Shown here: piece after piece, positions 1 to 64,000 of the stretch | Layout: the number at the start of each line of letters is the position of its first letter | Position numbering within the stretch: position 1 is the stretch's first letter | From: Myxococcus xanthus | Lineage (GTDB): Bacteria; Myxococcota; Myxococcia; Myxococcales; Myxococcaceae | Direction of reading: 5' to 3' | DNA length: 64,000 nucleotides | Assembly: GCF_900106535.1 (NCBI RefSeq) | Contig: NZ_FNOH01000001.1 | Span: 310,001-374,000, forward strand | Notes under the pieces: model-generated | Told to the model about the DNA's origin: nothing | What the model saw: the letters and a program-made list of their open reading frames with translations, nothing else | Databases searched by the model: none | Translations under genes and position numbers: made by a program

Positions 1-7
1 GGCGGGG

Positions 8-988
8 ATGTCGTCGATGCGAGGCGTGCTCTTGATGATGACGCTCTGGGAGCTGGGTTGTGGCGCACACGGTGGACGGCCCGCGACGGCACTGGAGAAT
101 CACGGGGGCACCTGCACGCCCGAACTCTACGGCGCGGGGCTCTTCACCACCGGGGCCTGGGACTTCTTCATGGCCTTCTCTCCAGATCAGCGACGCGTGC
201 TCTTTGGAAGGGCAGATGACCGTTTCCAACAATATACGCTCTACGAAACGCAGTTGACCGAAGAAGGGCACTGGTCCCGTCCGGTGCTCCCGCGCTTCGC
301 CACCGAGTGGAGCAACGCGGACCCACACTTCTCGCCCGACGGGCGCACGGTGTACTTCATCTCCAACCGTCCCGAGCTTGGGGAGCAAGGCCCCCGAAGC
401 TCGTATGACATCTGGGCCGCGTCGCTGGACGCCGACGGAGCATGGGAGGACGCGCGACGCCTTCCGGCCCCCGTCAACGACAAGCACCGCGACGAGTGGT
501 CACCGGCCGTGGCCGCCAATGGCAATCTCTACTTCGGGGGTGAGCGAGACGGCACACTGGGTGGCAGCGACCTCTGGGTCTCCCGCTGGGTCGACGGCGC
601 CTACCAGCCGCCAGAGAACCTGGGGCCCGGCATCAACTCGTCGGTCCATGAGCTCGAGCCGTGGATTGCTCCTGATGAGAGCTACCTCATCTTCAGTGCA
701 CTGCGGCGGGAAGATGGCCTGGGCGGATACGACTTGTTCCTCAGCCGAAAGGTGGATGGCGCATGGACGCCTGCACGCCGGCTCTGCGAGGGCATCAACA
801 CGCCCGCGAGCGACTACAACCACAGCGTCTCCCCCGACGGAAAGTGGCTCTACTTCAGCAGCACCCGCCCTTTCACGGGCGATGTGGGGGCACGTTTCGA
901 TGCGCCACGGGATGACAGCGCCGTCCAGGGCATTGGCCGCGGCACGGGGGACATGTACCGCATCCCCATGAGCGCGCTGGGGTTGTGA
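8..988 (+). CDS. WD40/PD40-like beta-propeller exported protein
   Basis: 326 residues. After a short hydrophobic start containing a Cys (LGC, a poor lipobox) the protein carries several TolB/PD40-type blades, each with a SPDGR-like turn followed by an aromatic strand (FSPDGRTVYFIS, VSPDGKWLYFSS). Such proteins fold as beta-propellers and are usually periplasmic or outer-membrane-attached. The ATG at 8 lies at the window edge, and an in-frame ATG at 17 is equally possible. No substrate can be inferred. The family is common in myxobacteria and is often annotated as TolB-like without belonging to the Tol system. Confidence 0.75.
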   Translation: MSSMRGVLLMMTLWELGCGAHGGRPATALENHGGTCTPELYGAGLFTTGAWDFFMAFSPDQRRVLFGRADDRFQQYTLYETQLTEEGHWSRPVLPRFATEWSNADPHFSPDGRTVYFISNRPELGEQGPRSSYDIWAASLDADGAWEDARRLPAPVNDKHRDEWSPAVAANGNLYFGGERDGTLGGSDLWVSRWVDGAYQPPENLGPGINSSVHELEPWIAPDESYLIFSALRREDGLGGYDLFLSRKVDGAWTPARRLCEGINTPASDYNHSVSPDGKWLYFSSTRPFTGDVGARFDAPRDDSAVQGIGRGTGDMYRIPMSALGL

Positions 989-1090
989 ATCCGGCAGCGG
1001 AGGACGTCCTGGCCGACTGCGCGCGTGGCTTGGGCCGTTGAGCCGGTGCTTCCGTTGACCCCTCGTCAGCCTCATGCGAGAGGGGGGCGC

Positions 1091-1417
1091 ATGTCCGACT
1101 GGAAGCGCCTACAGAAGCTCAACGGCGGCGACGCCATCTGGTACTCGGAGCCCCAGCTCGATGTGAAGGATGAGGTCTGGCTCTACTCGGCGGGAGGCGA
1201 GCTGCGAGTCTGGAGCGCGGGGACCCTCTACAAGCCGGAGCCCAAGACGCTGAAGGTGTCCGCTCCCGTGAAGGAGCGCTTCACGCTCTTCAAGTTGCTG
1301 TCCCAGCTCTTCGTCGACGTGGAGGTGCGCGGAGAGAAGGCCGTGGTCCGTCGAGGCACCCTGAACGGCGCCCACCTCATCTCCCTCTGCGACGCATCGG
1401 ACGTTGGAATGGCGTGA
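1091..1417 (+). CDS. Hypothetical protein, first gene of a coupled pair
   Basis: 108 residues, no recognised domain. I chose the ATG at 1091 because it follows a purine-rich GAGAGGGGGG stretch; an upstream in-frame start at 1025 would add 22 unremarkable residues. Its stop overlaps the GTG start of the next gene by 4 bases (GTGA), so the two are probably translated together and may form a functional pair. Confidence 0.6.
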   Translation: MSDWKRLQKLNGGDAIWYSEPQLDVKDEVWLYSAGGELRVWSAGTLYKPEPKTLKVSAPVKERFTLFKLLSQLFVDVEVRGEKAVVRRGTLNGAHLISLCDASDVGMA

Positions 1418-1860
1418 AGGCGCTCAAGCCCAGGAAGACAGAGTCGAGCTGGGATTACTGCCTGCGTGTGTACGGCTCCATCACCTGGATTGTGGACAAC
1501 GTGGTCGACAATGGCCTGCCCACGTTCCCGTGCGGAAACGTTTCGGGCGGGGGCTGGTGCTGCCTGGAGATCGCCGACGACGTCTATGACCTCGACGGCC
1601 TCGTCGCAGCGACTGGAAACGCGGATTTGGAGCGCCTCTCCGTGTTCCACGGCGGCTGGCACACCGGCAGGTCCTTCGCCTTTGACCTGCGCACGAAGAC
1701 CCCGACGCGCGAACACGCCGTGGTCGGCTTCGATGAGAGCATCCAGAAGCTGCCCAGGATGACGAAGCCCGAGCGCATCCAGCCCTTCGGGTTCTGGCTC
1801 CACAAACGCGTGACGCAGTTGACGCGCATCGTGGAGGGCAACCTGCGCGAAGTGCTCTGA
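1414..1860 (+). CDS. Hypothetical protein, possible SUKH (SMI1/KNR4)-like fold
   Basis: 148 residues with a GTG start inside the stop of the preceding gene. The segment FHGGWHTGRSFAFDL followed by HAVVGFDES and a closing FGFWLHKRV resembles the second half of SUKH-superfamily proteins, which often serve as immunity proteins of polymorphic toxins. This is a resemblance by eye, not a domain hit. No toxin gene lies next to it. It could equally be an uncharacterised small cytoplasmic protein. Confidence 0.55.
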   Translation: MKALKPRKTESSWDYCLRVYGSITWIVDNVVDNGLPTFPCGNVSGGGWCCLEIADDVYDLDGLVAATGNADLERLSVFHGGWHTGRSFAFDLRTKTPTREHAVVGFDESIQKLPRMTKPERIQPFGFWLHKRVTQLTRIVEGNLREVL

Positions 1861-1891
1861 GTGAGCCGGCGAGGAGGGGCCGGCCTGGGGC

Positions 1892-2668
1892 TCACCCCTC
1901 CTTCACCCAGGCGCGGAGCTTCGGGCAGGGAATGGTCGTGGCGAGCGACTCTTCCATGCTGAGCTCATAAATCGAGATGGCGCCTGGCACGTCGTGGCCC
2001 GCGATGTCTCCGACCGCCTGCATGGCAGTGCCGATGCGTGGGTCGACGCGCGCGCCGTGCTCGGCGAGGAATCGTTTGATGGTGGCGCGCCACTCCACGC
2101 CTGCCTGAGGCTGCTGGGTGACTTTCAATGCGGAAAGGGCCTTGCAGAAGTCGCCGTAGAATTCACGCAACCGGGTGGCTGCCGCCGTCCGTTCCGCCTC
2201 CGTGGTCCGGAACCGCGCCCACAGTTCCACCTGCACCCGCTCGTCATGGTTCCCTGGAAAGGTTGGGAAGGACCAGGTCTTCACCCGCTCTTCCACGCAG
2301 CCTGTGTCGAGGAACAGCGACCGCACGCCCCATGCATCCGTATTCCTTTCTTCTTTCTGGACCTTGCCGTCTGGCGCCAGGGTGAATCGCACCCGAATGC
2401 GATCATCCGTGTCGGGTCCGGCCTTCCAGGGAACGAACTCAAACGAATGAGGGGCCTTGTCCTTTCCGCGCTGGATGGAGACCAGGCGCATGCAGGACGT
2501 GAGCGTCTGGCGTTGACTGTCGAAGGCGCGTCGCACGGCATCCGGTGACAGGCCCGGCGAGGTCTCCACCCGTTCCGCCGGGGAGACCTCCGCGGCCTGC
2601 GCGGTGAGGAGCGAAGACACGAGCGTGAGGAGCGAGGCGAGGCGGCGACAGTCAGGGAGGCTGGGCAT
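1892..2668 (-). CDS. Secreted protein with AgmX/PglI-type C-terminal-like domain
   Basis: 258 residues from the ATG at 2668, which gives a compact signal peptide ending near AQA; an in-frame ATG at 2695 would add nine residues. The core pattern (AVRRAFDSQRQTLTSCMRL, then RVRFTLAPDGKVQKEE, then DTGCVEERVKTWSFPTF) matches the myxobacterial AgmX/PglI C-terminal-like or TonB-like repeat: a Cys after the first helix, a G-x-V turn, then a second Cys before a W-x-FP strand. Two of its Cys could form a disulfide. Likely periplasmic. It converges on the SUKH-like gene. Confidence 0.6.
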   Translation of the reverse strand: MPSLPDCRRLASLLTLVSSLLTAQAAEVSPAERVETSPGLSPDAVRRAFDSQRQTLTSCMRLVSIQRGKDKAPHSFEFVPWKAGPDTDDRIRVRFTLAPDGKVQKEERNTDAWGVRSLFLDTGCVEERVKTWSFPTFPGNHDERVQVELWARFRTTEAERTAAATRLREFYGDFCKALSALKVTQQPQAGVEWRATIKRFLAEHGARVDPRIGTAMQAVGDIAGHDVPGAISIYELSMEESLATTIPCPKLRAWVKEG

Positions 2669-2703
2669 GGCGCGGACGATAGCAAGGCGGGGCATGGCAC
2701 CGA

Positions 2704-3045
2704 CTATCGGACAGGCGCCTCATGCTTCCTCGCCGGAGGCGTGCACGGCGTATGGACCGGAGTGCGCTGCATCAGGCAGAAGCGCGAGGGCTTCAGCGCC
2801 TGCACCACCACGTGCCCGGAGCGCTCCATGCGCAGCGTGTCGCCGGGGTGCAGCACGTAGTCTTTCGCATCGCCCTCGCAGGTGAGCCACAGCATGCCTT
2901 CGCGACACGTCAGCGTTAGGGGATGGCCGCTCCGGGGGCGCTCGCTCCACAAGGCGCCCTGGGCCAGGTGCACCAAGCCCACGTTCCGCGCTGGCGCTGC
3001 TTCGAACCGCAGCCCGCTCACCACCGTCCTCATCCAGTCCCACAT
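2704..3045 (-). CDS. DUF2917 domain protein
   Basis: 113 residues. The stretch GMLWLTCEGDAKDYVLHPGD followed by a hydrophobic VVVQAL strand is the signature of DUF2917, a small cupin-like family. The start at 3045 is supported by GGAGG eight bases upstream; the longer open frame to 3261 would cross the divergent promoter. The gene is transcribed away from the MocR regulator at 3242, an arrangement I know from other proteobacteria, so it is the probable regulatory target. Confidence 0.7.
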   Translation of the reverse strand: MWDWMRTVVSGLRFEAAPARNVGLVHLAQGALWSERPRSGHPLTLTCREGMLWLTCEGDAKDYVLHPGDTLRMERSGHVVVQALKPSRFCLMQRTPVHTPCTPPARKHEAPVR

Positions 3046-3117
3046 CACCGCGTCCTCCAGGGCGCCAACATGCGCCCCCGGGCGGTTGCGGAACAGATTC
3101 AGTCCGGCGAGATTGTG

Positions 3118-3152
3118 ACCAGTACAGTTCTGTTCCACTAAACTGTGCCGGT
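3118..3152. promoter_or_regulatory. Inverted repeat, candidate MocR operator in divergent promoter
   Basis: ACCAGTACAGTT (3118-3129) and AACTGTGCCGGT (3141-3152) are inverted repeats matching at 10 of 12 positions, with an 11-base spacer, in the gap between the DUF2917 gene and the MocR gene. TAAACT at 3139-3144 could be a -10 for the MocR gene. MocR proteins usually bind such sites to autoregulate and to control the divergent gene; that role here is inference. Confidence 0.5.
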
Positions 3153-3241
3153 CGCCGTCGACGGGAGCTGTATCTGGGCAATGGGCCTGTTCTCGTCTCC
3201 GATACCGGCCGTGGTGGATGCGGCTCACCTTGGGAGGAGCC

Positions 3242-4678
3242 ATGGGCGCGGTGGCACACAAAGCAAAGCTCTACGAGCAGGTGGCCGAGCGGCTCGCGGA
3301 TGCCATCTCCGCGGGCACCTTGCAGCCTGGAGACAGACTGCCGTCCGTGCGGCAGCTCAGCCTGCGCGAGCGGGTGAGCATCTCCACGGTCCTCCAGGCC
3401 TACCTGCACCTGGAGTCCCTGGGGCTCATCGAGACGCGCCCCCAGTCCGGCCACTACGTGCGCCGCCGTGAGCGGCCCCGGCTGGCGGAGCCCCAGGTGT
3501 CCCGGCCCGCGTCCAGCGCCACCGCTGTCACCGTCAGCGGGCTCGTCGCGAGCGTCTACCGGTCCATGGGGGATGCCCGCATGGTCAAGCTGGGCGCCGC
3601 CTCGCCCGCGCCGGAGCTGCTGCCCGTCCGCAGGCTGTACCGCGAGCTGAACGCGCTCAGCCGCGAATCGCGCGACCGGAGCATCCAGTACGACGCGCTG
3701 CCCGGGTGTCCGGAGCTGCGCCAGCAGCTCGCGCGCCGCTCCATGGACTGGGGCTGCTCGCTGGCCGCGGACGACTTCATCACCACCTTCGGCGCGTCCG
3801 AGGCCATCCACCTGTGCCTGCTCGCGGTGGCCCGCCCGGGAGACACCATCGCCATCGAGTCCCCCGCGTACTACGGAACGCTGCAGTCCATCGAAGCGCT
3901 GGGCCTGCGCGCGCTGGAGATTCCCTGCTGCCCGCGCAACGGCATGCAGATGGAGGCGCTGGAGGCGGCGCTGACGCGGCGGCGCATCGCCGCGGTGCTG
4001 GCGGTGCCCAGCTTCAGCAACCCGGTGGGGAGCTGCATGCCCGACGTGCGGCGCCAGCGCCTGGTGAACCTGCTGGATGCTCACGACGTGCCGCTCATCG
4101 AGGACGACATCTACGGCGACCTGCACTTCGGCGCCGAGCGTCCGCGCTCATGCAAGGCATTCGACACGCGCGGCAACGTGCTGCTGTGCAGCTCGTTCTC
4201 GAAGACGCTCGCGCCGGGCTTCCGCGTGGGCTACGTGGCGCCGGGCCGCTTCCGGGAGCGGGTGGAGTTGCTCAAGTTCTCCACGTCCGTGACGACCGCC
4301 ACGGTGCCCCAGTATGCGATTGCGCGCTTCCTTCAGAATGGAGGCTATGACAGGCACCTGCGCTCCTTGCGCCGCCGGCTCGCCGCGCAGGTGGAGCGCA
4401 TGGCCGAGGCCGTGGCGGAGTTCTTCCCCGAAGGCACGCGCGTGACGCGGCCCTCGGGCGGCGCGCTGCTCTGGGTGGAGCTGCCGCGGCAGGTGGACTC
4501 GCTGGCGTTGAGTGCGAAGGCCCTGGAGGCGGGCATCAGCATCGCCCCGGGGCCCATCTTCTCCGCGCGGATGGATTCCTATCGCCACTGCTTTCGGCTG
4601 AACTGTGGCCACCCGTGGACGCCGCGCATCGAGGCGGCCATGTCCACGCTGGGGGCGCTGGCGCGCAGCCTGACCTGA
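3242..4678 (+). CDS. MocR-family regulator (GntR winged helix plus PLP aminotransferase-like domain)
   Basis: 478 residues from the ATG at 3242, preceded by GGAGGA at 3233-3238. Residues 8-75 form a GntR winged helix (YEQVAERLADAISAG, LPSVRQLSLRERVSISTV). The rest is a fold-type I aminotransferase domain with the FSNPVG loop, EDDIYGDL and the PLP-binding lysine in SFSKTLAPGFRVG (about residue 321). MocR proteins sense a PLP-linked or amine ligand and regulate vitamin B6, GABA or taurine genes. The only neighbour that fits as a target is the divergent DUF2917 gene, so the ligand is unknown. Confidence 0.9.
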   Translation: MGAVAHKAKLYEQVAERLADAISAGTLQPGDRLPSVRQLSLRERVSISTVLQAYLHLESLGLIETRPQSGHYVRRRERPRLAEPQVSRPASSATAVTVSGLVASVYRSMGDARMVKLGAASPAPELLPVRRLYRELNALSRESRDRSIQYDALPGCPELRQQLARRSMDWGCSLAADDFITTFGASEAIHLCLLAVARPGDTIAIESPAYYGTLQSIEALGLRALEIPCCPRNGMQMEALEAALTRRRIAAVLAVPSFSNPVGSCMPDVRRQRLVNLLDAHDVPLIEDDIYGDLHFGAERPRSCKAFDTRGNVLLCSSFSKTLAPGFRVGYVAPGRFRERVELLKFSTSVTTATVPQYAIARFLQNGGYDRHLRSLRRRLAAQVERMAEAVAEFFPEGTRVTRPSGGALLWVELPRQVDSLALSAKALEAGISIAPGPIFSARMDSYRHCFRLNCGHPWTPRIEAAMSTLGALARSLT

Positions 4679-4686
4679 CGTCGGGC

Positions 4687-5403
4687 TCAGCGCGCGAACA
4701 GCAGCCCCGCGCCTTCTCGGGCCGCCCGGTCCACGGCGCGGGAGATGGCCTCAATCGCCGGGGCGGGGGCTGCTGCCCGTCCGGTCCGTGTCAGCTTCAG
4801 GCGGAGCGACGTCATGAAGCGGGCCCAGTTGTTCATGGGCATGTAGTCAGGGGCCCCGCTCAGGTGCTGGCGCAGGTCGTCGCGCACGTGCCGGACCTCC
4901 GCGGCCGTCCAGTAGCCCATGGAGGGGAAGTTGCGTCGCAGGCCAATGCCCTCCGCCACGGTCCGGTCCGGCGCCCGGCCCCAGACGAGGTGACGCCACA
5001 GCTCGAACGTCCGCTTGGGACAGTTCTCTCCGATGACGACGTCCGAGGCGCGGACTTGCTTGTCGGTAGGCTTGAGGTCCGTCGCCAGCTCCATGCCCTC
5101 TGGAATGCCCAGTTCCTCGCGGGTGAAGTAGTCGGACAGCTCATCGAGCAGGTCCAGCATCGCGTCCGCGTGGCGGGTGGGGGGCTTGCTCAGGGACTCG
5201 GCGCCCTGCTGGAGCAGGTGGTCCACGAGGCCGAGGAGGGCCATCAGCTCCTCGTCCGACTCAATGTCGGCCAGGTCCTCCGCGTTCAGGTGCTCTGTGT
5301 TCTCCCGCCAGAGCCAGTCGCGGAAGGCCGCGAGCCGCGCCGGCGTCAGCAGGGGGACGAGTCCGTCGGGCGGGGTCAGGTAGATGAAGACAGGGGCGCT
5401 CAT
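4687..5403 (-). CDS. Hypothetical cytoplasmic protein
   Basis: 238 residues, no signal peptide or membrane segment. Visible features are an acidic N-terminal half, the motif FELWRHLVWGRAP near the middle and MGYWTAAEVRHVRDDL near residue 170, which suggests a helical protein of a DUF-type family I cannot name with certainty. It ends 8 bases from the stop of the converging MocR gene. Confidence 0.6.
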   Translation of the reverse strand: MSAPVFIYLTPPDGLVPLLTPARLAAFRDWLWRENTEHLNAEDLADIESDEELMALLGLVDHLLQQGAESLSKPPTRHADAMLDLLDELSDYFTREELGIPEGMELATDLKPTDKQVRASDVVIGENCPKRTFELWRHLVWGRAPDRTVAEGIGLRRNFPSMGYWTAAEVRHVRDDLRQHLSGAPDYMPMNNWARFMTSLRLKLTRTGRAAAPAPAIEAISRAVDRAAREGAGLLFAR

Positions 5404-5536
5404 GAGCCCTGTCTACTCCGATGAGCCACCCCATTACATCGGAGCACAGCGCAATCCGTTCTCGGAGAGGGGCCAGTGGGGCCTGCTTTGCTTCTATCCG
5501 TCCTGTTGGGACGGCGGTGTCCGGCGGTGGCACGCC

Positions 5537-7372
5537 TCACACGCGGATGGGGGGTTCGATGAGTACGGGCGCGGTGGCCTTCGGGTCATTCGGGTCGAAC
5601 GCGGGCGCGTAGGGACCGGCGTGGGTCTCCTTCCACTTGCGGGGCACTCGCTCGATGCCCACCGGGAAGACGGTGAGCCGTCCGTCTTCACCAATGCGCA
5701 TGCGGAGGAAGTTCTTCCAGTCCGGAAGCGCCAGCGAGATGAAGGCCTCGTTGGAGTGCGCGCCGAAGCGATTTACGCTCAGCCACAGGTACAGGCCCAT
5801 GACGAAGGGCCCCACCAGGAAGCCGCCCAGGAAGGTGAAGCCCGAGGACAGCAGGAACTTGCCCGCCAGGTGCCACCAGCCCGCCTCGCAGTGGATGCCG
5901 TCCGCGGCGAGCTCGGGGCACACACCCAGGCCGCTCACCGTGAAGTAGGTGGCGCCCCAGGCCACGAAGAAGGCCGCGGCGATGTGTCCGAGCCCATGGA
6001 GCGTGCCCGCGAGCGTGCGCCACTTGCCGAAGGCCGAGTCCGCCAGCCCGATGAGCCCGCCGATGGTGGCCATGCCCAGCACCAGCGTCCACGGCCGGGC
6101 CACCATGCTGTTGGCCACCGCCAGGATGACGTCTGAAAGCTGCGATATTCCGAACGAGCCCACCTCCGCGTAGGCCGCCAGTGCCAGCAGCAGGTACAGC
6201 ATGCCGGTCATCAATCCGAACAGAGGACTGTGGCGAATGAGGAGCAGGTTCTGCCGGGCCAGCTTCCGGGACGTCCGTTCGTCCGGGAAGCTCTTCTGCA
6301 ATGTGTAGCCGTCCCGCAGGACGTGGGCGGAGGGCGCGTGCGTGGGGTGGAGGAAGGCCCCGCCACCGCCCGCGGTGATTTTCTGCCGCCCGCCGGCGTC
6401 CTCGTGCCGCCGGTAGTGGTGCAGGTCCCCGGCGAGGAAGACGTTGATGCGCCGGCCGAACACCTTCTCCTGGAGGTACTCCAGGTTGTTCTCCAGGTAG
6501 CTGCCCTTGCGCCGCTCGGTGGCGGCCAGAATCCACGCGGGCTCCGCGTTGCAGAGGATGATGCGGTCGTCGGGGCCCATGTGGCTGGCCACTTCGCGGA
6601 AGTACTCCACCTGCGGCACGTCGATGTCGCTGTTGAGCTGCACGTCCGTGCCGATGAGCCACCAGCGCTGGGGCAGCTTCAGCGCGAAGTAGCTGCGGCT
6701 CTGCCGCGTGCGCCGGCCAGCAATCCACCGGTTCGCGCAGAACAGCCGCAGGAAGGCGCCGAGCCCGTCGTACCAGTCATGGTTGCCCGGAATGACGAAC
6801 AGGTCCGGGCTGGGCGCATGCGAGCGCCGCATGGCCGCCTCATAGGGCTGGACGAGCCGCTCGTCGTACACCTCGCGGCTGGCGCCGGGGTACACGCCGT
6901 CACCGCCATGGACGAGCAGCCGTCCTCGCTGTGTGGCGTGGGAGTCCGCGTGGGGCTGGCCCTGCACGGACAGCGTCAGCTCCGGCAGCGCCAGCAGCCG
7001 CGCCACCGCGTAGGTGGAGTTCCAGCCGTCGCCGGTGTCCGACACATAGTCCAGCCAGAAGCCGCCCTCCGGCATCGGCTCCTGCGAGTAGTCGAAGTAG
7101 GGCACCTGCGGCCGCACCACCGCTTCGATGAGCCGTTGGTCCGCGCGCGCGCCGAAGACGGCCGCAACCACCGCGTCCAGGCCCGTGCGCAGCAACTGCG
7201 CGGGATGAAGCCAGCGCACCATGTCCGCCTGCTTCCGGGGATGCGCCGCCATGCTCTGGTCCGACACCGGCAGGCCCTCGCGCGGGGACAAAGCGTAGGG
7301 ACGCAGGTCCTCGGCGGGGGTGTCCTCTCGTGGCGGCTTCAGCGGCTCCAGCGGCTCACGCTCAGCGGCCAT
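5537..7372 (-). CDS. Membrane-anchored calcineurin-like metallophosphoesterase
   Basis: 611 residues. The catalytic motifs are in order: SDTGDGWN (111-118), HGGDGVY (155-161), GNHDWYD (196-202) and AGDLHHYRRH (314-323), together supplying the metal-binding Asp, His and Asn ligands of the family. The C-terminal half (about 370-540) has five or so hydrophobic segments, so the enzyme is held at the inner membrane. The substrate cannot be told from sequence. The family is recurrent in actinobacteria and myxobacteria. The downstream gene on the same strand lies 133 bp away and is probably separate. Confidence 0.85.
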   Translation of the reverse strand: MAAEREPLEPLKPPREDTPAEDLRPYALSPREGLPVSDQSMAAHPRKQADMVRWLHPAQLLRTGLDAVVAAVFGARADQRLIEAVVRPQVPYFDYSQEPMPEGGFWLDYVSDTGDGWNSTYAVARLLALPELTLSVQGQPHADSHATQRGRLLVHGGDGVYPGASREVYDERLVQPYEAAMRRSHAPSPDLFVIPGNHDWYDGLGAFLRLFCANRWIAGRRTRQSRSYFALKLPQRWWLIGTDVQLNSDIDVPQVEYFREVASHMGPDDRIILCNAEPAWILAATERRKGSYLENNLEYLQEKVFGRRINVFLAGDLHHYRRHEDAGGRQKITAGGGGAFLHPTHAPSAHVLRDGYTLQKSFPDERTSRKLARQNLLLIRHSPLFGLMTGMLYLLLALAAYAEVGSFGISQLSDVILAVANSMVARPWTLVLGMATIGGLIGLADSAFGKWRTLAGTLHGLGHIAAAFFVAWGATYFTVSGLGVCPELAADGIHCEAGWWHLAGKFLLSSGFTFLGGFLVGPFVMGLYLWLSVNRFGAHSNEAFISLALPDWKNFLRMRIGEDGRLTVFPVGIERVPRKWKETHAGPYAPAFDPNDPKATAPVLIEPPIRV

Positions 7373-7557
7373 GAGCGGGCTGCTCCAGGAAGAGGCCGGA
7401 AAGGACGGTGAAGCCGAGCCCGGGGGCCGCGGGCGAGGACGTGTGGAATCGTGAACGCATGGCAGTCCTGGATTACCACGGCCGTGGCCCTCGCCTGGAG
7501 GCCAGGCGGGCGCGGTTCGCGGTTCCCTGGGGCCGCCGGGTGGGGCACCCTGAGGAC

Positions 7558-8022
7558 ATGCCGGACTCGCCGCTCAAGGATTTCCCGGTGGTCGTCTCCT
7601 TCCCCCTCCACTGGGGGGAGATGGACGCCTTCGGCCACGCCAACAACACGCGCACGTTCACCTGGTTCGAGACCGCCCGCATCCACTACTTCGCGCGCAT
7701 CGGTCTGACAGGGCCGTCCGGCGCGGGGGACGAGCGGACGAACCGCGACGGCGTGGGGCCCATCCTGAAGGCCACCAACGCGGAGTACCTGCGTCCCATC
7801 CTCTTCCCCACGCGCCTGGTGGCGGGTTGCCGCGCCACCCGCATCGGAACGTCGTCCTTCACCCTGGAGCACGCGGTGGCCGGAGAGGACGACGGCGTCC
7901 TCTACACCCGGGGTAGCTGCGTCATCGTCACCCTGCGCTACGCCACCCACGAGAAGGTCCCCGTGCCGGCGGAGCTCCGCGCGGCGATTGAGGCGCTCGA
8001 GGGGCGCTCCTTCAGCTCGTGA
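7558..8022 (+). CDS. Hotdog-fold acyl-CoA thioesterase
   Basis: 154 residues from the ATG at 7558; the reading frame is open upstream to 7408, but that extension is low-complexity. The segment HWGEMDAFGHANNTRTFTWFETAR is the 4-hydroxybenzoyl-CoA thioesterase/YbgC signature, including the catalytic Asp of the D-x-x-G-H-x-N motif. It would hydrolyse an acyl-CoA or related thioester in the cytoplasm. Its stop overlaps the next start by 4 bases (GTGA), so it is co-transcribed with a methyltransferase. Confidence 0.85.
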   Translation: MPDSPLKDFPVVVSFPLHWGEMDAFGHANNTRTFTWFETARIHYFARIGLTGPSGAGDERTNRDGVGPILKATNAEYLRPILFPTRLVAGCRATRIGTSSFTLEHAVAGEDDGVLYTRGSCVIVTLRYATHEKVPVPAELRAAIEALEGRSFSS

Positions 8023-8825
8023 GTGAACGGCGGTTTTCGCACGGCGCGCCGTCCATGAGCGACCTGGCGCTGGGGTTCTACGAGGGCATGGCGGAGGAAT
8101 ACCACCTGCTCTTCGCCAATTGGCCGCAGGTGGTGGAGCGGCAGGGCGCCATGCTGGACGCGCTGCTGCGCCGCTGCGAGGCGCCGCCGCCCCGGCGTGT
8201 GCTGGACTGCGCGTGTGGCATCGGCACCCAGGCGCTGGGACTGGCGGGTCGTGGCTACACCGTCCATGCCACCGATTTGAGCCCGGCCGCCGTGGCACGT
8301 GCCGAGCGCGAGGCTCGCGCGATGAACGTGCACCTCACCACGGGCGTGGCGGACATGCGCACGCTGGACGCGCAGGTGGAGGGCACCTTCCCGGTGGTGC
8401 TGGCGCTGGACAACGCGGTGACGCATCTGCTGACGGACGAGGACCTGGACGCGGCGGCGCGCGCCATGGCGTCGAAGCTGGCTTCCGGTGGGCTGGTGGC
8501 GCTGAGCGTGCGCGACGCCGACGCGCTGGTGCAGAGCCAGCCCCGCTTCACCTCGGAGCGGCTCTTGGATGCGCCCGAGGGCCGCCGCATCCTCTTTCAA
8601 ATCTGGGACTGGGCCGCGGACGGACGGACGTACACGGTGCACCAGTTCATCCTCCGCCCCGAGGGCAAGGGCTGGCACACCACCGAGCACACGGGCGTGT
8701 ACCGCGCGCTTCAGCGCGTGGACCTGGAGCGGGCGCTCACGCGCGCGGGGCTGATGGATACGCGCTGGCACACGCCGGAGGAGACGGGCTTCCATCAGCC
8801 CATCCTCACGGCGCGGCGGGCCTGA
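8019..8825 (+). CDS. Class I SAM-dependent methyltransferase
   Basis: 268 residues from the overlapping GTG; an in-frame ATG at 8055 (MSDLALGFYEG) is an alternative start. Motif I is VLDCACGIGTQAL (about 61-73), motif II ATDLSPAAV, then ALDNAVTHL. The overall layout resembles glycine/sarcosine N-methyltransferase-like enzymes, but the substrate is not evident. Translational overlap with the thioesterase implies a shared pathway. Confidence 0.85.
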   Translation: MSERRFSHGAPSMSDLALGFYEGMAEEYHLLFANWPQVVERQGAMLDALLRRCEAPPPRRVLDCACGIGTQALGLAGRGYTVHATDLSPAAVARAEREARAMNVHLTTGVADMRTLDAQVEGTFPVVLALDNAVTHLLTDEDLDAAARAMASKLASGGLVALSVRDADALVQSQPRFTSERLLDAPEGRRILFQIWDWAADGRTYTVHQFILRPEGKGWHTTEHTGVYRALQRVDLERALTRAGLMDTRWHTPEETGFHQPILTARRA

Positions 8826-8846
8826 GTTTCGGGTGAGGGCGGGCCC

Positions 8847-9449
8847 CTACTCGATGCGGCACGCCTCGCTGAAGTCCAGGCGCGGGTTGCGCGGGAAGAG
8901 CTTCTCCGCGTCGCCGTAGCCGAGGTTGATGAGGAAGTTGGACTTCCACTTCCCCTCCGGGAAGAACGCCGCGTCCACCTTCGCGTTGTCGAAGCCCGCC
9001 ATGGGGCCGCAGTCCAGGCCCAGCGCCCGCGCGGCGAGGATGAAGTAGCCCCCCTGCAGCGAGCTGTTCATGTAGGCCGTCTTCTCGCGGGCCTCCGCGG
9101 GCATGGCGAGGAAGCCCGCCTTCATGTCGCGCAAGGGGAAGAGCTGGGGAAACTTTTCGTAGAACGCGGTGTCGTACGCGATGATGGCCGTCACCGGCGC
9201 GTTCATCGTCTTGTCCACGTTGCCAGGGGACAGGGTGGGCTTGAGCCGCTCCTTCGCCTCGCGGCTCTTCACGAAGACGATGCGCACCGGCTGCGAGTTG
9301 GCCGCCGTGGGCGCCATCCGGGTGAGCGCGTAGAGCTGCTGGAGGACGTCGTCCGCCACCGGCTTGTCGAGCCACGCGTTGTGGGTGCGGGCGTCGAGAA
9401 AGAGCTGGTTGAGGGCGTTGGCGTCGAGGCCTGCCTGCTGCGTTGCCAT
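8847..9449 (-). CDS. RutE-like nitroreductase (malonic semialdehyde reductase family)
   Basis: 200 residues from the ATG at 9449. The sequence follows RutE closely throughout: [12 protein letters not shown] near the start, [16 protein letters not shown] for FMN binding, [13 protein letters not shown], and the closing [10 protein letters not shown] and [10 protein letters not shown]. RutE reduces malonic semialdehyde from uracil breakdown to 3-hydroxypropionate with NAD(P)H. No other rut gene is nearby and the adjacent divergent HxlR regulator hints at redox or electrophile control, so a broader quinone/nitro or aldehyde reductase role is also possible. Confidence 0.85.
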
Positions 9450-9538
9450 GGGCGAGTCCCTTCCTGGAGTGATTCGGCGCGTGAGCTTCATGGGCCACCG
9501 CCACGGTTCTTCAGGTAATGGGCTCGCTTTTAATCTGC

Positions 9539-9565
9539 AAGTGACTTCCAAAAAGTAAGTAGCTT
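9539..9565. promoter_or_regulatory. Candidate HxlR operator between nitroreductase and regulator genes
   Basis: AAGTGACTT at 9539-9547 is a palindrome around a central G, and an AAG-TAG-CTT palindrome follows within the next 20 bases, in an AT-richer patch of the 171-bp divergent gap. Its position suits a site where the HxlR protein represses both genes. No footprint-level evidence is visible. Confidence 0.3.
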
Positions 9566-9620
9566 GGGACTTCCGTGCCGGTGGCGGGGCGGCTCGCTAT
9601 ATTCGAGGGAGGAGGCGCCA

Positions 9621-9971
9621 ATGGAGCATCCGCTGACACGGTGTGCGCGGTTCGAGAAGGCCAGTGAGCTGATGGGGAAGCGCTGGACGGGCCTCATCCT
9701 GCGCATCCTTCTCGCGGGGCCCCGGCGCTTCGGCGAGCTGACGGACGCGATTGGCAGCATCAGCGAGCGCGTCCTGTCGGAGCGGCTCAAGGAACTGGAG
9801 GCGGAGGGCGTGGTGTCGCGTCACGTGGACGCGGGGCCTCCCATCCGCGTGGCGTACCAGCTCACGGAGAAGGGACAGGCGCTGTGGAAGGTCGTGGATG
9901 AGCTGGCGCGGTGGGCGGAGCGCTGGGTGGACATGAAGCCCTCCGCCGCTCGCAAGCGCAAGTCCGCGTGA
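9621..9971 (+). CDS. HxlR-family transcriptional regulator
   Basis: 116 residues. The ATG at 9621 has GGGAGGAGG at 9606-9614 in front of it. The layout is typical of HxlR: a conserved Cys near the N-terminus (TRCARFEKASELMGKRW), then GPRRFGELTDAIGSISERVLSERLKEL as the winged helix and a wing reaching YQLTEKG. Members sense quinones, aldehydes or other electrophiles, often through that Cys, and control an adjacent reductase. The divergent RutE-like gene is the obvious target. Confidence 0.9.
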   Translation: MEHPLTRCARFEKASELMGKRWTGLILRILLAGPRRFGELTDAIGSISERVLSERLKELEAEGVVSRHVDAGPPIRVAYQLTEKGQALWKVVDELARWAERWVDMKPSAARKRKSA

Positions 9972-9974
9972 GGT

Positions 9975-11114
9975 TCAGGCGCCGCCGCGCTTCGCGTCCG
10001 CTGGGGCGTTGGGGTGGCGGGCCAGCAGCATGCGCAGTTGGGGCTGACGCCGCACCGCTTCCTGCTTCAGCAAGTGCGCGATGAGGGCCGGCGGGGCCGC
10101 GCTCCAGCGGGCGATGTTCTGGATGAGCATGGGCGAACGGTAGGTGCGTCCGCACAGCAGCGACGCTGTCTTCCCATCCACCGGCAGGCCGATGAGCGCC
10201 GCCAGGGCACGGCCTTCCGTGTTGAGGATGAGCTCCACCTTCTCCTCCGCGGGGCCGCTGGCGAAGCGCTGGCGGAGCACCTCGCGCGCCGCGCGCCGCG
10301 TGGATTCCGGCACGTCGCGGTCATTGCCCACCTTGTGCAGCTCCATGAGCCGGCGTGCGCTCCACAGCCGCCGGAAGAGGCTGGCGGGGAGCTGCGGGTT
10401 GCGCACGAGCCAGCGCCGCACCCCTGTGTCCACCGCGAAGGCCGCCCGGGCGCACAGTGCCTCCAGGCCGACGGGGTTGCGGTGGTAGCGCGCCACGAGC
10501 CGCGCATGGGGCAGACCCGTGCGCGCGTTCTCCAGCACGGCCTTGATGACGGCGGGCACCGGGTCGAAGCATAGCGCGGAGAGGATGGGGTCCTCCGCCG
10601 CGTGGGCATGGGCGATGCGCTGGTCCTCGGGGAGCGGGTGCAGCCGCAGTTCGAAGAGCTGGCGGTAGTTGCCCAGGGCGGCTTCGGGCTCGTCTTCGGA
10701 GGACGGCTCGGCGTCCTGCGCGGTGTCGGGGGCGGGCGCGGCCTCCAGCGGTGTCAGGTCGAGCACGGGGAGGTCTGCTTCGGGCGCGGCGTCCAGCGGC
10801 GTCAGGTCGAGCACGGGGAGGTCTGCTTCGGGCTCGGGGGCCGCGGGGGACGTCCGTCGCTGGGGCTCGAAGGCCACTGGCGGAGCGGCGACAGGTGCCG
10901 CCGGGCTCGCGGTGGGCGTGGGCAGCAGCGCGCCCTGGGTGATGAGCCGGGAGAGGATGGTCCGCAGCCGCTCGGGGGGCAGGCCCGTCAGCGCGGGCAG
11001 GTTCCGGGCCGAGGTGGCGCCGTCCAGGCGGGAGAGCACGAAGCCCTCCTCTGGGCTGAGGGCCAGCGTCCGCAGGTCGACCGCGGGGTTCGGCTTGGGC
11101 ATCCACTCCGTCAT
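9975..11114 (-). CDS. Hypothetical protein with proline-rich repeat linker
   Basis: 379 residues from the ATG at 11114 (11132 is an alternative). Residues 10-65 (TLALSPEEGFVLSRLDG and following helices) resemble a small winged-helix domain found at the N-terminus of many myxobacterial proteins. A Pro/Ala/Glu-rich linker includes a 16-residue unit (PEADLPVLDLTPLDAA) present twice in tandem. The C-terminal about 230 residues are helical and begin NYRQLFELRLHPLPEDQRIA, a conserved myxobacterial region of unknown function. No signal peptide is seen, so it is cytoplasmic. Confidence 0.65.
   Translation of the reverse strand: MTEWMPKPNPAVDLRTLALSPEEGFVLSRLDGATSARNLPALTGLPPERLRTILSRLITQGALLPTPTASPAAPVAAPPVAFEPQRRTSPAAPEPEADLPVLDLTPLDAAPEADLPVLDLTPLEAAPAPDTAQDAEPSSEDEPEAALGNYRQLFELRLHPLPEDQRIAHAHAAEDPILSALCFDPVPAVIKAVLENARTGLPHARLVARYHRNPVGLEALCARAAFAVDTGVRRWLVRNPQLPASLFRRLWSARRLMELHKVGNDRDVPESTRRAAREVLRQRFASGPAEEKVELILNTEGRALAALIGLPVDGKTASLLCGRTYRSPMLIQNIARWSAAPPALIAHLLKQEAVRRQPQLRMLLARHPNAPADAKRGGA
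10744..10839 (-). repeat. Two-copy 48-bp in-frame tandem repeat
   Basis: Two near-identical 48-bp units start at 10744 and 10792 inside the gene above and encode the PEADLPVLDLTPL(D/E)AA linker repeats. The whole-codon length keeps the frame, so copy number could vary between strains without inactivating the protein. Confidence 0.8.
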
Positions 11115-11313
11115 GGCTCCAGAGTCTTTCATGACCTGGAGGCGTCCGGCAGGCCCGCGCCGAGGAGGTGGCACCGGGCTGGAAAACATGACGGATGCTG
11201 GACGGCCTGCCCGGCTGGTAGGCGTGCGGGGGGTACCCTTGCCTGTCCATGCCTACACGCTCTGCGTCGAGCCGGGTTGACGGGAGGGCGCCCAGGGGCC
11301 CTAACTTCCCACC

Positions 11314-11697
11314 ATGTCCGACCGCATCGAGACCTATGCCGAGTTCTGGCCGTTCTACCTGCGGGAGCACGCGCTGCCGTCCACGCGCTGGCTTCACTTC
11401 ACGGGCACCTCCCTGGGACTGGGGCTGGGCGTGACGGCCGTCGCCACGGGCCGCGGCGCGCTGGTGCCGGCCGCGCTCGTCGCCGCCTACGGCTTCGCGT
11501 GGTTCAGCCACTTCGTCATCGAGCGGAACAAGCCGGCGTCGTTCAAGTACCCGTTCTGGTCGTTCATCTCCGATTTCCGCATGGCGGGGCTGATGGCCAT
11601 TGGGCGGCTGGCTCCGCACCTGGAGCGTGCCCGGGCGGGCGGCGTGGGCTCGGGTGAAGTGGCCCGCGCGGTGCCCGCGACGCAGCAGGTCCGCTAG
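11314..11697 (+). CDS. Mpo1-like (DUF962) membrane protein
   Basis: 127 residues. The N-terminus FWPFYLREHALPSTRWLHF(T)GT and later FAWFSHFVIERNKPASFKYP match the DUF962/Mpo1 family, including its conserved His residues. In yeast Mpo1 is an Fe(II)-dependent dioxygenase of 2-hydroxy fatty acid (phytosphingosine) breakdown. Bacterial homologues are membrane proteins with two or more hydrophobic segments, as here. Stop overlaps the 3' end of the converging DUF4265 gene by 4 bases. Confidence 0.85.
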   Translation: MSDRIETYAEFWPFYLREHALPSTRWLHFTGTSLGLGLGVTAVATGRGALVPAALVAAYGFAWFSHFVIERNKPASFKYPFWSFISDFRMAGLMAIGRLAPHLERARAGGVGSGEVARAVPATQQVR

Positions 11698-12142
11698 GGC
11701 AGACACGCCTCCTCGTAGCCCCAACGCTCCTCGTCTTCACCTTCGTCGAGGAGCGGCTTCAAGGAGTCGAGTGGGACCGTGGGCGGCACGTCCACGGAGA
11801 TGAGCCCGGGGACATGGCTCCGCTCGACAGCGCAGCCGTGCTTCTCCAGGAGCTCCTTGACGGAGGGCACATCCTCCTCGTCGTGGACGATGAGGCGCAG
11901 GGTGGCATGGCCCGAAGGACGGACGACCTTCTGGAACCGAAGCTCTCCATCCACGTCCTTGGCCGAGACGACGTCTTCGCAGGCAACGCCCTTCGCGAAG
12001 AAGGGGACGTTGTCGAGTTGGAACAACCCCTTCCCCAGGGGAAGCGCCCAGAGTCCCTCGGAGTCCGCGGGGGGGAGTCGTCCTCGTCCTTCTCCAACTC
12101 GAAGATGACCTTGACCCGGTCATCACGCTTCGCGGTGCTCAT
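11694..12142 (-). pseudogene. DUF4265 gene, apparently frameshifted at a G7 tract
   Basis: The N-terminal part (start 12142, [20 protein letters not shown]) and the C-terminal part (FQLDNVPFFAKGVACEDVV onward to LP at 11694) are both good DUF4265 sequence but lie in different frames. Adding one base to the seven-G run at 12069-12075 restores a continuous protein reading DSEGLWALPLGKGLFQLDN through the junction, which is just what the family has there. So this is either a real frameshift mutation, a phase-variable tract or a base-call error in a homopolymer. The start overlaps the end of an HNH nuclease remnant by ATGA, a layout like a toxin followed by its immunity gene. Confidence 0.75.
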
Positions 12143-12288
12143 TTCGATTTCCCGTCGCAAGAGTGCTTGTTGCCCTTCTTGAGGTTGCGCTTCCGGCAGA
12201 GAAGCTGTCCATTGTCCACATCGCCTGCGCCGCCCTTCGACTTGGCGAGCTTGTGGTCGACATGGGCCTCGTTCGACGGCGGGACTTC
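12139..12288 (-). pseudogene. 3' remnant of an HNH nuclease gene
   Basis: The frame ending at a TGA at 12139-12141 encodes [28 protein letters not shown] and LKKGNKHSC. This is the H-N-H core: the VDH histidine, the N of DNGQLLC and the terminal N-x-x-K-x-x-x-H region. Only about 50 codons remain. The frame has a stop upstream and no ATG, so the front of the gene is gone. The stop is coupled (AAATGA) to the DUF4265 start. Such HNH domains are usual C-terminal toxin tips of polymorphic or Rhs-type toxins, which suggests a lost toxin gene. Confidence 0.7.
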
Positions 12289-12290
12289 AG

Positions 12291-12383
12291 TCTCGCGTCT
12301 TCCACTTCGAGAACATCATGGACCTGCACCCGACCTGCTACACGCACTTCGGGCTGGTGCTGGAGAAGCCCGCGAAGGTGTGA
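12291..12383 (+). pseudogene. 3' fragment of an unidentified gene
   Basis: A plus-strand frame reads [20 protein letters not shown] and closes LEKPAKV before the TGA at 12381-12383. The composition looks protein-like (His, Cys, Tyr, Phe in ordered places) although no plausible start precedes it, and it begins within three bases of where the opposite-strand HNH homology stops. It is probably the tail of another gene joined here by a rearrangement. The family was not recognised. Confidence 0.35.
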
Positions 12384-12501
12384 CGTGCGGGGCGCTGGGG
12401 GTTGCCCCCGGCGACCGTGCGGCCTGTCCTGGTCAACATCCGCGCTCCGGGGGCTACAGGGAGTAGCCACGCGGAACGTGGCCGACCTATACATCCCAGC
12501 C

Positions 12502-13224
12502 ATGGGACGCATTTTCGAGACACGCAAGGCCACGATGATGGCCCGCTGGAACAAGATGGCGAAGGTGTTCACGCGGATCAGCAAGGACATCGCCATCGCG
12601 GTGAAGGCGGGTGGGCCCAATCCCGATTCGAACTCCACGCTGCGCCGGGTGCTCCAGAACGCCCGCGCCGCGAACATGCCGAAGGACAAGGTCGACGCGG
12701 CCATCAAGCGCGCGAGCGGCCAGTCTGCGACCGACTACGAAATCGTACTCTACGAAGGCTACGCGCCCCATGGCATCGCGCTGCTGGTGGAGACGGCGAC
12801 GGACAACGTCGTGCGCACCGTGGCCAACGTGCGCATGCACTTCAACAAGCACAGCGGGAACCTGGGCACCGCGGGCAGCGTGGCCTTCATGTTCCAGCGG
12901 ATGGGCGTGTTCCGGTTGAACCCGGAGGGCTTGGACCTGGACTCGCTGGAGCTGGAGCTCATCGACCACGGCCTCCAGGAGATGGGTGAGGGCGTGGGAG
13001 AGAAGGGCGAGAAGCAGATCATCATCCGCTCCGCCTTCGCCGACTTCGGCCAGCTCCAGGCCGCCATCGAGGCCAAGGGCCTGGTGCCCGTCTCGGCGGA
13101 CTCCGAATACGTGGCGCTGAACCCCATCGAGCTGCCCGAGGACAAGGCCACCGAGGTGCTGGAGCTCGTGGACGCGCTGGAGCAGGACGACGACGTCCAG
13201 CGCGTGTTCCACAACCTGGCGTAA
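12502..13224 (+). CDS. YebC/PmpR-family protein
   Basis: 240 residues from the ATG at 12502. The N-terminus [20 protein letters not shown], then [27 protein letters not shown], and [14 protein letters not shown] are the standard YebC blocks, and length is normal. Known roles for the family are DNA-binding regulation and, more recently reported, relief of ribosome stalling; which applies here is not shown. The open frame reaches back to 12163 but that part is unrelated sequence. A hairpin follows the stop. Confidence 0.95.
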
Positions 13225-13238
13225 GGCAGGTGGCCGGG

Positions 13239-13260
13239 CCGGCCCTCGAATCAGGGCCGG
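13239..13260. terminator. Bidirectional hairpin between yebC and mbhA
   Basis: CCGGCCCT (13239-13246), loop CGAATC, AGGGCCGG (13253-13260). It sits in the 51-bp gap between two converging genes and can end transcripts from both sides. No U-run follows, as is common in this GC-rich genome. The mbhA mRNA is known to be stabilised during development by its 3' region, so this hairpin may matter for that. Confidence 0.65.
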
Positions 13261-13275
13261 TCCAGCCGGCGAGCG

Positions 13276-14079
13276 TCAGCCGAGTCTGGCGCGGAAGCCG
13301 ATGGGGCCCTCGCCGTTGTAGATCATGGTGCCAGCCAGCGTCTTGCCGCCGTCGCTGGACGCGACGTTGAGGGCGACGACGTTCTGGCCGTTGCGGGCGC
13401 CAATCATCCAGAAGCCACCCGGGTTCCAGGGCGCGGTGCTGCCGCCCCACTGGTTCTCCACGGTGTAGGTGTCCGGCGAGGTCAACGTGCCCCGGAAGCC
13501 AATGGGGCCCTCGCCGTTGTACGTCATGGTGCCCGAGAGCGTCTTGCCTCCGTCGTTGGACTTTGCGTCGACGTTGATGACGTTCTGTTTGCCGCGAGTG
13601 CCCAGCACCCAGACCCCGCCAGAATGCCAGGGCGCGGCGCTGCCGCCCCACTGGTTCTCCACCGAGTAGGTGTCGCCATCAGTCACCTCGCTCTTGAATC
13701 CGATGGGGCCCTCTCCGTTGTAGGTCGTGGTGCCGGTGAGTGTCTTGCCTCCGTCGTTGGACTTGATGCTGACGGCCACGATGTTCTGCTTGTCCCGGGC
13801 GCCGAGCACCCACACGCCGCCGGGCTGCCAGGGCGCGGAGGTGCCACCCCACTGGTTCTCCACCGTGTAGTTGTTGGCACTGGACAGCGTGCCGCGGAAG
13901 CCAATGGGGCCTTCGCCGTTGTACGTCATGGTGCCCTTCAGGGTCTTACCGCCGTCGTCGGACTTGATGTCGAGGGCCACCACGTTCTGCTTGTCCCGGG
14001 CACCGATGAGCCAGAGCCCACCCGGGTTCCAGGTCGCTTGCGAACCACCCCACTGATTCTGAACGAGATACGCAGCCAT
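13276..14079 (-). CDS. mbhA: Myxobacterial hemagglutinin MbhA (OAA-family lectin)
   Basis: 267 residues, exactly the length of MbhA, built of four tandem repeats of about 67 residues. Each repeat has NQWGG, a W-x-x-GG(V/L/F)W stretch, and DGGKTL..GTMTYNGEGPIGF. The fold is that of the Oscillatoria agardhii agglutinin family, whose two-repeat barrels bind high-mannose glycans. In Myxococcus xanthus the protein is made in large amounts in developing cells and accumulates at the cell surface and in the periplasm without a classical signal peptide; none is present here. The ATG at 14079 begins MAAYLVQNQWGG. Confidence 0.97.
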   Translation of the reverse strand: MAAYLVQNQWGGSQATWNPGGLWLIGARDKQNVVALDIKSDDGGKTLKGTMTYNGEGPIGFRGTLSSANNYTVENQWGGTSAPWQPGGVWVLGARDKQNIVAVSIKSNDGGKTLTGTTTYNGEGPIGFKSEVTDGDTYSVENQWGGSAAPWHSGGVWVLGTRGKQNVINVDAKSNDGGKTLSGTMTYNGEGPIGFRGTLTSPDTYTVENQWGGSTAPWNPGGFWMIGARNGQNVVALNVASSDGGKTLAGTMIYNGEGPIGFRARLG

Positions 14080-14164
14080 TCGTGACGTCCTTTGAGTCGA
14101 GGTTGGACTGACGCAACTGCGGGCTGGAGCCTGGACGGGGGTCGGCGGCTCCGCGCAGCCGCGA

Positions 14165-14180
14165 AGCAGATGGCGTGCCA
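14165..14180 (-). promoter_or_regulatory. Sigma-54 promoter of mbhA
   Basis: On the minus strand the sequence TGGCACGCCATCTGCT has GG and GC dinucleotides separated by exactly 10 bases, the -24/-12 spacing of sigma-54 promoters. It would start the mRNA near 14154, leaving a leader of about 75 bases. A sigma-54-like promoter with an upstream activating region was described for mbhA. The rest of the gap, 14181-14448, shows no gene and is the likely position of that region. Confidence 0.8.
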
Positions 14181-14448
14181 TTCGTCGTGAGAGGGACTTC
14201 CTCCTCTGTGAGGTGCTTGCGGGGTTGATGTGTTTGTCTTTGTTTGCGTCCAGCGCAGACGCAGACGCGTTGGGTAGGACGCGGACTGTGTATGGATTGG
14301 CTGCTAGGACTCTTGGGCGATGCCCCGCAGGGCTGGGTGGCCACCGCCCGTGTCATGGGGGCCTCCGGGGTGTCCTCTGACTACCTGGTGAGCCGGAAGG
14401 CGGGCGCATGGAGTCCCGACACGCGCCCGCGCACGTCGGCGTCTGGCT

Positions 14449-15105
<657 letters not shown>

Positions 15106-15200
15106 GCCCTACGCATAGCGGCCTGGCGTGCGCGATTCACCCCCAGAAAGGGCAGGCGTGCGGGCAGAGGGTGGCAGGCCGTCCCGCCTGCCGCGCTGCT

Positions 15201-17246
15201 TCATGCGTCCCCGAGCGTCGTGAGGGTGCGGGGCCAGTGGACGGTGAAGGTGGTGCCCTGGTCCCGGTTGGAGCGGACCTCCACGTGCCCCCCGTGTGCG
15301 CCGACAATCTGGCTGACGATGTAGAGGCCCAGGCCCAGGCTGCGTTTCTTCCTCGCGACGTCCTGCGGTGGCGCGGCTGCGGGCATGTTCTTGAACGGGT
15401 CGAACAGGCGCGGCATCAGCTCGGCCGCAATCGGCTCGCCGGTGTTGTGGACCTTCAGCACCACCTCATCCGCCTCTCCGCGCACCGTGACACACACCGG
15501 TCTGTCTTCCTGGCCATGCTGGATGGCGTTGGCCACCAGGTTGCCCAGCACCTGTGACACGCGGTCCGGGTCCCAGTTCCCTCGGGTGTCTCCGCTCGCC
15601 TCGAACACCAGCGAGCGCTCCGGGGCGCTGACCCGGAGCTCCTCCAGCGTCGCCTGGCATACCTCCACGAAGTCCATGGGCTGGCGGGCCACGGGAAGCC
15701 CCCCGCCCAGGCGGGTGCGGGCGAAGTCGAGGATGTCCGTAATCATGCGCCCCATGCGCGCGGTGGCCTTGCGGATGCGGTCCACGGCGCGACGCTCGGG
15801 GGGTGTCAGGTCCTCGGACCGCGTCAGTTGGAAGGCCGAGGCGTTGATGGCGTTGAGCGGGTTGCGCAGGTCGTGTCCCAACACCGCCATGAGTTGTTCC
15901 CGGAAGTCCACCGCCCGCTGGAGCACGGCCTCGGCCTGCTTGTGGTGGGAGACATCCACCACCGTGCAGCTCAAGCCCAGCACCCCTTGGTCGGGCGTGC
16001 GGATCGGGTGGAAGCTGGCCTGGAAGGTCCGGGCATCTCCAGGGATGGTGAACTCGACGGCGTCCACGGGTTCACCTGTCTCAATCGTGCGGCGGAACAT
16101 GGGCTCGAACGTGCCCACGGCCGTCACGGGGGCCATCTCCCGGAAGCGGCGGCCCAGGTGGGCTTCCGGCGAGTGGCCATCGATGTCCGCCAAGGCCTGG
16201 TTGATGCGCACGAAGCGCAACTCCCGGTCCAGTTGGGCGATGCCCAGAGGTGTGGAGGCCAGCAGCGCGTCCAGTTGCGCCAGCGAGCGCTGGGCGTCCG
16301 CGTGGGCCTGGCGCTCGCGGGCCCGGAGCCGGGCCTGCACCAGGTGCGCGGTGGCTCGCTGCGCCATGGTCCGGAACAAGAGGGCGTCCGGCTCGGAGAA
16401 GACGAAGGCGGTGCGCGAGCACATGTACGCCACGCCCAGGAGTTGGTCGCCATCCAGCAGGGGCACGCCGTACACGGCGCGCAGTCCTTCCTGCTTCAGC
16501 GTGGGCAGCGCCACGCGAGGGTCCGTGGACGCTGAGCGCAGCGTCAGGGGCTGACGCTGGCGGAGCACCTCGCCCACGAAGCCTTGCCCACGCTCCAGCG
16601 ACACGCCGAGCGCCTCGTCCGCGCCCAGGCCCACCGCGGCGCGCACCACCAGCGCGTCGCCTTCCACCAGCACGAACGCCGCCGAGTCGACCGAGAGCGC
16701 GGACTCCGCCAGGACGGTGAGCAGCCGCGAGGGGAGGCTGGCCATGGAAGGGCTGTCCAGCGTGGCCTGCGTCATCCGGTCCAGGGCCTGGAGGATGCGC
16801 TGCCGTCCCTGGGAGAAGGACGTCACCGTCCGGGTGACAATCCGGTCCAGCGCGTCCTCCATCCGCTCCAACTCGCCCGGCGCGGGGTAGGCCGCTTCGG
16901 CGTCCATCCTGCGGAGGATGCACTTGCGCAGGAGCGCGTACTCGGACGCCACCTGGCCCAGGTCGAAGCCGGCGTCCAGCCGGGACATCGCGTGCTCGTC
17001 CGGCACCGTGGTGAGGATTTCGTCCGGGCCGTGGTCGATGAGGTCCGCGAGCATGTCGAGCAACTGGGGCATGTGGTCCAGCAGCCACGAAGGCTGCGCC
17101 GCGTGTCCCACGTGAAGCGTCCGCATGGCCCGCTGCCAGTCCTCCAGCACCTCCTCCTGGTGGGCGCGCAGGAACGCCGCCGTCTTGAGCGTCCGAGCCC
17201 CGGAGGCCTCCTTGTCGCCCGCTGTGCGTGGCTCTGTCTCCAGCAT
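15201..17246 (-). CDS. Hybrid-sensor histidine kinase (RsbRD-like, GAF, PAS, HisKA, HATPase)
   Basis: 681 residues from the ATG at 17246. Residues 20-160 resemble the RsbR/RsbRD N-terminal helical sensor (FLRAHQEEVLEDWQ). A GAF domain follows (about 165-305), then PAS (about 325-435, with a PAC-like VVDVSHHK), HisKA with the phospho-acceptor His at 458 in LGHDLRNPLNAI, and HATPase_c with N-box GNLVANAIQHG, a G1 variant HNTGEPI and G2 GLGLYIVSQIVGAHGG. No membrane segment, so a soluble sensor. No response regulator is adjacent, so it is an orphan, as is common in myxobacteria. Confidence 0.9.
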   Translation of the reverse strand: MLETEPRTAGDKEASGARTLKTAAFLRAHQEEVLEDWQRAMRTLHVGHAAQPSWLLDHMPQLLDMLADLIDHGPDEILTTVPDEHAMSRLDAGFDLGQVASEYALLRKCILRRMDAEAAYPAPGELERMEDALDRIVTRTVTSFSQGRQRILQALDRMTQATLDSPSMASLPSRLLTVLAESALSVDSAAFVLVEGDALVVRAAVGLGADEALGVSLERGQGFVGEVLRQRQPLTLRSASTDPRVALPTLKQEGLRAVYGVPLLDGDQLLGVAYMCSRTAFVFSEPDALLFRTMAQRATAHLVQARLRARERQAHADAQRSLAQLDALLASTPLGIAQLDRELRFVRINQALADIDGHSPEAHLGRRFREMAPVTAVGTFEPMFRRTIETGEPVDAVEFTIPGDARTFQASFHPIRTPDQGVLGLSCTVVDVSHHKQAEAVLQRAVDFREQLMAVLGHDLRNPLNAINASAFQLTRSEDLTPPERRAVDRIRKATARMGRMITDILDFARTRLGGGLPVARQPMDFVEVCQATLEELRVSAPERSLVFEASGDTRGNWDPDRVSQVLGNLVANAIQHGQEDRPVCVTVRGEADEVVLKVHNTGEPIAAELMPRLFDPFKNMPAAAPPQDVARKKRSLGLGLYIVSQIVGAHGGHVEVRSNRDQGTTFTVHWPRTLTTLGDA

Positions 17247-17478
17247 CACCGGCCTCCCGAGGCCCTGGGGCCGCCCACCCCGCCGTTCACTTCCATTCTG
17301 GGGACGATGGCGCCTGCGTGCCTCGTCCCACCGTCGCTGGATGCGGGCCCGGTGGATGCCACCCCGGGCGGCACGGCGGCGCACTGTCCGCTCGGACGTC
17401 CAACTTCGGGCGCTTGCCACCGTGTCCGTGTGCTGGGGAGCTGTGGGCCCGCACGGGCTCGGTTAGGGTGTCTGCAAG

Positions 17479-18441
17479 ATGCGCACGCTCCTGCTGACCC
17501 GCTCCGACGTCTCCCGCAACCTGCAGGCTCCTCTCTTGCTGGAGGACATGCGAGAGGCCTTCCGCACCGACGCCCTGGCACGCACCGTGGCACCGCAGCG
17601 CGCCCGGGCCCCCCTCCATGCCGAGGGCACCGCCCTGGTGCTGTTCCCTGGCAGCCTGCCCTCCATCCCCGCCTACTCCGTGAAGGTGCACGCGAAGTTC
17701 CCTGGCCAGTCGCCGGCGATTCGAGGCGTGGTGCACCTGCACGACGTCGCTACCGGCGAGGTGATGGCGGTGATGGACGCCGGCCACCTGACGGCGGTGC
17801 GCACGGGCGTGGTGGGCGCGCTGTCGGCGGACGTGCTGGCGCGGCCGGACGCGAGCCGGGTGGCGCTCATCGGCGCGGGCCGGCAGGCGGTGCTGCAGCT
17901 CAAGTCGTTGCGGCTGGTGCGCTCGCTGACGCACGTGCGGGTGTTCGACACGGCGCCGGAGCGCTCGCTCGCCTTCGCCACGCGCATGTACCAGGAGTTG
18001 AACCTGCCGGTGCGGATGGCGGAGTCCCTGGAGGAGGCCGTCTCCGACGCGGACATCATCGTGACGGCGACGTGGAGCCGTCACCCCTTCCTGCACCCCG
18101 GCATGGTGCGGCCGGGCACGCACATCATCGCGCTGGGCGCGGACGAGCCGGGCAAGGCCGAGCTGTCCGCGGAGCTGCTCCGTCAGTCCCGGTTCGTCGT
18201 CGACCACCGGGGCCTGGCGGTGTCCACCGGCGCCGCGGGCGCGGTGGGTCTGGGTGAGGAGTCCATCCACGCGGAGCTGGGCGAGGTGCTGGCCGGACTG
18301 AAGTCCGGGCGCACGTCCGAGGAGGACGTCACCGTCTTCGCGGCGGTGGGGCTGCCCTTCCAGGACCTGGCGGCGGCCTGGCACGTCTACCAGTCGGCCC
18401 AGGGCGACGATGCCGTGAGTGGGGTGGACTTCGACGCATGA
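17479..18441 (+). CDS. Ornithine cyclodeaminase/mu-crystallin family protein
   Basis: 320 residues. DAGHLTAVRTGVVGALSADVLARP and the NAD-binding IGAGRQAVLQLKSL are diagnostic of the OCD/mu-crystallin superfamily, which includes ornithine cyclodeaminase, alanine dehydrogenase and ketimine reductase enzymes. Substrate cannot be fixed from sequence. It overlaps the following transporter by 4 bases (ATGA), so that transporter may move its substrate or product. Confidence 0.85.
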   Translation: MRTLLLTRSDVSRNLQAPLLLEDMREAFRTDALARTVAPQRARAPLHAEGTALVLFPGSLPSIPAYSVKVHAKFPGQSPAIRGVVHLHDVATGEVMAVMDAGHLTAVRTGVVGALSADVLARPDASRVALIGAGRQAVLQLKSLRLVRSLTHVRVFDTAPERSLAFATRMYQELNLPVRMAESLEEAVSDADIIVTATWSRHPFLHPGMVRPGTHIIALGADEPGKAELSAELLRQSRFVVDHRGLAVSTGAAGAVGLGEESIHAELGEVLAGLKSGRTSEEDVTVFAAVGLPFQDLAAAWHVYQSAQGDDAVSGVDFDA

Positions 18442-19826
18442 GGCACAGGGTGCGGGGGCTCCTGTCGCGCATCGGCCTGACGCGGCCCGCGCTGCGCGCG
18501 TGGGCGATGTACGACTGGGCGAACTCGGCCTTCATCACCACCGTCGTCACGGTGGTGTTCCCGCTCTACTACGCCTCCGTGGCGGCGGAGGGGCTTCCGC
18601 GCGAGGTGGCCACCAGCCGCTTCGCCACCGCCACTGCGGTGGCGCTGAGCGTGGTAGCGGTGTTGTCACCGGTCCTGGGCGCGCTGAGCGACCGGGCCGG
18701 ACGCATCAAGCACATGCTGGGTATCTTCGCGGGCCTGGGCATGGTGTCCACGCTGGCGCTGGCCACGGTGGGGCCGGGTGATTGGGCATGGGGCCTGCTG
18801 CTCTTCGGTCTGGGCAACGTGGGCGTGACGGGCAGCATCGTGTTCTCGGACGCGCTCTTGCGGCACATCGCCAGGGACGACGAATTGGATCGTGTGTCCA
18901 CTGCGGGCTACGCGCTGGGCTACCTGGGCGGCGGTCTGCTGCTGGCCGCGCAGTTGGTGCTGCTGATGAAGCCCCAGTGGTTCGGACTGGCGGACGCGGG
19001 GGCCGCCTCGCGCGTGGCCTTCGCCTCCGTGGCGGTGTGGTGGGCCCTCTTCTCGGTGCCCCTCTTCCGGCGCATCCCCGAGCCGAAACCGGACGTGTCC
19101 ATCCAACGTCCCCCGCTGTCCCTGCGCGGCATCTTCACGCAGTTGGCGGGCACGCTGGGCGGGCTGCGCCAGCACCGTCAGGCCTTCCTGTTGCTGGTGG
19201 CCTATCTGCTCTACAGCGACGGCATCGGCACCATCATCCGCTTGTCCACGCTGTACGGGACGGAGCTGGGCATTGGCCGGGGCGCGCTGATTGGTGCGTT
19301 GCTGCTGACGCAGGTGGTGGGCGTGCCGTGCGCGGTGTTGTTCGGCCGGGCCGCGGGGCGGGTGGGGGTGAAGCGCGCGCTGATGTTCGCCCTGTCGGTG
19401 TACGTGGGGGTGACGTTCCTGGGCTACTTCATGCGCACGCCGGTGCACTTCTTCGCGCTCGCGTTGCTGGTGGGCATGGTGCAGGGCGGCAGTCAGGCCT
19501 TGAGCCGTTCACTCTTCGCGCAGATGGTGCCCCGGGACAGGGCGGCGGAGTTCTTTGGCCTCTTCAGCGTCTTCGAAAAGGTCACCGCGGTGGCGGGCCC
19601 GCTGGTGTTCGCGGCCACGGTGGAGCTGACGGGCTCCAGCCGGCAGGCGGTGCTGTCCCTGCTCTTCTTTTTCGTGTCGGGCGCGGCGGTGCTGTCCCGG
19701 GTGGACGTGGCCGCGGGGCGACGCGCGGCCCGTGAGGCGGAGGCGCGTGCCGGATGGCGCGGCGACGGTGCACCGGAGGCCACCGCTGCCCCGGAGGGCG
19801 CGCCGGACGCGAGCCGCGGCGTCTGA
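18438..19826 (+). CDS. UMF1-family MFS transporter (Atg22/YxiO-like)
   Basis: 462 residues with about twelve hydrophobic segments. AMYDWANSAF near residue 22 is the hallmark of the UMF1 (Atg22-like) branch of the major facilitator superfamily; GALSDRAGR is the MFS loop 2-3 motif. Yeast Atg22 exports amino acids from the vacuole; bacterial members are mostly uncharacterised. Coupling to an OCD-family gene suggests an amino-acid or amine substrate, which is inference. Confidence 0.88.
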   Translation: MRHRVRGLLSRIGLTRPALRAWAMYDWANSAFITTVVTVVFPLYYASVAAEGLPREVATSRFATATAVALSVVAVLSPVLGALSDRAGRIKHMLGIFAGLGMVSTLALATVGPGDWAWGLLLFGLGNVGVTGSIVFSDALLRHIARDDELDRVSTAGYALGYLGGGLLLAAQLVLLMKPQWFGLADAGAASRVAFASVAVWWALFSVPLFRRIPEPKPDVSIQRPPLSLRGIFTQLAGTLGGLRQHRQAFLLLVAYLLYSDGIGTIIRLSTLYGTELGIGRGALIGALLLTQVVGVPCAVLFGRAAGRVGVKRALMFALSVYVGVTFLGYFMRTPVHFFALALLVGMVQGGSQALSRSLFAQMVPRDRAAEFFGLFSVFEKVTAVAGPLVFAATVELTGSSRQAVLSLLFFFVSGAAVLSRVDVAAGRRAAREAEARAGWRGDGAPEATAAPEGAPDASRGV

Positions 19827-19830
19827 GCCG

Positions 19831-20073
19831 TCAGTGCTTCGTGGGCGGGACTTCCCGGGGCGCGGAGAAGAGGCTGTCCCGTCCGTGGTTGAGCAGGACT
19901 TCTCCGCCCACGACTTCACGCACGTCCGCCAGGGACACCGCGAAGTCATGCCGGCGGATGAGGCCCTTCTCCACGATGAGTTCATCCCCCGTCATCTTGA
20001 TGATGCGTCCGAGAACGTGCCCGTCGTTGCCGCGCACCTTCATCCCCTTGTGGATTTCCGAACGACTGAACAT
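19831..20073 (-). CDS. Small PRC-barrel-like protein (DUF2171 type)
   Basis: 80 residues. The pattern IHKGMKVRGNDGHVLGRIIKM, GDELIVEKG, HDFAVSLADVREVVGGEVLL matches DUF2171, a small beta-barrel family related to PRC domains. Role unknown. It is divergent from the next gene over a 243-bp gap. Confidence 0.7.
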   Translation of the reverse strand: MFSRSEIHKGMKVRGNDGHVLGRIIKMTGDELIVEKGLIRRHDFAVSLADVREVVGGEVLLNHGRDSLFSAPREVPPTKH

Positions 20074-20316
20074 GGTTGCCTCCCCCAGGGCGGTCCGTGG
20101 AGCCCCGTGCGCGAAAGCTGGCTTTCACCCCGCAAGCTGGCAGCGGACAGGCGGGGCGCCGCACCGGTGAAGCCCGCGTGAGACGCACGGCGAGCAGGCG
20201 CTCGGTCAGGGCGCCCGTGGGCGGCTGCCTGGTTGCCCGGCGTTCCACCCGTGCGGGGCTCTGGCCTGGGTGGCCGCCCGCCAGGACGTGTCCATCTTCG
20301 CCCCTGGGAGGTGCAT

Positions 20317-20610
20317 ATGGTCGTTGGTTTCTTGGCGTCGCGGCCGGGGCGGTGGCTCCGCATCGTGACGGGCGCTGGGATGGTGGTGGGCGGACTGGCG
20401 TCGGGGACGTCGCGAGGCGCGGCGGTGGCGCTCGTGGGCCTGGGGCCCCTGGTGGCTGCGGCCCTGGACTGGGTGCCCATGGCGGCGCTCTTCGGTCTGC
20501 CCATGGACGGCCCGACGCTGCGGCGCGAGTTGGGTGTGTCCGACGAGGCGTCGTTGTTGGAGGGCTTCCCTCGCGCGTCCATGCGGGACGTCTCGCCGAC
20601 GCTTCACTGA
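20317..20610 (+). CDS. Small DUF2892-like membrane protein
   Basis: 97 residues from the ATG at 20317, with GGGAGGTG at 20304-20311 as the ribosome site. Two hydrophobic segments (WLRIVTGAGMVVGGLASG and AAVALVGLGPLVAAALDWVPM) give the inner-membrane hairpin of DUF2892/YgaP-type proteins. The rhodanese domain found in some relatives is absent. Confidence 0.65.
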   Translation: MVVGFLASRPGRWLRIVTGAGMVVGGLASGTSRGAAVALVGLGPLVAAALDWVPMAALFGLPMDGPTLRRELGVSDEASLLEGFPRASMRDVSPTLH

Positions 20611-20640
20611 GCAAAGGCCCGCGGTGCCGGCCTTGGGGGC

Positions 20641-21561
20641 TCATGGGGATACGGGCTCCGCGGCGGCATGGGGCCACGCGGGAGAAGTCAGGGCGCTCCA
20701 GTCCTGTCCACGCGCCCAGTCCTCGAAGGTGTGCCAGCGGACCTCCGGGAAGCGGTGCCGCAGCGTGAGGACGTCCGCCTGGTAGCCCTTGCGGTCCAGC
20801 CACTCGTACATGGCGGCCAGGTCCTCGCTGCGCTCGCGGATGTAGTCCAGGGGAAGTTGCTCGTAGTGGATGCGGTGGCCGCTCACCATGGACAGCAGCC
20901 CGGCGGCCTGCTGGCCCGTCACCTCGTCGGAGGCCACCTCGATGCGTTGTTCCTCGAAGCGCTCCGGCTCCTCCATGATGCGGACGGAGAATGCCGCGAG
21001 GTCCTCCAGGGCCACCATCTGCAGGCCGCGCGTGGGCCACAGTCCCATGGCGAGCACGCCCGCCTTCAGCCCCTCTTCGAACATGCCGCTGGTGAAGTTC
21101 TCCATGAAGAAGGTGGGCCCGAGGATGGTGTAGGGCAGGCCGCTGCCGCGCACGTGCATCTCGATGCGGTGTTTGCTGTCGAAGTGGGGGATGCCCGTCA
21201 GGCGGTCCGCTCCGGCCACCGACGAGTAGACGTAGTGCTGTACGCGCGCGAGCCGGGCCGCGTCCGCCAGGTTCTTCCCGTGGCGGACCTCCGCCTGCAC
21301 GCCGCCCGGGCCAAAGGGCGTGGCGGTGGCGAACATGGTGTCCATGTCCTGGGCCGCGTGGGCGATGGAGTCCAGGTCGTCGTAGTCCCCGACGACCAGC
21401 TCGGCGCCGAGCGACTCGAGCTCGCGGGCCGTGGGGGAGTCCGGGTGGTGGATGAAGGCGGTGACGCGGTGGCCGCGCTGCAAGAGCTTCCGTGTGACGG
21501 CACCCCCCTGCTGGCCAGTAGCGCCGGTAACGAGCACGGAGCGTGAGAAACCCATGGGCAT
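20641..21561 (-). CDS. NmrA-like NAD(P)-binding protein
   Basis: 306 residues from the ATG at 21561 (GAGGTG just upstream). The Rossmann motif VTGATGQQGGAVTRKLL and the NmrA-type segments HYVYSSVAGADR, LPYTILGPTFFMENF place it among atypical short-chain dehydrogenases of the NmrA/HSCARG group. These act as redox sensors or quinone/isoflavone-type reductases; the Tyr-x-x-x-Lys pair of classical SDRs is not present, favouring sensing over catalysis. Confidence 0.85.
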   Translation of the reverse strand: MPMGFSRSVLVTGATGQQGGAVTRKLLQRGHRVTAFIHHPDSPTARELESLGAELVVGDYDDLDSIAHAAQDMDTMFATATPFGPGGVQAEVRHGKNLADAARLARVQHYVYSSVAGADRLTGIPHFDSKHRIEMHVRGSGLPYTILGPTFFMENFTSGMFEEGLKAGVLAMGLWPTRGLQMVALEDLAAFSVRIMEEPERFEEQRIEVASDEVTGQQAAGLLSMVSGHRIHYEQLPLDYIRERSEDLAAMYEWLDRKGYQADVLTLRHRFPEVRWHTFEDWARGQDWSALTSPAWPHAAAEPVSP

Positions 21562-21775
21562 GTGTGCACCTCGTGACGTCAGATGTCCGGAAGTTGGGGA
21601 TGACGGACGCCGCTGGCGAGCACACCGTGGGCGCATCGAGCCTCACGGCCAGGGGTTGCCGGGCCAGCAGGCGACCTGGGGTGCCTGCTTCCCTGGCGCG
21701 CTACCACGTCGTTCCGAAGACGCTTGGGGGCACTCGGTGCCTGCTTGGGTGCGGCGCCTTCTCTTGGGAAATGCC

Positions 21776-22405
21776 ATGGTCCCGCCCACGATGAGCAAGC
21801 GTGACAAGCTTCAGGACTCCGAGCTGGTGGTTGCCGCCCGGGCACTCGACGCGGAGTTGGCGCGCTTCGAATCCCAGGCCGAGCAGCTCGAGAAGGCGCC
21901 ACTTCAATCCGAGAAGCACCTGGAGCGCGCGTCGGCGATGCTGCAGGGGCTGGCGGACCTGGACGAGCAGCTCCGGGGGCGGGTGACGGCGCTGGTGGGG
22001 GCCATCTCGAAGGTGAGAGATCGGCAGCAGGCGCAGGCCGAGGCCATCCACCTGCGTGCGCAGGAGCTCCAGCGGCGCACCGAGGTCTTCAAGGACCTGC
22101 TCGTGCGTTATGGCGCCCTGGGACAGAACGCGGGCGAGCTGAACGTGCAGATGCAGCAGTTCGCGCAGCAGCGGCAGGCGGCGAAGACACCGGAGGAGAA
22201 CGCCGCGCTGGCGGGGACCTTCCAGGCGCTCCAGGAGCGGATGTCCCTGGTCGCGGACGAGGCCCATTCGCTGGCGCAGGCCGCGGAGGAACAGGCGTTC
22301 CTCGACGTGGCCCGGCAGGCGGACTCCCTGCGTCAGCAACTGTTGTCGGCGCGGAACAAGATGTCGCTGTTGCAGAAGAGCTTCGGCGGCGGGGCGGCTA
22401 GCTGA
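21776..22405 (+). CDS. Coiled-coil protein of unknown function
   Basis: 209 residues from the ATG at 21776 with GGGA five bases upstream; an in-frame ATG at 21791 (MSKRDKLQ) is an alternative. Nearly the whole chain is predicted helical from its heptad pattern and high Glu/Gln/Lys/Arg content, without signal peptide or membrane segment. Its last 8 bases overlap the end of the converging DUF2203 gene. Confidence 0.65.
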   Translation: MVPPTMSKRDKLQDSELVVAARALDAELARFESQAEQLEKAPLQSEKHLERASAMLQGLADLDEQLRGRVTALVGAISKVRDRQQAQAEAIHLRAQELQRRTEVFKDLLVRYGALGQNAGELNVQMQQFAQQRQAAKTPEENAALAGTFQALQERMSLVADEAHSLAQAAEEQAFLDVARQADSLRQQLLSARNKMSLLQKSFGGGAAS

Positions 22406-22799
22406 GGTACGTGGGGGCGAAGTCGTCCGGGCTTTCGATGGGGCGCCGTCCCGAGAAGCCGTCGAGCAGAGCGTGCCAGTGGGAGACGGCGGGGTCTCCG
22501 AAGCGCCAGCACAGGTAGACCTGCTCACCGCCCCGGTGGGCTCGGAAGTCAACGAGGCCGTCGGCGCCCTTGATTTCGAGGCCCATCTCTTGGAGCTGGA
22601 GGAGCTCGCCGCGGATGCGCTCGAGGAGGGTGTCGCGCTCGTCGCGCAGGGAGGCCAGGCTCGGGTCGTTGGGCTTGGGCGCGGCGCCCAGTTCATCCGC
22701 GAGCTGCTGGGCACGCTCCACCCACGGGCGGACCCGCTCGAAGGTGCGCGTCAGCAGCGGCACCAGCCGATTGGCTTCTTCCACGCTGAAGTAGCGCAT
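22398..22799 (-). CDS. DUF2203 domain protein
   Basis: 133 residues from the ATG at 22799. MRYFSVEEANRLVPLL at the start and GLEIKGADGLVDFRAHRGGEQVYLCWRFGD near residue 90 are the DUF2203 signature; the end WHALLDGFSGRRPI also fits. Function unknown. Longer starts at 22811 or 22874 would run into the direct repeat at 22865 and are not conserved-looking. Confidence 0.8.
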   Translation of the reverse strand: MRYFSVEEANRLVPLLTRTFERVRPWVERAQQLADELGAAPKPNDPSLASLRDERDTLLERIRGELLQLQEMGLEIKGADGLVDFRAHRGGEQVYLCWRFGDPAVSHWHALLDGFSGRRPIESPDDFAPTYLS

Positions 22800-22864
22800 T
22801 CCCTCGAGCATGCATCGGTATGGCCCATCGCCGCTACTGTCCTGGCGCGGGGGGGACGTCTGCC

Positions 22865-22895
22865 TGTCGCCCATTCAGCGCTGGGCTGTGTCACG
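22865..22895 (+). repeat. Left 31-bp direct repeat flanking lipoprotein cassette
   Basis: This copy begins TGTCGCCCATTCAGCGCTGG and matches 24102-24132 at 29 of 31 positions. The right copy lies within the 3' end of the SprT-like gene; the left copy is a fragment of that coding sequence lying alone in the gap upstream of the DUF2203 gene. The two bracket the lipoprotein pair. Confidence 0.8.
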
Positions 22896-22980
22896 GGGGG
22901 AATGGGATATAAGCGGCTATCAGTCACTTCAAGTCAGCCTTTGCTGCTTGAATCCGCCTCACATGGAGGACTCATTGTCT

Positions 22981-23616
22981 GTGAGACTTGCGGCGGCGTT
23001 CGTGCTGTGCTCGCTCGGATGTTCGAGTGCTTCGCTCCAAACGGAGGCGTCCGACGACTACGGGTTCGAGCCTGGGGGGCGGCACGTATGGGTACGTGGC
23101 CCTTGGACGGACATCGAACCGTCCAGTGACGTGGACGCGGTTATCGACCAGCTATGCCCTGCGGTGATGCGACTTCCTCGCGCAAGGGAACGAGATTATG
23201 GCCAGGAATACTGTGGCCTTATCTACTCCTTGGGCGACGGAGTCTTCTATGCCAGCAAGGGCTCGCCCTTGGGGGAAACGCAGTTGGTGGGAGCCTCCAG
23301 GCGAAAGTCGTGTTTTTCGCCTCGTCGTGTAGTCGATGGGCGTGGACGAACTGTTCCCTTGGCGGATTTCCATAGCCATCCCTGGTCACCTTCGCCCATG
23401 TCCCCCAAGGACCGACAGGGTGGCAATCAGCGATGGTTCATCAGGATCCAGTTCGATACGTCATGTCACCTCCAAAAGCTGATACCCCATATTGGCGAGA
23501 CGCGACCAGGTGAGGTCTATGAGCGTGTGGACAGACGATGGAAACTCGTGGGGATCATCAAGCCCGAGAACAAGGCAGTTGGCCGCATCACCGCGATTGA
23601 GAACGTGCGAGACTAA
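22981..23616 (+). CDS. Lipoprotein with JAMM/DUF4329-like metallopeptidase motif
   Basis: 211 residues from the GTG at 22981, placed 9 bases after GGAGGA. The signal sequence MRLAAAFVLCSLGCSS carries a probable lipidation Cys at 14. The sequence FHSHPWSPSPMSPKD has H131, H133, S141 and D144 in exactly the H-x-H-P-x6-S-x-x-D spacing of JAMM/MPN+ zinc isopeptidases, with a candidate upstream Glu at 76 (QEYCGLIY). This layout recalls the JAB-like/DUF4329 effector domains of polymorphic toxins. Base composition is lower in GC than the neighbours. One base separates it from the next gene. Confidence 0.65.
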   Translation: MRLAAAFVLCSLGCSSASLQTEASDDYGFEPGGRHVWVRGPWTDIEPSSDVDAVIDQLCPAVMRLPRARERDYGQEYCGLIYSLGDGVFYASKGSPLGETQLVGASRRKSCFSPRRVVDGRGRTVPLADFHSHPWSPSPMSPKDRQGGNQRWFIRIQFDTSCHLQKLIPHIGETRPGEVYERVDRRWKLVGIIKPENKAVGRITAIENVRD

Positions 23617-23617
23617 G

Positions 23618-24046
23618 ATGCGCAAGGGTTTGCTCGTTCCGCTCTGCTTGGCGTTGCTTCCAGGCTGCGCGTTGTTTCGGCCCGCGCCTCGGCCCGCGAA
23701 GGCGCCTCCCGACGAAGCGGCTCGCTACCGATTTCCCGTTGTGCTTCCCACCGATGGGCAGCACGTCCTGCCAGGCGCGATTGCCGCTGCCATCGCATTC
23801 GCAATGGAGGACTTTCTTCCGTTGGGGGCGAAGCCGCGTCGAGGCGCTACTCCCACGGAGGTTTGTGCCTCCCAGCGCCAGTCCTACGACGTGACGGCTG
23901 TTCCTGGGGCGAATGCCGTGGTCTTCGTCAGCTTCTTGGCCCGGCCGGACGCATGCCGCGACATGGAAGGGCCACCTCTCTCGGACGTTCCCATCGTGTA
24001 CGCCGTGGATACGGCTACGTGGGTCATTCTCTCCGTGCAGAAGTAG
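23618..24046 (+). CDS. Small lipoprotein of unknown function
   Basis: 142 residues. Signal peptide MRKGLLVPLCLALLPGC gives a clear lipobox with Cys 17. A Pro-rich spacer precedes a compact domain of about 100 residues with two further Cys and a closing VDTATWVILSVQK. The ATG is one base after the JAMM gene stop, so the two form an operon. It could be a partner or immunity protein for the JAMM lipoprotein; that is inference only. Confidence 0.65.
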   Translation: MRKGLLVPLCLALLPGCALFRPAPRPAKAPPDEAARYRFPVVLPTDGQHVLPGAIAAAIAFAMEDFLPLGAKPRRGATPTEVCASQRQSYDVTAVPGANAVVFVSFLARPDACRDMEGPPLSDVPIVYAVDTATWVILSVQK

Positions 24047-24072
24047 CGCGGCCCGCGCCAGCCGCCTCCTCG

Positions 24073-25089
24073 CTATCGGCCGCGCAGCAGGGATGCGTGA
24101 TTGTCGCCCAGCCAGCGCTGGGCTGTGTCACGCAGCGGGAACAGGGCTTCGCGCTCGCGAAAGGCCGACGTGTGCTCGGGTGCGCAGCGGCCCTCGTTGC
24201 CCGTTCCGTCGTCGAGGTCCGCGTGCAGCATCGCGTGGAAGACGAGGTAGTCCACCACGAAGGCGGGCACATGCGGCCGGTCCAGCGCCGGGTGGATTCG
24301 AATCTCGCGTAGCCGCGCGTCATAGCCGCCCACGTGGATGCTGCGACGCTTCGTGCCCGCCGGCTTGCGCGCCCAGCCCACGTCCACCTGCACCCGGCCG
24401 TCGAACCAGCTCGCGTTGAGCCGCGTGAAGATGGCCTGCAGGTCGAAGCAGCGGCCCCGCGTGCGCAGCGGCTTTCCCGGCCGACGCTCCCTGCGGACTC
24501 GCTCGTTGTGCGCGTGCGCGTAGGACTCCAGCACCTCGCCCGCCTGCGCATCCGCCCGGCCCGCATAGGCCGCCATGGCCTGCACCACTGCGTCCGGTGC
24601 TCCCAGGAAGAGGTGATGGATGCGCAGCCGCAGCCCCTCCTCACCCCGGCGGAAGCTCACCAGAGTGGCCCGGTTGTCCGTGAGCCGTAGGTGAACCGGC
24701 AAGCCAAGAATCGAAGACAACCGCCGTGCCAGGTCCGCCGCCAGCGGCAGGGCTTCCTCGCGCGCGGGGAGTCGGCTTTCCGGCACGCTGCTCGCGCGCT
24801 GCTCCGTCGCCAGTGGCAACGCTTCATCACGCTCATGCACGGGACGCCGGTCCTCCGCGCTGGTGCCCGCGCGCTGCTCCGTTGCCAGAGGCAACACTTC
24901 CTCACCCGAGGGATGTCGGCGCTGCACGCCAGTGCTTACAGGCCGCTCCGCCGCCAGTGGCCGCGCTTCCTCACGCGCCGGAAGCCTGCGCTGCACGCTG
25001 GTGCTCGCGCGCGGCTCCGCCTCCACGTCCGCGCACTCAGTCGCCGCCGTGTCGAACAAGCCCAGCTGTGAGGTCGGGTGCGAGGACAT
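24073..25089 (-). CDS. SprT-like protein with altered HExxH motif and N-terminal repeats
   Basis: 338 residues. The C-terminal part (FDLQAIFTRLNASWFDGRV, SIHVGGYDARLREIRIHPAL, VDYLVFHAMLHADLDD) is the SprT/M48-like metalloprotease core found in myxobacteria. The zinc motif reads HAMLH, so the catalytic Glu of HExxH is Ala; both His ligands remain. The N-terminal 125 residues hold four imperfect repeats of about 24 residues with the core REEALPLATEQR. If the sequence is right the protein may bind metal but not cleave. Its 3' end contains the right copy of the 31-bp repeat. Confidence 0.75.
   Translation of the reverse strand: MSSHPTSQLGLFDTAATECADVEAEPRASTSVQRRLPAREEARPLAAERPVSTGVQRRHPSGEEVLPLATEQRAGTSAEDRRPVHERDEALPLATEQRASSVPESRLPAREEALPLAADLARRLSSILGLPVHLRLTDNRATLVSFRRGEEGLRLRIHHLFLGAPDAVVQAMAAYAGRADAQAGEVLESYAHAHNERVRRERRPGKPLRTRGRCFDLQAIFTRLNASWFDGRVQVDVGWARKPAGTKRRSIHVGGYDARLREIRIHPALDRPHVPAFVVDYLVFHAMLHADLDDGTGNEGRCAPEHTSAFREREALFPLRDTAQRWLGDNHASLLRGR
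24102..24132 (+). repeat. Right 31-bp direct repeat, within SprT-like gene end
   Basis: Partner of 22865-22895, starting TGTCGCCCAGCCAGCGCTGG. On the minus strand it encodes RDTAQRWLGD near the SprT-like C-terminus. The repeat-to-repeat distance is 1237 bp and the interval holds both lipoprotein genes. Confidence 0.8.
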
Positions 25090-25207
25090 CCACCTTCAAA
25101 GGTAAGCCTCCTGGCGCAAGGATTCCAGGAGGATGGTTGCTCCCCGGGCGGAGAGGCGGCAGTCGCTGTTCGGAAATGTCGGGGGTTTTGCTTCGTCGCC
25201 GCCTTGC

Positions 25208-25702
25208 TCAGGACGTGCGGCAGAGCCGGTCCACCCGGTTCAGCATCGTGGGCGTACGAGACGCCCCATGCATCCGCCGGATGTGCTCCGCCGCAGTGGC
25301 CGCGTCCATACCCGCCGCTCCGACGAACAACGGCCGCAGGCTCTTCCCCCGCAGCACGGGCACCGAGGGCCCCGTGGTGACGTAGGCGGTCTTCGCCACG
25401 CCAATGACGGGCACCTCCCGGTTGAGCGCTTCGTACAGGTGCGCCCCCAGCCCGGGCCGGTCCTCGCCGAGCCACGCGTAGCCATCCACGATGATGGCCT
25501 CCAAGGGCACTTCCACCCGCGCCAGCACCCGGAGCAGGTGCGGCAGCTCGCGGCGGTAGAACTGCCCGGGCTCGTACGGCGCGGCGGGAGGCCCATGCTC
25601 CACCAGGTGCGAGACCTCGTGCCCATCCGTCCAGTTCCGGAACAGCACGCACCCGGCCACGGTGAGTTCGGGGCGGTAGTCCACGTCCACGCAGGCGAGC
25701 AT
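25208..25702 (-). CDS. Endonuclease V-like protein
   Basis: 164 residues, shorter than Escherichia coli Nfi (about 223). The order of blocks is that of the family: CVDVDYRPELTVAGCVLF (first catalytic Asp), FYRRELPHLLRVL, IIVDGYAWLGEDRPGLGAHLYEAL (second Asp and the helix that follows) and VPVIGVAKTAY. EndoV cuts near deaminated bases (hypoxanthine) in DNA or inosine in RNA. The YIPGFLSFRE segment of canonical enzymes is replaced by YEPGQFYRREL, so substrate may differ. Translated 17 bp after the DUF1444 gene in the same operon. Confidence 0.7.
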   Translation of the reverse strand: MLACVDVDYRPELTVAGCVLFRNWTDGHEVSHLVEHGPPAAPYEPGQFYRRELPHLLRVLARVEVPLEAIIVDGYAWLGEDRPGLGAHLYEALNREVPVIGVAKTAYVTTGPSVPVLRGKSLRPLFVGAAGMDAATAAEHIRRMHGASRTPTMLNRVDRLCRTS

Positions 25703-25719
25703 CGTGCCGTCCTCCTGTC

Positions 25720-27021
25720 TCAGGGCGCCTGGAAGTTCTCGAAGGTGACCTGCGCGGCGCGAAGTTGCTTCACCATCTCCAGGGACGGTGTTTCCGTGGT
25801 GCGGTAGCGCGGGGGCCACAGCTCCGGCACCGGCGTGAGACAACGGCCCGCGATGCGCTGCACCTCCCGCCACGGCACGGTGAAGAACTCATCACCTTCC
25901 GCCGCGGGACGCACGGCGACCATGTCCGCCTCCGGCAGCAGGGCGTCCACGTCGTGCGACCAGACACACCAGGAGATGGGGAACTCGTCCCGCTTGCGCG
26001 CCGTCGCGCTGTAGCTGGCGACGAACAGGTCCACCTCCTGTTCCGCATGGAGCGCGTCGAGCTCCTCCTTCTGGGCGCTGTACTCCGCCAGCGCCAGGCG
26101 GACGTGGGCCAGCCGCACCCGGTTCGCCAGCACGTCCTGACCGGGATGCACGTAGGGCACCACGCGTCCCGCGTCGTCCACTGTGTACAGGGCGGGCGTC
26201 AGGCATCGGGACGCGGCCGCGTACTCCCGCTCTGCGCTCTCGGTCAGCCGTGCCACCAGCTCCGGACGCGCGTCGCCACCGATGAGCAGGGTGGAGCGCT
26301 CCGGGAGGATGGCGATGGGTCGGCCCTCCACGCGACTGGCGAAGGACGCGAGGAACCCCGGGCGCAGCAGCCGGGACGTCTCGTAGGTATCGCGCGTCTC
26401 CACCGTCCACAGCGGGCCGTGCTCCTCGTCGTAGAGCTCCACGCCTTCGTCCGGGAGCCGGGCCAGGTTCGCGTGGGCCGCCGTGAAGGCTTCGTCCTCG
26501 GTGACGCCCCAGGTCTCCAGGTGCCGGCGCTGGACGAACATGGCGGACTCCGGCAGGTCCATCACCAGCAGCTCGCGCAGGAAGGGCAGTGTCCGCCGTC
26601 CCACCATCTCCCGGTCCGCCTCCGCCGGCTTCTGCAGCGACATGCCGAAGGTGGACGCGCGCAGCACGGGCAGGAGCAACTCGCGGGCCTGCTCCCAGTG
26701 AAGCGAATCCGGCGACTCCTGCCACAGCGCGCGCAGGTAGCGCTGGATGAGCTGGACGCGTTGCTCGGGCGGCAGCTCGCGCGTGTCCGCGAAGAGGTTG
26801 TCCAGGAAGAAGGTGCCGTCACTTCCGGCACGGGTGATGTCCAGGCCGTAGTCCTGCGTGCGCCGCTCCACCTTCTCTACCGCCGGGTCGGCGCGCAGCA
26901 GCGCCTCCACCTGCCGCATCAGCGCTTCGCGCGGCTCCACCGCCCAGGCCTTGGAGGGGCCGGGAGGAACCTCGCCGGCCGCTGGTGTCTTCCTCCCGAA
27001 AAGCCTGCCCCAGAACCCCAT
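25720..27021 (-). CDS. DUF1444 family protein
   Basis: 433 residues from the ATG at 27021 (MGFWGRLFGRK). Long soluble protein with blocks such as GDGTFFLDNLFADTRELP-like text near residue 70 and RPIAILPERSTLLIGGD in the middle, consistent with DUF1444 by general resemblance; the first 35 residues are a basic/proline lead. No catalytic motif is recognised. It is followed after 17 bp by the endonuclease V-like gene. Confidence 0.6.
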   Translation of the reverse strand: MGFWGRLFGRKTPAAGEVPPGPSKAWAVEPREALMRQVEALLRADPAVEKVERRTQDYGLDITRAGSDGTFFLDNLFADTRELPPEQRVQLIQRYLRALWQESPDSLHWEQARELLLPVLRASTFGMSLQKPAEADREMVGRRTLPFLRELLVMDLPESAMFVQRRHLETWGVTEDEAFTAAHANLARLPDEGVELYDEEHGPLWTVETRDTYETSRLLRPGFLASFASRVEGRPIAILPERSTLLIGGDARPELVARLTESAEREYAAASRCLTPALYTVDDAGRVVPYVHPGQDVLANRVRLAHVRLALAEYSAQKEELDALHAEQEVDLFVASYSATARKRDEFPISWCVWSHDVDALLPEADMVAVRPAAEGDEFFTVPWREVQRIAGRCLTPVPELWPPRYRTTETPSLEMVKQLRAAQVTFENFQAP

Positions 27022-27057
27022 TCTCGCTCCCACGTGTGTGTCCGCGGCGAGGTTATG

Positions 27058-27083
27058 TCCGGTGGCCCGTGGGCTCCACCGGA
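27058..27083 (-). terminator. Hairpin downstream of the cytochrome operon
   Basis: TCCGGTGG (27058-27065) pairs with CCACCGGA (27076-27083) around a 10-base loop. It lies 15 bases past the stop of the last gene of the minus-strand operon, and just upstream of the DUF1444 start. Confidence 0.55.
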
Positions 27084-27097
27084 ACACGCAGGTCCCG

Positions 27098-27817
27098 TCA
27101 CAAAGCCAGGAATGCCAGTAATGCGCCCAAGTCCTCGTCAGACAGGGACTCCAGGCTGTAGAGCGGCATGTTGCCCCCGACACCGAAGAACTGGCCGTGC
27201 CTCACCTTCTCGATGACGACCAGTGACTTGGGCACGCCGGGGAACAGCGTGTCGTAGTCGTTCGTCACCTCCGGCAGAATCGACGCCAGCTCGGTCAGCC
27301 GGCCCGCGCCGGTGTGGGGCTCGCCGTGGCAGCTCTGGCATGCCTCCACGTAGACCTGCTGTCCGCGCGTCACGTCACCGCGCGTGACTTCGACGATGTC
27401 CTTCACCACCGTGAAGGGACGGGCCGGAGCGGACGGGCTCGGGCTGATGCTCACCAGGTATTCGTACAGCGCCCGGCTCTGCGGCGAGTCCTTCGGCAGC
27501 GGCGTCACACCCCGCATGAAGTTGACGTAGCAGAAGTTCACCGCGTCCAGCAGGCGGGTCTCGAAGCCGCCCCACCAGCTCTCCCGGAACGCCGAGTCAT
27601 ACAGCGTGTAGCCGGAGTCCATCCGCCCCGCGGGCGCGGTGGGCGTCGTCGCGTGGCATGTCGCGCACGAGAAGCTGTTGAAGCCGCTCTCCGACAGCCG
27701 CGAGTCGTTGAACAGCACCTCGCCGTACTCCGCCGCCGGCACGCGGCCATCGCCGCTGTCGTCGCAGCCGGTCAGCGCCAGGGCCAGCGCCACCACACCC
27801 CATGCCGCGCGCTTCAT
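27098..27817 (-). CDS. Di-heme c-type cytochrome lipoprotein
   Basis: 239 residues. Signal peptide with lipobox LALTGC (Cys at about 18). Two haem-binding CxxCH motifs, CATCH and CQSCH, in two cytochrome c domains. This is the electron-transfer member of a four-gene operon (31014 to 27098); start overlaps the stop of the propeller gene by ATGA. It probably sits on the periplasmic face of a membrane and accepts electrons from an unidentified donor. Confidence 0.85.
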   Translation of the reverse strand: MKRAAWGVVALALALTGCDDSGDGRVPAAEYGEVLFNDSRLSESGFNSFSCATCHATTPTAPAGRMDSGYTLYDSAFRESWWGGFETRLLDAVNFCYVNFMRGVTPLPKDSPQSRALYEYLVSISPSPSAPARPFTVVKDIVEVTRGDVTRGQQVYVEACQSCHGEPHTGAGRLTELASILPEVTNDYDTLFPGVPKSLVVIEKVRHGQFFGVGGNMPLYSLESLSDEDLGALLAFLAL

Positions 27818-29067
27818 GGCTGCCCCCGCAGGATGCTCACCGAGTCCGGGAAGATGCCCACCTCCACCGTGCCCACCACCGTGCCTTCCGTCAGGTCCAC
27901 CGCGTGCAACGTGCCCGGCCCCACGTGGTCGCCTTCGCAGACGACCAGGCCGATGCGCTCGTCGGGCGTCAGCGTGACTTGATGCACGTTGAGACAGCCG
28001 GCGTCCGCCAGTTGCACCTCGCGCAGCACGGTGCCCGTCTCCGGGTCGATGACGGCCAGCGCGTCCACCAACTGGTAGGGCATGTACAGCGTGCGCCCGT
28101 CCGCGGTGAACGCGCCGAACATCGGCGGCCCGCGCAGCGGCACGGCGCGCTCATGCATCATGGTGCGCGTCTGGGGATTGAGCACGTGCACCTGCCGGCT
28201 GGCCATGGAGCTGACCCAGACCTCGCCCGTGGTGGGGGATAGGGTCAGCGCGTAGGGCTGGTGCCGGGGTGCCACCGCACCGCCCGAGCCCGCTGCCACC
28301 ACCTTCACCCGCGCCACCGTGGGTTTCGCCTCCGCGAGGTCGACGATGGCCACCTCGTCCGACCAGCAGGCGATGTAGGCCGTGCGCTCGTCGGCGGACA
28401 GGCGCACCGCGTGCGGCGCGGGGCACACCTCCACCATGGCCTTCCGGGTCATCGTCCGCGCGTCGATGATGGCCAGGTTCGCGTTCATGTCCGACTCGGG
28501 GCGGCCCTGGCGCGCCATCTCCGAAATCTTGAGCGTGTCGAAGTGCGTCTGGTACAGCGTGCTCCCATCCGCGCTGATGATGACGTCGCCGGGATTGGGA
28601 TTCACACGCACCGAGCCCACGAGCCGGTTGTTGCGCGCGTCCAGCTTCAGGCAGTAGCCGTCATCCGCGCCCGTGCCGTGGGCACCATGCGGCCCCGAGC
28701 CACCCCCTGGCACGTAGTTGGAGATGCCGACGTAATAGAAGTCCCCCGCGGGCGACACGGCGGTGTGGTGCGGCCCCTCCAGCTCCACCGGGTTGAGTCC
28801 CACCGGCACGCGCGCCAGCTCGCGGAAGTCCGGCGTGCCCACGGTGGCCAGCTCCACCAGGCTGAGGGTGTCATCCAGGCTGTTGGTGACCAGGATGCGT
28901 CCGCCGGGGCCCGGCGGTGGAATGAACGTTCCTTCCCGCCAGGGCTCCTCGTGCGCGTAGTCCAGCCCGTCCGGTGGCGTCACGCCCACCACCCGCGCCG
29001 AGTTCTCATCACAGCCGGCCATCAGCAGCGCCAGCGCGGGCATCCACCACGGTGTCCGGTGGCTCAT
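27814..29067 (-). CDS. YncE-like beta-propeller lipoprotein
   Basis: 417 residues. Lipobox LLMAGC near residue 19. Repeated strands such as ILVTNSLDDTLSLVELA, PGDVIISADGSTLYQT, VRLSADERTAYIACWSDEVA and VLNPQTRTMM are those of YVTN/YncE seven-bladed propellers. A scaffold or ligand-binding surface protein. Overlaps both neighbours by 4 bases, so three genes here are tightly coupled. Confidence 0.8.
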   Translation of the reverse strand: MSHRTPWWMPALALLMAGCDENSARVVGVTPPDGLDYAHEEPWREGTFIPPPGPGGRILVTNSLDDTLSLVELATVGTPDFRELARVPVGLNPVELEGPHHTAVSPAGDFYYVGISNYVPGGGSGPHGAHGTGADDGYCLKLDARNNRLVGSVRVNPNPGDVIISADGSTLYQTHFDTLKISEMARQGRPESDMNANLAIIDARTMTRKAMVEVCPAPHAVRLSADERTAYIACWSDEVAIVDLAEAKPTVARVKVVAAGSGGAVAPRHQPYALTLSPTTGEVWVSSMASRQVHVLNPQTRTMMHERAVPLRGPPMFGAFTADGRTLYMPYQLVDALAVIDPETGTVLREVQLADAGCLNVHQVTLTPDERIGLVVCEGDHVGPGTLHAVDLTEGTVVGTVEVGIFPDSVSILRGQP

Positions 29068-29672
29068 CGCGAATCCTCCACGCGGATGGTGCGTGGTGAC
29101 TCCAGGCGGTACGGACCTTCACGCAGCCGGTTCTGGACCAGGTAGGCGCTGGTCACCTGGACGCGGAGGTCCTGACCCGAGGCGGCACGGAGCGTGTCCC
29201 AGGTCGCCGCGTCGAGCTGCCACTCCATGTTCGATGTCAGCAGCTCCACCGGACATCGCCGCCCGGGCACGGTGACCTGCACCCAGTAGAAGTCGCCGGT
29301 GACGGGCGGCAGATGCGCCTGGGCGGACGGCAGCAGCAGGTTGCCCAGCCACGCCATCATGGAGTGGGGCGTCTCGCGCGAAGGAAGCCGGGAGGCCAGC
29401 GGAGACGTCCAACGCCAAATGGGCGGCGCCGCATCCATCGCATAGGTCTGGCCCGGGACGGGGGACTCCAGCGTCACCGCCTGGGAGCTGTCAGTGGGCC
29501 GGCCTTGCGCGTCGACGAAGGTGCGCCACGCCTCGTCGGTGGCATCGCCGCCGTAGAGGGGTTCGCCGCACGCTTCGTCCCGTGGCGCGTCCTCGCCGTC
29601 GCAGGCGGTGCCCAACACCAGAAGCACGGCCGCGCAGGGGGCCCACAGCCGCTTTCGAATCGGAAGTGTCAT
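29064..29672 (-). CDS. Lipoprotein of unknown function
   Basis: 202 residues from the ATG at 29672. Signal peptide with lipobox VLGTAC (Cys 24). The mature part is Asp/Glu/Pro-rich, with four or five Cys and a Trp-rich segment (PPIWRWTSPLAS); no domain recognised. Second gene of the four-gene surface operon. Confidence 0.7.
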   Translation of the reverse strand: MTLPIRKRLWAPCAAVLLVLGTACDGEDAPRDEACGEPLYGGDATDEAWRTFVDAQGRPTDSSQAVTLESPVPGQTYAMDAAPPIWRWTSPLASRLPSRETPHSMMAWLGNLLLPSAQAHLPPVTGDFYWVQVTVPGRRCPVELLTSNMEWQLDAATWDTLRAASGQDLRVQVTSAYLVQNRLREGPYRLESPRTIRVEDSR

Positions 29673-29679
29673 CAGAAGC

Positions 29680-31014
29680 CTATCGATGTGGACGCCGTGG
29701 GCCACGGCGCCTCGGGAGGAGAGAGGACAGCAGCAACAGCAGGGGCAGGGCGGGGCCCGCCGCGGCGGCGCAGCCACCGGACTTCGGCTCGGGTGGGCGC
29801 TGCTCGGGCGGCTGTTGCCCCGCGTCGGGCGTGCCCGCGTCTGGGGTCCCCGCATCCGGCGGCGGCGGCTCCTCCACGCCACCATCCGGGTAGAGCGGAG
29901 CGCCCAGTTGCTCCGCGAGCTGCGGCCAGCGGGCCGGGCAGAGGTCCCGCACGGGGGTTCCACGTGGGCATAGCTGCGTGCCCTGGATTTCGTACAACGC
30001 GAAGATGTGCTCCCACGTGCGCCCCTGGTCCGTACTGCGCGCCAGAGCCCAGTCGTGCAGCCAGGTGGAGCCGCAGCCGTAGAGCGTCTCGCCGTCGCGC
30101 AGCACGCACGCGTTGCCGGTAGGCAGGGGCTGCTTCTCCAGCGGGCCGGTGCTCGAGCCCATGAAGAAGTAGTTGAGGGTGCCCACCCAGGCGGTGCCGC
30201 CGTCGGAGGACAGGTCCATGTTGATGAACGTGTCATCCAACACGGTCACCGGCGTCAGCGTGCGGCCCCCGTCATCGCTGCGCAGCAGGTGCGTGTAGCC
30301 CTGCGCGGAGACGCGCACCCACACCACGTCCACGGCGACGGGGTCCACCGCCACCACGGTCAGCGCGTAGGGCCGCAGCAGCTCTGGGAGCGCATGGGGG
30401 AACTCCTGCCAGGTGTCGCCCGCGTCGTCGCTGCGCAGCACCACCATCTGGTTGTTGGAGACGCCCGATACGTAGAGGCGGCGGGGGTCCACCGGGGACA
30501 CGCGGACCGCGTTCAGCTCCAGCCCCGTGCGCAGCAGCGGCGAGGCGGTCCACGTCTCTCCGCCGTCGTCGGAGCGGTACAGGCCGTTGGCGATGCCGGG
30601 CCGTCCGGTGACGGCATGGAAGACGCGGTCATCGGTGGGGTGGGCCGCCAGCCCCGTCACCCAGGTCGACTTGAAGAAGGGATGCGTGCGCCAGGAGCAG
30701 CCCTCATCCGGGGAGTGCAGCAGGGCGCTGCCGGTGGCGGCGAGGATGTCGCCGGTCTCCCGCCACAGGTAGGCCTCCGGGCGCCATCCGCCATACCCCA
30801 TGGCATCCGGACACACCCAGCGCCAGGTCTTGCCGCTGTCGCGGGAGATGACCGCGCCGAACGTCGTCCCGGAGAAGAAGTCCTGGGGGTGGCCTCGGCG
30901 GAGGGTGACGTTGGATGTCTCCGGGAGGCCGGCGTGGGCATGCGCCGCCGTTCCAGGCAGCACGGCCAGGAGGGACGCGACGGTGCTCCAGGCAACCGTG
31001 ATGCGCGACTTCAT
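29680..31014 (-). CDS. BNR-repeat exported protein with MYXO-CTERM tail
   Basis: 444 residues. Signal peptide ends near AHAHA. At least four BNR/sortilin-like repeats with the S-x-D-x-G-x-x-W box: SRDSGKTWRW, SPDEGCSWRT, SDDGGETWTA, SDDAGDTWQE. A DAGTPDAGTPDAG linker leads to SGGCAAAAGP, a hydrophobic stretch and RRR: the MYXO-CTERM sorting signal, whose Cys marks proteins for surface anchoring in Myxococcales. First gene of the operon that continues with two lipoproteins and a di-heme cytochrome, so the set probably builds a cell-surface complex. Confidence 0.88.
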   Translation of the reverse strand: MKSRITVAWSTVASLLAVLPGTAAHAHAGLPETSNVTLRRGHPQDFFSGTTFGAVISRDSGKTWRWVCPDAMGYGGWRPEAYLWRETGDILAATGSALLHSPDEGCSWRTHPFFKSTWVTGLAAHPTDDRVFHAVTGRPGIANGLYRSDDGGETWTASPLLRTGLELNAVRVSPVDPRRLYVSGVSNNQMVVLRSDDAGDTWQEFPHALPELLRPYALTVVAVDPVAVDVVWVRVSAQGYTHLLRSDDGGRTLTPVTVLDDTFINMDLSSDGGTAWVGTLNYFFMGSSTGPLEKQPLPTGNACVLRDGETLYGCGSTWLHDWALARSTDQGRTWEHIFALYEIQGTQLCPRGTPVRDLCPARWPQLAEQLGAPLYPDGGVEEPPPPDAGTPDAGTPDAGQQPPEQRPPEPKSGGCAAAAGPALPLLLLLSSLLPRRRGPRRPHR

Positions 31015-31047
31015 GCCAATGGACTCCGGGAGAACGTGCCGGCCCCC

Positions 31048-31057
31048 ACGTTAACGT
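31048..31057. promoter_or_regulatory. Perfect 10-bp palindrome in divergent gap
   Basis: ACGTTAACGT lies in the 136-bp gap between the MYXO-CTERM gene and the aldo/keto reductase. A perfect AT-centred palindrome stands out in this GC-rich DNA and could be a repressor site for either gene. No regulator is adjacent. Confidence 0.25.
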
Positions 31058-31150
31058 TCGCCCCGCCGGAGCATAGCGGGGGGAATTGCTGCCCGGGTCG
31101 CGCATTCCGATTGAGCACCTGGGGCTCGCCCGTTACCAGGAGGCCCCTCT

Positions 31151-32197
31151 ATGGGAATGGAATATCGGCAGCTCGGCGGCTCTGGCTTCAAGGTCCCGGT
31201 GTTGACGCTCGGGACGGGAACCTTTGGAGGCCAGGGGGACTTCTTCAAGGTGTGGGGCAGCAGCGGGGTCGAGGAGGCCACGCGTCTGGTGGACATCAGT
31301 CTGGAGGCCGGGCTGAACATGTTCGACAGCGCGGACAACTACTCGCGCGGCCTGGCGGAGGAGATTCTCGGCAAGGCCATCTCCGGCCGCCGGGAGAAGG
31401 TCATCCTCTCCACGAAGGGCACCTTCCGCTCGGGTGAGGGACCGAACGACGTGGGCTCCTCGCGCTTCCACATCACCCGCGCGGTGGAGGCCAGCCTGAA
31501 GCGGCTGGGCACCGACTACATCGACCTCTACCAACTGCACGCCTTCGACGCGCTCACGCCCGTCGAGGAGGCACTGCGGGCGCTCGACGACCTCGTGCGC
31601 GCCGGGAAGATTCGCTACATCGGCGCGTCGAACTTCTCCGGCTGGCACCTGATGAAGTCGCTCGCCACCTCGGAGAAGTACGGCCTCGCGCGGCACGTGG
31701 CGCACCAGGCCTACTACTCGCTGGTGAGCCGGGAGTTCGAGTGGGAGCTGATGCCCCTCGCCCTGGACCAGAAGGTGGGCACCGTCGTGTGGAGCCCGCT
31801 CGGCTGGGCACGGCTGACGGGAAAGATTCGCCGGGGACAGCCCCGGCCCGAGGGCTCCCGCATGCAGTCCTCGCTCAACGCCCAGGGGGCGCCGCCTCTC
31901 TCCGAGGAGTACCTCTTCCGCGTGGTGGACGCGCTCGATGCCGTCGCAGCGGAGACGGGGAAGACGGTGCCACAGGTCGCCATCAACTGGCTGCTCCAGC
32001 GCCCCTCCGTGTCCACCATCGTCATCGGCGCGCGCAACGAGGAGCAGCTCCGACAGAACCTGGGCGCGGTGGGGTGGAACCTCACCCCTGACCAGGTGGC
32101 CCGGCTCGACGCGGCCAGCGCGGTGACGCCCACCTACCCGTACTGGCACCAGCTCGGCTTCGCCGAGCGCAACCCATTCCCGACGAAGGTGGACTGA
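31151..32197 (+). CDS. Aldo/keto reductase
   Basis: 348 residues; AGGAGG lies about seven bases before the ATG. All four catalytic residues of the family are visible: Asp and Tyr in FDSADNYSRG, Lys in VILSTKGTF, His in DLYQLHAFD, with the NADP-binding end IVIGARNEEQLRQNL. Closest in style to the YghZ/PdxI-type bacterial AKRs. NADPH-dependent carbonyl reduction in the cytoplasm; substrate unknown. Confidence 0.92.
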   Translation: MGMEYRQLGGSGFKVPVLTLGTGTFGGQGDFFKVWGSSGVEEATRLVDISLEAGLNMFDSADNYSRGLAEEILGKAISGRREKVILSTKGTFRSGEGPNDVGSSRFHITRAVEASLKRLGTDYIDLYQLHAFDALTPVEEALRALDDLVRAGKIRYIGASNFSGWHLMKSLATSEKYGLARHVAHQAYYSLVSREFEWELMPLALDQKVGTVVWSPLGWARLTGKIRRGQPRPEGSRMQSSLNAQGAPPLSEEYLFRVVDALDAVAAETGKTVPQVAINWLLQRPSVSTIVIGARNEEQLRQNLGAVGWNLTPDQVARLDAASAVTPTYPYWHQLGFAERNPFPTKVD

Positions 32198-32347
32198 ACG
32201 CGGCCCTGGGCGGCGTCTTCCATGTGGAAGACGCCTGCCTCGCGAGGACGCTCGCCTCCCTTCATGGGGTCTGCTACGCACGGCGCCTGGTCCGGCACGT
32301 GGAGAGCCCAGGGGGTGGGCCCAGGGGTGCCTGGGGGAGTTCACGGC

Positions 32348-33535
32348 ATGGCGCGTTCCACGGTGGAGCCGGGGCACGGTGACGAGCTGCCCGCCAGCAC
32401 GGGCACGCGGCCCTTCTGGGAGGCGGTGGCGCAGGGGACGGTGGACGTGGCCGTCCGCATCTACGAGGCCCTGGCGGCGTCGCAGCGGGACGTCGTGCTG
32501 GAGGAATCCTCGCGTGCGTCCGCGTTCGCTCGCGCCACGCTGGTGTCGGTGCTGCGGCGGGCGCGTGACTTCGCTGGCGCCGCGCGGGTGCTGGAGGTGG
32601 ATGGCGCCGCGGCCGACGTCGCACAGCTCCACGAGCAGGCGGGCGCGCTGCTCCTGGCCGCGGAGGCGTGGCTGCGCGCGGGTGAACCGGCCCGGGCGGC
32701 GGCGGCCTTCGAGCGCGGCGGTGCGCTGGAGCGGGCGCTGTCGCTGTACGAGTCGCTGCAGGCGCGCGAGGCCATGGCCCGCTGTCTCACCCGGCTGCGC
32801 CGTCCCATGGAGGCCGCCGCGGTGTACCGCGAGCTGGGCAACCCGCACGCAGAGCTGGAGTCCCTGCGTGCTGTGTCTCCGGACATCGCGGTGGCGCGGC
32901 GTGAGGCGGTGCTGCGGATGAGCGCGCTGCTCGACGCGCAGGGGGAGTCGTGGCGGGCGTTGGTGCTGCTGGCGGATGCGCTCCAGGCGCCGGAGCTTCG
33001 GGGTGACATCGCGCTCCAGGCGGAACACTCGCGGCTGCTGCGCCACCTGAACCTGAATGGCGGTCCGTCGGTGGAGCCCGCCCGCGCGCCGCCACTGCCG
33101 CCGCCGCCGCCGGACGGCTACGAATACCTCAAGGCCATTCCTCTCTTCGGCGAGTTGTCCCTGGTGGACATGAAGGACCTCTACCAACTGGCGCGGCCGT
33201 TGCAGTTCGCGCAGGGGGCCACGGTGCTGGAGAAGGGCGCGCCCGGCTCGGGGCTGCTGGTGCTGTTGGAGGGGACGGTGGACGTGCTCGCCGGTCCGGA
33301 GCCCGGTGCCCGGTTGCTCAACACGCTGGGGCCTGGAGCCTTCATCGGCGAAGTCTCCCTCATCCTGGACGGAGACACGTCCGCGCAGGTGTGTGCGCGC
33401 ACGGACGTGCGGGCCTTGCGGGTGACGCGCGTGGACTTCCAGCACTACCTGGACACGCACGAGGCGGCCGCGCTGCGCATCCTCCGCCTCTTCACGGAAA
33501 AGCTCGCGGAGCGCGTGCGCGCGCTCAGCGCGTAG
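32348..33535 (+). CDS. TPR-like plus cyclic-nucleotide-binding domain protein
   Basis: 395 residues from the ATG at 32348. Residues 1-240 are Ala/Leu-rich helical repeats of TPR type (AAAAFERGGALERALSLYESL). A Pro-rich linker follows, then a CRP-like cNMP-binding domain (about 258-390) with IPLFGELS, GAPGSGLLVLLEGTVDV and GPGAFIGEVSLILDGDTSA, the last being the phosphate-binding cassette (the Arg of FGExALL...RxA is replaced by D-T-S-A, so nucleotide binding is uncertain). No DNA-binding domain. Fifteen bases before a related gene. Confidence 0.85.
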   Translation: MARSTVEPGHGDELPASTGTRPFWEAVAQGTVDVAVRIYEALAASQRDVVLEESSRASAFARATLVSVLRRARDFAGAARVLEVDGAAADVAQLHEQAGALLLAAEAWLRAGEPARAAAAFERGGALERALSLYESLQAREAMARCLTRLRRPMEAAAVYRELGNPHAELESLRAVSPDIAVARREAVLRMSALLDAQGESWRALVLLADALQAPELRGDIALQAEHSRLLRHLNLNGGPSVEPARAPPLPPPPPDGYEYLKAIPLFGELSLVDMKDLYQLARPLQFAQGATVLEKGAPGSGLLVLLEGTVDVLAGPEPGARLLNTLGPGAFIGEVSLILDGDTSAQVCARTDVRALRVTRVDFQHYLDTHEAAALRILRLFTEKLAERVRALSA

Positions 33536-33549
33536 CAGGGGAGACGGCC

Positions 33550-34767
33550 ATGGCGCACGTGCACGGCGCGGACAGGCAGCGGGCCGTCCAGCTCGCCAGC
33601 GAGGGCAGGTTGGAGGAGGCCCTGGCGGAATACCAGGGCGTGGTGAAGGACGGGCCGGACGACGCGGAGGTGCGTCAGAAGGTGGCGGAGCTGCTGGAGT
33701 GGCTCGGCCGTTCCGCGGATGCTGTCGCCGCGTACCAGGAGGCCGCGCTGGCTTGGACGAAGGCGGGTCAGCCCTTGCGCGCGGTGGCCGCGTGCGTGGC
33801 CTTGCCCCGGCTGGGCGCGCCCCAGGCCGCGCTCGTGCGCACCGCGCGCGTGCTGGCGGAGCGCTTCGCCCTGCCGCCGGGCGCTGCGGTGCCCGTGGAG
33901 GCCACCCGGGCGCATGTCGCGGAGGATGGCGCCACCGGGCTGCCCATCCTCTCGCAGGTGAGCCGGGAGACCTTCGTCGCGCTGCTCGAGGTGCTCCAGG
34001 TGCGCGCCTTCTTTCCGGGGCAGACGGTGGTGGAGGAGGGGACGCCGGGCGCCTCCATGTTCGCCCTGGTGGAGGGCCGCGCGGACGTGGTGCGCGCGCT
34101 GGAGGACGGCCAACGGCGGAGCGTGGGCACCGTGACGCCCGGGGACTTCTTCGGGGAGCTGGCGCTCATCTCCGAGGGGCCCAGGCTCGCCACCGTGGTG
34201 GCCACCGAGCGCGCGGTGCTGTTGGAGCTCACGCGCCAGCACATGGAGGCGGTGGCGGCGCGGCACCCGGACGTGACGGCGGTGGTGGACGCCTTCTACC
34301 GGCGGCGGATGGTGGAGAACCTGCTGCGCAGCAACCCGCTCTTCAATCAGCTGTCGCCCGCGCAGAAGGCCGCGGTGTCGCGCGACTTCGAGCTGCGCTC
34401 CTTTGCCGCGGGCGAGGCGCTGATGACGCAGGGCCAGCCGGGAGACGCCTTCTACGTGCTGCTGCGTGGGCGCTGCACGCCGTGGCTGGAGCAGCCTCAT
34501 GGACGGCGCGTGGCGCTGTCCGCGCTGCGAGAGGGCGACGTCTTCGGTGAAATCTCCCTGCTGCTGGACAAGCCGGTGTCCGCGACGGTGCGCGCGGACG
34601 TGGCGGGCGTGGTGCTGCGGCTGGAGCGCGACGCCTTCCAGAAGCACCTGCTCAGCCAGCCAGGCCTCAAGGGCCAGTTGATGCGCATGGGCACGGAGCG
34701 GCTCCAGCGCACCGCGCAGGCGCTGGCCTCCGGGCGGGTGCTGCACGACGGAGACCTGCGCGTCTGA
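33550..34767 (+). CDS. TPR plus two cyclic-nucleotide-binding domains
   Basis: 405 residues. A short N-terminal TPR part (ADRQRAVQLASEGRLEEALAEY) is followed by two CRP-like domains, about 135-260 and 265-390: GTPGASMFALVEGRADVV / GDFFGELALISEGPRLATV and GQPGDAFYVLLRGRC / GDVFGEISLLLDKPVSATV. Neither cassette keeps the cAMP-contacting Arg-Thr/Ser pair intact. Shares architecture with the preceding gene and is in the same operon, so the two likely act in one signalling assembly. Confidence 0.85.
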   Translation: MAHVHGADRQRAVQLASEGRLEEALAEYQGVVKDGPDDAEVRQKVAELLEWLGRSADAVAAYQEAALAWTKAGQPLRAVAACVALPRLGAPQAALVRTARVLAERFALPPGAAVPVEATRAHVAEDGATGLPILSQVSRETFVALLEVLQVRAFFPGQTVVEEGTPGASMFALVEGRADVVRALEDGQRRSVGTVTPGDFFGELALISEGPRLATVVATERAVLLELTRQHMEAVAARHPDVTAVVDAFYRRRMVENLLRSNPLFNQLSPAQKAAVSRDFELRSFAAGEALMTQGQPGDAFYVLLRGRCTPWLEQPHGRRVALSALREGDVFGEISLLLDKPVSATVRADVAGVVLRLERDAFQKHLLSQPGLKGQLMRMGTERLQRTAQALASGRVLHDGDLRV

Positions 34768-34794
34768 CGCGAAGGGCTGGCGCTGGAAACACAA

Positions 34795-34824
34795 CGCCCG
34801 GGCCTCCGTGAGGAGACCCGGGCG
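34795..34824. terminator. Bidirectional terminator hairpin
   Basis: CGCCCGGG (34795-34802) and CCCGGGCG (34817-34824), with a further CCTC/GAGG pairing inside. It is centred between the converging cNMP-domain gene and fadL-like gene, 27 bases from each. Confidence 0.75.
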
Positions 34825-34851
34825 CGGTGAGGTCCGGACGGTGCCGGAAGA

Positions 34852-36045
34852 CTACATGGAGTAGCCGAGCGTCAGGCCGAACACCTGGGCCGTGCCGTTG
34901 TAGACGCCCGTCATGCCCGGCGCCGTGCTGTCCTTGTCGAACAGGTTGACGAACTGGTAGGCGGCGTCGACGCGCACCGCGCCGAAGCTGTAGCCCACGC
35001 CCGCCGACACGCCGAAGCGGTTCGCGTCCGGCAGGTCCGGCGTCAGCGTCTCATCCGGGCTGGGCGCCGGGTCCCACAGCACGCCGGCGCGCACCTGCAG
35101 CGCGTCGGTGATGCCGTACTCACCGCCCAGGTGGAAGTTCCACGTCGAGCGCCAGTTCTTCGGCAGCGGGTTGTTGATGGCCGGGTTGTCCGGGAACTCG
35201 ATGGCGAGCTCCGGGAAGCTGGACCAGCCCACCCAGTTGGCGTCGAACGCAAGCGTCAGGCGGTCCAGCGGCGTGACGGCGATGCCCGCCACCACCGACT
35301 GCGGCAGCTTGACGTCACCCTCCACGCGGGTGTCCGGCAGACGGCCCTGGAAGGCCGGCGGCACGTCCCGGAAGTCCGCGTCGCCCTTGAACGTCATGCT
35401 GATGGGGCTGCGGTACTGCACGCCCAACGTCACGAGCTTGGGGACCACCACGGCCTGGACACCGGCGTTGAAGCCGAGGCCCCAGCCCGCGCCGCCCAGG
35501 TGCACCTGGCCTTCGCTGGTGACGAATCCCAGCGCGCGCTTAATCTCCAGCGTGCCGCGGGTGATGTTCAGGCCCGCGCCCACGCGGAAGCGGTCGTGCA
35601 CCTGGTACGCCACCGTGGGGTTGATGTTGTAGATGGACAGCCCGGACTCCTGGGCGCGGAAGCGGCCCACGAAGTCGTCTTTCCACCGGCTGCTCGCGCC
35701 GAACGGCGTGTAGAAGCCCACGCCGGCCGCCAGCGAGTCCGTGATTTTGTACACGGCGAACACGTGCGGCGGCGGAGACAGCGTCGTCTTCTGCCCCTGC
35801 ACGGAGCCACCCGTGGGGGTGAACTGCAGGCTGGGGAGGATGCCGGTGACGCCCGCGGTGACGTCCAGCTTCTCCACGCCCAGGATGTTGGCCGCGTTGG
35901 AGTAGATGGCGGACGAGTCATCCAGCCACGCCGCCGCCGCGTTGGCCATGCCCGAGGAGCGTGCGCTCTGGGTGTTGACCTGGAAGCCCGCGGCCTGGGT
36001 CGTCCCGGCGGCGAGCAACGTGATGAGGGAGAGTGTCTTCTTCAT
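34852..36045 (-). CDS. fadL: FadL/OmpP1 outer-membrane long-chain fatty acid transporter
   Basis: 397 residues with a clear signal peptide (MKKTLSLITLLAAGTTQAAG). The mature N-terminus GFQVNTQSARSSGMANAAAA and later VGFYTPFGASSRW, the many alternating beta strands and the final aromatic/Met end (GLTLGYSM) are those of FadL barrels, including the N-terminal plug that carries lipid inward. Lies 27 bases after a VolA-like lipase gene, as in Vibrio, so it probably imports the fatty acids that enzyme frees. Confidence 0.9.
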   Translation of the reverse strand: MKKTLSLITLLAAGTTQAAGFQVNTQSARSSGMANAAAAWLDDSSAIYSNAANILGVEKLDVTAGVTGILPSLQFTPTGGSVQGQKTTLSPPPHVFAVYKITDSLAAGVGFYTPFGASSRWKDDFVGRFRAQESGLSIYNINPTVAYQVHDRFRVGAGLNITRGTLEIKRALGFVTSEGQVHLGGAGWGLGFNAGVQAVVVPKLVTLGVQYRSPISMTFKGDADFRDVPPAFQGRLPDTRVEGDVKLPQSVVAGIAVTPLDRLTLAFDANWVGWSSFPELAIEFPDNPAINNPLPKNWRSTWNFHLGGEYGITDALQVRAGVLWDPAPSPDETLTPDLPDANRFGVSAGVGYSFGAVRVDAAYQFVNLFDKDSTAPGMTGVYNGTAQVFGLTLGYSM

Positions 36046-36072
36046 GTTGGTTCGTTCTCTCTCTGGAGGCCG

Positions 36073-39057
36073 TTACGGGGTGGGCGACGCGACGCCCGTG
36101 TTCAGGAACTGGATGACCTGGTTCTGCGCGGTGTTGCGCACGGACCGGAGGAACTGGCTGGCCGCCGAGCTGGGGTCCAGCGACGGGTCCACGATGCCGA
36201 AGAACGCGTGACGCACGTTCGTCGGCAGGCCCATCCCGTCCTCCGCCAGGTACGTCTGCACCGTGCGGGGCTCGGAGACGCCGACCAGCGGGCGGTTGGC
36301 CGCGCTGATGAGGCCCTCGGTCACCGCGTTGGGGATGACCATGTCACCCTCGATGTACTGGATGAACGCATTGCGGTTGGCGGGCGCGGACGGCGCGTTC
36401 TCCAGGTACCTGCCGTAGTTGCGGGGCGAGGCCGGGTCCAGGATGGTGCGCGCCAGGGTGATGAACTCGTAGAACTCCGGCGTGCCCGGGGCGCGGCCGC
36501 TGTTTTCCAGGGTTTCGAAGAAGCCCGAGCGGTACCGCACGAACGTCGAGTCCGTGGCCGTCAGGAGGATGTCCACCAGGTCACCGCCCACCGCGTTGAG
36601 TGCTGTGCGGCCCACGACGGGGGACACGGAGGCGGACAGGACGCCCTGCATGCCGCCCAGGCTCTGGCCCACGTAGCTGAACTGGCTGGTGTTCAGCGTA
36701 CCGGCGCCCGCGGCAGCCAGGCGGCCGTTGAGGGTGTCGGTGTCCAGCGCGCGCGCCAGCTGGGCGAAGTCCACCACGTGGTGGCGGAAGTTGTCGCGGG
36801 TGGCGAACAGGTTGACCAGGTTCAGGAAGCCCGCGCCGGAGACGTACGGCGGCTGATTGGGACCCGGACGGGCGAAGTCGCCGCCCTCGCAGGTGCCGGT
36901 GGTGCTGTCGGGCTCGGTCACGACGCAGCGGCCCCGGCCCTGGCTGGAGCAGAACAGGTCACCGTGCGGCGACGCGGTCGGCCCCACGTCGCAGGCCGGC
37001 TGGATGTTCGACACGCAGCGGCCGAAGGTGGGGCTGCCCGCCGTCACGTCGCAGGTGTCGCCGTCGTCGCAGGCCGCGTCCGGCGTGGTGATGGTGAGCT
37101 CGGGGACGCCATCGCGGTTCTCGTCGACGACAACCGGGGCGTCCTCGCTGATGCCGGCGCAGCTGGCGCGCTCACCGTGGAACACGGTGTCGATGGCCGC
37201 CACGGCGTAGCCCGCCGCGTTGAAGTTGTTGGCCACCGTCAAGATGTTGGTGCGGTTGCCCGTCAGCCCATGGCCGTAGATGACCACCGGGTAGCCGTCC
37301 GCGGGCGCCGCCCCCGCGGGCGTGAAGAGCATGAACGGGACGCGGTCGATGCGCGGCGTGGCGCGGTTGAGCGTGCCCTGCGCGTCATCCAGGAAGAAGG
37401 GCGAGTGGTACGCGCCGATGAAGACGCGGCCCACCGCGTCGTTGTCCAGCGTCAGGCCGGCCATCGTGCCCTTGATGGTGGCCGTCTGGTCCAGCAGGTA
37501 GACGGGGTCGGCCGGCACCGGCACCTGCGTGGGGGCCGCGTTCAGCCGCTCGAGGATGGAACGGGTGCTCTGGGTGGTGAAGGCCCACGCCAGGTTGATG
37601 TCCTTGCGCGCGATGCCCGCGGCCTCCAGGCCGTCGAACAGCGGCTTCATGCCCACACGCGCCCGCTCCAGGTCCCGGGCGAGCGTGTCAGGAACGGCCG
37701 CCACCTGGCTCTTGCCGTTGGCGTCCACCAGCGGGTTGACCATGCGCATCAGCGCCTGCGCGGCGGTGGGCGCCACGGTGCGGCCCAGCGTGTCCTTCAT
37801 GCCGCGCAGCATCACCACGCCATACTGGGTGGCCTCGTCCAGCGGCACCTCCGGGACAATCTGGAGCTGCTGCGGCGAGTTCGGCGCCGGCGTCAGGCCC
37901 TCCACGACGGGCTCGCAGTTGAAGCACAGCTTCACCTGGGGGTTGGTGCCCGAGGTGGGGTTGGTCAGCTTGACGAAGCGCAGCGTGGTCTTCTGCTCCT
38001 CCTCGGTGTCCGGCGTGAAGCCGATCTTCATGCGCACGGTGTTCGCGTCCAGCAGGGAACCCGTGTCGATGGGGCCGCGTTTCGCGCCGTTCTCCGACAC
38101 GATGGGCGCGGTGGTGGACCAGCCGTCCAGGGTGTTGAGGCCCTTGATGAGCATCTGCGCGGGGCCGGCCTCGGTGGGCTCCGGCAGGGCCAGCAGCCCG
38201 GTTTCGGGGTTGCGCAGCAGGTCATTGGGGAAGGGGACGACGCCGTTGCCCGGATCGAAGGTGGCCTCCGGGTGGTCCATGATGGAGAAGGTCCACAGGA
38301 GGACGATGTCCTCGCGCTTCACGCTGAACTGCTCGGACACCAGCTTCAGGATGGGCGCGTAGCCGCGGCGCAGCTGCTCCAGCCGCAGGGCGCTGGCCGT
38401 CTGGTCCGCCAGGCGGGCGGCGGGCTCCGTCACCGTGGAGGGGATGAGCTCGGTGGTCGTCTGGCAGTTGGGCGCCGCCAGGTCGTCGCAGGTGACCAGC
38501 GACTCGGCGGAGCTGGCGAAGGCCCACGTGGCGGACGGGATGACCGGCTTGCCGGCCGTCGTCTTCACGCCGTTCTCACCGCCGATGATGGCCACCGCGT
38601 AGCGGCCACCCTTGGGCCAGCCTCCGGGGAGCGGGGGGATGATGGTGACGAGGTTGGTTTCCTCGTTGTACCCGATGTAGCTGGGCGTCGCCGGCTTCGC
38701 CAGCGGCGTACCCGCGTACACGTCGATGATCTTCACCGTGTTCGTGTTGACCGTTCCCGCCTCCAGGCCCCGGATGCGGGTGGTCGCGGTGACCGTGGTC
38801 GGGAAGCCGTTGAGCGTGTTCACGTAGTCGCGCGTGAACTCCTGCTCCGCCGCCGGCGCCTGCGGGTTGATGGGCGCGTTGACCAGACCGTTGACAATGG
38901 CCAGGTCGTTGGGCGACGGGACGACGGGTGGAGACCCGGTTGGATCGAACTCCGCGACGACGGAGTCTTCGGGGCTCCGCGGCGGGTCCTGGGCGATATC
39001 GGGAGTACAGGCCGAGGCGCCCAGGGCAAAGGCCCCGAGGAACAACACCTTTCTCAT
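36073..39057 (-). CDS. VolA-like lipoprotein (lyso)phospholipase
   Basis: 994 residues from the ATG at 39057, preceded by GGAGGGG. Lipobox GASAC with Cys 17. The N-terminal 600 residues follow the Lipase_bact_N/VolA pattern (PSPNDLAIVNG, FTPDTEEEQ-type Ig-like strands). The alpha/beta-hydrolase part has YGHGLTGNR as the oxyanion region and the nucleophile Ser799 in GQSLGG; a His in TNVRHAFFG is a candidate for the triad. A Cys-rich insert of about 110 residues (TCDVTAGSPTFGRC and neighbours) lies before the nucleophile and is unusual. Vibrio VolA is a surface lysophospholipase encoded beside fadL; the same pairing here supports the call. Confidence 0.82.
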   Translation of the reverse strand: MRKVLFLGAFALGASACTPDIAQDPPRSPEDSVVAEFDPTGSPPVVPSPNDLAIVNGLVNAPINPQAPAAEQEFTRDYVNTLNGFPTTVTATTRIRGLEAGTVNTNTVKIIDVYAGTPLAKPATPSYIGYNEETNLVTIIPPLPGGWPKGGRYAVAIIGGENGVKTTAGKPVIPSATWAFASSAESLVTCDDLAAPNCQTTTELIPSTVTEPAARLADQTASALRLEQLRRGYAPILKLVSEQFSVKREDIVLLWTFSIMDHPEATFDPGNGVVPFPNDLLRNPETGLLALPEPTEAGPAQMLIKGLNTLDGWSTTAPIVSENGAKRGPIDTGSLLDANTVRMKIGFTPDTEEEQKTTLRFVKLTNPTSGTNPQVKLCFNCEPVVEGLTPAPNSPQQLQIVPEVPLDEATQYGVVMLRGMKDTLGRTVAPTAAQALMRMVNPLVDANGKSQVAAVPDTLARDLERARVGMKPLFDGLEAAGIARKDINLAWAFTTQSTRSILERLNAAPTQVPVPADPVYLLDQTATIKGTMAGLTLDNDAVGRVFIGAYHSPFFLDDAQGTLNRATPRIDRVPFMLFTPAGAAPADGYPVVIYGHGLTGNRTNILTVANNFNAAGYAVAAIDTVFHGERASCAGISEDAPVVVDENRDGVPELTITTPDAACDDGDTCDVTAGSPTFGRCVSNIQPACDVGPTASPHGDLFCSSQGRGRCVVTEPDSTTGTCEGGDFARPGPNQPPYVSGAGFLNLVNLFATRDNFRHHVVDFAQLARALDTDTLNGRLAAAGAGTLNTSQFSYVGQSLGGMQGVLSASVSPVVGRTALNAVGGDLVDILLTATDSTFVRYRSGFFETLENSGRAPGTPEFYEFITLARTILDPASPRNYGRYLENAPSAPANRNAFIQYIEGDMVIPNAVTEGLISAANRPLVGVSEPRTVQTYLAEDGMGLPTNVRHAFFGIVDPSLDPSSAASQFLRSVRNTAQNQVIQFLNTGVASPTP

Positions 39058-39248
39058 GGGTACAACCCCCTCCAAGTCCTGGGTTGGATGACTGGACTGG
39101 AAACGTCCGTGGCGTACCACGTCCCTGGGTTGGCAGGAAGACAAGGGACTTGACGCGTCGTGTCACTTGTGATGGCGCGTGCGGGGTTGTGAGACGGGCG
39201 GTCGTTGACACGCTGCGCAGTGTGCCCCTGGCGGTTACGCTGCCGCGC

Positions 39249-39776
39249 ATGAACCGACTATTGGGTGTGCTGGTGGTGGCCGTTGCCGTGGTGGCGCATG
39301 CGGAGGATGCGGGGGGCCTGAAGTGGACGGCGCCCGCGGACTGGGCGGTGCAGGGAGCCCGGCCGATGCGCGCGGCGACGTACAAGATTCCCGCGGCGAA
39401 GGGCGACACGGAGGGCGCGGAGCTGGCCGTCTTCTACTTCGGTCAGGGCCAGGGCGGCGCGGTGGACGCCAACGTGAAGCGCTGGGTGGGCCAGTTCCAG
39501 ACGGCGGACGGCAAGCCCATTCCCCAGGAGAAGTCGAAGACGAAGGCGGAGAAGGTCAACGGCATGACGTTGACGACGGTGGACGTGAAGGGCACGTACA
39601 CGGGCGGCGGGCCGATGATGGGCCCCTCGACGCCCAAGCCCGGCTTCCGGCTGCTGGGCGCCATCATCGAGGGCGCCCAGGGCGCCGTCTTCTTCAAGCT
39701 GACGGGCCCGGAGAAGACGGTGGCCGCTTCGGAGAAGTCCTTCCGCAAGCTGCTGGAGTCGGTGGAGAAGCAGTAG
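39249..39776 (+). CDS. Small secreted protein of unknown function
   Basis: 175 residues. Signal peptide MNRLLGVLVVAVAVVAHA with cleavage before EDAGG. The mature domain (LKWTAPADWAVQG, ELAVFYFGQGQGG, ANVKRWVGQFQ, FFKLTGPEKTV) looks like a single alpha/beta domain of about 155 residues repeatedly seen in delta-proteobacteria and planctomycetes. No catalytic residues identified. It converges on the OmpA-family gene. Confidence 0.7.
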   Translation: MNRLLGVLVVAVAVVAHAEDAGGLKWTAPADWAVQGARPMRAATYKIPAAKGDTEGAELAVFYFGQGQGGAVDANVKRWVGQFQTADGKPIPQEKSKTKAEKVNGMTLTTVDVKGTYTGGGPMMGPSTPKPGFRLLGAIIEGAQGAVFFKLTGPEKTVAASEKSFRKLLESVEKQ

Positions 39777-39791
39777 CGGAAAGGCGCGGGG

Positions 39792-40679
39792 CTACTTCGC
39801 CCCGCGCGCGGGCTTCGCCTGGGCCTTGGTCGCGGTGCCACCCGCGACCGCGCGCTGGACGGCCGCGGTCGGCGTGCGCTTGGAGGGCAGGTCCGGCATG
39901 AGGAGCACCTCGATGCGCCGGTTGCGCGCGCGGCCCAGCGGGGTCGCGTTGGTGGACACTGGCCGCATCTGCCCGTAGCCCGCAGCCACCAGTCGGCGCG
40001 CGGGCACGCCGCCGGTGTCCTGGAGGAAGCGCACCACGTTCACCGCGCGCGCCACGGACAGCTCCCAGTTGGATGGGAAGGTGCTCTGAAGCTTCTGCGA
40101 CGGGGGCGAGTCATCCGTGTGGCCCGACACCTGGATGGACTTGTCCTCCACCTTGGCCAGCACGCTGCCCAGCCGCGTCAGCACCTCCTGGCCGCGCGCG
40201 CTGATGCTCGCGTCGCCGGAATCGAACAGCACCTTGTCCACCAGGTCCACCTGGATGCGGCCCTCGGCATGGGACAGGCGGATGGCGCCCTCGGCGATCT
40301 CCGCCTTCATCTTGTCCTGCAGGTCGTCGTAGGTGGCCTTCAGCTTCGCCAGCTCCGCCTCCTGTTCCTGCACCGTCTGGCTGAGCTGTTCCTTCTCCGA
40401 GCTGAGCTGCTCCTTCTCCGTGGCGAGCTGGGCGCGCTCGGCTTCCAGCGCCGCCAGCTTCTGCTCCAACTGCAGCCGCGCGGCCTCCGCGTCACGCGCC
40501 CGCGTGGCGGCGTCCAAGGCGGACTGGCGGGACTGCTCCGCCAACGCCTCGGCCTGGCTCGTCCCACGGTGCGCCAGGTACATCACGCCGCCCGACATCA
40601 GCACCACCAACGCCGTCACCAGCCAGGGCACCCAGGGCCGTCCGTGCTGTGCCTGGCCGTGCTGCGTGGACTCCGTCAT
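39792..40679 (-). CDS. OmpA/MotB-family protein with coiled coil
   Basis: 295 residues from the ATG at 40679. One N-terminal membrane anchor (WVPWLVTALVVLMSGGVMYLA), a coiled coil of about 90 residues rich in Glu/Gln/Lys, then a peptidoglycan-binding OmpA_C domain with IQVSGHTDDSP, NWELSVARAVNVVRFL and GRARNRRIEVLL. MotB-like layout, but no MotA partner nearby, so it may be a structural tether or part of a motility/secretion apparatus. Confidence 0.85.
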   Translation of the reverse strand: MTESTQHGQAQHGRPWVPWLVTALVVLMSGGVMYLAHRGTSQAEALAEQSRQSALDAATRARDAEAARLQLEQKLAALEAERAQLATEKEQLSSEKEQLSQTVQEQEAELAKLKATYDDLQDKMKAEIAEGAIRLSHAEGRIQVDLVDKVLFDSGDASISARGQEVLTRLGSVLAKVEDKSIQVSGHTDDSPPSQKLQSTFPSNWELSVARAVNVVRFLQDTGGVPARRLVAAGYGQMRPVSTNATPLGRARNRRIEVLLMPDLPSKRTPTAAVQRAVAGGTATKAQAKPARGAK

Positions 40680-40916
40680 GTCGCGACCTCCCGAGTGGCT
40701 GAACGGGGGGCACCGTAGCCAGACGCCCAGGGTGTGCCTCAAGGCGCCCCGGTGTGCGCAGGTGTCTGGCGGTGCAAGGTTGCAGCGGTGTCAGAAGGGC
40801 GCCCTCCGCTTCGCACACCGCGTCCGGAGGACACCAGCCTGGGAGCGGAAACCCGCGCCGGAGGTGGTGCACCTGGCGGCGAGGATGGCCACGTTGAGCG
40901 CGGGGAGGCATCCGCC

Positions 40917-41163
40917 ATGGGGCCGTTGATCGAGGGCAGGTGGCACACACCTCTATCTCTCCTACGCGTGCCCGTGGGCCAGCCGGCTGGCCGTCATCCG
41001 CAAGCTGAAGAAGCGGGAGTGCGCCATCGGCCTGACGGTGGTGGACCCGCGCATGGGCGATGACGGGTGGACCTTCCAGGGCGAACCCGGCTCCGACCCG
41101 GAGCCCTTCTGTGGCTTCGAGTTCCTGCGGGAGCCCCACGACAGGACATTGGGTTTCGGATGA
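40917..41163 (+). pseudogene. Broken glutathionyl-hydroquinone reductase (YqjG/ECM4 type)
   Basis: The sequence starts [10 protein letters not shown], which matches the N-terminus of these enzymes, then after a 4-base CACA duplication continues in another frame as [20 protein letters not shown], the glutathione-binding CPW motif, and [14 protein letters not shown]. The segment of about 45 residues normally lying between GRWH and the second G-R-x-H-L-Y is missing, as if lost by recombination between the two similar GRWH-coding sites. The frame ends at 41163 after about 75 residues of CPW-domain sequence; about 240 residues are absent. Clearly non-functional. Confidence 0.75.
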
Positions 41164-41342
41164 CGGATAGGGGACGGAGCGCCTGGCCGGATGCTCAGCC
41201 AGCGAACACCCGTCCGGAGTGACTGGCGTCTGGCTGACGGCTGGGACCGAGGGGTGGGCTGCAATCCCACGCGGACGCCACAGCCTTTGAGAGGAGGCCC
41301 CCGGGCCTGCGGCGTTCATTCATGGGGGCGGAGGAGGCTGGC

Positions 41343-42032
41343 ATGAAGGCAGTGGCGATCATCCTCGCTGCGGGTGAGGCCCGGCGGATGGGCCACCCCA
41401 AGGCGCTTATCGAGCACGAGGGAGGCAAGAGCTTCCTCCAGTCCCTGGCATCCACCTTTGGCAAGGCGGGTTCCATGGTGCTTGGCGTGGTGGGGAAGGA
41501 CTCCGAGGCGGTGCGCGAGCAGCATCCGGGGATGGAGCTGGTGGAAGCGGAGCGGTGGCAGGAAGGGCCCCTCCTGTCGATAAAGGCGGGGCTGGATGCC
41601 GCGCTGGAGGCGGGCGCGGACGTGGTGCTGCTGCATCCGGTGGACATGCCGGCGCTGCGCGCGTCCACGCTCAAGTCGCTCCTGAAGATGGCGGGGGACG
41701 TGGATGAGCTGCTGCGCCCGGAGTTCGAGGGCGCGCCTGGCTGGCCACTGGTGCTCTCGCGGAGCGGGGCGGAGCGGCTGCGCGCCGCGGAGGGCCAGCA
41801 ACTGGAGCCCGCGCTGGCGACGATGAAGGTGCGCCGCGTGCCGGTGAAGGACCCGGGCGTGGTGGTGAACATCAACACGCCGGAGACGTACGAGCGCCTG
41901 TTCGGCACGCAGCCGCGGCTGGCGCCTCCGCCCAAGCGGCGCGGCGCCAAGCGTGGCACCGCGCCCGCGACGTCCAACGTGGCGGAACTGGGCGGCGGTT
42001 CGGCGCCCATGGCCGCCGCGTCCGAGGAGTAG
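41343..42032 (+). CDS. MobA-like nucleotidyltransferase
   Basis: 229 residues from the ATG at 41343, preceded by GGAGGAGG. The N-terminal AIILAAGEARRMGHPKALIE is the NTP-binding loop of the MobA/MocA family and VVLLHPVDMPALRA holds the metal-binding Asp. MocA-type enzymes add CMP or AMP/GMP to molybdenum cofactor, but other members modify sugars. No molybdoenzyme is nearby. The last 40 residues form a Pro/Lys/Arg tail outside the domain. Confidence 0.85.
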   Translation: MKAVAIILAAGEARRMGHPKALIEHEGGKSFLQSLASTFGKAGSMVLGVVGKDSEAVREQHPGMELVEAERWQEGPLLSIKAGLDAALEAGADVVLLHPVDMPALRASTLKSLLKMAGDVDELLRPEFEGAPGWPLVLSRSGAERLRAAEGQQLEPALATMKVRRVPVKDPGVVVNINTPETYERLFGTQPRLAPPPKRRGAKRGTAPATSNVAELGGGSAPMAAASEE

Positions 42033-42041
42033 CGCGCGACG

Positions 42042-42083
42042 GCCGGCTGGCTGGGGCCCGTGAGAGAAGGGGCTCCGGCCAGC
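42042..42083. terminator. Imperfect hairpin between converging genes
   Basis: GCCGGCTGGCTGGGGCCC pairs imperfectly with GGGGCTCCGGCCAGC around a short purine-rich loop, in the 64-bp gap between the MobA-like gene and the secreted protein gene. Confidence 0.4.
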
Positions 42084-42096
42084 ATCACCCGAGGCG

Positions 42097-43032
42097 TCAG
42101 AACGTGAGGCCCAGCCCCAGGTACGGGCCGGTGAGCCGTTCGACTTGCTTCTCCCCGGTCGTGTGCCCGGCGTCGTTGAGGTAGAGGGCCCGCCAGCCGC
42201 CGCGCAGGTGGAGCGAACCCACGTGCACGGCCAGGCCGGCCTGGGCATCCACCTGACGGTGCGGGAAGGGCACCGCCTGGATGCGGGCCTCGAGGTCCAC
42301 CGGCGAGGGGCCGATGCAAGCCTCCACGGACGCGGCGAAGCTGGGGCCCACGAAGAGGATGTCCGGCGCATGCGCGCTGGCGACGCCGCCCTCCAATCGC
42401 AGCCGGCCCCGCTCCCCCGCCCACAGCGCCGCGGAGGCGTGCGCGCTCAGCAGGGTGATGCGGTCGGTGGCATCCGAGCCATCCGTCGCGGGCAGCGACA
42501 TCCCGGTGATGCGCGCGTCCAGGCCCAGGCGGCGGCCATCCATGGCCATGAAGAGCCCCATGGCTCCGGCGTCGCCCAGCAAGTCTCCCTGCACGCCCAT
42601 GCGCACCAGCAGCGGCACTGTGTCCTCTGGCTCGCGCATCACCCGCTGGGCGGGCCGCACGGAGGCGAAGCCCGGGTGGGTTGCGCCGATGACGGCCCCC
42701 GCGACGATGGAGCCCGGTGGCGGCCGGCGCACGCGCGTGGCGCGCCGCCGAGGCGCGTCGTCACCCCGAGGCGTGTACTCGCGGCCCACGGCGGAGGCCG
42801 GGTGCGTGCGGCGGTTGCCAACCGGGCCCTCGCGGGGCTGGCCAATGGCAGACGCGGGATGGGCCCGGGCGCCGCGCGACTCCTGGGACGAGGAGGCCTG
42901 ACGTGACGTGCTCCGTGACGAGGATGAATCCGAGGAGGTGTCTCGCTTGCCGAAGCGCGCCTGCGCGGGGGCGGTGCCCAGCAGGGCACTGACCGCGAGC
43001 GCGGCGCACAGCACGGCCTTGGATACGGGCAA
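42097..43032 (-). CDS. Secreted protein, member of a paralogous pair
   Basis: 311 residues from a TTG at 43032, placed six bases after GAGGAG; this start gives the signal peptide MPVSKAVLCAALAVSALLGTAPAQA, matching its paralogue. The mature N-terminus ARFGKR is shared with the protein at 43814-44683, followed by a disordered Ser/Arg/Pro linker. The C-terminal 150 residues are beta-rich, with SAHAPDILFVGPSFAASVEACI, VPFPHRQVDAQAGLAV and a final GPYLGLGLTF that suggests an outer-membrane barrel or barrel-like end. Function unknown. Confidence 0.7.
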   Translation of the reverse strand: MPVSKAVLCAALAVSALLGTAPAQARFGKRDTSSDSSSSRSTSRQASSSQESRGARAHPASAIGQPREGPVGNRRTHPASAVGREYTPRGDDAPRRRATRVRRPPPGSIVAGAVIGATHPGFASVRPAQRVMREPEDTVPLLVRMGVQGDLLGDAGAMGLFMAMDGRRLGLDARITGMSLPATDGSDATDRITLLSAHASAALWAGERGRLRLEGGVASAHAPDILFVGPSFAASVEACIGPSPVDLEARIQAVPFPHRQVDAQAGLAVHVGSLHLRGGWRALYLNDAGHTTGEKQVERLTGPYLGLGLTF

Positions 43033-43365
43033 GGTCCACTCCTCGTGGGAATTTCGGGGGCGGGTGGATACAACCGCCTTCCCTCCCCAGGGACCATGGG
43101 CCTCCAGGCGCGAGGTGTCGTCCACCAGCGCGTGCTGTGTGGCGCCGGACACCGCGCCGGTTCGCCGTCGCTGCGAATGCCACCCGGTGAAAGCTCACGC
43201 CGCGCGCTTGTCTGGGATGCCGTGTGGCTCGCGGTGCCGGAGGGGCCGCGGCGGCATTGCCCGTGCTGTAATATCTGCATGCGCGGGCCCGGCAGATGCT
43301 CATGCTTTGACAGAGAGCGGAATGCGGAGAAGTCGCTCGTGCCTGGGCGCGAAGGAGGAACTAGG

Positions 43366-43770
43366 GTGCCGGGTGTGACTCATCCCGTGGTGCAGCCGCA
43401 GGTCCTGATTGTGGAGGATGACCCGGACGTTCGGGGGGCCATGGCGGAAGCGCTGCATGACGAGGGCTTCGAGGTGTCCATGGCCATCAACGCCGTGGAG
43501 GCGCTTCGCGTGCTCGCGGCGTTGGAGTCCGCCTGCCTGGTGCTGCTCGACTGGGAGATTCCGCGCGTGGACGGGCGAGGTCTGCTCGAGCGGCTGCGGT
43601 CCGATGAGCGCTTCGCCGGGACGCGGGTGGTGGTGATGACGGCGGAGGCCGGTCCGTTGCCGCCTGGCGCGGCGGGTGTGCTGCGCAAGCCCGTGAGGCT
43701 GGAGATGCTGCTGGATGCGACGCGGCGGCACTGCCCGGTGGCCAGCGGCGCGGTGAAGACGCCCGCGTGA
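43366..43770 (+). CDS. Single-domain response regulator (CheY-like)
   Basis: 134 residues from the GTG at 43366, with AGGAGG at 43353-43358. Receiver motifs are complete: acidic pair VEDDPD, phospho-acceptor Asp62 in VLLDWEIPRVDG, Thr in VVMTAE and Lys in VLRKPV. No output domain, so it works by contact with a partner. It lies between the two paralogous secreted-protein genes that are transcribed towards it and away from it respectively. Confidence 0.9.
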   Translation: MPGVTHPVVQPQVLIVEDDPDVRGAMAEALHDEGFEVSMAINAVEALRVLAALESACLVLLDWEIPRVDGRGLLERLRSDERFAGTRVVVMTAEAGPLPPGAAGVLRKPVRLEMLLDATRRHCPVASGAVKTPA

Positions 43771-43796
43771 GCGCGGCTGCGCGCTCACGCGGGCGT
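43759..43796. terminator. Perfect 16-bp stem overlapping the response-regulator stop codon
   Basis: ACGCCCGCGTGAGCGC (43759-43774) and its exact reverse complement (43781-43796) with a 6-base loop GGCTGC. The TGA stop at 43768-43770 lies inside the left arm. It serves two converging genes and is the longest perfect stem I saw in the window. Confidence 0.8.
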
Positions 43797-43813
43797 GAGG
43801 ATTTCAGCGGACG

Positions 43814-44683
43814 TCAGTAGGTGAGGCCCAGGCCCAGGAAGGGGCCGTGGAAGGTGTCGACGTTGGAGACGCCATCCACGTAGCCGGCGTCGTCCAGCAC
43901 CATGCCGCGGTAGCCGCCGCGCAGCACCACCGCGCCCAGCTTCAACGCCAGCGCGGCGTTCGCGTCCACCTGCCGGTAGGGGAAGGGCGTCACCTGCAGG
44001 CGCGCCTCCAGGTCCAGGGGGCCGATGATGCAGGCCTCCAGGGAGGCGCCGAAGCTGGGGCCGACGAAGGTGATGTCCGGCGCGTGCGCGGTGCTGACAC
44101 CGGCCTCCGCGCGCAGGCGGGCACGCTCGTGGGAGATGAGCGCCCAGGTGAGGTGCGACTGCGTCAGGGTGATGGAATCCGAACCGCTCGTTCCGTCATC
44201 CGTGGGCAGGCCCAGGCCCGTCAGCCGCAGGTCCACGCCGAAGCGCCGGCCCTCCAGTCCGAGGAACAGGTCGGCGCCGCCGCCCCCTTCGTTGAGCGGT
44301 CCTCCCTGGATGCCCACGCGGAAGGACACCGCCGCCGCGTGGCGCTCCCCGCGCAGCTCCGGCGACACGCCCATCCGATGGTTGCCGGTGATGAAGAGGT
44401 AGGAGAGCCAGCTCACCGTCACCGTGCTCGAGCCGCCACTCACGTGCCGCCGGTTGCTCGAGGAGCGCCGCCGGGAGGGGCGGCGGGGCGCGTCGTCATC
44501 GTCGTCGTCGTCGTCCGAGCCGATGGCGGAGGCCCCGTGCTCCTTGTCATCCCTGTCCCTGTCCCGGTTCGAGTCGCTCTGGGACGGCCGCGAGCGCTTG
44601 CCGAAGCGGGCCTCCGCCGCCGTGGGACCCAGGCCCAGCGCGAGCGCGAGAAGGGCACACAGCAGGGTCCGGATTGGGAACAC
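43814..44683 (-). CDS. Secreted protein, second member of the paralogous pair
   Basis: 289 residues with signal peptide MFPIRTLLCALLALALGLGPTAAEA. After ARFGKR comes a charged linker containing eight Asp in a row, encoded by a GAC-type triplet repeat. The C-terminal half parallels the other copy: STAHAPDITFVGPSFGASLEACI, VTPFPYRQVDANAALAL, GPFLGLGLTY. The two share the same order of features over the whole length, pointing to duplication. Likely cell-envelope protein of unknown role. Confidence 0.7.
   Translation of the reverse strand: MFPIRTLLCALLALALGLGPTAAEARFGKRSRPSQSDSNRDRDRDDKEHGASAIGSDDDDDDDDAPRRPSRRRSSSNRRHVSGGSSTVTVSWLSYLFITGNHRMGVSPELRGERHAAAVSFRVGIQGGPLNEGGGGADLFLGLEGRRFGVDLRLTGLGLPTDDGTSGSDSITLTQSHLTWALISHERARLRAEAGVSTAHAPDITFVGPSFGASLEACIIGPLDLEARLQVTPFPYRQVDANAALALKLGAVVLRGGYRGMVLDDAGYVDGVSNVDTFHGPFLGLGLTY
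44492..44515 (-). repeat. Triplet repeat encoding eight Asp
   Basis: Eight codons of GAC with one GAT (GTC/ATC on the plus strand) in a row. Triplet tracts can change length by slippage while keeping frame. Confidence 0.75.
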
Positions 44684-44762
44684 GGGTCAGCTCCTGACGA
44701 TGGGCCGGGGATGCGGCCGCCGGAGACCTGGACGCCTGGCGGCCTGCTTTATTCAATCCGCG

Positions 44763-46274
44763 TCACTGTTGCGGTGGCGCCGGGCACTTTGCGGGGTCGT
44801 TCAGGCACGCGTCCGTCTGGAGGCACTGGCCCGGGGACTTCTTGAGCTTGCACGTGTCCGAGCACTTGGGAGGGAACTCGGAGTAGTCACACGTCACCCC
44901 ACAGGTGGTCTGCTCCTTGGGGGAAATCACCTCGCAGGGGGAGCGCAGGAACACGGTGATGGGCTCCGGGTGCAGGATGCCGCGCGCGTCCGCGCAACCC
45001 TCGAAGTCGCCGTCCCCCCACACCGCGGTGCCGTCGTTCACCTTGCAGCGGGCGGGGCGGGGGTTGTAGCTGCCCGGCTCGCAGGGGCCCGCCGCGCGGG
45101 CCACGCAGCCGGCGATGGGCTCGCCGCCGATGTCGGCGTTGGCGCAGATGCGGGAGCGCAGGTGGCTGTCGCCGTCCACCCAGTCCCGGCCGTGGCAGGC
45201 GTGGACGTTGTCGTGGACCACGCCCTTGAAGCGCAGGTTGATGAGCTTGGGCTGGAAGGTGTCCTGGTTGAGGAGGACCTCCACCGTCAGGCCGCGCGAG
45301 TCGAACATGTTCCCGTAGAAGGCGCCCTCCCGGAACGTGTACGCGCCGAAGGGCCCGGCCGGGTAGGTGCCGGAGGTGGCCACCGGGGCCACCCACGAAC
45401 CCGGAATCGCGGCGCGGCTGTAGGGCGCGGACATGACGCTGTAGCGGCCGCTCTCGGGGCACTTGAACTCGACGCTGGGCTCGATTCCGCCGCAGGGGTT
45501 GCTGAGCGTGTCCGCCAGACGGTCCTCCCAGGAGCAGCCCCGCGGGTCCTCGCACACGCGCAGCACCCGGTCTCCGAAGATGCGGCCCAACTGGCCCGTG
45601 CATGTGGCCGGGTGAGGCGCGCCCGCGGCCACCGTCACCTTGTCGCCCGGGTTGCAGGTGCCCACGTTCTCCCCCAGCCAGCCGCACTCGGCATGGAGGC
45701 CCGCCTCACCCGACGCGCAGGGCAGGAACATGGGGCTCCACTCCTCGCGGGCGCCCGAGGGGTTGAAGCGCCGGGGCTCGCTCGGGTCCTCGCCGCGCAT
45801 GGACACCATCACGCGGCGGCCGAAGGCGTTGTTGCGCGCCAGGAGACAGGCCGTCACGTAGCCCAGGCAGGCCTGGCTCGGCTTGTCCTTCTCCCACCCG
45901 GGGCACAGCCCCACCTCGCCTTGGAAGGTGTACGTGTCGCCGGCGCGGCTGGTCCACTCCACGGCGGCGCCGGGCGGCAGCGCGCACTCGGTGAGGTACG
46001 CCATCACGTTCCGGGCAGGTGGGTGCTCCAGCGCGTGCTTGAGCCGACCGTCTAAGACGAACGTCTTCGAGTGCAGTGGCATCTCGGTGAGGGCGTCCAG
46101 CGCGGCCCGGTTGCTGGTGAGCGCGTTGAAGGCCAGCTCCTCGGCGCGGAGCGAGTTCAGGATGCGGATGCCGGGCTCCGCCCGGGCCGGGGCCTGGGGA
46201 AGCAGCAGCGCGGTCAGGAACAGGAGCGCGGCCCGCAGGGAGCGCGAGGAGGGGCGAAGCGCGAAGGGCGACAT
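44763..46274 (-). CDS. Secreted Cys-rich protein of unknown function
   Basis: 503 residues from the ATG at 46274, with signal peptide ending LLPQAPARA. About 29 Cys are spread through the mature chain, including a C-terminal cluster (CEVISPKEQTTCGVTCDY, CSDTCKLKK, CLQTDACLNDPAKC), implying many disulfides and an extracytoplasmic site. The middle segment has a VHACHGRDWVDGDSHLRSR motif. Similarity to ADYC-type myxobacterial proteins is possible but I could not confirm a family. Confidence 0.6.
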   Translation of the reverse strand: MSPFALRPSSRSLRAALLFLTALLLPQAPARAEPGIRILNSLRAEELAFNALTSNRAALDALTEMPLHSKTFVLDGRLKHALEHPPARNVMAYLTECALPPGAAVEWTSRAGDTYTFQGEVGLCPGWEKDKPSQACLGYVTACLLARNNAFGRRVMVSMRGEDPSEPRRFNPSGAREEWSPMFLPCASGEAGLHAECGWLGENVGTCNPGDKVTVAAGAPHPATCTGQLGRIFGDRVLRVCEDPRGCSWEDRLADTLSNPCGGIEPSVEFKCPESGRYSVMSAPYSRAAIPGSWVAPVATSGTYPAGPFGAYTFREGAFYGNMFDSRGLTVEVLLNQDTFQPKLINLRFKGVVHDNVHACHGRDWVDGDSHLRSRICANADIGGEPIAGCVARAAGPCEPGSYNPRPARCKVNDGTAVWGDGDFEGCADARGILHPEPITVFLRSPCEVISPKEQTTCGVTCDYSEFPPKCSDTCKLKKSPGQCLQTDACLNDPAKCPAPPQQ

Positions 46275-46389
46275 GGAGCGTGGACCTCGGAGCGAAAAGG
46301 GACTCGGTGGCTCCGGCGGTAGCACGTAGCGGGCCGGGCACTCAGGCCCGCGGTTTCGCGGGGTTGGCGGTGGGCCCTGTTGTTTGGGT

Positions 46390-46416
46390 GTCCACACCCT
46401 CTCAGGGGGTGTGGAC
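46390..46416 (-). terminator. Perfect 10-bp hairpin after the coiled-coil gene
   Basis: GTCCACACCC (46390-46399) and GGGTGTGGAC (46407-46416), loop of 7. It lies 18 bases downstream of the minus-strand gene ending at 46434 and upstream of the Cys-rich gene start, so it likely separates the two transcripts. Confidence 0.65.
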
Positions 46417-46433
46417 CTGGAGGCCACGCGCCG

Positions 46434-46805
46434 TCAGCGCCGGCCCTGCTTTTTGGCCTTGGCCAGGCGCCGGGGTTCGGGCTTGCCCGGCGCGGGCGGC
46501 GGCTGGAGCGCCGTGGTGCACGCGGCGGTGGCCGTCACCGCGGCGGCATAGGCGGCGTGGTGCTGCTGCTCCAGCGTGCGCAGCCGGCGCGACATGGCCT
46601 CGCGCAGGGCCTGGAGCTCGGCCACGCGGGCCTCGGACTCGGCCGCCTCGCGTGTCAGCGCGTCGTTGCGCTCCACCAGGGCGGAGATGGAGCGCGAACC
46701 CGCCCAGGCCCCTGTCGTGGCGAGCAGCACCGCGCTCACCAGCAGGCCCCAGGGCAGCCACGCCCGGCGCGGGGGCGCCGACTCGTTTCGCTGCATCGCT
46801 TCCAT
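46434..46805 (-). CDS. Small single-pass membrane protein with coiled coil
   Basis: 123 residues. A cytoplasmic N-terminus precedes one membrane segment (WLPWGLLVSAVLLATTGAWAG), then a coiled coil of about 55 residues and a basic Pro/Lys tail. No domain recognised. A remnant of a histidine kinase gene ends 35 bases upstream on the same strand, so the gene may once have been its neighbour in an operon. Confidence 0.6.
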   Translation of the reverse strand: MEAMQRNESAPPRRAWLPWGLLVSAVLLATTGAWAGSRSISALVERNDALTREAAESEARVAELQALREAMSRRLRTLEQQHHAAYAAAVTATAACTTALQPPPAPGKPEPRRLAKAKKQGRR

Positions 46806-46839
46806 GTCCGTGAGGTTAGCGGCCTGGGCGGGGTAGGCT

Positions 46840-46990
46840 TCAAGGGGAGGACGTGGGAGCCTGCGGCACCTGGGGCATGGGCAGGCGCAGCACGAAGCGC
46901 GCGCCGGGGCCCACGGGGGGCGCTTCCACCGTCAGCTCGCCGCCGTGGGCGCGGGCAATCTGGCGGACGTGGCGACAGGCTGCGGGTGTG
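46840..46990 (-). pseudogene. C-terminal remnant of a histidine kinase gene
   Basis: The minus-strand frame ending at the TGA 46840-46842 reads VRQIARAHGGELTVEAPPVG, then GARFVLRLPMP and a short tail. This is the last part of a HATPase_c domain, directly after the G2 box. Upstream the same frame stays open but turns to unrelated sequence (PAACRH before VRQIA), with no GLGLG box, H-box or start. Too short to fold, so a leftover of a deleted kinase. The rest of 46991-47179 shows nothing. Confidence 0.6.
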
Positions 46991-47179
46991 GCCTGGGCCT
47001 GTACGTCGGGCCGTTCCGTGGCTGGATGATAACCCGGGGTGCAGGGAGAACGTCCTCGGGGTGATGCTCCCGAGGGCGGTGGCTACCCGACCGCCTGTTG
47101 ATGCGGGCGGGCTTGATTCGAGGCCCATGGGTGAGGCCTCATCCGGCCCCTTTCTTCATCTTCGGGAGTTGGTGGTCTG

Positions 47180-48028
47180 ATGGCGATTGCGTGCGTGGTG
47201 CTGGACTTCGACGGAACCTTCACGGACGTGGCGGCGGAGAGCGCCCCCTTCCTCCGGCATTTCCGGCAGGGCCTGGCGGCGGCGTTGGGCGAGGATTTGG
47301 AGGCCGCGTGGGAGGAGGAGGTCGCCACGTTGCGCGCGGGCGCGGACGCGCTGGGTTGGGATTTGGGCGGCCGGGTGGTGGCGCCCGCCACGGCGGACCC
47401 GTACCTGACGGCCACCTGCGCGGCCCACCGCCTCATGCAGCGCTTCGGGCAGGGCCAGGACGAGGCCCGCCGCTCCGACGTGGTGCAGAAGCTCTACCGC
47501 GAGGCCTACGCGCACTCGGCCACCGCCTTCAAGCCGGAGGCGAAGGAGGTGCTGGAGGCGCTGGTGGCCACGGGCCTGCCGGTGACGGTGGTGACCAACG
47601 CGCACACCGACCTGGTGGAGAAGAAGCTGGACCAGTTGGCGCCCAAGGGGCGCGAGAAGCTGACGGTGTCCGGGGATGCGCGCAAGTTCCTCCTGGACCC
47701 GCCGGACGCGCCGGATGCCCGCTTCACCGCGGTACCGGAGACGCAGACGCTGGACGGTGTGCTGCGCCGCCCCGTCTACCTGCGCCGGGGCCGGTACTTC
47801 GAGGCCCTCAAGCGCGTCTGGGCGTCCACGGGCACCACGCCGGAACAGACGCTGGTGGCCGGTGACATCTACGAGCTGGACCTGGCGCTGCCCGCCGCGC
47901 TGGGCGCGCACGTGCAACTGGTGGCCCGCGACAACGTGCTGCCCTACGAGCTGAAGGCCATGGAGCTGCTGGGCGCGCGCGGCGGCGTGGACCGCAGCCT
48001 GCACGGCGTGCTGCCCCGCCTTCGCTGA
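47180..48028 (+). CDS. HAD-superfamily hydrolase
   Basis: 282 residues. Motif I is VVLDFDGTFTD with the nucleophile Asp near residue 9; the cap is helical (residues 20-120); motif II is TVVTNAH, and motif IV AGDIYELDL. A cytoplasmic phosphatase with unknown substrate. It converges on atpA and shares a terminator with it. Confidence 0.85.
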   Translation: MAIACVVLDFDGTFTDVAAESAPFLRHFRQGLAAALGEDLEAAWEEEVATLRAGADALGWDLGGRVVAPATADPYLTATCAAHRLMQRFGQGQDEARRSDVVQKLYREAYAHSATAFKPEAKEVLEALVATGLPVTVVTNAHTDLVEKKLDQLAPKGREKLTVSGDARKFLLDPPDAPDARFTAVPETQTLDGVLRRPVYLRRGRYFEALKRVWASTGTTPEQTLVAGDIYELDLALPAALGAHVQLVARDNVLPYELKAMELLGARGGVDRSLHGVLPRLR

Positions 48029-48049
48029 AGGCCGGGCCCGCAAGCACGA

Positions 48050-48082
48050 AGCCCCGCCTCCCGGTGAAGGGAGCGCGGGGCT
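48050..48082. terminator. Bidirectional terminator between HAD gene and atpA
   Basis: AGCCCCGC and GCGGGGCT form the base of a stem, extended by TCCC/GGGA, around a GGTGAA-type loop. It occupies most of the 78-bp gap between the two converging genes. Confidence 0.75.
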
Positions 48083-48106
48083 CGTGGGTCACAACCGGCG
48101 AGGGCG

Positions 48107-49654
<1,548 letters not shown>

Positions 49655-49905
49655 GAGCGTATGCGTCCTTGCGCAGGGGCGGCCGACGTGGAGCAGGCCG
49701 CCGAAACCTTGAAGTCGGGGCCCCTTACCACGCACACCCACCCGCTGCAATGCGGTCCGCGCCACCCGCCACGGGGGCGGAGAGGACGCCCGTTCAGGAG
49801 TGGGACAGGCGGCTGCGCAAAGGCGCTCAAGGGGGTGGGCCAGAATCGTGCCTGGCTACTCTGGTGCATCAGCCTCCGTTGAGGCGGCGCCAGGCGCGGA
49901 GGCCT

Positions 49906-51384
49906 TCAATGCCCCGGCCCCTCGCGGGGCAGCCAGGCGGTGAAACTCATGCCGCCCCCGGAGCAGGACTCCACCGCCAGCTTCCCGCCGTGGGCCACGG
50001 CGATCTGCCTGGCGATGTAGAGCCCCAGGCCCAGGCCCTCTGGCGTGGCGCTGCGCTCCCTGCGGAAGGGCTCGAAGAGGGAGGAGCGCTCCTCCGCCGC
50101 CACCGTGAGTCTGGGACTCTGCACACACAGCGTGACGCCGCCCACCGCGCCCACCGCGCGCAGGGTGACCGGCGAATCCTCGGCCCCTTGATGGAGCACG
50201 CTGCCCAGGAGGTTGTCGGCCAGTTGCGCCAGCCGGTGGGTATCCCAGTGTCCGCGCAGGTCGCCTTCCGTCTCCAGGTGGAGGGTTCGCCCGGGATGCT
50301 CACGGCGGCGCTCCTCCACGACGCGCGTCACCACCGCGTCCAGCACGGCGGGCTCTGGCCGCAGCGCCAGTCCGCCCGCCAGCCGCGTGCGGGTGAAGTC
50401 CATCAACTCCTGGAGCATCCGCTCCATGCGCCGGGCGGACCGGGCCACCTGGCTCACCAGGGTCCGCTGCGGCTCCTCCAGCCCGTCCAGCCGCTGCAGG
50501 GAGCGCGTGCCCTCCCGCAGTGATTGCAGGGGCGCTCGCAGCTCCGCGTCTACGGCGCCCAGCATCTGGTGCCGGAACTGCTCGGTGTTCGCGGAGAGCT
50601 CCTCCGCGGCCTTGCGGCTGCTGATGTCCCAGACGGCGACCAACCGCACCTGCCGGCCTTCCCACGTCACGTAGCGCCCCAGCACCTCCAGGGGCAGCCG
50701 CTGGCCATCCCGGCGGAGGACGACCACCTCGTAGGGGGCCTCCAGCCCGCGGCTGAGCACCAGCCCCACCTGCGAGCGGAACTCCGGGGCGACGTAGTCC
50801 GCCAGGTGCCGGCCGATCATCTCTGAGGGTGACGCGTAGCCGAGCAGCTGCGACATCGCGCGGTTGGCGTCCATCACGATGCCGTTGTCATGCAGGAAGT
50901 GCCCGTCGCAGGCCACGTCCGCCAGGCTGCGCATGTGAGACTCCCGCGCGCGCAGCCGCTGCTCCTCGAGGAAGCGCTCCGTCTCATCGCGCACCCACAA
51001 TGCCACCCCCGCCAGCGCGCCGCCCTGCAGCGCCGGGGACAGACCCACCCGCAGGTGCCGCTCACCCGCGGCGGGGGCCAGCACGCCCCGCACAGGGGTA
51101 TCCGTGACGTCCTCTCCGGAGAGTGCCCGGGCCAGCAGCGGTGACAGCGCCTGCGCCACCTGCGGCCACAGCTCCGCGAGAGGACGGCCCACGTGCGCGC
51201 GCGGCTCCAGGCCGGACAGCGCCGCCAGCGTGGCATTCACCCACACCGGACGCAGCTCCCGGTCCAGCAGGGCCACCCCACAACCCGCCGCGCTCAGGAG
51301 GGCCCCCAGAAAGGGCCGAGCCTCCTCGGGCGCCGCCAGCGTGGACGGACCTTCGGAATACCGGTGGAGTAGGGACTGCGACAT
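49906..51384 (-). CDS. Degenerate PAS histidine kinase (likely pseudokinase) between atpH and atpA
   Basis: 492 residues. Two PAS domains (about 25-140 and 145-262, the second reading HDNGIVMDANRAMSQLLGY), then a HisKA-like helix and HATPase_c. Aligned to the intact kinase at 15201-17246, the phospho-acceptor His is Ala280 (QMLGAVDAELRAPL against LMAVLGHDLRNPL), the N-box Asn is Ser (NLLGSVLHQG against NLVANAIQHG), and the G1 box is gone (QSPRLTV in place of HNTGEPI). Only the G2 box GLGLGLYIARQIAVAHGG survives. It should not autophosphorylate, so if functional it acts by PAS sensing and binding. Gap to atpH 146 bp, to atpA 251 bp, same strand. Confidence 0.88.
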   Translation of the reverse strand: MSQSLLHRYSEGPSTLAAPEEARPFLGALLSAAGCGVALLDRELRPVWVNATLAALSGLEPRAHVGRPLAELWPQVAQALSPLLARALSGEDVTDTPVRGVLAPAAGERHLRVGLSPALQGGALAGVALWVRDETERFLEEQRLRARESHMRSLADVACDGHFLHDNGIVMDANRAMSQLLGYASPSEMIGRHLADYVAPEFRSQVGLVLSRGLEAPYEVVVLRRDGQRLPLEVLGRYVTWEGRQVRLVAVWDISSRKAAEELSANTEQFRHQMLGAVDAELRAPLQSLREGTRSLQRLDGLEEPQRTLVSQVARSARRMERMLQELMDFTRTRLAGGLALRPEPAVLDAVVTRVVEERRREHPGRTLHLETEGDLRGHWDTHRLAQLADNLLGSVLHQGAEDSPVTLRAVGAVGGVTLCVQSPRLTVAAEERSSLFEPFRRERSATPEGLGLGLYIARQIAVAHGGKLAVESCSGGGMSFTAWLPREGPGH

Positions 51385-51530
51385 GGTCAGGTCGTCCAGG
51401 CGGCGCGGGGCTGTCCCGCACCACCTGCGAGTATACCGCTGTCAGGGCCCGCTGGAAATACCGGTTAGCCCTGGACTGCGGGGTGATGAAGACGACCTGG
51501 AACGTTGGTTGCCCGGCGAGCGGGCGGACT

Positions 51531-52079
51531 TCAGCGCTGCTTCAATTCGCGGCGCATCTCTTCGAGCTGGGTCCGGATGCTGCCGTCGTAGAGGATGCTG
51601 CCCACCTGGGCGGAGACACCACCCAACAGGCTGGGGTCCACGCGCGTCTCCAGAAGGACGTTGCGCTGGGTCAGCTGCTGCAGGGTCTGCTGGAGCTGGG
51701 CAAGGGCGTCGGCCGGAAGCGGCGCGGCGCTGGTGACGTGGCCCCGGACGCGGCCGGCACGGGCGTCAGCCATGTCGCGGAAGAGGCGGGCGATGTCCGC
51801 CAGGTAGCCCAGGCGGTTGCGGTCCACCAGCAGGCGGAGGGTGTTGGCCAGCGTGGCCTCCACGCCGCCGGGGATGGCCTGCATCACCGACTCCACCACC
51901 CGCAGGCGTTGCTCACGGGTGTAGGCGGGGTTGACGAGCACATCCGTCAGCTCGGCGTTCTTCGCGATGACGTCGGCGAAGGCGGTGAGCTGCTCGGCGA
52001 CGGCGTCAGTGCGGCCCGCCTCCGAAGCGACATCGAGGAGGGCGCGGGCGTAGCGGCGGGCGATCGACACGTTCACCAT
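51531..52079 (-). CDS. atpH: ATP synthase F1 subunit delta
   Basis: 182 residues from the ATG at 52079. The start SIARRYARALLDVASE, the mid segment NTLRLLVDRNRLGYLADI and the C-terminal DPSLLGGVSAQVGSILYDGSI are the delta/OSCP signature. It links F1 to the peripheral stalk. No atpF or other F0 gene is upstream, since a divergent Hsp70 gene begins 191 bp away. Confidence 0.95.
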   Translation of the reverse strand: MVNVSIARRYARALLDVASEAGRTDAVAEQLTAFADVIAKNAELTDVLVNPAYTREQRLRVVESVMQAIPGGVEATLANTLRLLVDRNRLGYLADIARLFRDMADARAGRVRGHVTSAAPLPADALAQLQQTLQQLTQRNVLLETRVDPSLLGGVSAQVGSILYDGSIRTQLEEMRRELKQR

Positions 52080-52270
52080 GGCGGTCGCGCCCTTAGCACG
52101 GGGATTTCCCCCGAGCAACGTCCCTGGCATCGCGAAGCCCTGTCACCGGGGGCACGCTTGCTGGCCCGGGCCGTGGCATGGGGAAGCGCTGCTTATTGGC
52201 AGGCAGGTGAGGGAAGAGGGCTTGGCGAGCTGGCGCGAACACCCGTAGGGTGGTGTCCTCTCGGCCCCCC

Positions 52271-54097
52271 ATGCATGACCTCGTCATCGGCATCGACCTG
52301 GGTACTACCAACAGCGCCGTGGCGACCGTGGAAGACGGACGCCCGCGCATGATTCCCCCGCGCGCGGGTGGCCGGTTGACGCCGTCCACGCTGGGCGTGA
52401 ACAAAGCTGGCGAGCGCGTGGTGGGCGTCGCGGCACAATCCCTGGGCGAGGAGCACCCGGACTCCGTGGTGTGGGCCACCAAGCGTTTCCTGGGGCGCCG
52501 CTACACGCCGGAGCTGGTTCAGGAGGCGAAGGCGCTGGTGCCGTATCCGCTGGTGGCCGGGCCCTCTGGCGACGTGCGCGTGCGGCTCGCCGGGCGGGTG
52601 ATGCCCGTCACGCAGGTGTCCGCGATGATTCTGGGCGAGCTGGCCCTGGACGCGCAGGCGCACTTCGGCCGCCCCGTTACCAAGTGTGTCATCACGGTTC
52701 CGGCCAACTTCGACGACAACCAGCGGCAGGCCACGCGCGAGGCGGCCAGCATCGCCGGGCTGGACGTGGTGCGGCTGGTGAACGAGCCCACCGCCGCGGC
52801 GCTGGCGTATGGCCTGTCACGCGGCTTCGAAGGCAACGCGCTGGTGTTCGACCTGGGCGGTGGCACCTTCGATGTGTCCATCCTCGAGGTGAAGTCCGGT
52901 GTCTTCGAGGTGCGCGCCACCGGCGGCGATCCGCGGCTGGGTGGCGAGGACTTCGACCAGCGCATCGTCCAGTGGCTCCTGGCGCAGGTGGACGATGAGC
53001 TGCGGCACGTGGTGTCGCAGGACGCGCAGAGCCTGCGCCGGCTGAAGGTGGCCGCCGAGTCCGCCAAGCGCGAGCTCACCGAGAAGGAAGAGGCGTCCAT
53101 CTACGTCGCCGGGTTGGGCGACCACTCGGCGCCCGGCAAGCGGATGGCGGAGCTGGAGACGGTGCTGACGCGCTCCTTCTTCGAAACGCTGTCCGAGCCG
53201 CTGTCGCGCCGCTGCCTCGATGTCTGCGAGTCGGTGATGCGCGAGGCGAAGATGGACCCCCACGCGGTGGACGTGGTGCTGCTGGTGGGCGGCATGACGC
53301 GCGTGCCGCTGGTGCGGCGGTTGGTGGCGGACTTTTTCGGCCGCGCGCCCTCCACGGACGTGCACCCGGAGGAGGCCGTCGCGCTGGGCGCTGCGGTGCA
53401 GGCCGACGAGCTCGTCCGCCAGTCCGGTCAGGCGCTGCTGCTGGACGTCGCCGCCCAGAGCCTGGGCGTGGGCGTCATGGGTGGGCGCGTGAAGCGGCTC
53501 ATCCCGAAGAACACCGGCGTGCCGGTGGTGGCGCGGGACATCTTCTATCCGGGCAGCTCCGGCCAGCAGGAAGCGCGCATCCCCGTGTATCAGGGCGAGA
53601 GCGAGTTCCAGGACGAGAACTACAAGCTGGGCGAGGTGGTGCTGAAGCGCCTCCACGTCGCCGCGCGCGGAGAGGTGCCGCTGGAGGTCGTCTTCGAGCT
53701 GTCCAGCGAGGCCATCCTGTCCGTCAAGGCCACGGACCTGACCTCGGGCAACATGGAGGCCGTGCGGCTGGAGGCCCGTGCGGGGCTGCCGCAGGGCGAG
53801 GCGGAGAAGCTGGGCGCGGAGCAGGCCCACTACGCGCGCTCGCAGGGCGTGGTGGACGCGAAGCGCGCGGAGGAGCTGTTCCGCAAGCTGCTGGAGCGCG
53901 GGGAGAAGCTGGCGCGGTTGCTCCAGCGCAGCGCGCAGGAGAACCCCAGCCCGGAGGCGCAGGCCACCCTGGGCACGGTGCAGCGTCTGTTGGATGGTGG
54001 CCGCTCTGCCCTCGACAGCGGCAACGCGGCGCAGTGCGCCACCATTGCCAAGCAGCTCACGCGGTTGTTGTCCGGTCGCCAGGAGCCTCGCGCCTGA
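52271..54097 (+). CDS. Hsp70 (DnaK-like) chaperone
   Basis: 608 residues from the ATG at 52271. ATPase signatures are intact: [24 protein letters not shown] and [16 protein letters not shown]. The substrate domain lacks the usual DnaK length and ends without the acidic EEVD/EVEE-type lid tail, finishing in a helical region of about 100 residues. It is probably one of the several extra Hsp70s of myxobacteria, some of which act in motility or development. No dnaJ or grpE beside it; a REC-PilZ gene follows after 70 bp. Confidence 0.92.
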
Positions 54098-54167
54098 GCG
54101 TCCATCCCCGAACGATGGCCCCGGGCGCCGGTGGCCTTGGCACCCCTTTCCACCTATCCGTGAACGT

Positions 54168-55331
54168 ATGAGCCCTCCTCCCAACGCGCGTGACACCGTG
54201 TTCGTGGTGGATGACTCCCGTACCGCCCGGGAGGTGGTGCGCCTGCACCTGACACGGCTGGGCTGCGAGGCGGTGGCGCTGGAGGGCGGCGAGGCGTGCA
54301 TGGCCGAGCTGGCCCGGCGCACCCCGGCGCTCATCCTGTTGGACCTGCGCATGGAGCGCATGCAGGGGGACGAGGTGTGCCGGCTGGTGAAGGCACACGC
54401 CGCGGGGCGCAACGTGCCCGTCATCATGTTCACCTCCGGCGGCGAGCCCCACGAGGTGATGCACTGCTGGCGCGCGGGCGCCGACGACTTCCTGCCCAAG
54501 CCGGTGGCGCTGGGCGCCCTGGAGGCGAAGCTGGCCGCGGTGCGCCAGGCCCGGGAGCGTGTCCGCGAGGGCCCGCCGCGTGGGCGCCGGGTGCTGCTGG
54601 TGGAGGGCGGCCGTTTCCTGCACACCTTCCTGGGCGGCTCGTTGGAGCAGGAGGGCCTCCACGTCCTCTACGCCCGGGACATGGGGGACGCGGCGAACCT
54701 GGCGGCGGAGCACGGCGCGCAGTTGGATGGCTTCGTGGTGGACGTGTCGCGCACGCCGCGCGAGGCGCTGGCCCTGGCCACGAAGCTCCACGACGCGCAC
54801 CCGCGCAAGCCGCTGGTGCTGCTGTCGCGCGCGGAGGAGTCGCAGGAGGTGCTCGCCCGGGCGCAGGCGCTGGGTGGCGCGCCGCTCCTGGAGAAGCGTC
54901 ACATGGGTGCGGACGAGCTGCTCGGCTGCGTTCTGGGGCGACTGGTTCCGGGCCACGCCCCGCTGCGCGCCGCGGAGCGCGTGCCCTTCTTCACGGTGGT
55001 GGAGTTCACCACGCCCAACGGGGCAACGCTGTCGGGCTTCAGCCATGACGCGGGGCCGGGCGCGCTCTTCGTGCGCACCCTGACGCCGGCGCGCGAGGGC
55101 ACCCGGCTGACGCTGAAGGTGTTGCTCGCGGGCCAGCGCGCGCCCTGCACCGCCGAGGCGACGGTGGCGTGGTCCAACCCGCCCCTGCCGCAGGGCGTCT
55201 TCCGGTCCTCGGTGGGCATGGGGCTGCGGCTGGAGCACATGGACCCGGTGCTCACCCAGCAGTTCGTCCGCTTCGTGCCCCGGGGTCTCGGTTTTCCGGC
55301 TCCAGGTTCGCCGCGCGCCTCAGGTTTCTGA
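54168..55331 (+). CDS. Response regulator with pseudo-receiver and PilZ-like domain
   Basis: 387 residues from the ATG at 54168. Residues 8-125 are a full receiver (VVDDS, Asp59 in LILLDLRMERMQGD, Lys in FLPKPVALG). Residues 145-260 look like a second receiver that has lost the acidic pair (VEGGRFL) but keeps VVDVS. The C-terminal 110 residues (FFTVVEFTTPNGATLSGFSH, ARSS-type GPGALFVRT, VGMGLRLEHMD) resemble the myxobacterial PilZ-like domain; the RxxxR c-di-GMP motif is not obvious. Possibly co-transcribed with the Hsp70 gene. Confidence 0.8.
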   Translation: MSPPPNARDTVFVVDDSRTAREVVRLHLTRLGCEAVALEGGEACMAELARRTPALILLDLRMERMQGDEVCRLVKAHAAGRNVPVIMFTSGGEPHEVMHCWRAGADDFLPKPVALGALEAKLAAVRQARERVREGPPRGRRVLLVEGGRFLHTFLGGSLEQEGLHVLYARDMGDAANLAAEHGAQLDGFVVDVSRTPREALALATKLHDAHPRKPLVLLSRAEESQEVLARAQALGGAPLLEKRHMGADELLGCVLGRLVPGHAPLRAAERVPFFTVVEFTTPNGATLSGFSHDAGPGALFVRTLTPAREGTRLTLKVLLAGQRAPCTAEATVAWSNPPLPQGVFRSSVGMGLRLEHMDPVLTQQFVRFVPRGLGFPAPGSPRASGF

Positions 55332-55362
55332 GAGGCGAGGACGCCCGCAGCGGGTGGCGGGG

Positions 55363-55395
55363 CCTGGGTTTCCCAGGGGGCCAGTGCCCTGGCAC
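55363..55395 (+). terminator. Two short hairpins after the REC-PilZ gene
   Basis: CCTGGG-TTT-CCCAGG at 55363-55377 followed closely by GTGCC-CT-GGCAC at 55384-55395. They lie 32 bases past the stop and 90 bases before the next start. Confidence 0.45.
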
Positions 55396-55484
55396 GCCGG
55401 TGGCAGATGTCCCGGCCGCCGCTGGCGTGGCACCGGGGAGGCCGGGGGGCCGTCAGTGGGGCCGAAGTGCAACGGGAGGGTCGA

Positions 55485-57599
55485 ATGCGGCAGTGGAAAC
55501 GCTGGAGTTGGGCCGGAGTGGTGGCTGTCGTCGCGGTGGGATGTGACGAAGGCAACAAGCCGTTGTCCCCGGTCGACAACGAGCCCGTGCAGCAGGAGGC
55601 CCGGCTGGAGAGCTTCCCTGGCTGTGAGGCCCTGGAGCAGCACATCGAGGACACGGCGACGAAGCAGATGCGCGCGGCGCTGGAGAGCTACAAGCAGTAC
55701 GCCTACGGAGGCGGCCATGGGGATGGGGGCGCGGCGCCGCCCATGACGGGCGCGCCGCAGGAGGACTCCTCCGGAGGCGGCGGCAGGCCCAACGACTACA
55801 CGGGCACGAACAACCAGGTCGCCGGCGTGCACGAGGCCGACTTCGTGCAGAACGACGGCACGCGCATCTTCGTGCTGTCGGGCCCCCGGCTCTACATCCA
55901 CCGTTCGTGGCCCGCGGAGCAGCTCACGCGGACGGCCGTGCTGGAGGTGGAGGGTTGGCCGCGCGAGATGCTGCTCGACGCCGAGCGCAACCGGCTGGTC
56001 ATCACCTCGGAAGTAGCCGAGGACCGCCCCGGGACGGTGGCGGGGGGCCGCGGCACGGACGACATGCCAGTCGTCGACTGCGCCGGCTTCGGTTGTGGCC
56101 ATGCGTACAGCAACACCGTGAAGGTGACGGTGGTGGACGTGGCGGACCTGGAGGCGCCTCGGGTGCTGGAGCAGGTCTACCTGCCCGGCGGCTACATCAG
56201 CGCCCGGCGCGTGGACAGCGCGGTGCGGCTGGTGTTCTCGGACGGGTTCCGCTGGCCGGCGGATGTGCGCTTCTATCCCGAGTACTCGCCGGGGTTCTTC
56301 GGTGACCGGTCCCGGCTGGTCGCGTCCATCGACGCGCTCATCAAGCAGAACGAGCAGCGCATCCGCGCGCAGTCGCTGGAGGATTGGCTGCCGAAGGGCC
56401 GGCGCGTGGCGGCGGACGGCGAGGTGAAGCCGCTCGCGTATGACTGCACGTCGTTCTACCGCGCCAACGGGCCCACCGGGCTGGGCCTGGTGTCGGTGCT
56501 GTCGCTGAACCTGGACGCGGAGGATTCGTCGCCCAGCCAGACCAGCGTGGTGGGCACGCCCGGCGAGGTGTACGCGTCCCATGAGGCGCTCTACGTGGCG
56601 TCTCGCCACTGGTGGTGGTGGCCGGAGCCCGGCCAGACGACGCACACGTACCTCCACAAGTTCGACATCCGCGACCCGGACCAGGCCACCTACGTGGGCA
56701 GCGGCACGGTGGAGGGATACATCGTCAACCAGTTCGCCATGGACGAGCGCGAGGGCGTGCTGCGGGTGGCCACCACCGTGGAGCTCCCACCGGAGAACCC
56801 GGGGACCGGGAACGGCGGGGACACCGTGTGGACGCCTCCGGAGACGGTCAACCGCGTGGTGACGCTGCATACGAGGGACGGGCACCTGAAGGAGCTGGGC
56901 CGCAGCGAGGACCTGGCCCGGGGTGAGCGCATCTTCAGCGCGCGCTTCATGGGCACGCGAGGCTACGTCGTCACCTTCCGGCAGGTGGACCCGCTCTTCA
57001 CCTTCGACCTGAGCGACCCGGCGAACCCGCGCAAGGTGGGCGAGCTGAAGATTCCGGGCTTCTCCACGTACATCCACCCGCTGGGTGACACGCACCTGCT
57101 CACCTTCGGCGAGCACCGCAACGAGGACGGCACCTGGCAGGACCGCGCCCTCAAGCTGTCGCTCTTCGACGTGAGTGACCTGGCGCAGCCCCGGGAGACC
57201 TTCACGCACCAGCTGGGCTCGATGGGCAGCCACAGCGAGGCGCTCTACGAGCACAAGGCCTTCACCTACTTCCCCGCCAAGGGATTGCTGGCCCTGCCCT
57301 TCACGGACTGGGACTACAACGCCTACGACTACTGGTCCGGCTTCCGCAGCGAGCTGCGCGTCTTCCGCGTGGACACGGCCACGGGCTTCTCGCCAGTGGG
57401 CACCGTCTCCATGCGGGACATGTACCAGTCGTTCAACTTCCGGAACTGGAGCTGGTACTGGCAGCCGACGGTGCGCCGCAGCATCATGGCGGACGACTAC
57501 GTCTACACCATCTCCGACGCGGGGCTGCGCGTGTCCCACGTGGACAGCCTTCAGACACCGCTGGTCACCGCGCCCTTCCATCCGCCCATGCTGCCGTAG
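55485..57599 (+). CDS. Beta-propeller domain lipoprotein
   Basis: 704 residues from the ATG at 55485, with GGGAGGG five bases upstream. Lipobox AVVAVGC with Cys 20. A linker of about 90 residues precedes the region NDYTGTNNQVAGVHEADFVQNDGTRIFVL, the diagnostic start of the archaeal/bacterial Beta_propel family (secreted C-terminal propeller proteins). Later blades include GRGERIFSARFMGTRGYVVTF-like text and DPLFTFDLSDPANPRKVGEL. Membrane-anchored, function unknown; in other organisms these proteins are often near peptidases. A stable hairpin follows. Confidence 0.82.
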   Translation: MRQWKRWSWAGVVAVVAVGCDEGNKPLSPVDNEPVQQEARLESFPGCEALEQHIEDTATKQMRAALESYKQYAYGGGHGDGGAAPPMTGAPQEDSSGGGGRPNDYTGTNNQVAGVHEADFVQNDGTRIFVLSGPRLYIHRSWPAEQLTRTAVLEVEGWPREMLLDAERNRLVITSEVAEDRPGTVAGGRGTDDMPVVDCAGFGCGHAYSNTVKVTVVDVADLEAPRVLEQVYLPGGYISARRVDSAVRLVFSDGFRWPADVRFYPEYSPGFFGDRSRLVASIDALIKQNEQRIRAQSLEDWLPKGRRVAADGEVKPLAYDCTSFYRANGPTGLGLVSVLSLNLDAEDSSPSQTSVVGTPGEVYASHEALYVASRHWWWWPEPGQTTHTYLHKFDIRDPDQATYVGSGTVEGYIVNQFAMDEREGVLRVATTVELPPENPGTGNGGDTVWTPPETVNRVVTLHTRDGHLKELGRSEDLARGERIFSARFMGTRGYVVTFRQVDPLFTFDLSDPANPRKVGELKIPGFSTYIHPLGDTHLLTFGEHRNEDGTWQDRALKLSLFDVSDLAQPRETFTHQLGSMGSHSEALYEHKAFTYFPAKGLLALPFTDWDYNAYDYWSGFRSELRVFRVDTATGFSPVGTVSMRDMYQSFNFRNWSWYWQPTVRRSIMADDYVYTISDAGLRVSHVDSLQTPLVTAPFHPPMLP

Positions 57600-57609
57600 C
57601 GCGGGCTTG

Positions 57610-57638
57610 CCCCCTGGGACGCCGGGTGTCCCAGGGGG
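57610..57638 (+). terminator. Perfect 11-bp hairpin terminator
   Basis: CCCCCTGGGAC (57610-57620), loop of 7, GTCCCAGGGGG (57628-57638), beginning 10 bases after the propeller gene stop. No U-run follows. Confidence 0.75.
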
Positions 57639-57745
57639 ACGTATCACGGGTGTGTGACCTGGCCTTCCTGTCAGGCGAGGGGGGCGTGGCACGTCGGACG
57701 TGGGCAGCGCATTCCCTGCCGGAAGGCGCTATAGGCGCACTCCCC

Positions 57746-59140
57746 ATGTCCACCGCCGTGTTGCCAACGTCCTCCGTGAATTCTCCCCGCACCGAGCTCC
57801 GGGCGCTGGCCCGGCTTGCGGTTCCCATCGCCATCGCCCAGGGCGGGCAGGCGCTCATGGGGTTGGTGGATACGCTGGTGGTGGGCCGCGCGGGGACATC
57901 CGCGCTGGCGGCGGTGGGCCTGGGCAACGGCCTCTACTTCGCGGTCAGCTCCTTCGGCATGGGCTTGATGATGGGGTTCGACCCCATGATTTCCCAGGCC
58001 ATTGGCGCACGGCAGTTCACCCGGGCGCGGGCGCTGTTGTGGCAGGGCGCGTGGATGGCGTTCTGCGCGGGGGTGATGCTGGCCACGCTGATGGCGCTGG
58101 CGCCGCGGCTGCTGCCGCTGGCGGGCATCAGTGAGACGGAGGCCGCGGGAGCCAGCCAGTACCTGATGTGGCGCGCACCCGGCATGCCGATGATGCTGAT
58201 GTTCCTCACCATGCGCTCCTATCTCCAGGCCACCGCCTTCACGCGGCCGCTGGTGATCGCGACGGTGGTGGCCAACATCTTCAACCTGCTGGGCAACCTG
58301 GTGCTCGTCTTCGGTGGCGCCAATCTGCCGGCCTGGTTCGGCCCGCTGCGGTCGGTGCCGGCGCTGGGTGTGGCGGGCTCCGCGATGGCGACGTCGGCGA
58401 GCATCGGCATCGAGCTCCTCATCGCGGTGCTGTTCATTCGCAGCCGGAAGGTGGAAGGGGCGCGTGCCAGTCGTCTGCCGGTGTGGGCGGACCTCTCGCG
58501 CGCCATCCGGCTGGGCCTCCCCATTGGTCTGCACATCTGCGCGGAGGTCGGCGTGTTCGCGCTGGCGGGCGTGCTGGCGGCGGGGCTGGGGCCGGCGAGC
58601 GTGGGCGCGCACCAGATTGCCATCTCCTTCGCGAGCGTCTCCTTCACCGTGGCCATGGGCATTGGCAACGCGGGCAGCGTGCGGGTGGGCTGGGCGGTGG
58701 GCGCGCACAACACGCCGCAGGCGCGGCTCAGCGGCTTCATGGCCCTGGCGGGCGGCGCGGGCTTCATGGCGCTGAGCGGCCTGGTGTTCGCGCTGTTCCC
58801 TCACACGCTGGCGAAGCTGGCGGGGGCGCCCGCGGACGTGCTGCCGCTCCTGATTCCGCTGCTGATGGTGAGCGCCATCTTCCAGGTGTTCGACGGGGCG
58901 CAGGGCGTGGGCGCGGGCGTGCTGCGCGGCGCGGGCGACACGCGCTTCACCTTCCTGGCGAACATGGTGGGGCACTACGCCATTGGTCTGCCGGTGACGC
59001 TGCTGCTGGCCTTCAAGCTGGGCCTGGGCGTGGTGGGCATCTGGTGGGGCCTGTGCGCGGGCCTCATCAGCGTGGCGGTGGCGCTGGTGTGGCGCTTCAA
59101 CCGGATGAGCGCGGGCACGCTGCGTCCGGTCGAAGCGTAG
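57746..59140 (+). CDS. MATE-family multidrug efflux transporter
   Basis: 464 residues from the ATG at 57746, twelve hydrophobic segments. The N-terminal RLAVPIAIAQGGQALMGLVDTLVVGR and the repeated second-half GLPIGLHICAEVGVFALAGVL are the two MATE half-repeats, of the NorM/DinF type. It would export cationic drugs or metabolites in exchange for Na+ or H+. No local regulator. Converges on the esterase gene at 13 bp. Confidence 0.92.
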   Translation: MSTAVLPTSSVNSPRTELRALARLAVPIAIAQGGQALMGLVDTLVVGRAGTSALAAVGLGNGLYFAVSSFGMGLMMGFDPMISQAIGARQFTRARALLWQGAWMAFCAGVMLATLMALAPRLLPLAGISETEAAGASQYLMWRAPGMPMMLMFLTMRSYLQATAFTRPLVIATVVANIFNLLGNLVLVFGGANLPAWFGPLRSVPALGVAGSAMATSASIGIELLIAVLFIRSRKVEGARASRLPVWADLSRAIRLGLPIGLHICAEVGVFALAGVLAAGLGPASVGAHQIAISFASVSFTVAMGIGNAGSVRVGWAVGAHNTPQARLSGFMALAGGAGFMALSGLVFALFPHTLAKLAGAPADVLPLLIPLLMVSAIFQVFDGAQGVGAGVLRGAGDTRFTFLANMVGHYAIGLPVTLLLAFKLGLGVVGIWWGLCAGLISVAVALVWRFNRMSAGTLRPVEA

Positions 59141-59153
59141 CGGCGCGCGGCGG

Positions 59154-59867
59154 CTACCAGGGCAGGTACTGCTGAATCATCTGCCGCCACACGGGCCAGT
59201 CGTGCGTGCCGCCCTGCCACACGGCCAGGTGGTTGCCGATGTCCTTCTTCCAAAGCAGGTTGGAGAGGTGCTCGTTGGAGGGGCGGCAGAAGTCGTGCTC
59301 CCCCACCGCCAGCACCATCTCCACACGCTGGAGGGCGGAGAGCTGCGCGGGGTCCGTGAGGTTCGGCAGCCACTCTGTGCACGAATGGAAGTAGACGTCC
59401 GCGTCGTGGTGTCCGTCGAGGAACTCGTTCGTCTCGAACTTGCCGCCCATGGACAGCAGGCGCCGGAAGACGTGCGGGTGCCGCAGGCCGACGTTGTACG
59501 CGTGGAAGCCGCCGAAGCTGCACCCGGCCAGGGTGAGGCGCCCGCCGGTGCTGCGGCTCTTGAGCAGGGGCACCACCTCGTGGAGGAGGTACTCCTCCCA
59601 CTGCTGGTGGCGCCGGACGCGGTCCGCCGGGTGGATGGCGGTGTTGAACCAGGACTCCTCGTCCACTGAGTCCGGGCACACCACGATGTACCGGCCGGAC
59701 TGGACGCGGTCGGCGATGGCGCCGATGAGGCCGAAGTCCTCGGCCTGGAAGAAGCGGCCCTTGCTGGTCGGCAGCAGGAGCACCGGCTCGCCCGAGTGGC
59801 CGAAGATGAGCAGCTCCATGTCGCGGTGCAGTCGCTCGCTGTACCAGCGGTGGTATTCGCGGTTCAT
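59154..59867 (-). CDS. Esterase-D/antigen 85-like alpha/beta hydrolase
   Basis: 237 residues from the ATG at 59867 (59876 is in frame too). The nucleophile elbow is GCSFGGFHA, with a candidate acid and His in VGEHDFC and GGTHDWPVW. No signal peptide, so cytoplasmic. The family (PF00756-type putative esterases) includes S-formylglutathione hydrolase and feruloyl or siderophore esterases; substrate is not evident. Confidence 0.82.
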   Translation of the reverse strand: MNREYHRWYSERLHRDMELLIFGHSGEPVLLLPTSKGRFFQAEDFGLIGAIADRVQSGRYIVVCPDSVDEESWFNTAIHPADRVRRHQQWEEYLLHEVVPLLKSRSTGGRLTLAGCSFGGFHAYNVGLRHPHVFRRLLSMGGKFETNEFLDGHHDADVYFHSCTEWLPNLTDPAQLSALQRVEMVLAVGEHDFCRPSNEHLSNLLWKKDIGNHLAVWQGGTHDWPVWRQMIQQYLPW

Positions 59868-60335
59868 GGCGCGCAATTTAATCGCAATGCGTCAAAGGCC
59901 GCGACTGGAGTGCGATGGCCGCCCGCCGGACTGCCGGGAGTGAACACCTGGGCGGATGTCTGACTTTGCCGAGTCGGCGGTTACCCGCCTGGGTATCCGT
60001 TGTGGCTCCCACTGACGGTGTCGAGCTTTGAACGCGAGGCGTCCAGGCCAATGGTGCGCGTGCATTGCCAGGGCAAGGTGACGGCGCAGCGGCGCTGAGC
60101 GCTTCATCGTTTGGCACGTCGTGGTGGATTCAGCCGTCTGGCACCCATGGGTTGCTGCCTGTGTGGCCAGAAGCCTGCCCGCATTCCTCGTGCTTGGGCA
60201 TACCACCCCAGGGGGAGCGCGCGTTCCGGGCTTTCGTAGGACAAGTCATCTTGTGCCGGTCACCAGACGGAAACGAGAATGCATGCGCACGTGCTCGCTT
60301 GTGCGGCCAGACACGTGGGCGGTGGGGGGAGTGCC
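59868..60335. other. 468-bp gap upstream of the cas operon, no gene seen
   Basis: No convincing coding frame, repeat array or RNA gene was seen. The open frames here have no family features. The cas promoter should lie in it. The composition is a little lower in GC around 59870-59900 and 59990-60050 than in the flanks. Confidence 0.5.
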
Positions 60336-62582
60336 ATGAAGAAGGACCTCGGGCTTCCGGAGCAGCCCGCCGTGCCACGCGTGGTCACGGCGGAGCCATT
60401 GGCTCACGTTGCAGAAGACGGCCGGGCTCATCTGCTGCGCGAGCACTTGGAGGCCGTGGGGCAGTGGGCCGCGATGCTGGCGCCGCGAGAGGATTTGCGT
60501 GCGCCGGCCCTGGTCACCGGGCGCTGGCATGACCTGGGCAAGTACACCCGGGACTTCCAGATACGCATCCGCAAGGAGAACGGCTTCGAGGCTCACTTGG
60601 AGAAAGAGGGGGCGCTGGAGCGAGACCACTCGACGGCCGGTGCGCTCTGGTCGCTGAGCCGGGACCGGCATCTGATGCCGCTGGCATTCGCGATAGCCGG
60701 GCACCACTCAGGCTTGCCCGACGCGTCGAACCTCCGGAACCGCGTGGGGCGCACGGAGAAGCAGGCGTTGCTCTCCGATGCGCGGGCTCGTTGTGACGCA
60801 CCCGCTTTGCTGGACGGACCGTTGGGCTTCTCTCCGGAGGCGCTCGACAAGCTCGAACCACGGCAAGTGGAGCTCTGGACGCGGATGCTCTTCTCCGTCC
60901 TCTGTGACGCGGACTTCCTGGACACCGAAGCCTTCTTCGATGCGAACAGGAGCGCGGCCCGCGAGGTGCCGGTGTCGTTGTCGCAGCTCGCCGAGCGTCT
61001 CCGCGGCTTCCTGCGGGAGAAGCAGCGTAGGGCCCCGGACACGGAGGTGAACCGGGTGCGCCGCGAGGTGCTCACCGCCGCCGTGGAGGCCGCGGTGCAG
61101 CGCCCCGGTGTCTTCAGCCTCACGGTACCCACGGGGGGAGGGAAGACGCTGACGTCCATGGCCTTCGCGCTCGAACATGCGCGGACGCAGGGGCTTCAGC
61201 GCGTCATCGTCGCCATCCCCTACACCTCCATCATCGAGCAGAGCGCGGAGGCGTACCGCCAGGCCTTCCAGGGGCTGGAGCACGCCGTCATCGAGCACCA
61301 CTCCGCTGTCGACCCGGACCGGGAGACGCCGCTCAACCGCGTGGCCAGTGAGAACTGGGACGCGCCCATCATCGTTACCACCACGGTGCAGCTTCTGGAG
61401 AGCCTCTTCGCCCGCCGCCCGTCGGCGTGCCGCAAGCTGCACCGCGTGGCCCGGAGCGTCATCGTGCTCGACGAGGCACAGACGCTGCCCGCCTCGCTCC
61501 TGGAGCCCATCCTGGATGGCTTGGGCGCGTTGGTGAGGGACTACGGCTGCTCCGTGGTCATCTGTACCGCCACGCAGCCGGCGCTGGGACGCCGCCCGGA
61601 CTTCCAGGAGGGCCTGCCGGAGGTGCGTGAAATCGTCCCGGCCTCGGTGCGCGCCTTCGAGCGGCTACGCCGTGTGCGCGTGCGCTGGCCCTCGTCAGGG
61701 CGGAAGCTCCCCTATGCCGAGCTGGCCGACGCCGTGGCGGCCGAGCGGGACGTGCTCGCGGTGGTCCACTTGCGGGCCGACGCGCGGCGGCTCTGCGAAC
61801 TCGTGGATGAACGGCTGGGGCATGAAGAGACGCTGCACCTGTCCGCGTTGATGTGCCCGGAGCATCGCTCCCAGGTGCTCGCGGACATCAAGGCCCGAAA
61901 ACGAAGAAGGGAGCCTGTGCGGTTGGTGGCCACCCAACTCGTCGAGGCGGGCGTGGACCTGGACTTCGGCGTCGTCTACCGAGGACTGGGAGGCCTGGAC
62001 GCGCTGGCTCAGGCCGCTGGCCGGTGCAACCGGGAGGGGCTGATGGAGGGCCTGGGCGAGCTGCGCGTCTATGAGCCTGAGACGCAGCCACCCAGGGGCG
62101 TTCCTCGCGCCGCCCAGGACGTCACACGCGGCCTGCTGGAGCAGTCACCGGACCTGGACTTGTTCGCGCCCGAGAGCTTCCAGCGCTACTTCGCCAGGCT
62201 CTACGCCACGCGCCACCGGGATGAGAAGGGTATTCAGGCGCTGCGCGCGAAGTTCCAGTTCGAAGAGGTGTCCAAGGCGTTCAAGCTCGTCGAGGACGAC
62301 TGGAGCGCTTCGGTGGTGGTGCCCTACGTGGGCCATGCGCCGCTGGTGAATGCGCTGCGTGAGCGAGGCCCTTCGCGAGAGCGGCTGCGCGCGCTGCAAC
62401 GCTTCACGGTGACGGTGCCCCGCAAGCTCCGGGACGACTGGCTGGCGCGCGAGCTGGCGCGGCTCGCTGCCGAGACGGTGGCGTACCTGGGGCCGGAGCA
62501 CACGTCCGCGTACCACAAGCGCTTCGGCCTGCTTCCGGACCACGTCGGCATCTTCGACCCGTCCTTCCTCATTCCCGCTTGA
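60336..62582 (+). CDS. cas3: CRISPR type I-C nuclease-helicase Cas3
   Basis: 748 residues from the ATG at 60336. N-terminal HD nuclease: His-Asp in GRWHDLGKY (65-66), DHSTAGA (His98) and AGHHSG (123-124). Helicase part: Walker A TVPTGGGKT (about 262-270), box II DEAQ (about 379), ICTATQP (about 408), and motif VI QAAGRCNREG (about 559-568). Order HD then helicase is the usual Cas3. It is recruited by Cascade to degrade foreign DNA. First gene of a tight operon with cas5c and cas8c, typical of type I-C. Confidence 0.96.
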   Translation: MKKDLGLPEQPAVPRVVTAEPLAHVAEDGRAHLLREHLEAVGQWAAMLAPREDLRAPALVTGRWHDLGKYTRDFQIRIRKENGFEAHLEKEGALERDHSTAGALWSLSRDRHLMPLAFAIAGHHSGLPDASNLRNRVGRTEKQALLSDARARCDAPALLDGPLGFSPEALDKLEPRQVELWTRMLFSVLCDADFLDTEAFFDANRSAAREVPVSLSQLAERLRGFLREKQRRAPDTEVNRVRREVLTAAVEAAVQRPGVFSLTVPTGGGKTLTSMAFALEHARTQGLQRVIVAIPYTSIIEQSAEAYRQAFQGLEHAVIEHHSAVDPDRETPLNRVASENWDAPIIVTTTVQLLESLFARRPSACRKLHRVARSVIVLDEAQTLPASLLEPILDGLGALVRDYGCSVVICTATQPALGRRPDFQEGLPEVREIVPASVRAFERLRRVRVRWPSSGRKLPYAELADAVAAERDVLAVVHLRADARRLCELVDERLGHEETLHLSALMCPEHRSQVLADIKARKRRREPVRLVATQLVEAGVDLDFGVVYRGLGGLDALAQAAGRCNREGLMEGLGELRVYEPETQPPRGVPRAAQDVTRGLLEQSPDLDLFAPESFQRYFARLYATRHRDEKGIQALRAKFQFEEVSKAFKLVEDDWSASVVVPYVGHAPLVNALRERGPSRERLRALQRFTVTVPRKLRDDWLARELARLAAETVAYLGPEHTSAYHKRFGLLPDHVGIFDPSFLIPA

Positions 62583-62603
62583 GACCCGCTTCAAGAGGTG
62601 TGG

Positions 62604-63263
62604 ATGACATCAACGCCAGGCAGAAGTTTTCGCGTGAGGGCGCGGGGACCCGTGGCCTGTTTCACGCGGCCCGAGATGAAGGCCGAGCGCGTCAGCTACG
62701 AGGTGATGACGCCCTCAGCGGCACGTGGGGTGCTGGAGGCCATCCTGTGGAAGCCGGCCATTCGTTGGCACGTCCACGAAATCGCCGTGCTCGCGCCGGT
62801 GCGGTGGACCAGCTTCCGCCGTAACGAGGTCAACAGCCGGGCCACTGTGGGGAAGTTCGACTACGCGGCGGACGAGGACCGGGCCCAGCGCAACACGGTG
62901 GCGCTGCGAGACGTGGACTACGTCATCACCGCGTCCTTCGCCCTGGTGCCGGGCAAGGCGGGGCCCGATGACAACGTGCGCAAGTTCGAGGACATGTTCG
63001 AGCGGCGTCTGGAGCGAGGCCAGTTCTTCCATGCGCCCTACCTGGGATGCCGTGAGTTCGCGGCGCGCGTCGAGCCCGCGGAGGACGTCCTGTTGCCGCA
63101 TGAGTCAGGCCAGGGGCGGAGGCCGCTGGGCCTCATGTTCTACGACTTCGTCTTCGACATTCCTGGAGAGCCGGTGCGCCCTGAGTTCTTCCAGGCGTTC
63201 CTGGAGGACGGCGTGCTGCGTGTGCCGCCTCGGGCGCAGGTGCTGGGGGGAGGCGTTCCATGA
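62604..63263 (+). CDS. cas5c: CRISPR type I-C Cas5c (pre-crRNA endoribonuclease)
   Basis: 219 residues from the ATG at 62604, after AAGAGG; a GTG at 62598 is also in frame. The region ACFTRPEMKAERVSYEVMTPSAARGVLEAILWKP is the Cas5d/Cas5c signature, including the Tyr of the active site, and WTSFRRNEV follows. Type I-C has no Cas6, and Cas5c cuts the repeat RNA itself. Starts 21 bases after cas3; its stop overlaps the cas8c start. Confidence 0.93.
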   Translation: MTSTPGRSFRVRARGPVACFTRPEMKAERVSYEVMTPSAARGVLEAILWKPAIRWHVHEIAVLAPVRWTSFRRNEVNSRATVGKFDYAADEDRAQRNTVALRDVDYVITASFALVPGKAGPDDNVRKFEDMFERRLERGQFFHAPYLGCREFAARVEPAEDVLLPHESGQGRRPLGLMFYDFVFDIPGEPVRPEFFQAFLEDGVLRVPPRAQVLGGGVP

Positions 63264-64000
63264 TGCTGACGGCGCTGAATGACTTCGCGCGCGAGCGAGG
63301 GCTCACGGATGACCCTCTGTACGAGGTCAAGCCCGTGGACTTCTTCATTCGCATCAGCGCGAAGGGGAAGTTCATCAAGCTGGAGTCCCTGGCGAGGGAA
63401 GACGGGAGAGGCAATGCGATGCCAATCCCCAGGTTGCCGCAGCGCTCGGTGAACATCGCGGCGGGCTTCTTCGCGGACAACTCGAAGTACGTCCTCGCCT
63501 ACGAGAAGGACGCGCCCAAGGCGAAGGCAGGCGGCGTGGAGAAGCGCCTGGCCCGGTTGGAAGCCTTCTTGAAACCGGTGCGCGAGGTCGTCGCGGAGAC
63601 GAAGGACGCGGAGGCCCGGGCCGTGGAGTCCTTCCTGGACAGCGAGGCCGAGCGGAGCAAGGCGCTGGCGGACAGGGGGGCCGAGGAGTGGACGGGCTCC
63701 GAGATGCTCGCATTCGTCGTTGGTGAGGCCACGACGCCCGTGCACCAGAACCCCGCCATCCGTGCCTGCTGGGAGCGTCGCGCGGGTGCGCAGCGCGCGT
63801 TGGGTCGGAGGGCGTTGTGTCTGGTGACGGGCCGCGAGGGCGTGGTGGCCGTCACGCACCCCAAGTTGAAGAACGTCCCCGAGGCCCAGCCGTCCGGGGC
63901 GTCGCTGGTGTCCTTCAACGCGCCCGCGTTTTCGTCGCATGGTTTGGAGCAGGGGGAGAACGCGCCCATCTCTCAGGAGGCGTCGCTGGGCTACGTGCTG
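63260..64000 (+). CDS. cas8c: CRISPR type I-C large subunit Cas8c (Csd1), 5' part
   Basis: Starts with ATG at 63260 in the sequence ATGATG, overlapping the cas5c stop by 4 bases, and stays open to the window edge (247 codons). The N-terminus MMLTALNDFARERG, then DPLYEVKPVDFFIRISAKGK, LPQRSVNIAAGFFADNSKYVLAYEK and later RACWERRAGAQRA match the Csd1/Cas8c N-terminal domain. This is the PAM-recognising subunit of the I-C Cascade. The rest of the gene, and cas7c, cas4, cas1, cas2 and the array, would lie to the right. Confidence 0.9.
   Translation, partial: MMLTALNDFARERGLTDDPLYEVKPVDFFIRISAKGKFIKLESLAREDGRGNAMPIPRLPQRSVNIAAGFFADNSKYVLAYEKDAPKAKAGGVEKRLARLEAFLKPVREVVAETKDAEARAVESFLDSEAERSKALADRGAEEWTGSEMLAFVVGEATTPVHQNPAIRACWERRAGAQRALGRRALCLVTGREGVVAVTHPKLKNVPEAQPSGASLVSFNAPAFSSHGLEQGENAPISQEASLGYVL

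Follow-up and report, generated by a model that had tools for sequence, protein, structure and literature searches.

An apparently kinase-dead PAS histidine kinase paralogue conserved between atpH and atpA in Myxococcus and related genera

The gene lying between atpH and atpA in Myxococcus xanthus encodes a protein that has the PAS-PAS-DHp-CA build of a histidine kinase without its catalytic residues, yet is under purifying selection. We consider it probable (roughly 60%) that this is a non-catalytic, binding-based pseudo-histidine-kinase, working like DivL or NifL and maintained by purifying selection, and the loss of catalysis under such selection, together with a build shared with DivL and NifL, fits a binding role. 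The protein appears dead as judged from its residues, and its link to ATP synthase is positional only. The window referred to below is the whole stretch of M. xanthus DNA analyzed (64,000 nt).

Gene and Genomic Neighborhood

The gene and its neighbors in the window are as follows.

48107..49654, minus strand: atpA (F1 alpha subunit), the downstream neighbor
49906..51384, minus strand: pseudo-histidine-kinase gene, PAS-PAS-DHp-CA, ATG start, 492 aa, stop codon included in the coordinates
51531..52079, minus strand: atpH (F1 delta subunit), the upstream neighbor; its orthologues in genomes G032 and G103 match OSCP (PF00213)
52250..54097, plus strand: Hsp70-like gene diverging from atpH and belonging to the conserved block, at 64/64 kinase-bearing loci
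54168-55331: response-regulator-PilZ gene beyond the Hsp70-like gene, kept at 9/9 named loci of the genus

The ORF coordinates agree with the sequence-only reading, in which the kinase gene was flanked by atpH and atpA with all three on one strand. The atpG gene lies approximately 124 kb from atpA and atpB is on another contig. The response-regulator-PilZ gene is probably MXAN_7024 of M. xanthus and, from gene order, we infer that the kinase gene is MXAN_7027; published papers give MXAN_7025 as Hsp70 and MXAN_7024 as a PilZ protein, in agreement with the M. xanthus block. Loss of MXAN_7024 is reported to have caused no growth or development defect (PMC8844925). The open-licence literature found for MXAN_7024 to MXAN_7029 covered only MXAN_7024 and MXAN_7025, with no publication on the kinase gene, and none of the open-licence matches listed on kinases in atp clusters, or on genes inserted there, concerned it.

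Domain Architecture and Catalytic Residues

Pfam assigned two PAS stretches (residues 32-137 and 166-255) and a HATPase_c domain (381-488) to the protein, with a HisKA domain (273-332) barely above its cut-off (28.2 bits vs. 26.9). Among the best 25 of 59 NCBIfam rows, the PAS S-box domain alone passed its cut-off and no named kinase did. In a model built from 29 orthologues (mean pLDDT 81.5) the two PAS domains are followed by a long DHp hairpin and the CA domain; the pTM was only 0.46, leaving the domain arrangement uncertain. Structure (Foldseek) and profile matches included the ordinary kinases HK853 and LOV-HK as well as the non-kinases DivL (4q20) and NifL (9qq6). The DHp and CA folds are thus supported by Pfam, by the model and by Foldseek.

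Two residues expected of a HisKA kinase, the acceptor His and the second N-box Asn, were both replaced, by Ala280 and Ser395 respectively. In HisKA kinases the Asn at the equivalent of position 395 binds Mg. The first Asn (391) of the N-box, ADNLLGSVL, was retained. The G1 region reads VQSPRLTVA and contains no G1 motif, and the G2 box (GLGLGLYI) is intact. The sequence-only reading had described a protein that keeps both PAS domains and G2 but has lost the acceptor His, the N-box Asn and G1; the retained parts and the first two losses were borne out, with the qualification that Asn391 is still present. The claim on G1 held only in part. Of the 22 closest paralogues in the same genome we read 20, and each of these keeps the His and both N-box Asn residues, therefore these losses are particular to the kinase gene in the atpH/atpA gap. 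In the ten best-scoring of the 20, however, Asn replaces the G1 Asp (VHNxG or alike), and the kinase-intact orthologues of genus g8 carry NEGPPVP. The ancestral G1 of this subfamily was probably already not DxGxG before the other losses, and the absence of the motif is therefore only partly specific to the window protein.

Other parts of the protein are highly conserved. The G2 box and 25 CA columns were invariant across orthologues, so nucleotide binding may survive. Cys159, Asp160, Gly161 and His165 of the second PAS domain were invariant in 64/64 orthologues, and Cys159 and His165 possibly form a redox or cofactor site. Seven paralogue stretches could be aligned at positions 159 and 165; none had both Cys and His, and one had Cys at 159.

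Distribution and Synteny

An orthologue was present in 64 of the 96 family genomes (61 of the 83 of good quality), including all 27 of the genus Myxococcus, and in 8 of 26 genera; named records with the gene include M. xanthus AM003, M. vastator and M. eversor. Outside the family, the top match among 24 genomes from the same order had an E of 7e-47, as a paralogue would. The kinase gene followed atpH at all 64 orthologous loci. The atpH-kinase-atpA order, which the earlier reading had proposed to look for in other Myxococcaceae, recurs on one strand with both neighbors at 58 of the 64, and at the other six the contig breaks off within the kinase gene or beyond it. Six assemblies of genus g31 (L083, L084, L085, L060, L061, L063) stop within the gene or shortly beyond it, at about codons 304-320 in three cases; sequencing of this stretch is perhaps difficult. 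A record titled Comamonas sp. KCTC 72670 (L046) carries the Myxococcus kinase gene at 80% identity and is probably mislabelled.

In two genomes without the kinase gene (G109 and G035) atpH and atpA are approximately 100 nt apart, which is likely the ancestral state. A third, G034, has both genes 1050 nt apart with no histidine kinase (L086:2926-3975); no kinase remnant was found in this gap (best tblastn E 0.087), which is occupied by an opposite-strand ORF without a Pfam match. A single-gene atpA tree unites the genus Myxococcus with g8, g32 and g4 and conflicts with the kinase tree, therefore the placing of G034 among kinase-bearing genera, and hence a loss of the gene there, is tentative.

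Promoter-Like Elements and Transcription

Three predicted elements lie around the kinase gene.

49722..49750, minus strand: promoter-like element of atpA, TTGCAG-17-TAAGGG, at 57/57 kinase-bearing loci tested; not called by the consensus scan
51397..51427, minus strand: hairpin predicted in the leader, after the -10 element and before the start codon, in most orthologues
51430..51458, minus strand: promoter-like element of the pseudokinase gene, TTTCCA-17-TATACT, the sole sigma70-type match in 49600-52200

Shuffles of the scanned region gave an average of 0.0 sigma70-type matches. An element like TTTCCA-17-TATACT was found in all 64 orthologous gaps (59 by pattern, five by eye with one base outside it), and the atpA element, TTGCRG-17/18-TARGGG (TTGCGA in part of g31), at the 57 loci and in G034 with none in 26 others; both patterns were drawn up after the alignment had been seen. 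Across 29 of the 64 gaps aligned, the mean major-base frequency was 0.87 in the promoter blocks, 0.68 in the spacer and 0.63 in the rest. A search for a regulon sharing the kinase promoter element (up to two mismatches, genome-wide) returned one match, its own locus, against two for the reversed control, and this candidate was dropped.

The leader hairpin was assessed in an alignment of 47 of the 52 distinct leaders, omitting four of a hairpin-less g33 subclade and that of G029 (12-nt leader); when all 52 were aligned the stem columns were scattered, and that alignment was disregarded. In the 47, 89.4% of cells pair and the covariation score was 0.310, compared to 0.176 for shuffles and at most 0.151 for slid partners, with paired-cell share, double changes and covariation score each above 500/500 shuffles. 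On stricter measures, pairs changed on both sides were matched by 177 of 500 shuffles and pair types by 357. Support for covariation is mixed, and it is not firmly shown. RNA folding z-scores were -0.36 and -1.50 for the kinase-atpA gap, +1.60 for the atpH side and -1.66 for the kinase leader, none of them striking, and a scan for intrinsic terminators in 49600-52200 found none.

Co-transcription with the atp genes and an effect on ATP synthase, both raised by the earlier reading, are not supported so far. The presence of separate promoter-like elements for the kinase gene and atpA, and the location of atpG and atpB elsewhere, make an obligate three-gene operon unlikely, although read-through may occur. 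The same observations favor an incidental position, in which the gene encodes a maintained pseudokinase, an orphan sensor with its own promoter that is unconnected with ATP synthase. It would at some time have inserted between two housekeeping genes and remained there because its neighbors can each be transcribed alone. We give this a little under an even chance. The kinase-atpA gap varies from 123 to 365 nt and G034 has both neighbors without the kinase. The Hsp70-atpH neighborhood is also conserved, with an Hsp70-like gene preceding atpH in four more genomes that lack the kinase, so slow rearrangement alone could keep the order. A purely incidental position sits less easily with a slot that was filled in 58/58 genomes where both flanks are visible, across eight genera and down to 44% protein identity, or with protein-kinase genes occupying the same slot in two other genera.

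Kinase-Like Genes Upstream of atpA in Other Genera

Three genomes belonging to two genera have a Ser/Thr kinase with a TonB_C domain between atpH and atpA (G103, L093:1671-3755; G032, L098:759-2858; G108, L112:871-2979), in which VALK, HRDLKPAN and DFG are intact. Directly upstream of atpA, two genomes of genus g42 (G111 and G112; L101:2004-3275, L102:1796-3322) have a Ser/Thr pseudokinase that lacks VAIK, HRD and DFG. In G106 (L096) the protein that precedes atpA has two kinase-like parts, of which one is intact and the other apparently dead. No atpH was found near atpA in G106, G111 and G112.

Protein kinases are common (24-105 per genome in the nine genomes searched) and the pattern was noticed post hoc, it is therefore a lead and not a result. 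A slot before atpA that recruits signaling proteins governing F1 synthesis or assembly, with a histidine kinase turned pure sensor through repeated independent losses of catalysis, a Ser/Thr kinase and a Ser/Thr pseudokinase in separate clades, seems to us quite improbable. If it were so, an intracellular PAS signal would be coupled to ATP synthase in myxobacteria through binding and not phosphorylation, and a functional position would make the protein an uncommon kind of regulator associated with F1 genes.

Loss of Catalytic Residues Across Orthologues

His280 was retained in 21 of the 64 orthologues and replaced in the remainder by Asn, Thr, Asp, Ala, Val, Ser, Gln, Gly or Pro. A maximum likelihood tree was built from 61 copies, omitting three truncated orthologues and masking the His and two N-box columns, and Asn395 was present in 35 of these 61. 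The tree separates a clade of genera g1, g30 and g31 (support 100/100) from the remainder (99.6/100). Both His280 and Asn395 were present in 0/45 copies of the g1+g30+g31 clade (counting three truncated g31 copies outside the tree) compared to 17/19 in its sister clade. For three of the eight genera, no copy examined has kept all the residues needed by a kinase, His280, Asn395 or both being absent.

Parsimony (Fitch, midpoint root) gave at least five changes at the His, or nine losses when no regain is permitted; since the atpA tree groups the genera differently, the species history on which these counts depend is still provisional. Three members of the genus retain His with Ser395 and two retain Asn395 with Thr280. 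This loss in different orders is as expected if catalysis ceased to matter early and the positions then drifted. The His of these three members and of G083 could be a regain in single species, Asn to His being a change of one base. Retained His280 codons were CAT in 18 of 21 cases, compared to 105 of 959 His codons over the 64 genes, where mean third-position GC is 0.94. Of 12 Asn replacements of His280, nine were AAT, one base from CAT.

The earlier reading had taken orthologues with intact boxes as a possible sign of sequence error. Such orthologues do exist, as the sister clade shows for His and Asn, but they look ancestral and give no sign of error. Four genomes at 96-98% protein identity are also His-less (Ala or Val) with Ser395, so the residues of the window protein are not a sequencing error.

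As a subunit of a heterodimer with an active paralogous kinase the window protein might lend its PAS sensor or share catalysis in trans in the style of ChrS-HrrS, for which PMC9491836 provides a precedent. The predicted DHp helices would permit this and related kinases are numerous in the genome (112 matches with the window protein included), but the closest paralogue is only about 35% identical and no kinase gene adjoins the pseudokinase gene in the block, and we regard this arrangement as unlikely. We are more doubtful that it is a HisKA protein with phosphatase activity alone, directed at a response regulator. The His is reported not to be essential for phosphatase activity in CrdS and EnvZ, whereas a T/N residue is needed in the kinases tested (PMC3510030). 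The acidic residue and T/N284 are retained in 13 of the 43 His-less orthologues, some of which may be phosphatases. The window protein has Ala284 at the T/N position, which makes this role unlikely in M. xanthus.

Selection on the Pseudokinase Gene

The frame was complete with a stop codon in 60/64 orthologues and the other four run off a contig end. Whole-gene omega (GY) in seven clades, from 46 of the 64 copies, was 0.082 (Myxococcus clade), 0.123, 0.052, 0.116, 0.074, 0.116 and 0.116; runs stuck at omega 1.000 (Pyx atpH, g31 PAS2, g32 DHp) were discarded. Pairwise dN/dS (NG86) against six close relatives was 0.118-0.263. The sequence-only reading had judged the intact 492-codon frame unlikely to be a fresh pseudogene and had named a dN/dS near 1 as the value that would speak against this; all values were far below 1 and the judgement stands. 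That the gene is a decaying pseudogene or sequencing artefact has a negligible probability: catalytic residues do vary freely among relatives, but complete frames, omega of 0.05-0.12 and residue changes repeated in independent genomes rule it out.

Two control kinases bearing the His in the same genomes had GY omega of 0.099 and 0.047, compared to 0.072-0.074 for the pseudokinase in matched genomes. Over the last 240 codons the pseudokinase had an omega of 0.071-0.078 compared to 0.063 and 0.014 for the controls, therefore its transmitter is not conserved beyond the level of ordinary kinases. The PAS/transmitter omega ratio (NG86, bootstrap over codons) in the Myxococcus clade was 0.52 (0.31-0.79), with the PAS part more constrained, and 0.58 (0.33-1.00) in one g31 clade. 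In the intact genera it was 2.26 (1.51-3.39) for g8 and 1.48 (0.96-2.37) for g32, and Pyx and Cor-like, both wholly or mostly His-less, gave 1.93 and 1.20. The shift of constraint from transmitter to PAS is thus not general among the four wholly or mostly His-less clades.

Proposed Mode of Action

For a binding-based pseudo-histidine-kinase, the following course may be proposed. A competent histidine kinase would have entered the atpH-atpA gap before the eight genera diverged, and its activity would no longer have been selected in the g1+g30+g31 clade. The gene would be transcribed at least partly from its own promoter. In the protein, the PAS domains would sense an intracellular cue and alter the conformation of the DHp/CA part, which would bind and modulate a partner, be it a response regulator, a second kinase or some other kind of protein. 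Separate losses of the acceptor His under lasting purifying selection make it testable what is kept (PAS sensor, DHp dimer, CA fold), and the orthologue series also allows the order of losses, and which step came first, to be tested.

Comparison With Known Systems

The ordinary PAS-HisKA-HATPase_c kinases of the M. xanthus genome have the same fold, and the Asn-type G1 is shared by the ten best-scoring; unlike the window protein, the paralogues read keep the phospho-acceptor and both Asn residues. Few pseudo-histidine-kinases are understood, DivL and NifL being the ones met here. ChrS-CA-fs of Corynebacterium, a histidine kinase without kinase activity, signals by way of its paralogue HrrS (PMC9491836). 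It originated as a laboratory frameshift, whereas here residues were lost repeatedly in nature and the frame is intact.

NifL of Azotobacter has PAS sensors followed by H and GHKL domains, has no kinase activity and controls NifA by binding (PMC8063818). The window protein likewise has PAS domains and a kinase-like end, and matched the NifL structure (9qq6) with 15% identity. It differs in that its N-box and G1 are worn, and nifL shares an operon with its partner nifA, whereas the window protein has no such known partner.

DivL of Caulobacter showed no kinase activity in vitro, nor did it act as a phosphatase, and it binds a response regulator in the phosphorylated form (PMC4211667). Both DivL and the window protein combine PAS sensors with a DHp-CA transmitter without the His (Tyr in DivL, Ala280 in the window protein), and they share 29-30% identity in the structure match (4q20) with an E of 1.1e-26 in the profile match. 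DivL belongs to another locus and lineage, and descent of the window protein from it is not implied. A further difference is that here sister genera still have the form in which His and Asn are intact, so that the conversion of kinase to pseudokinase can be followed, with 64 syntenic orthologues tracing it from an apparently competent kinase to a kinase-dead sensor at one fixed locus.
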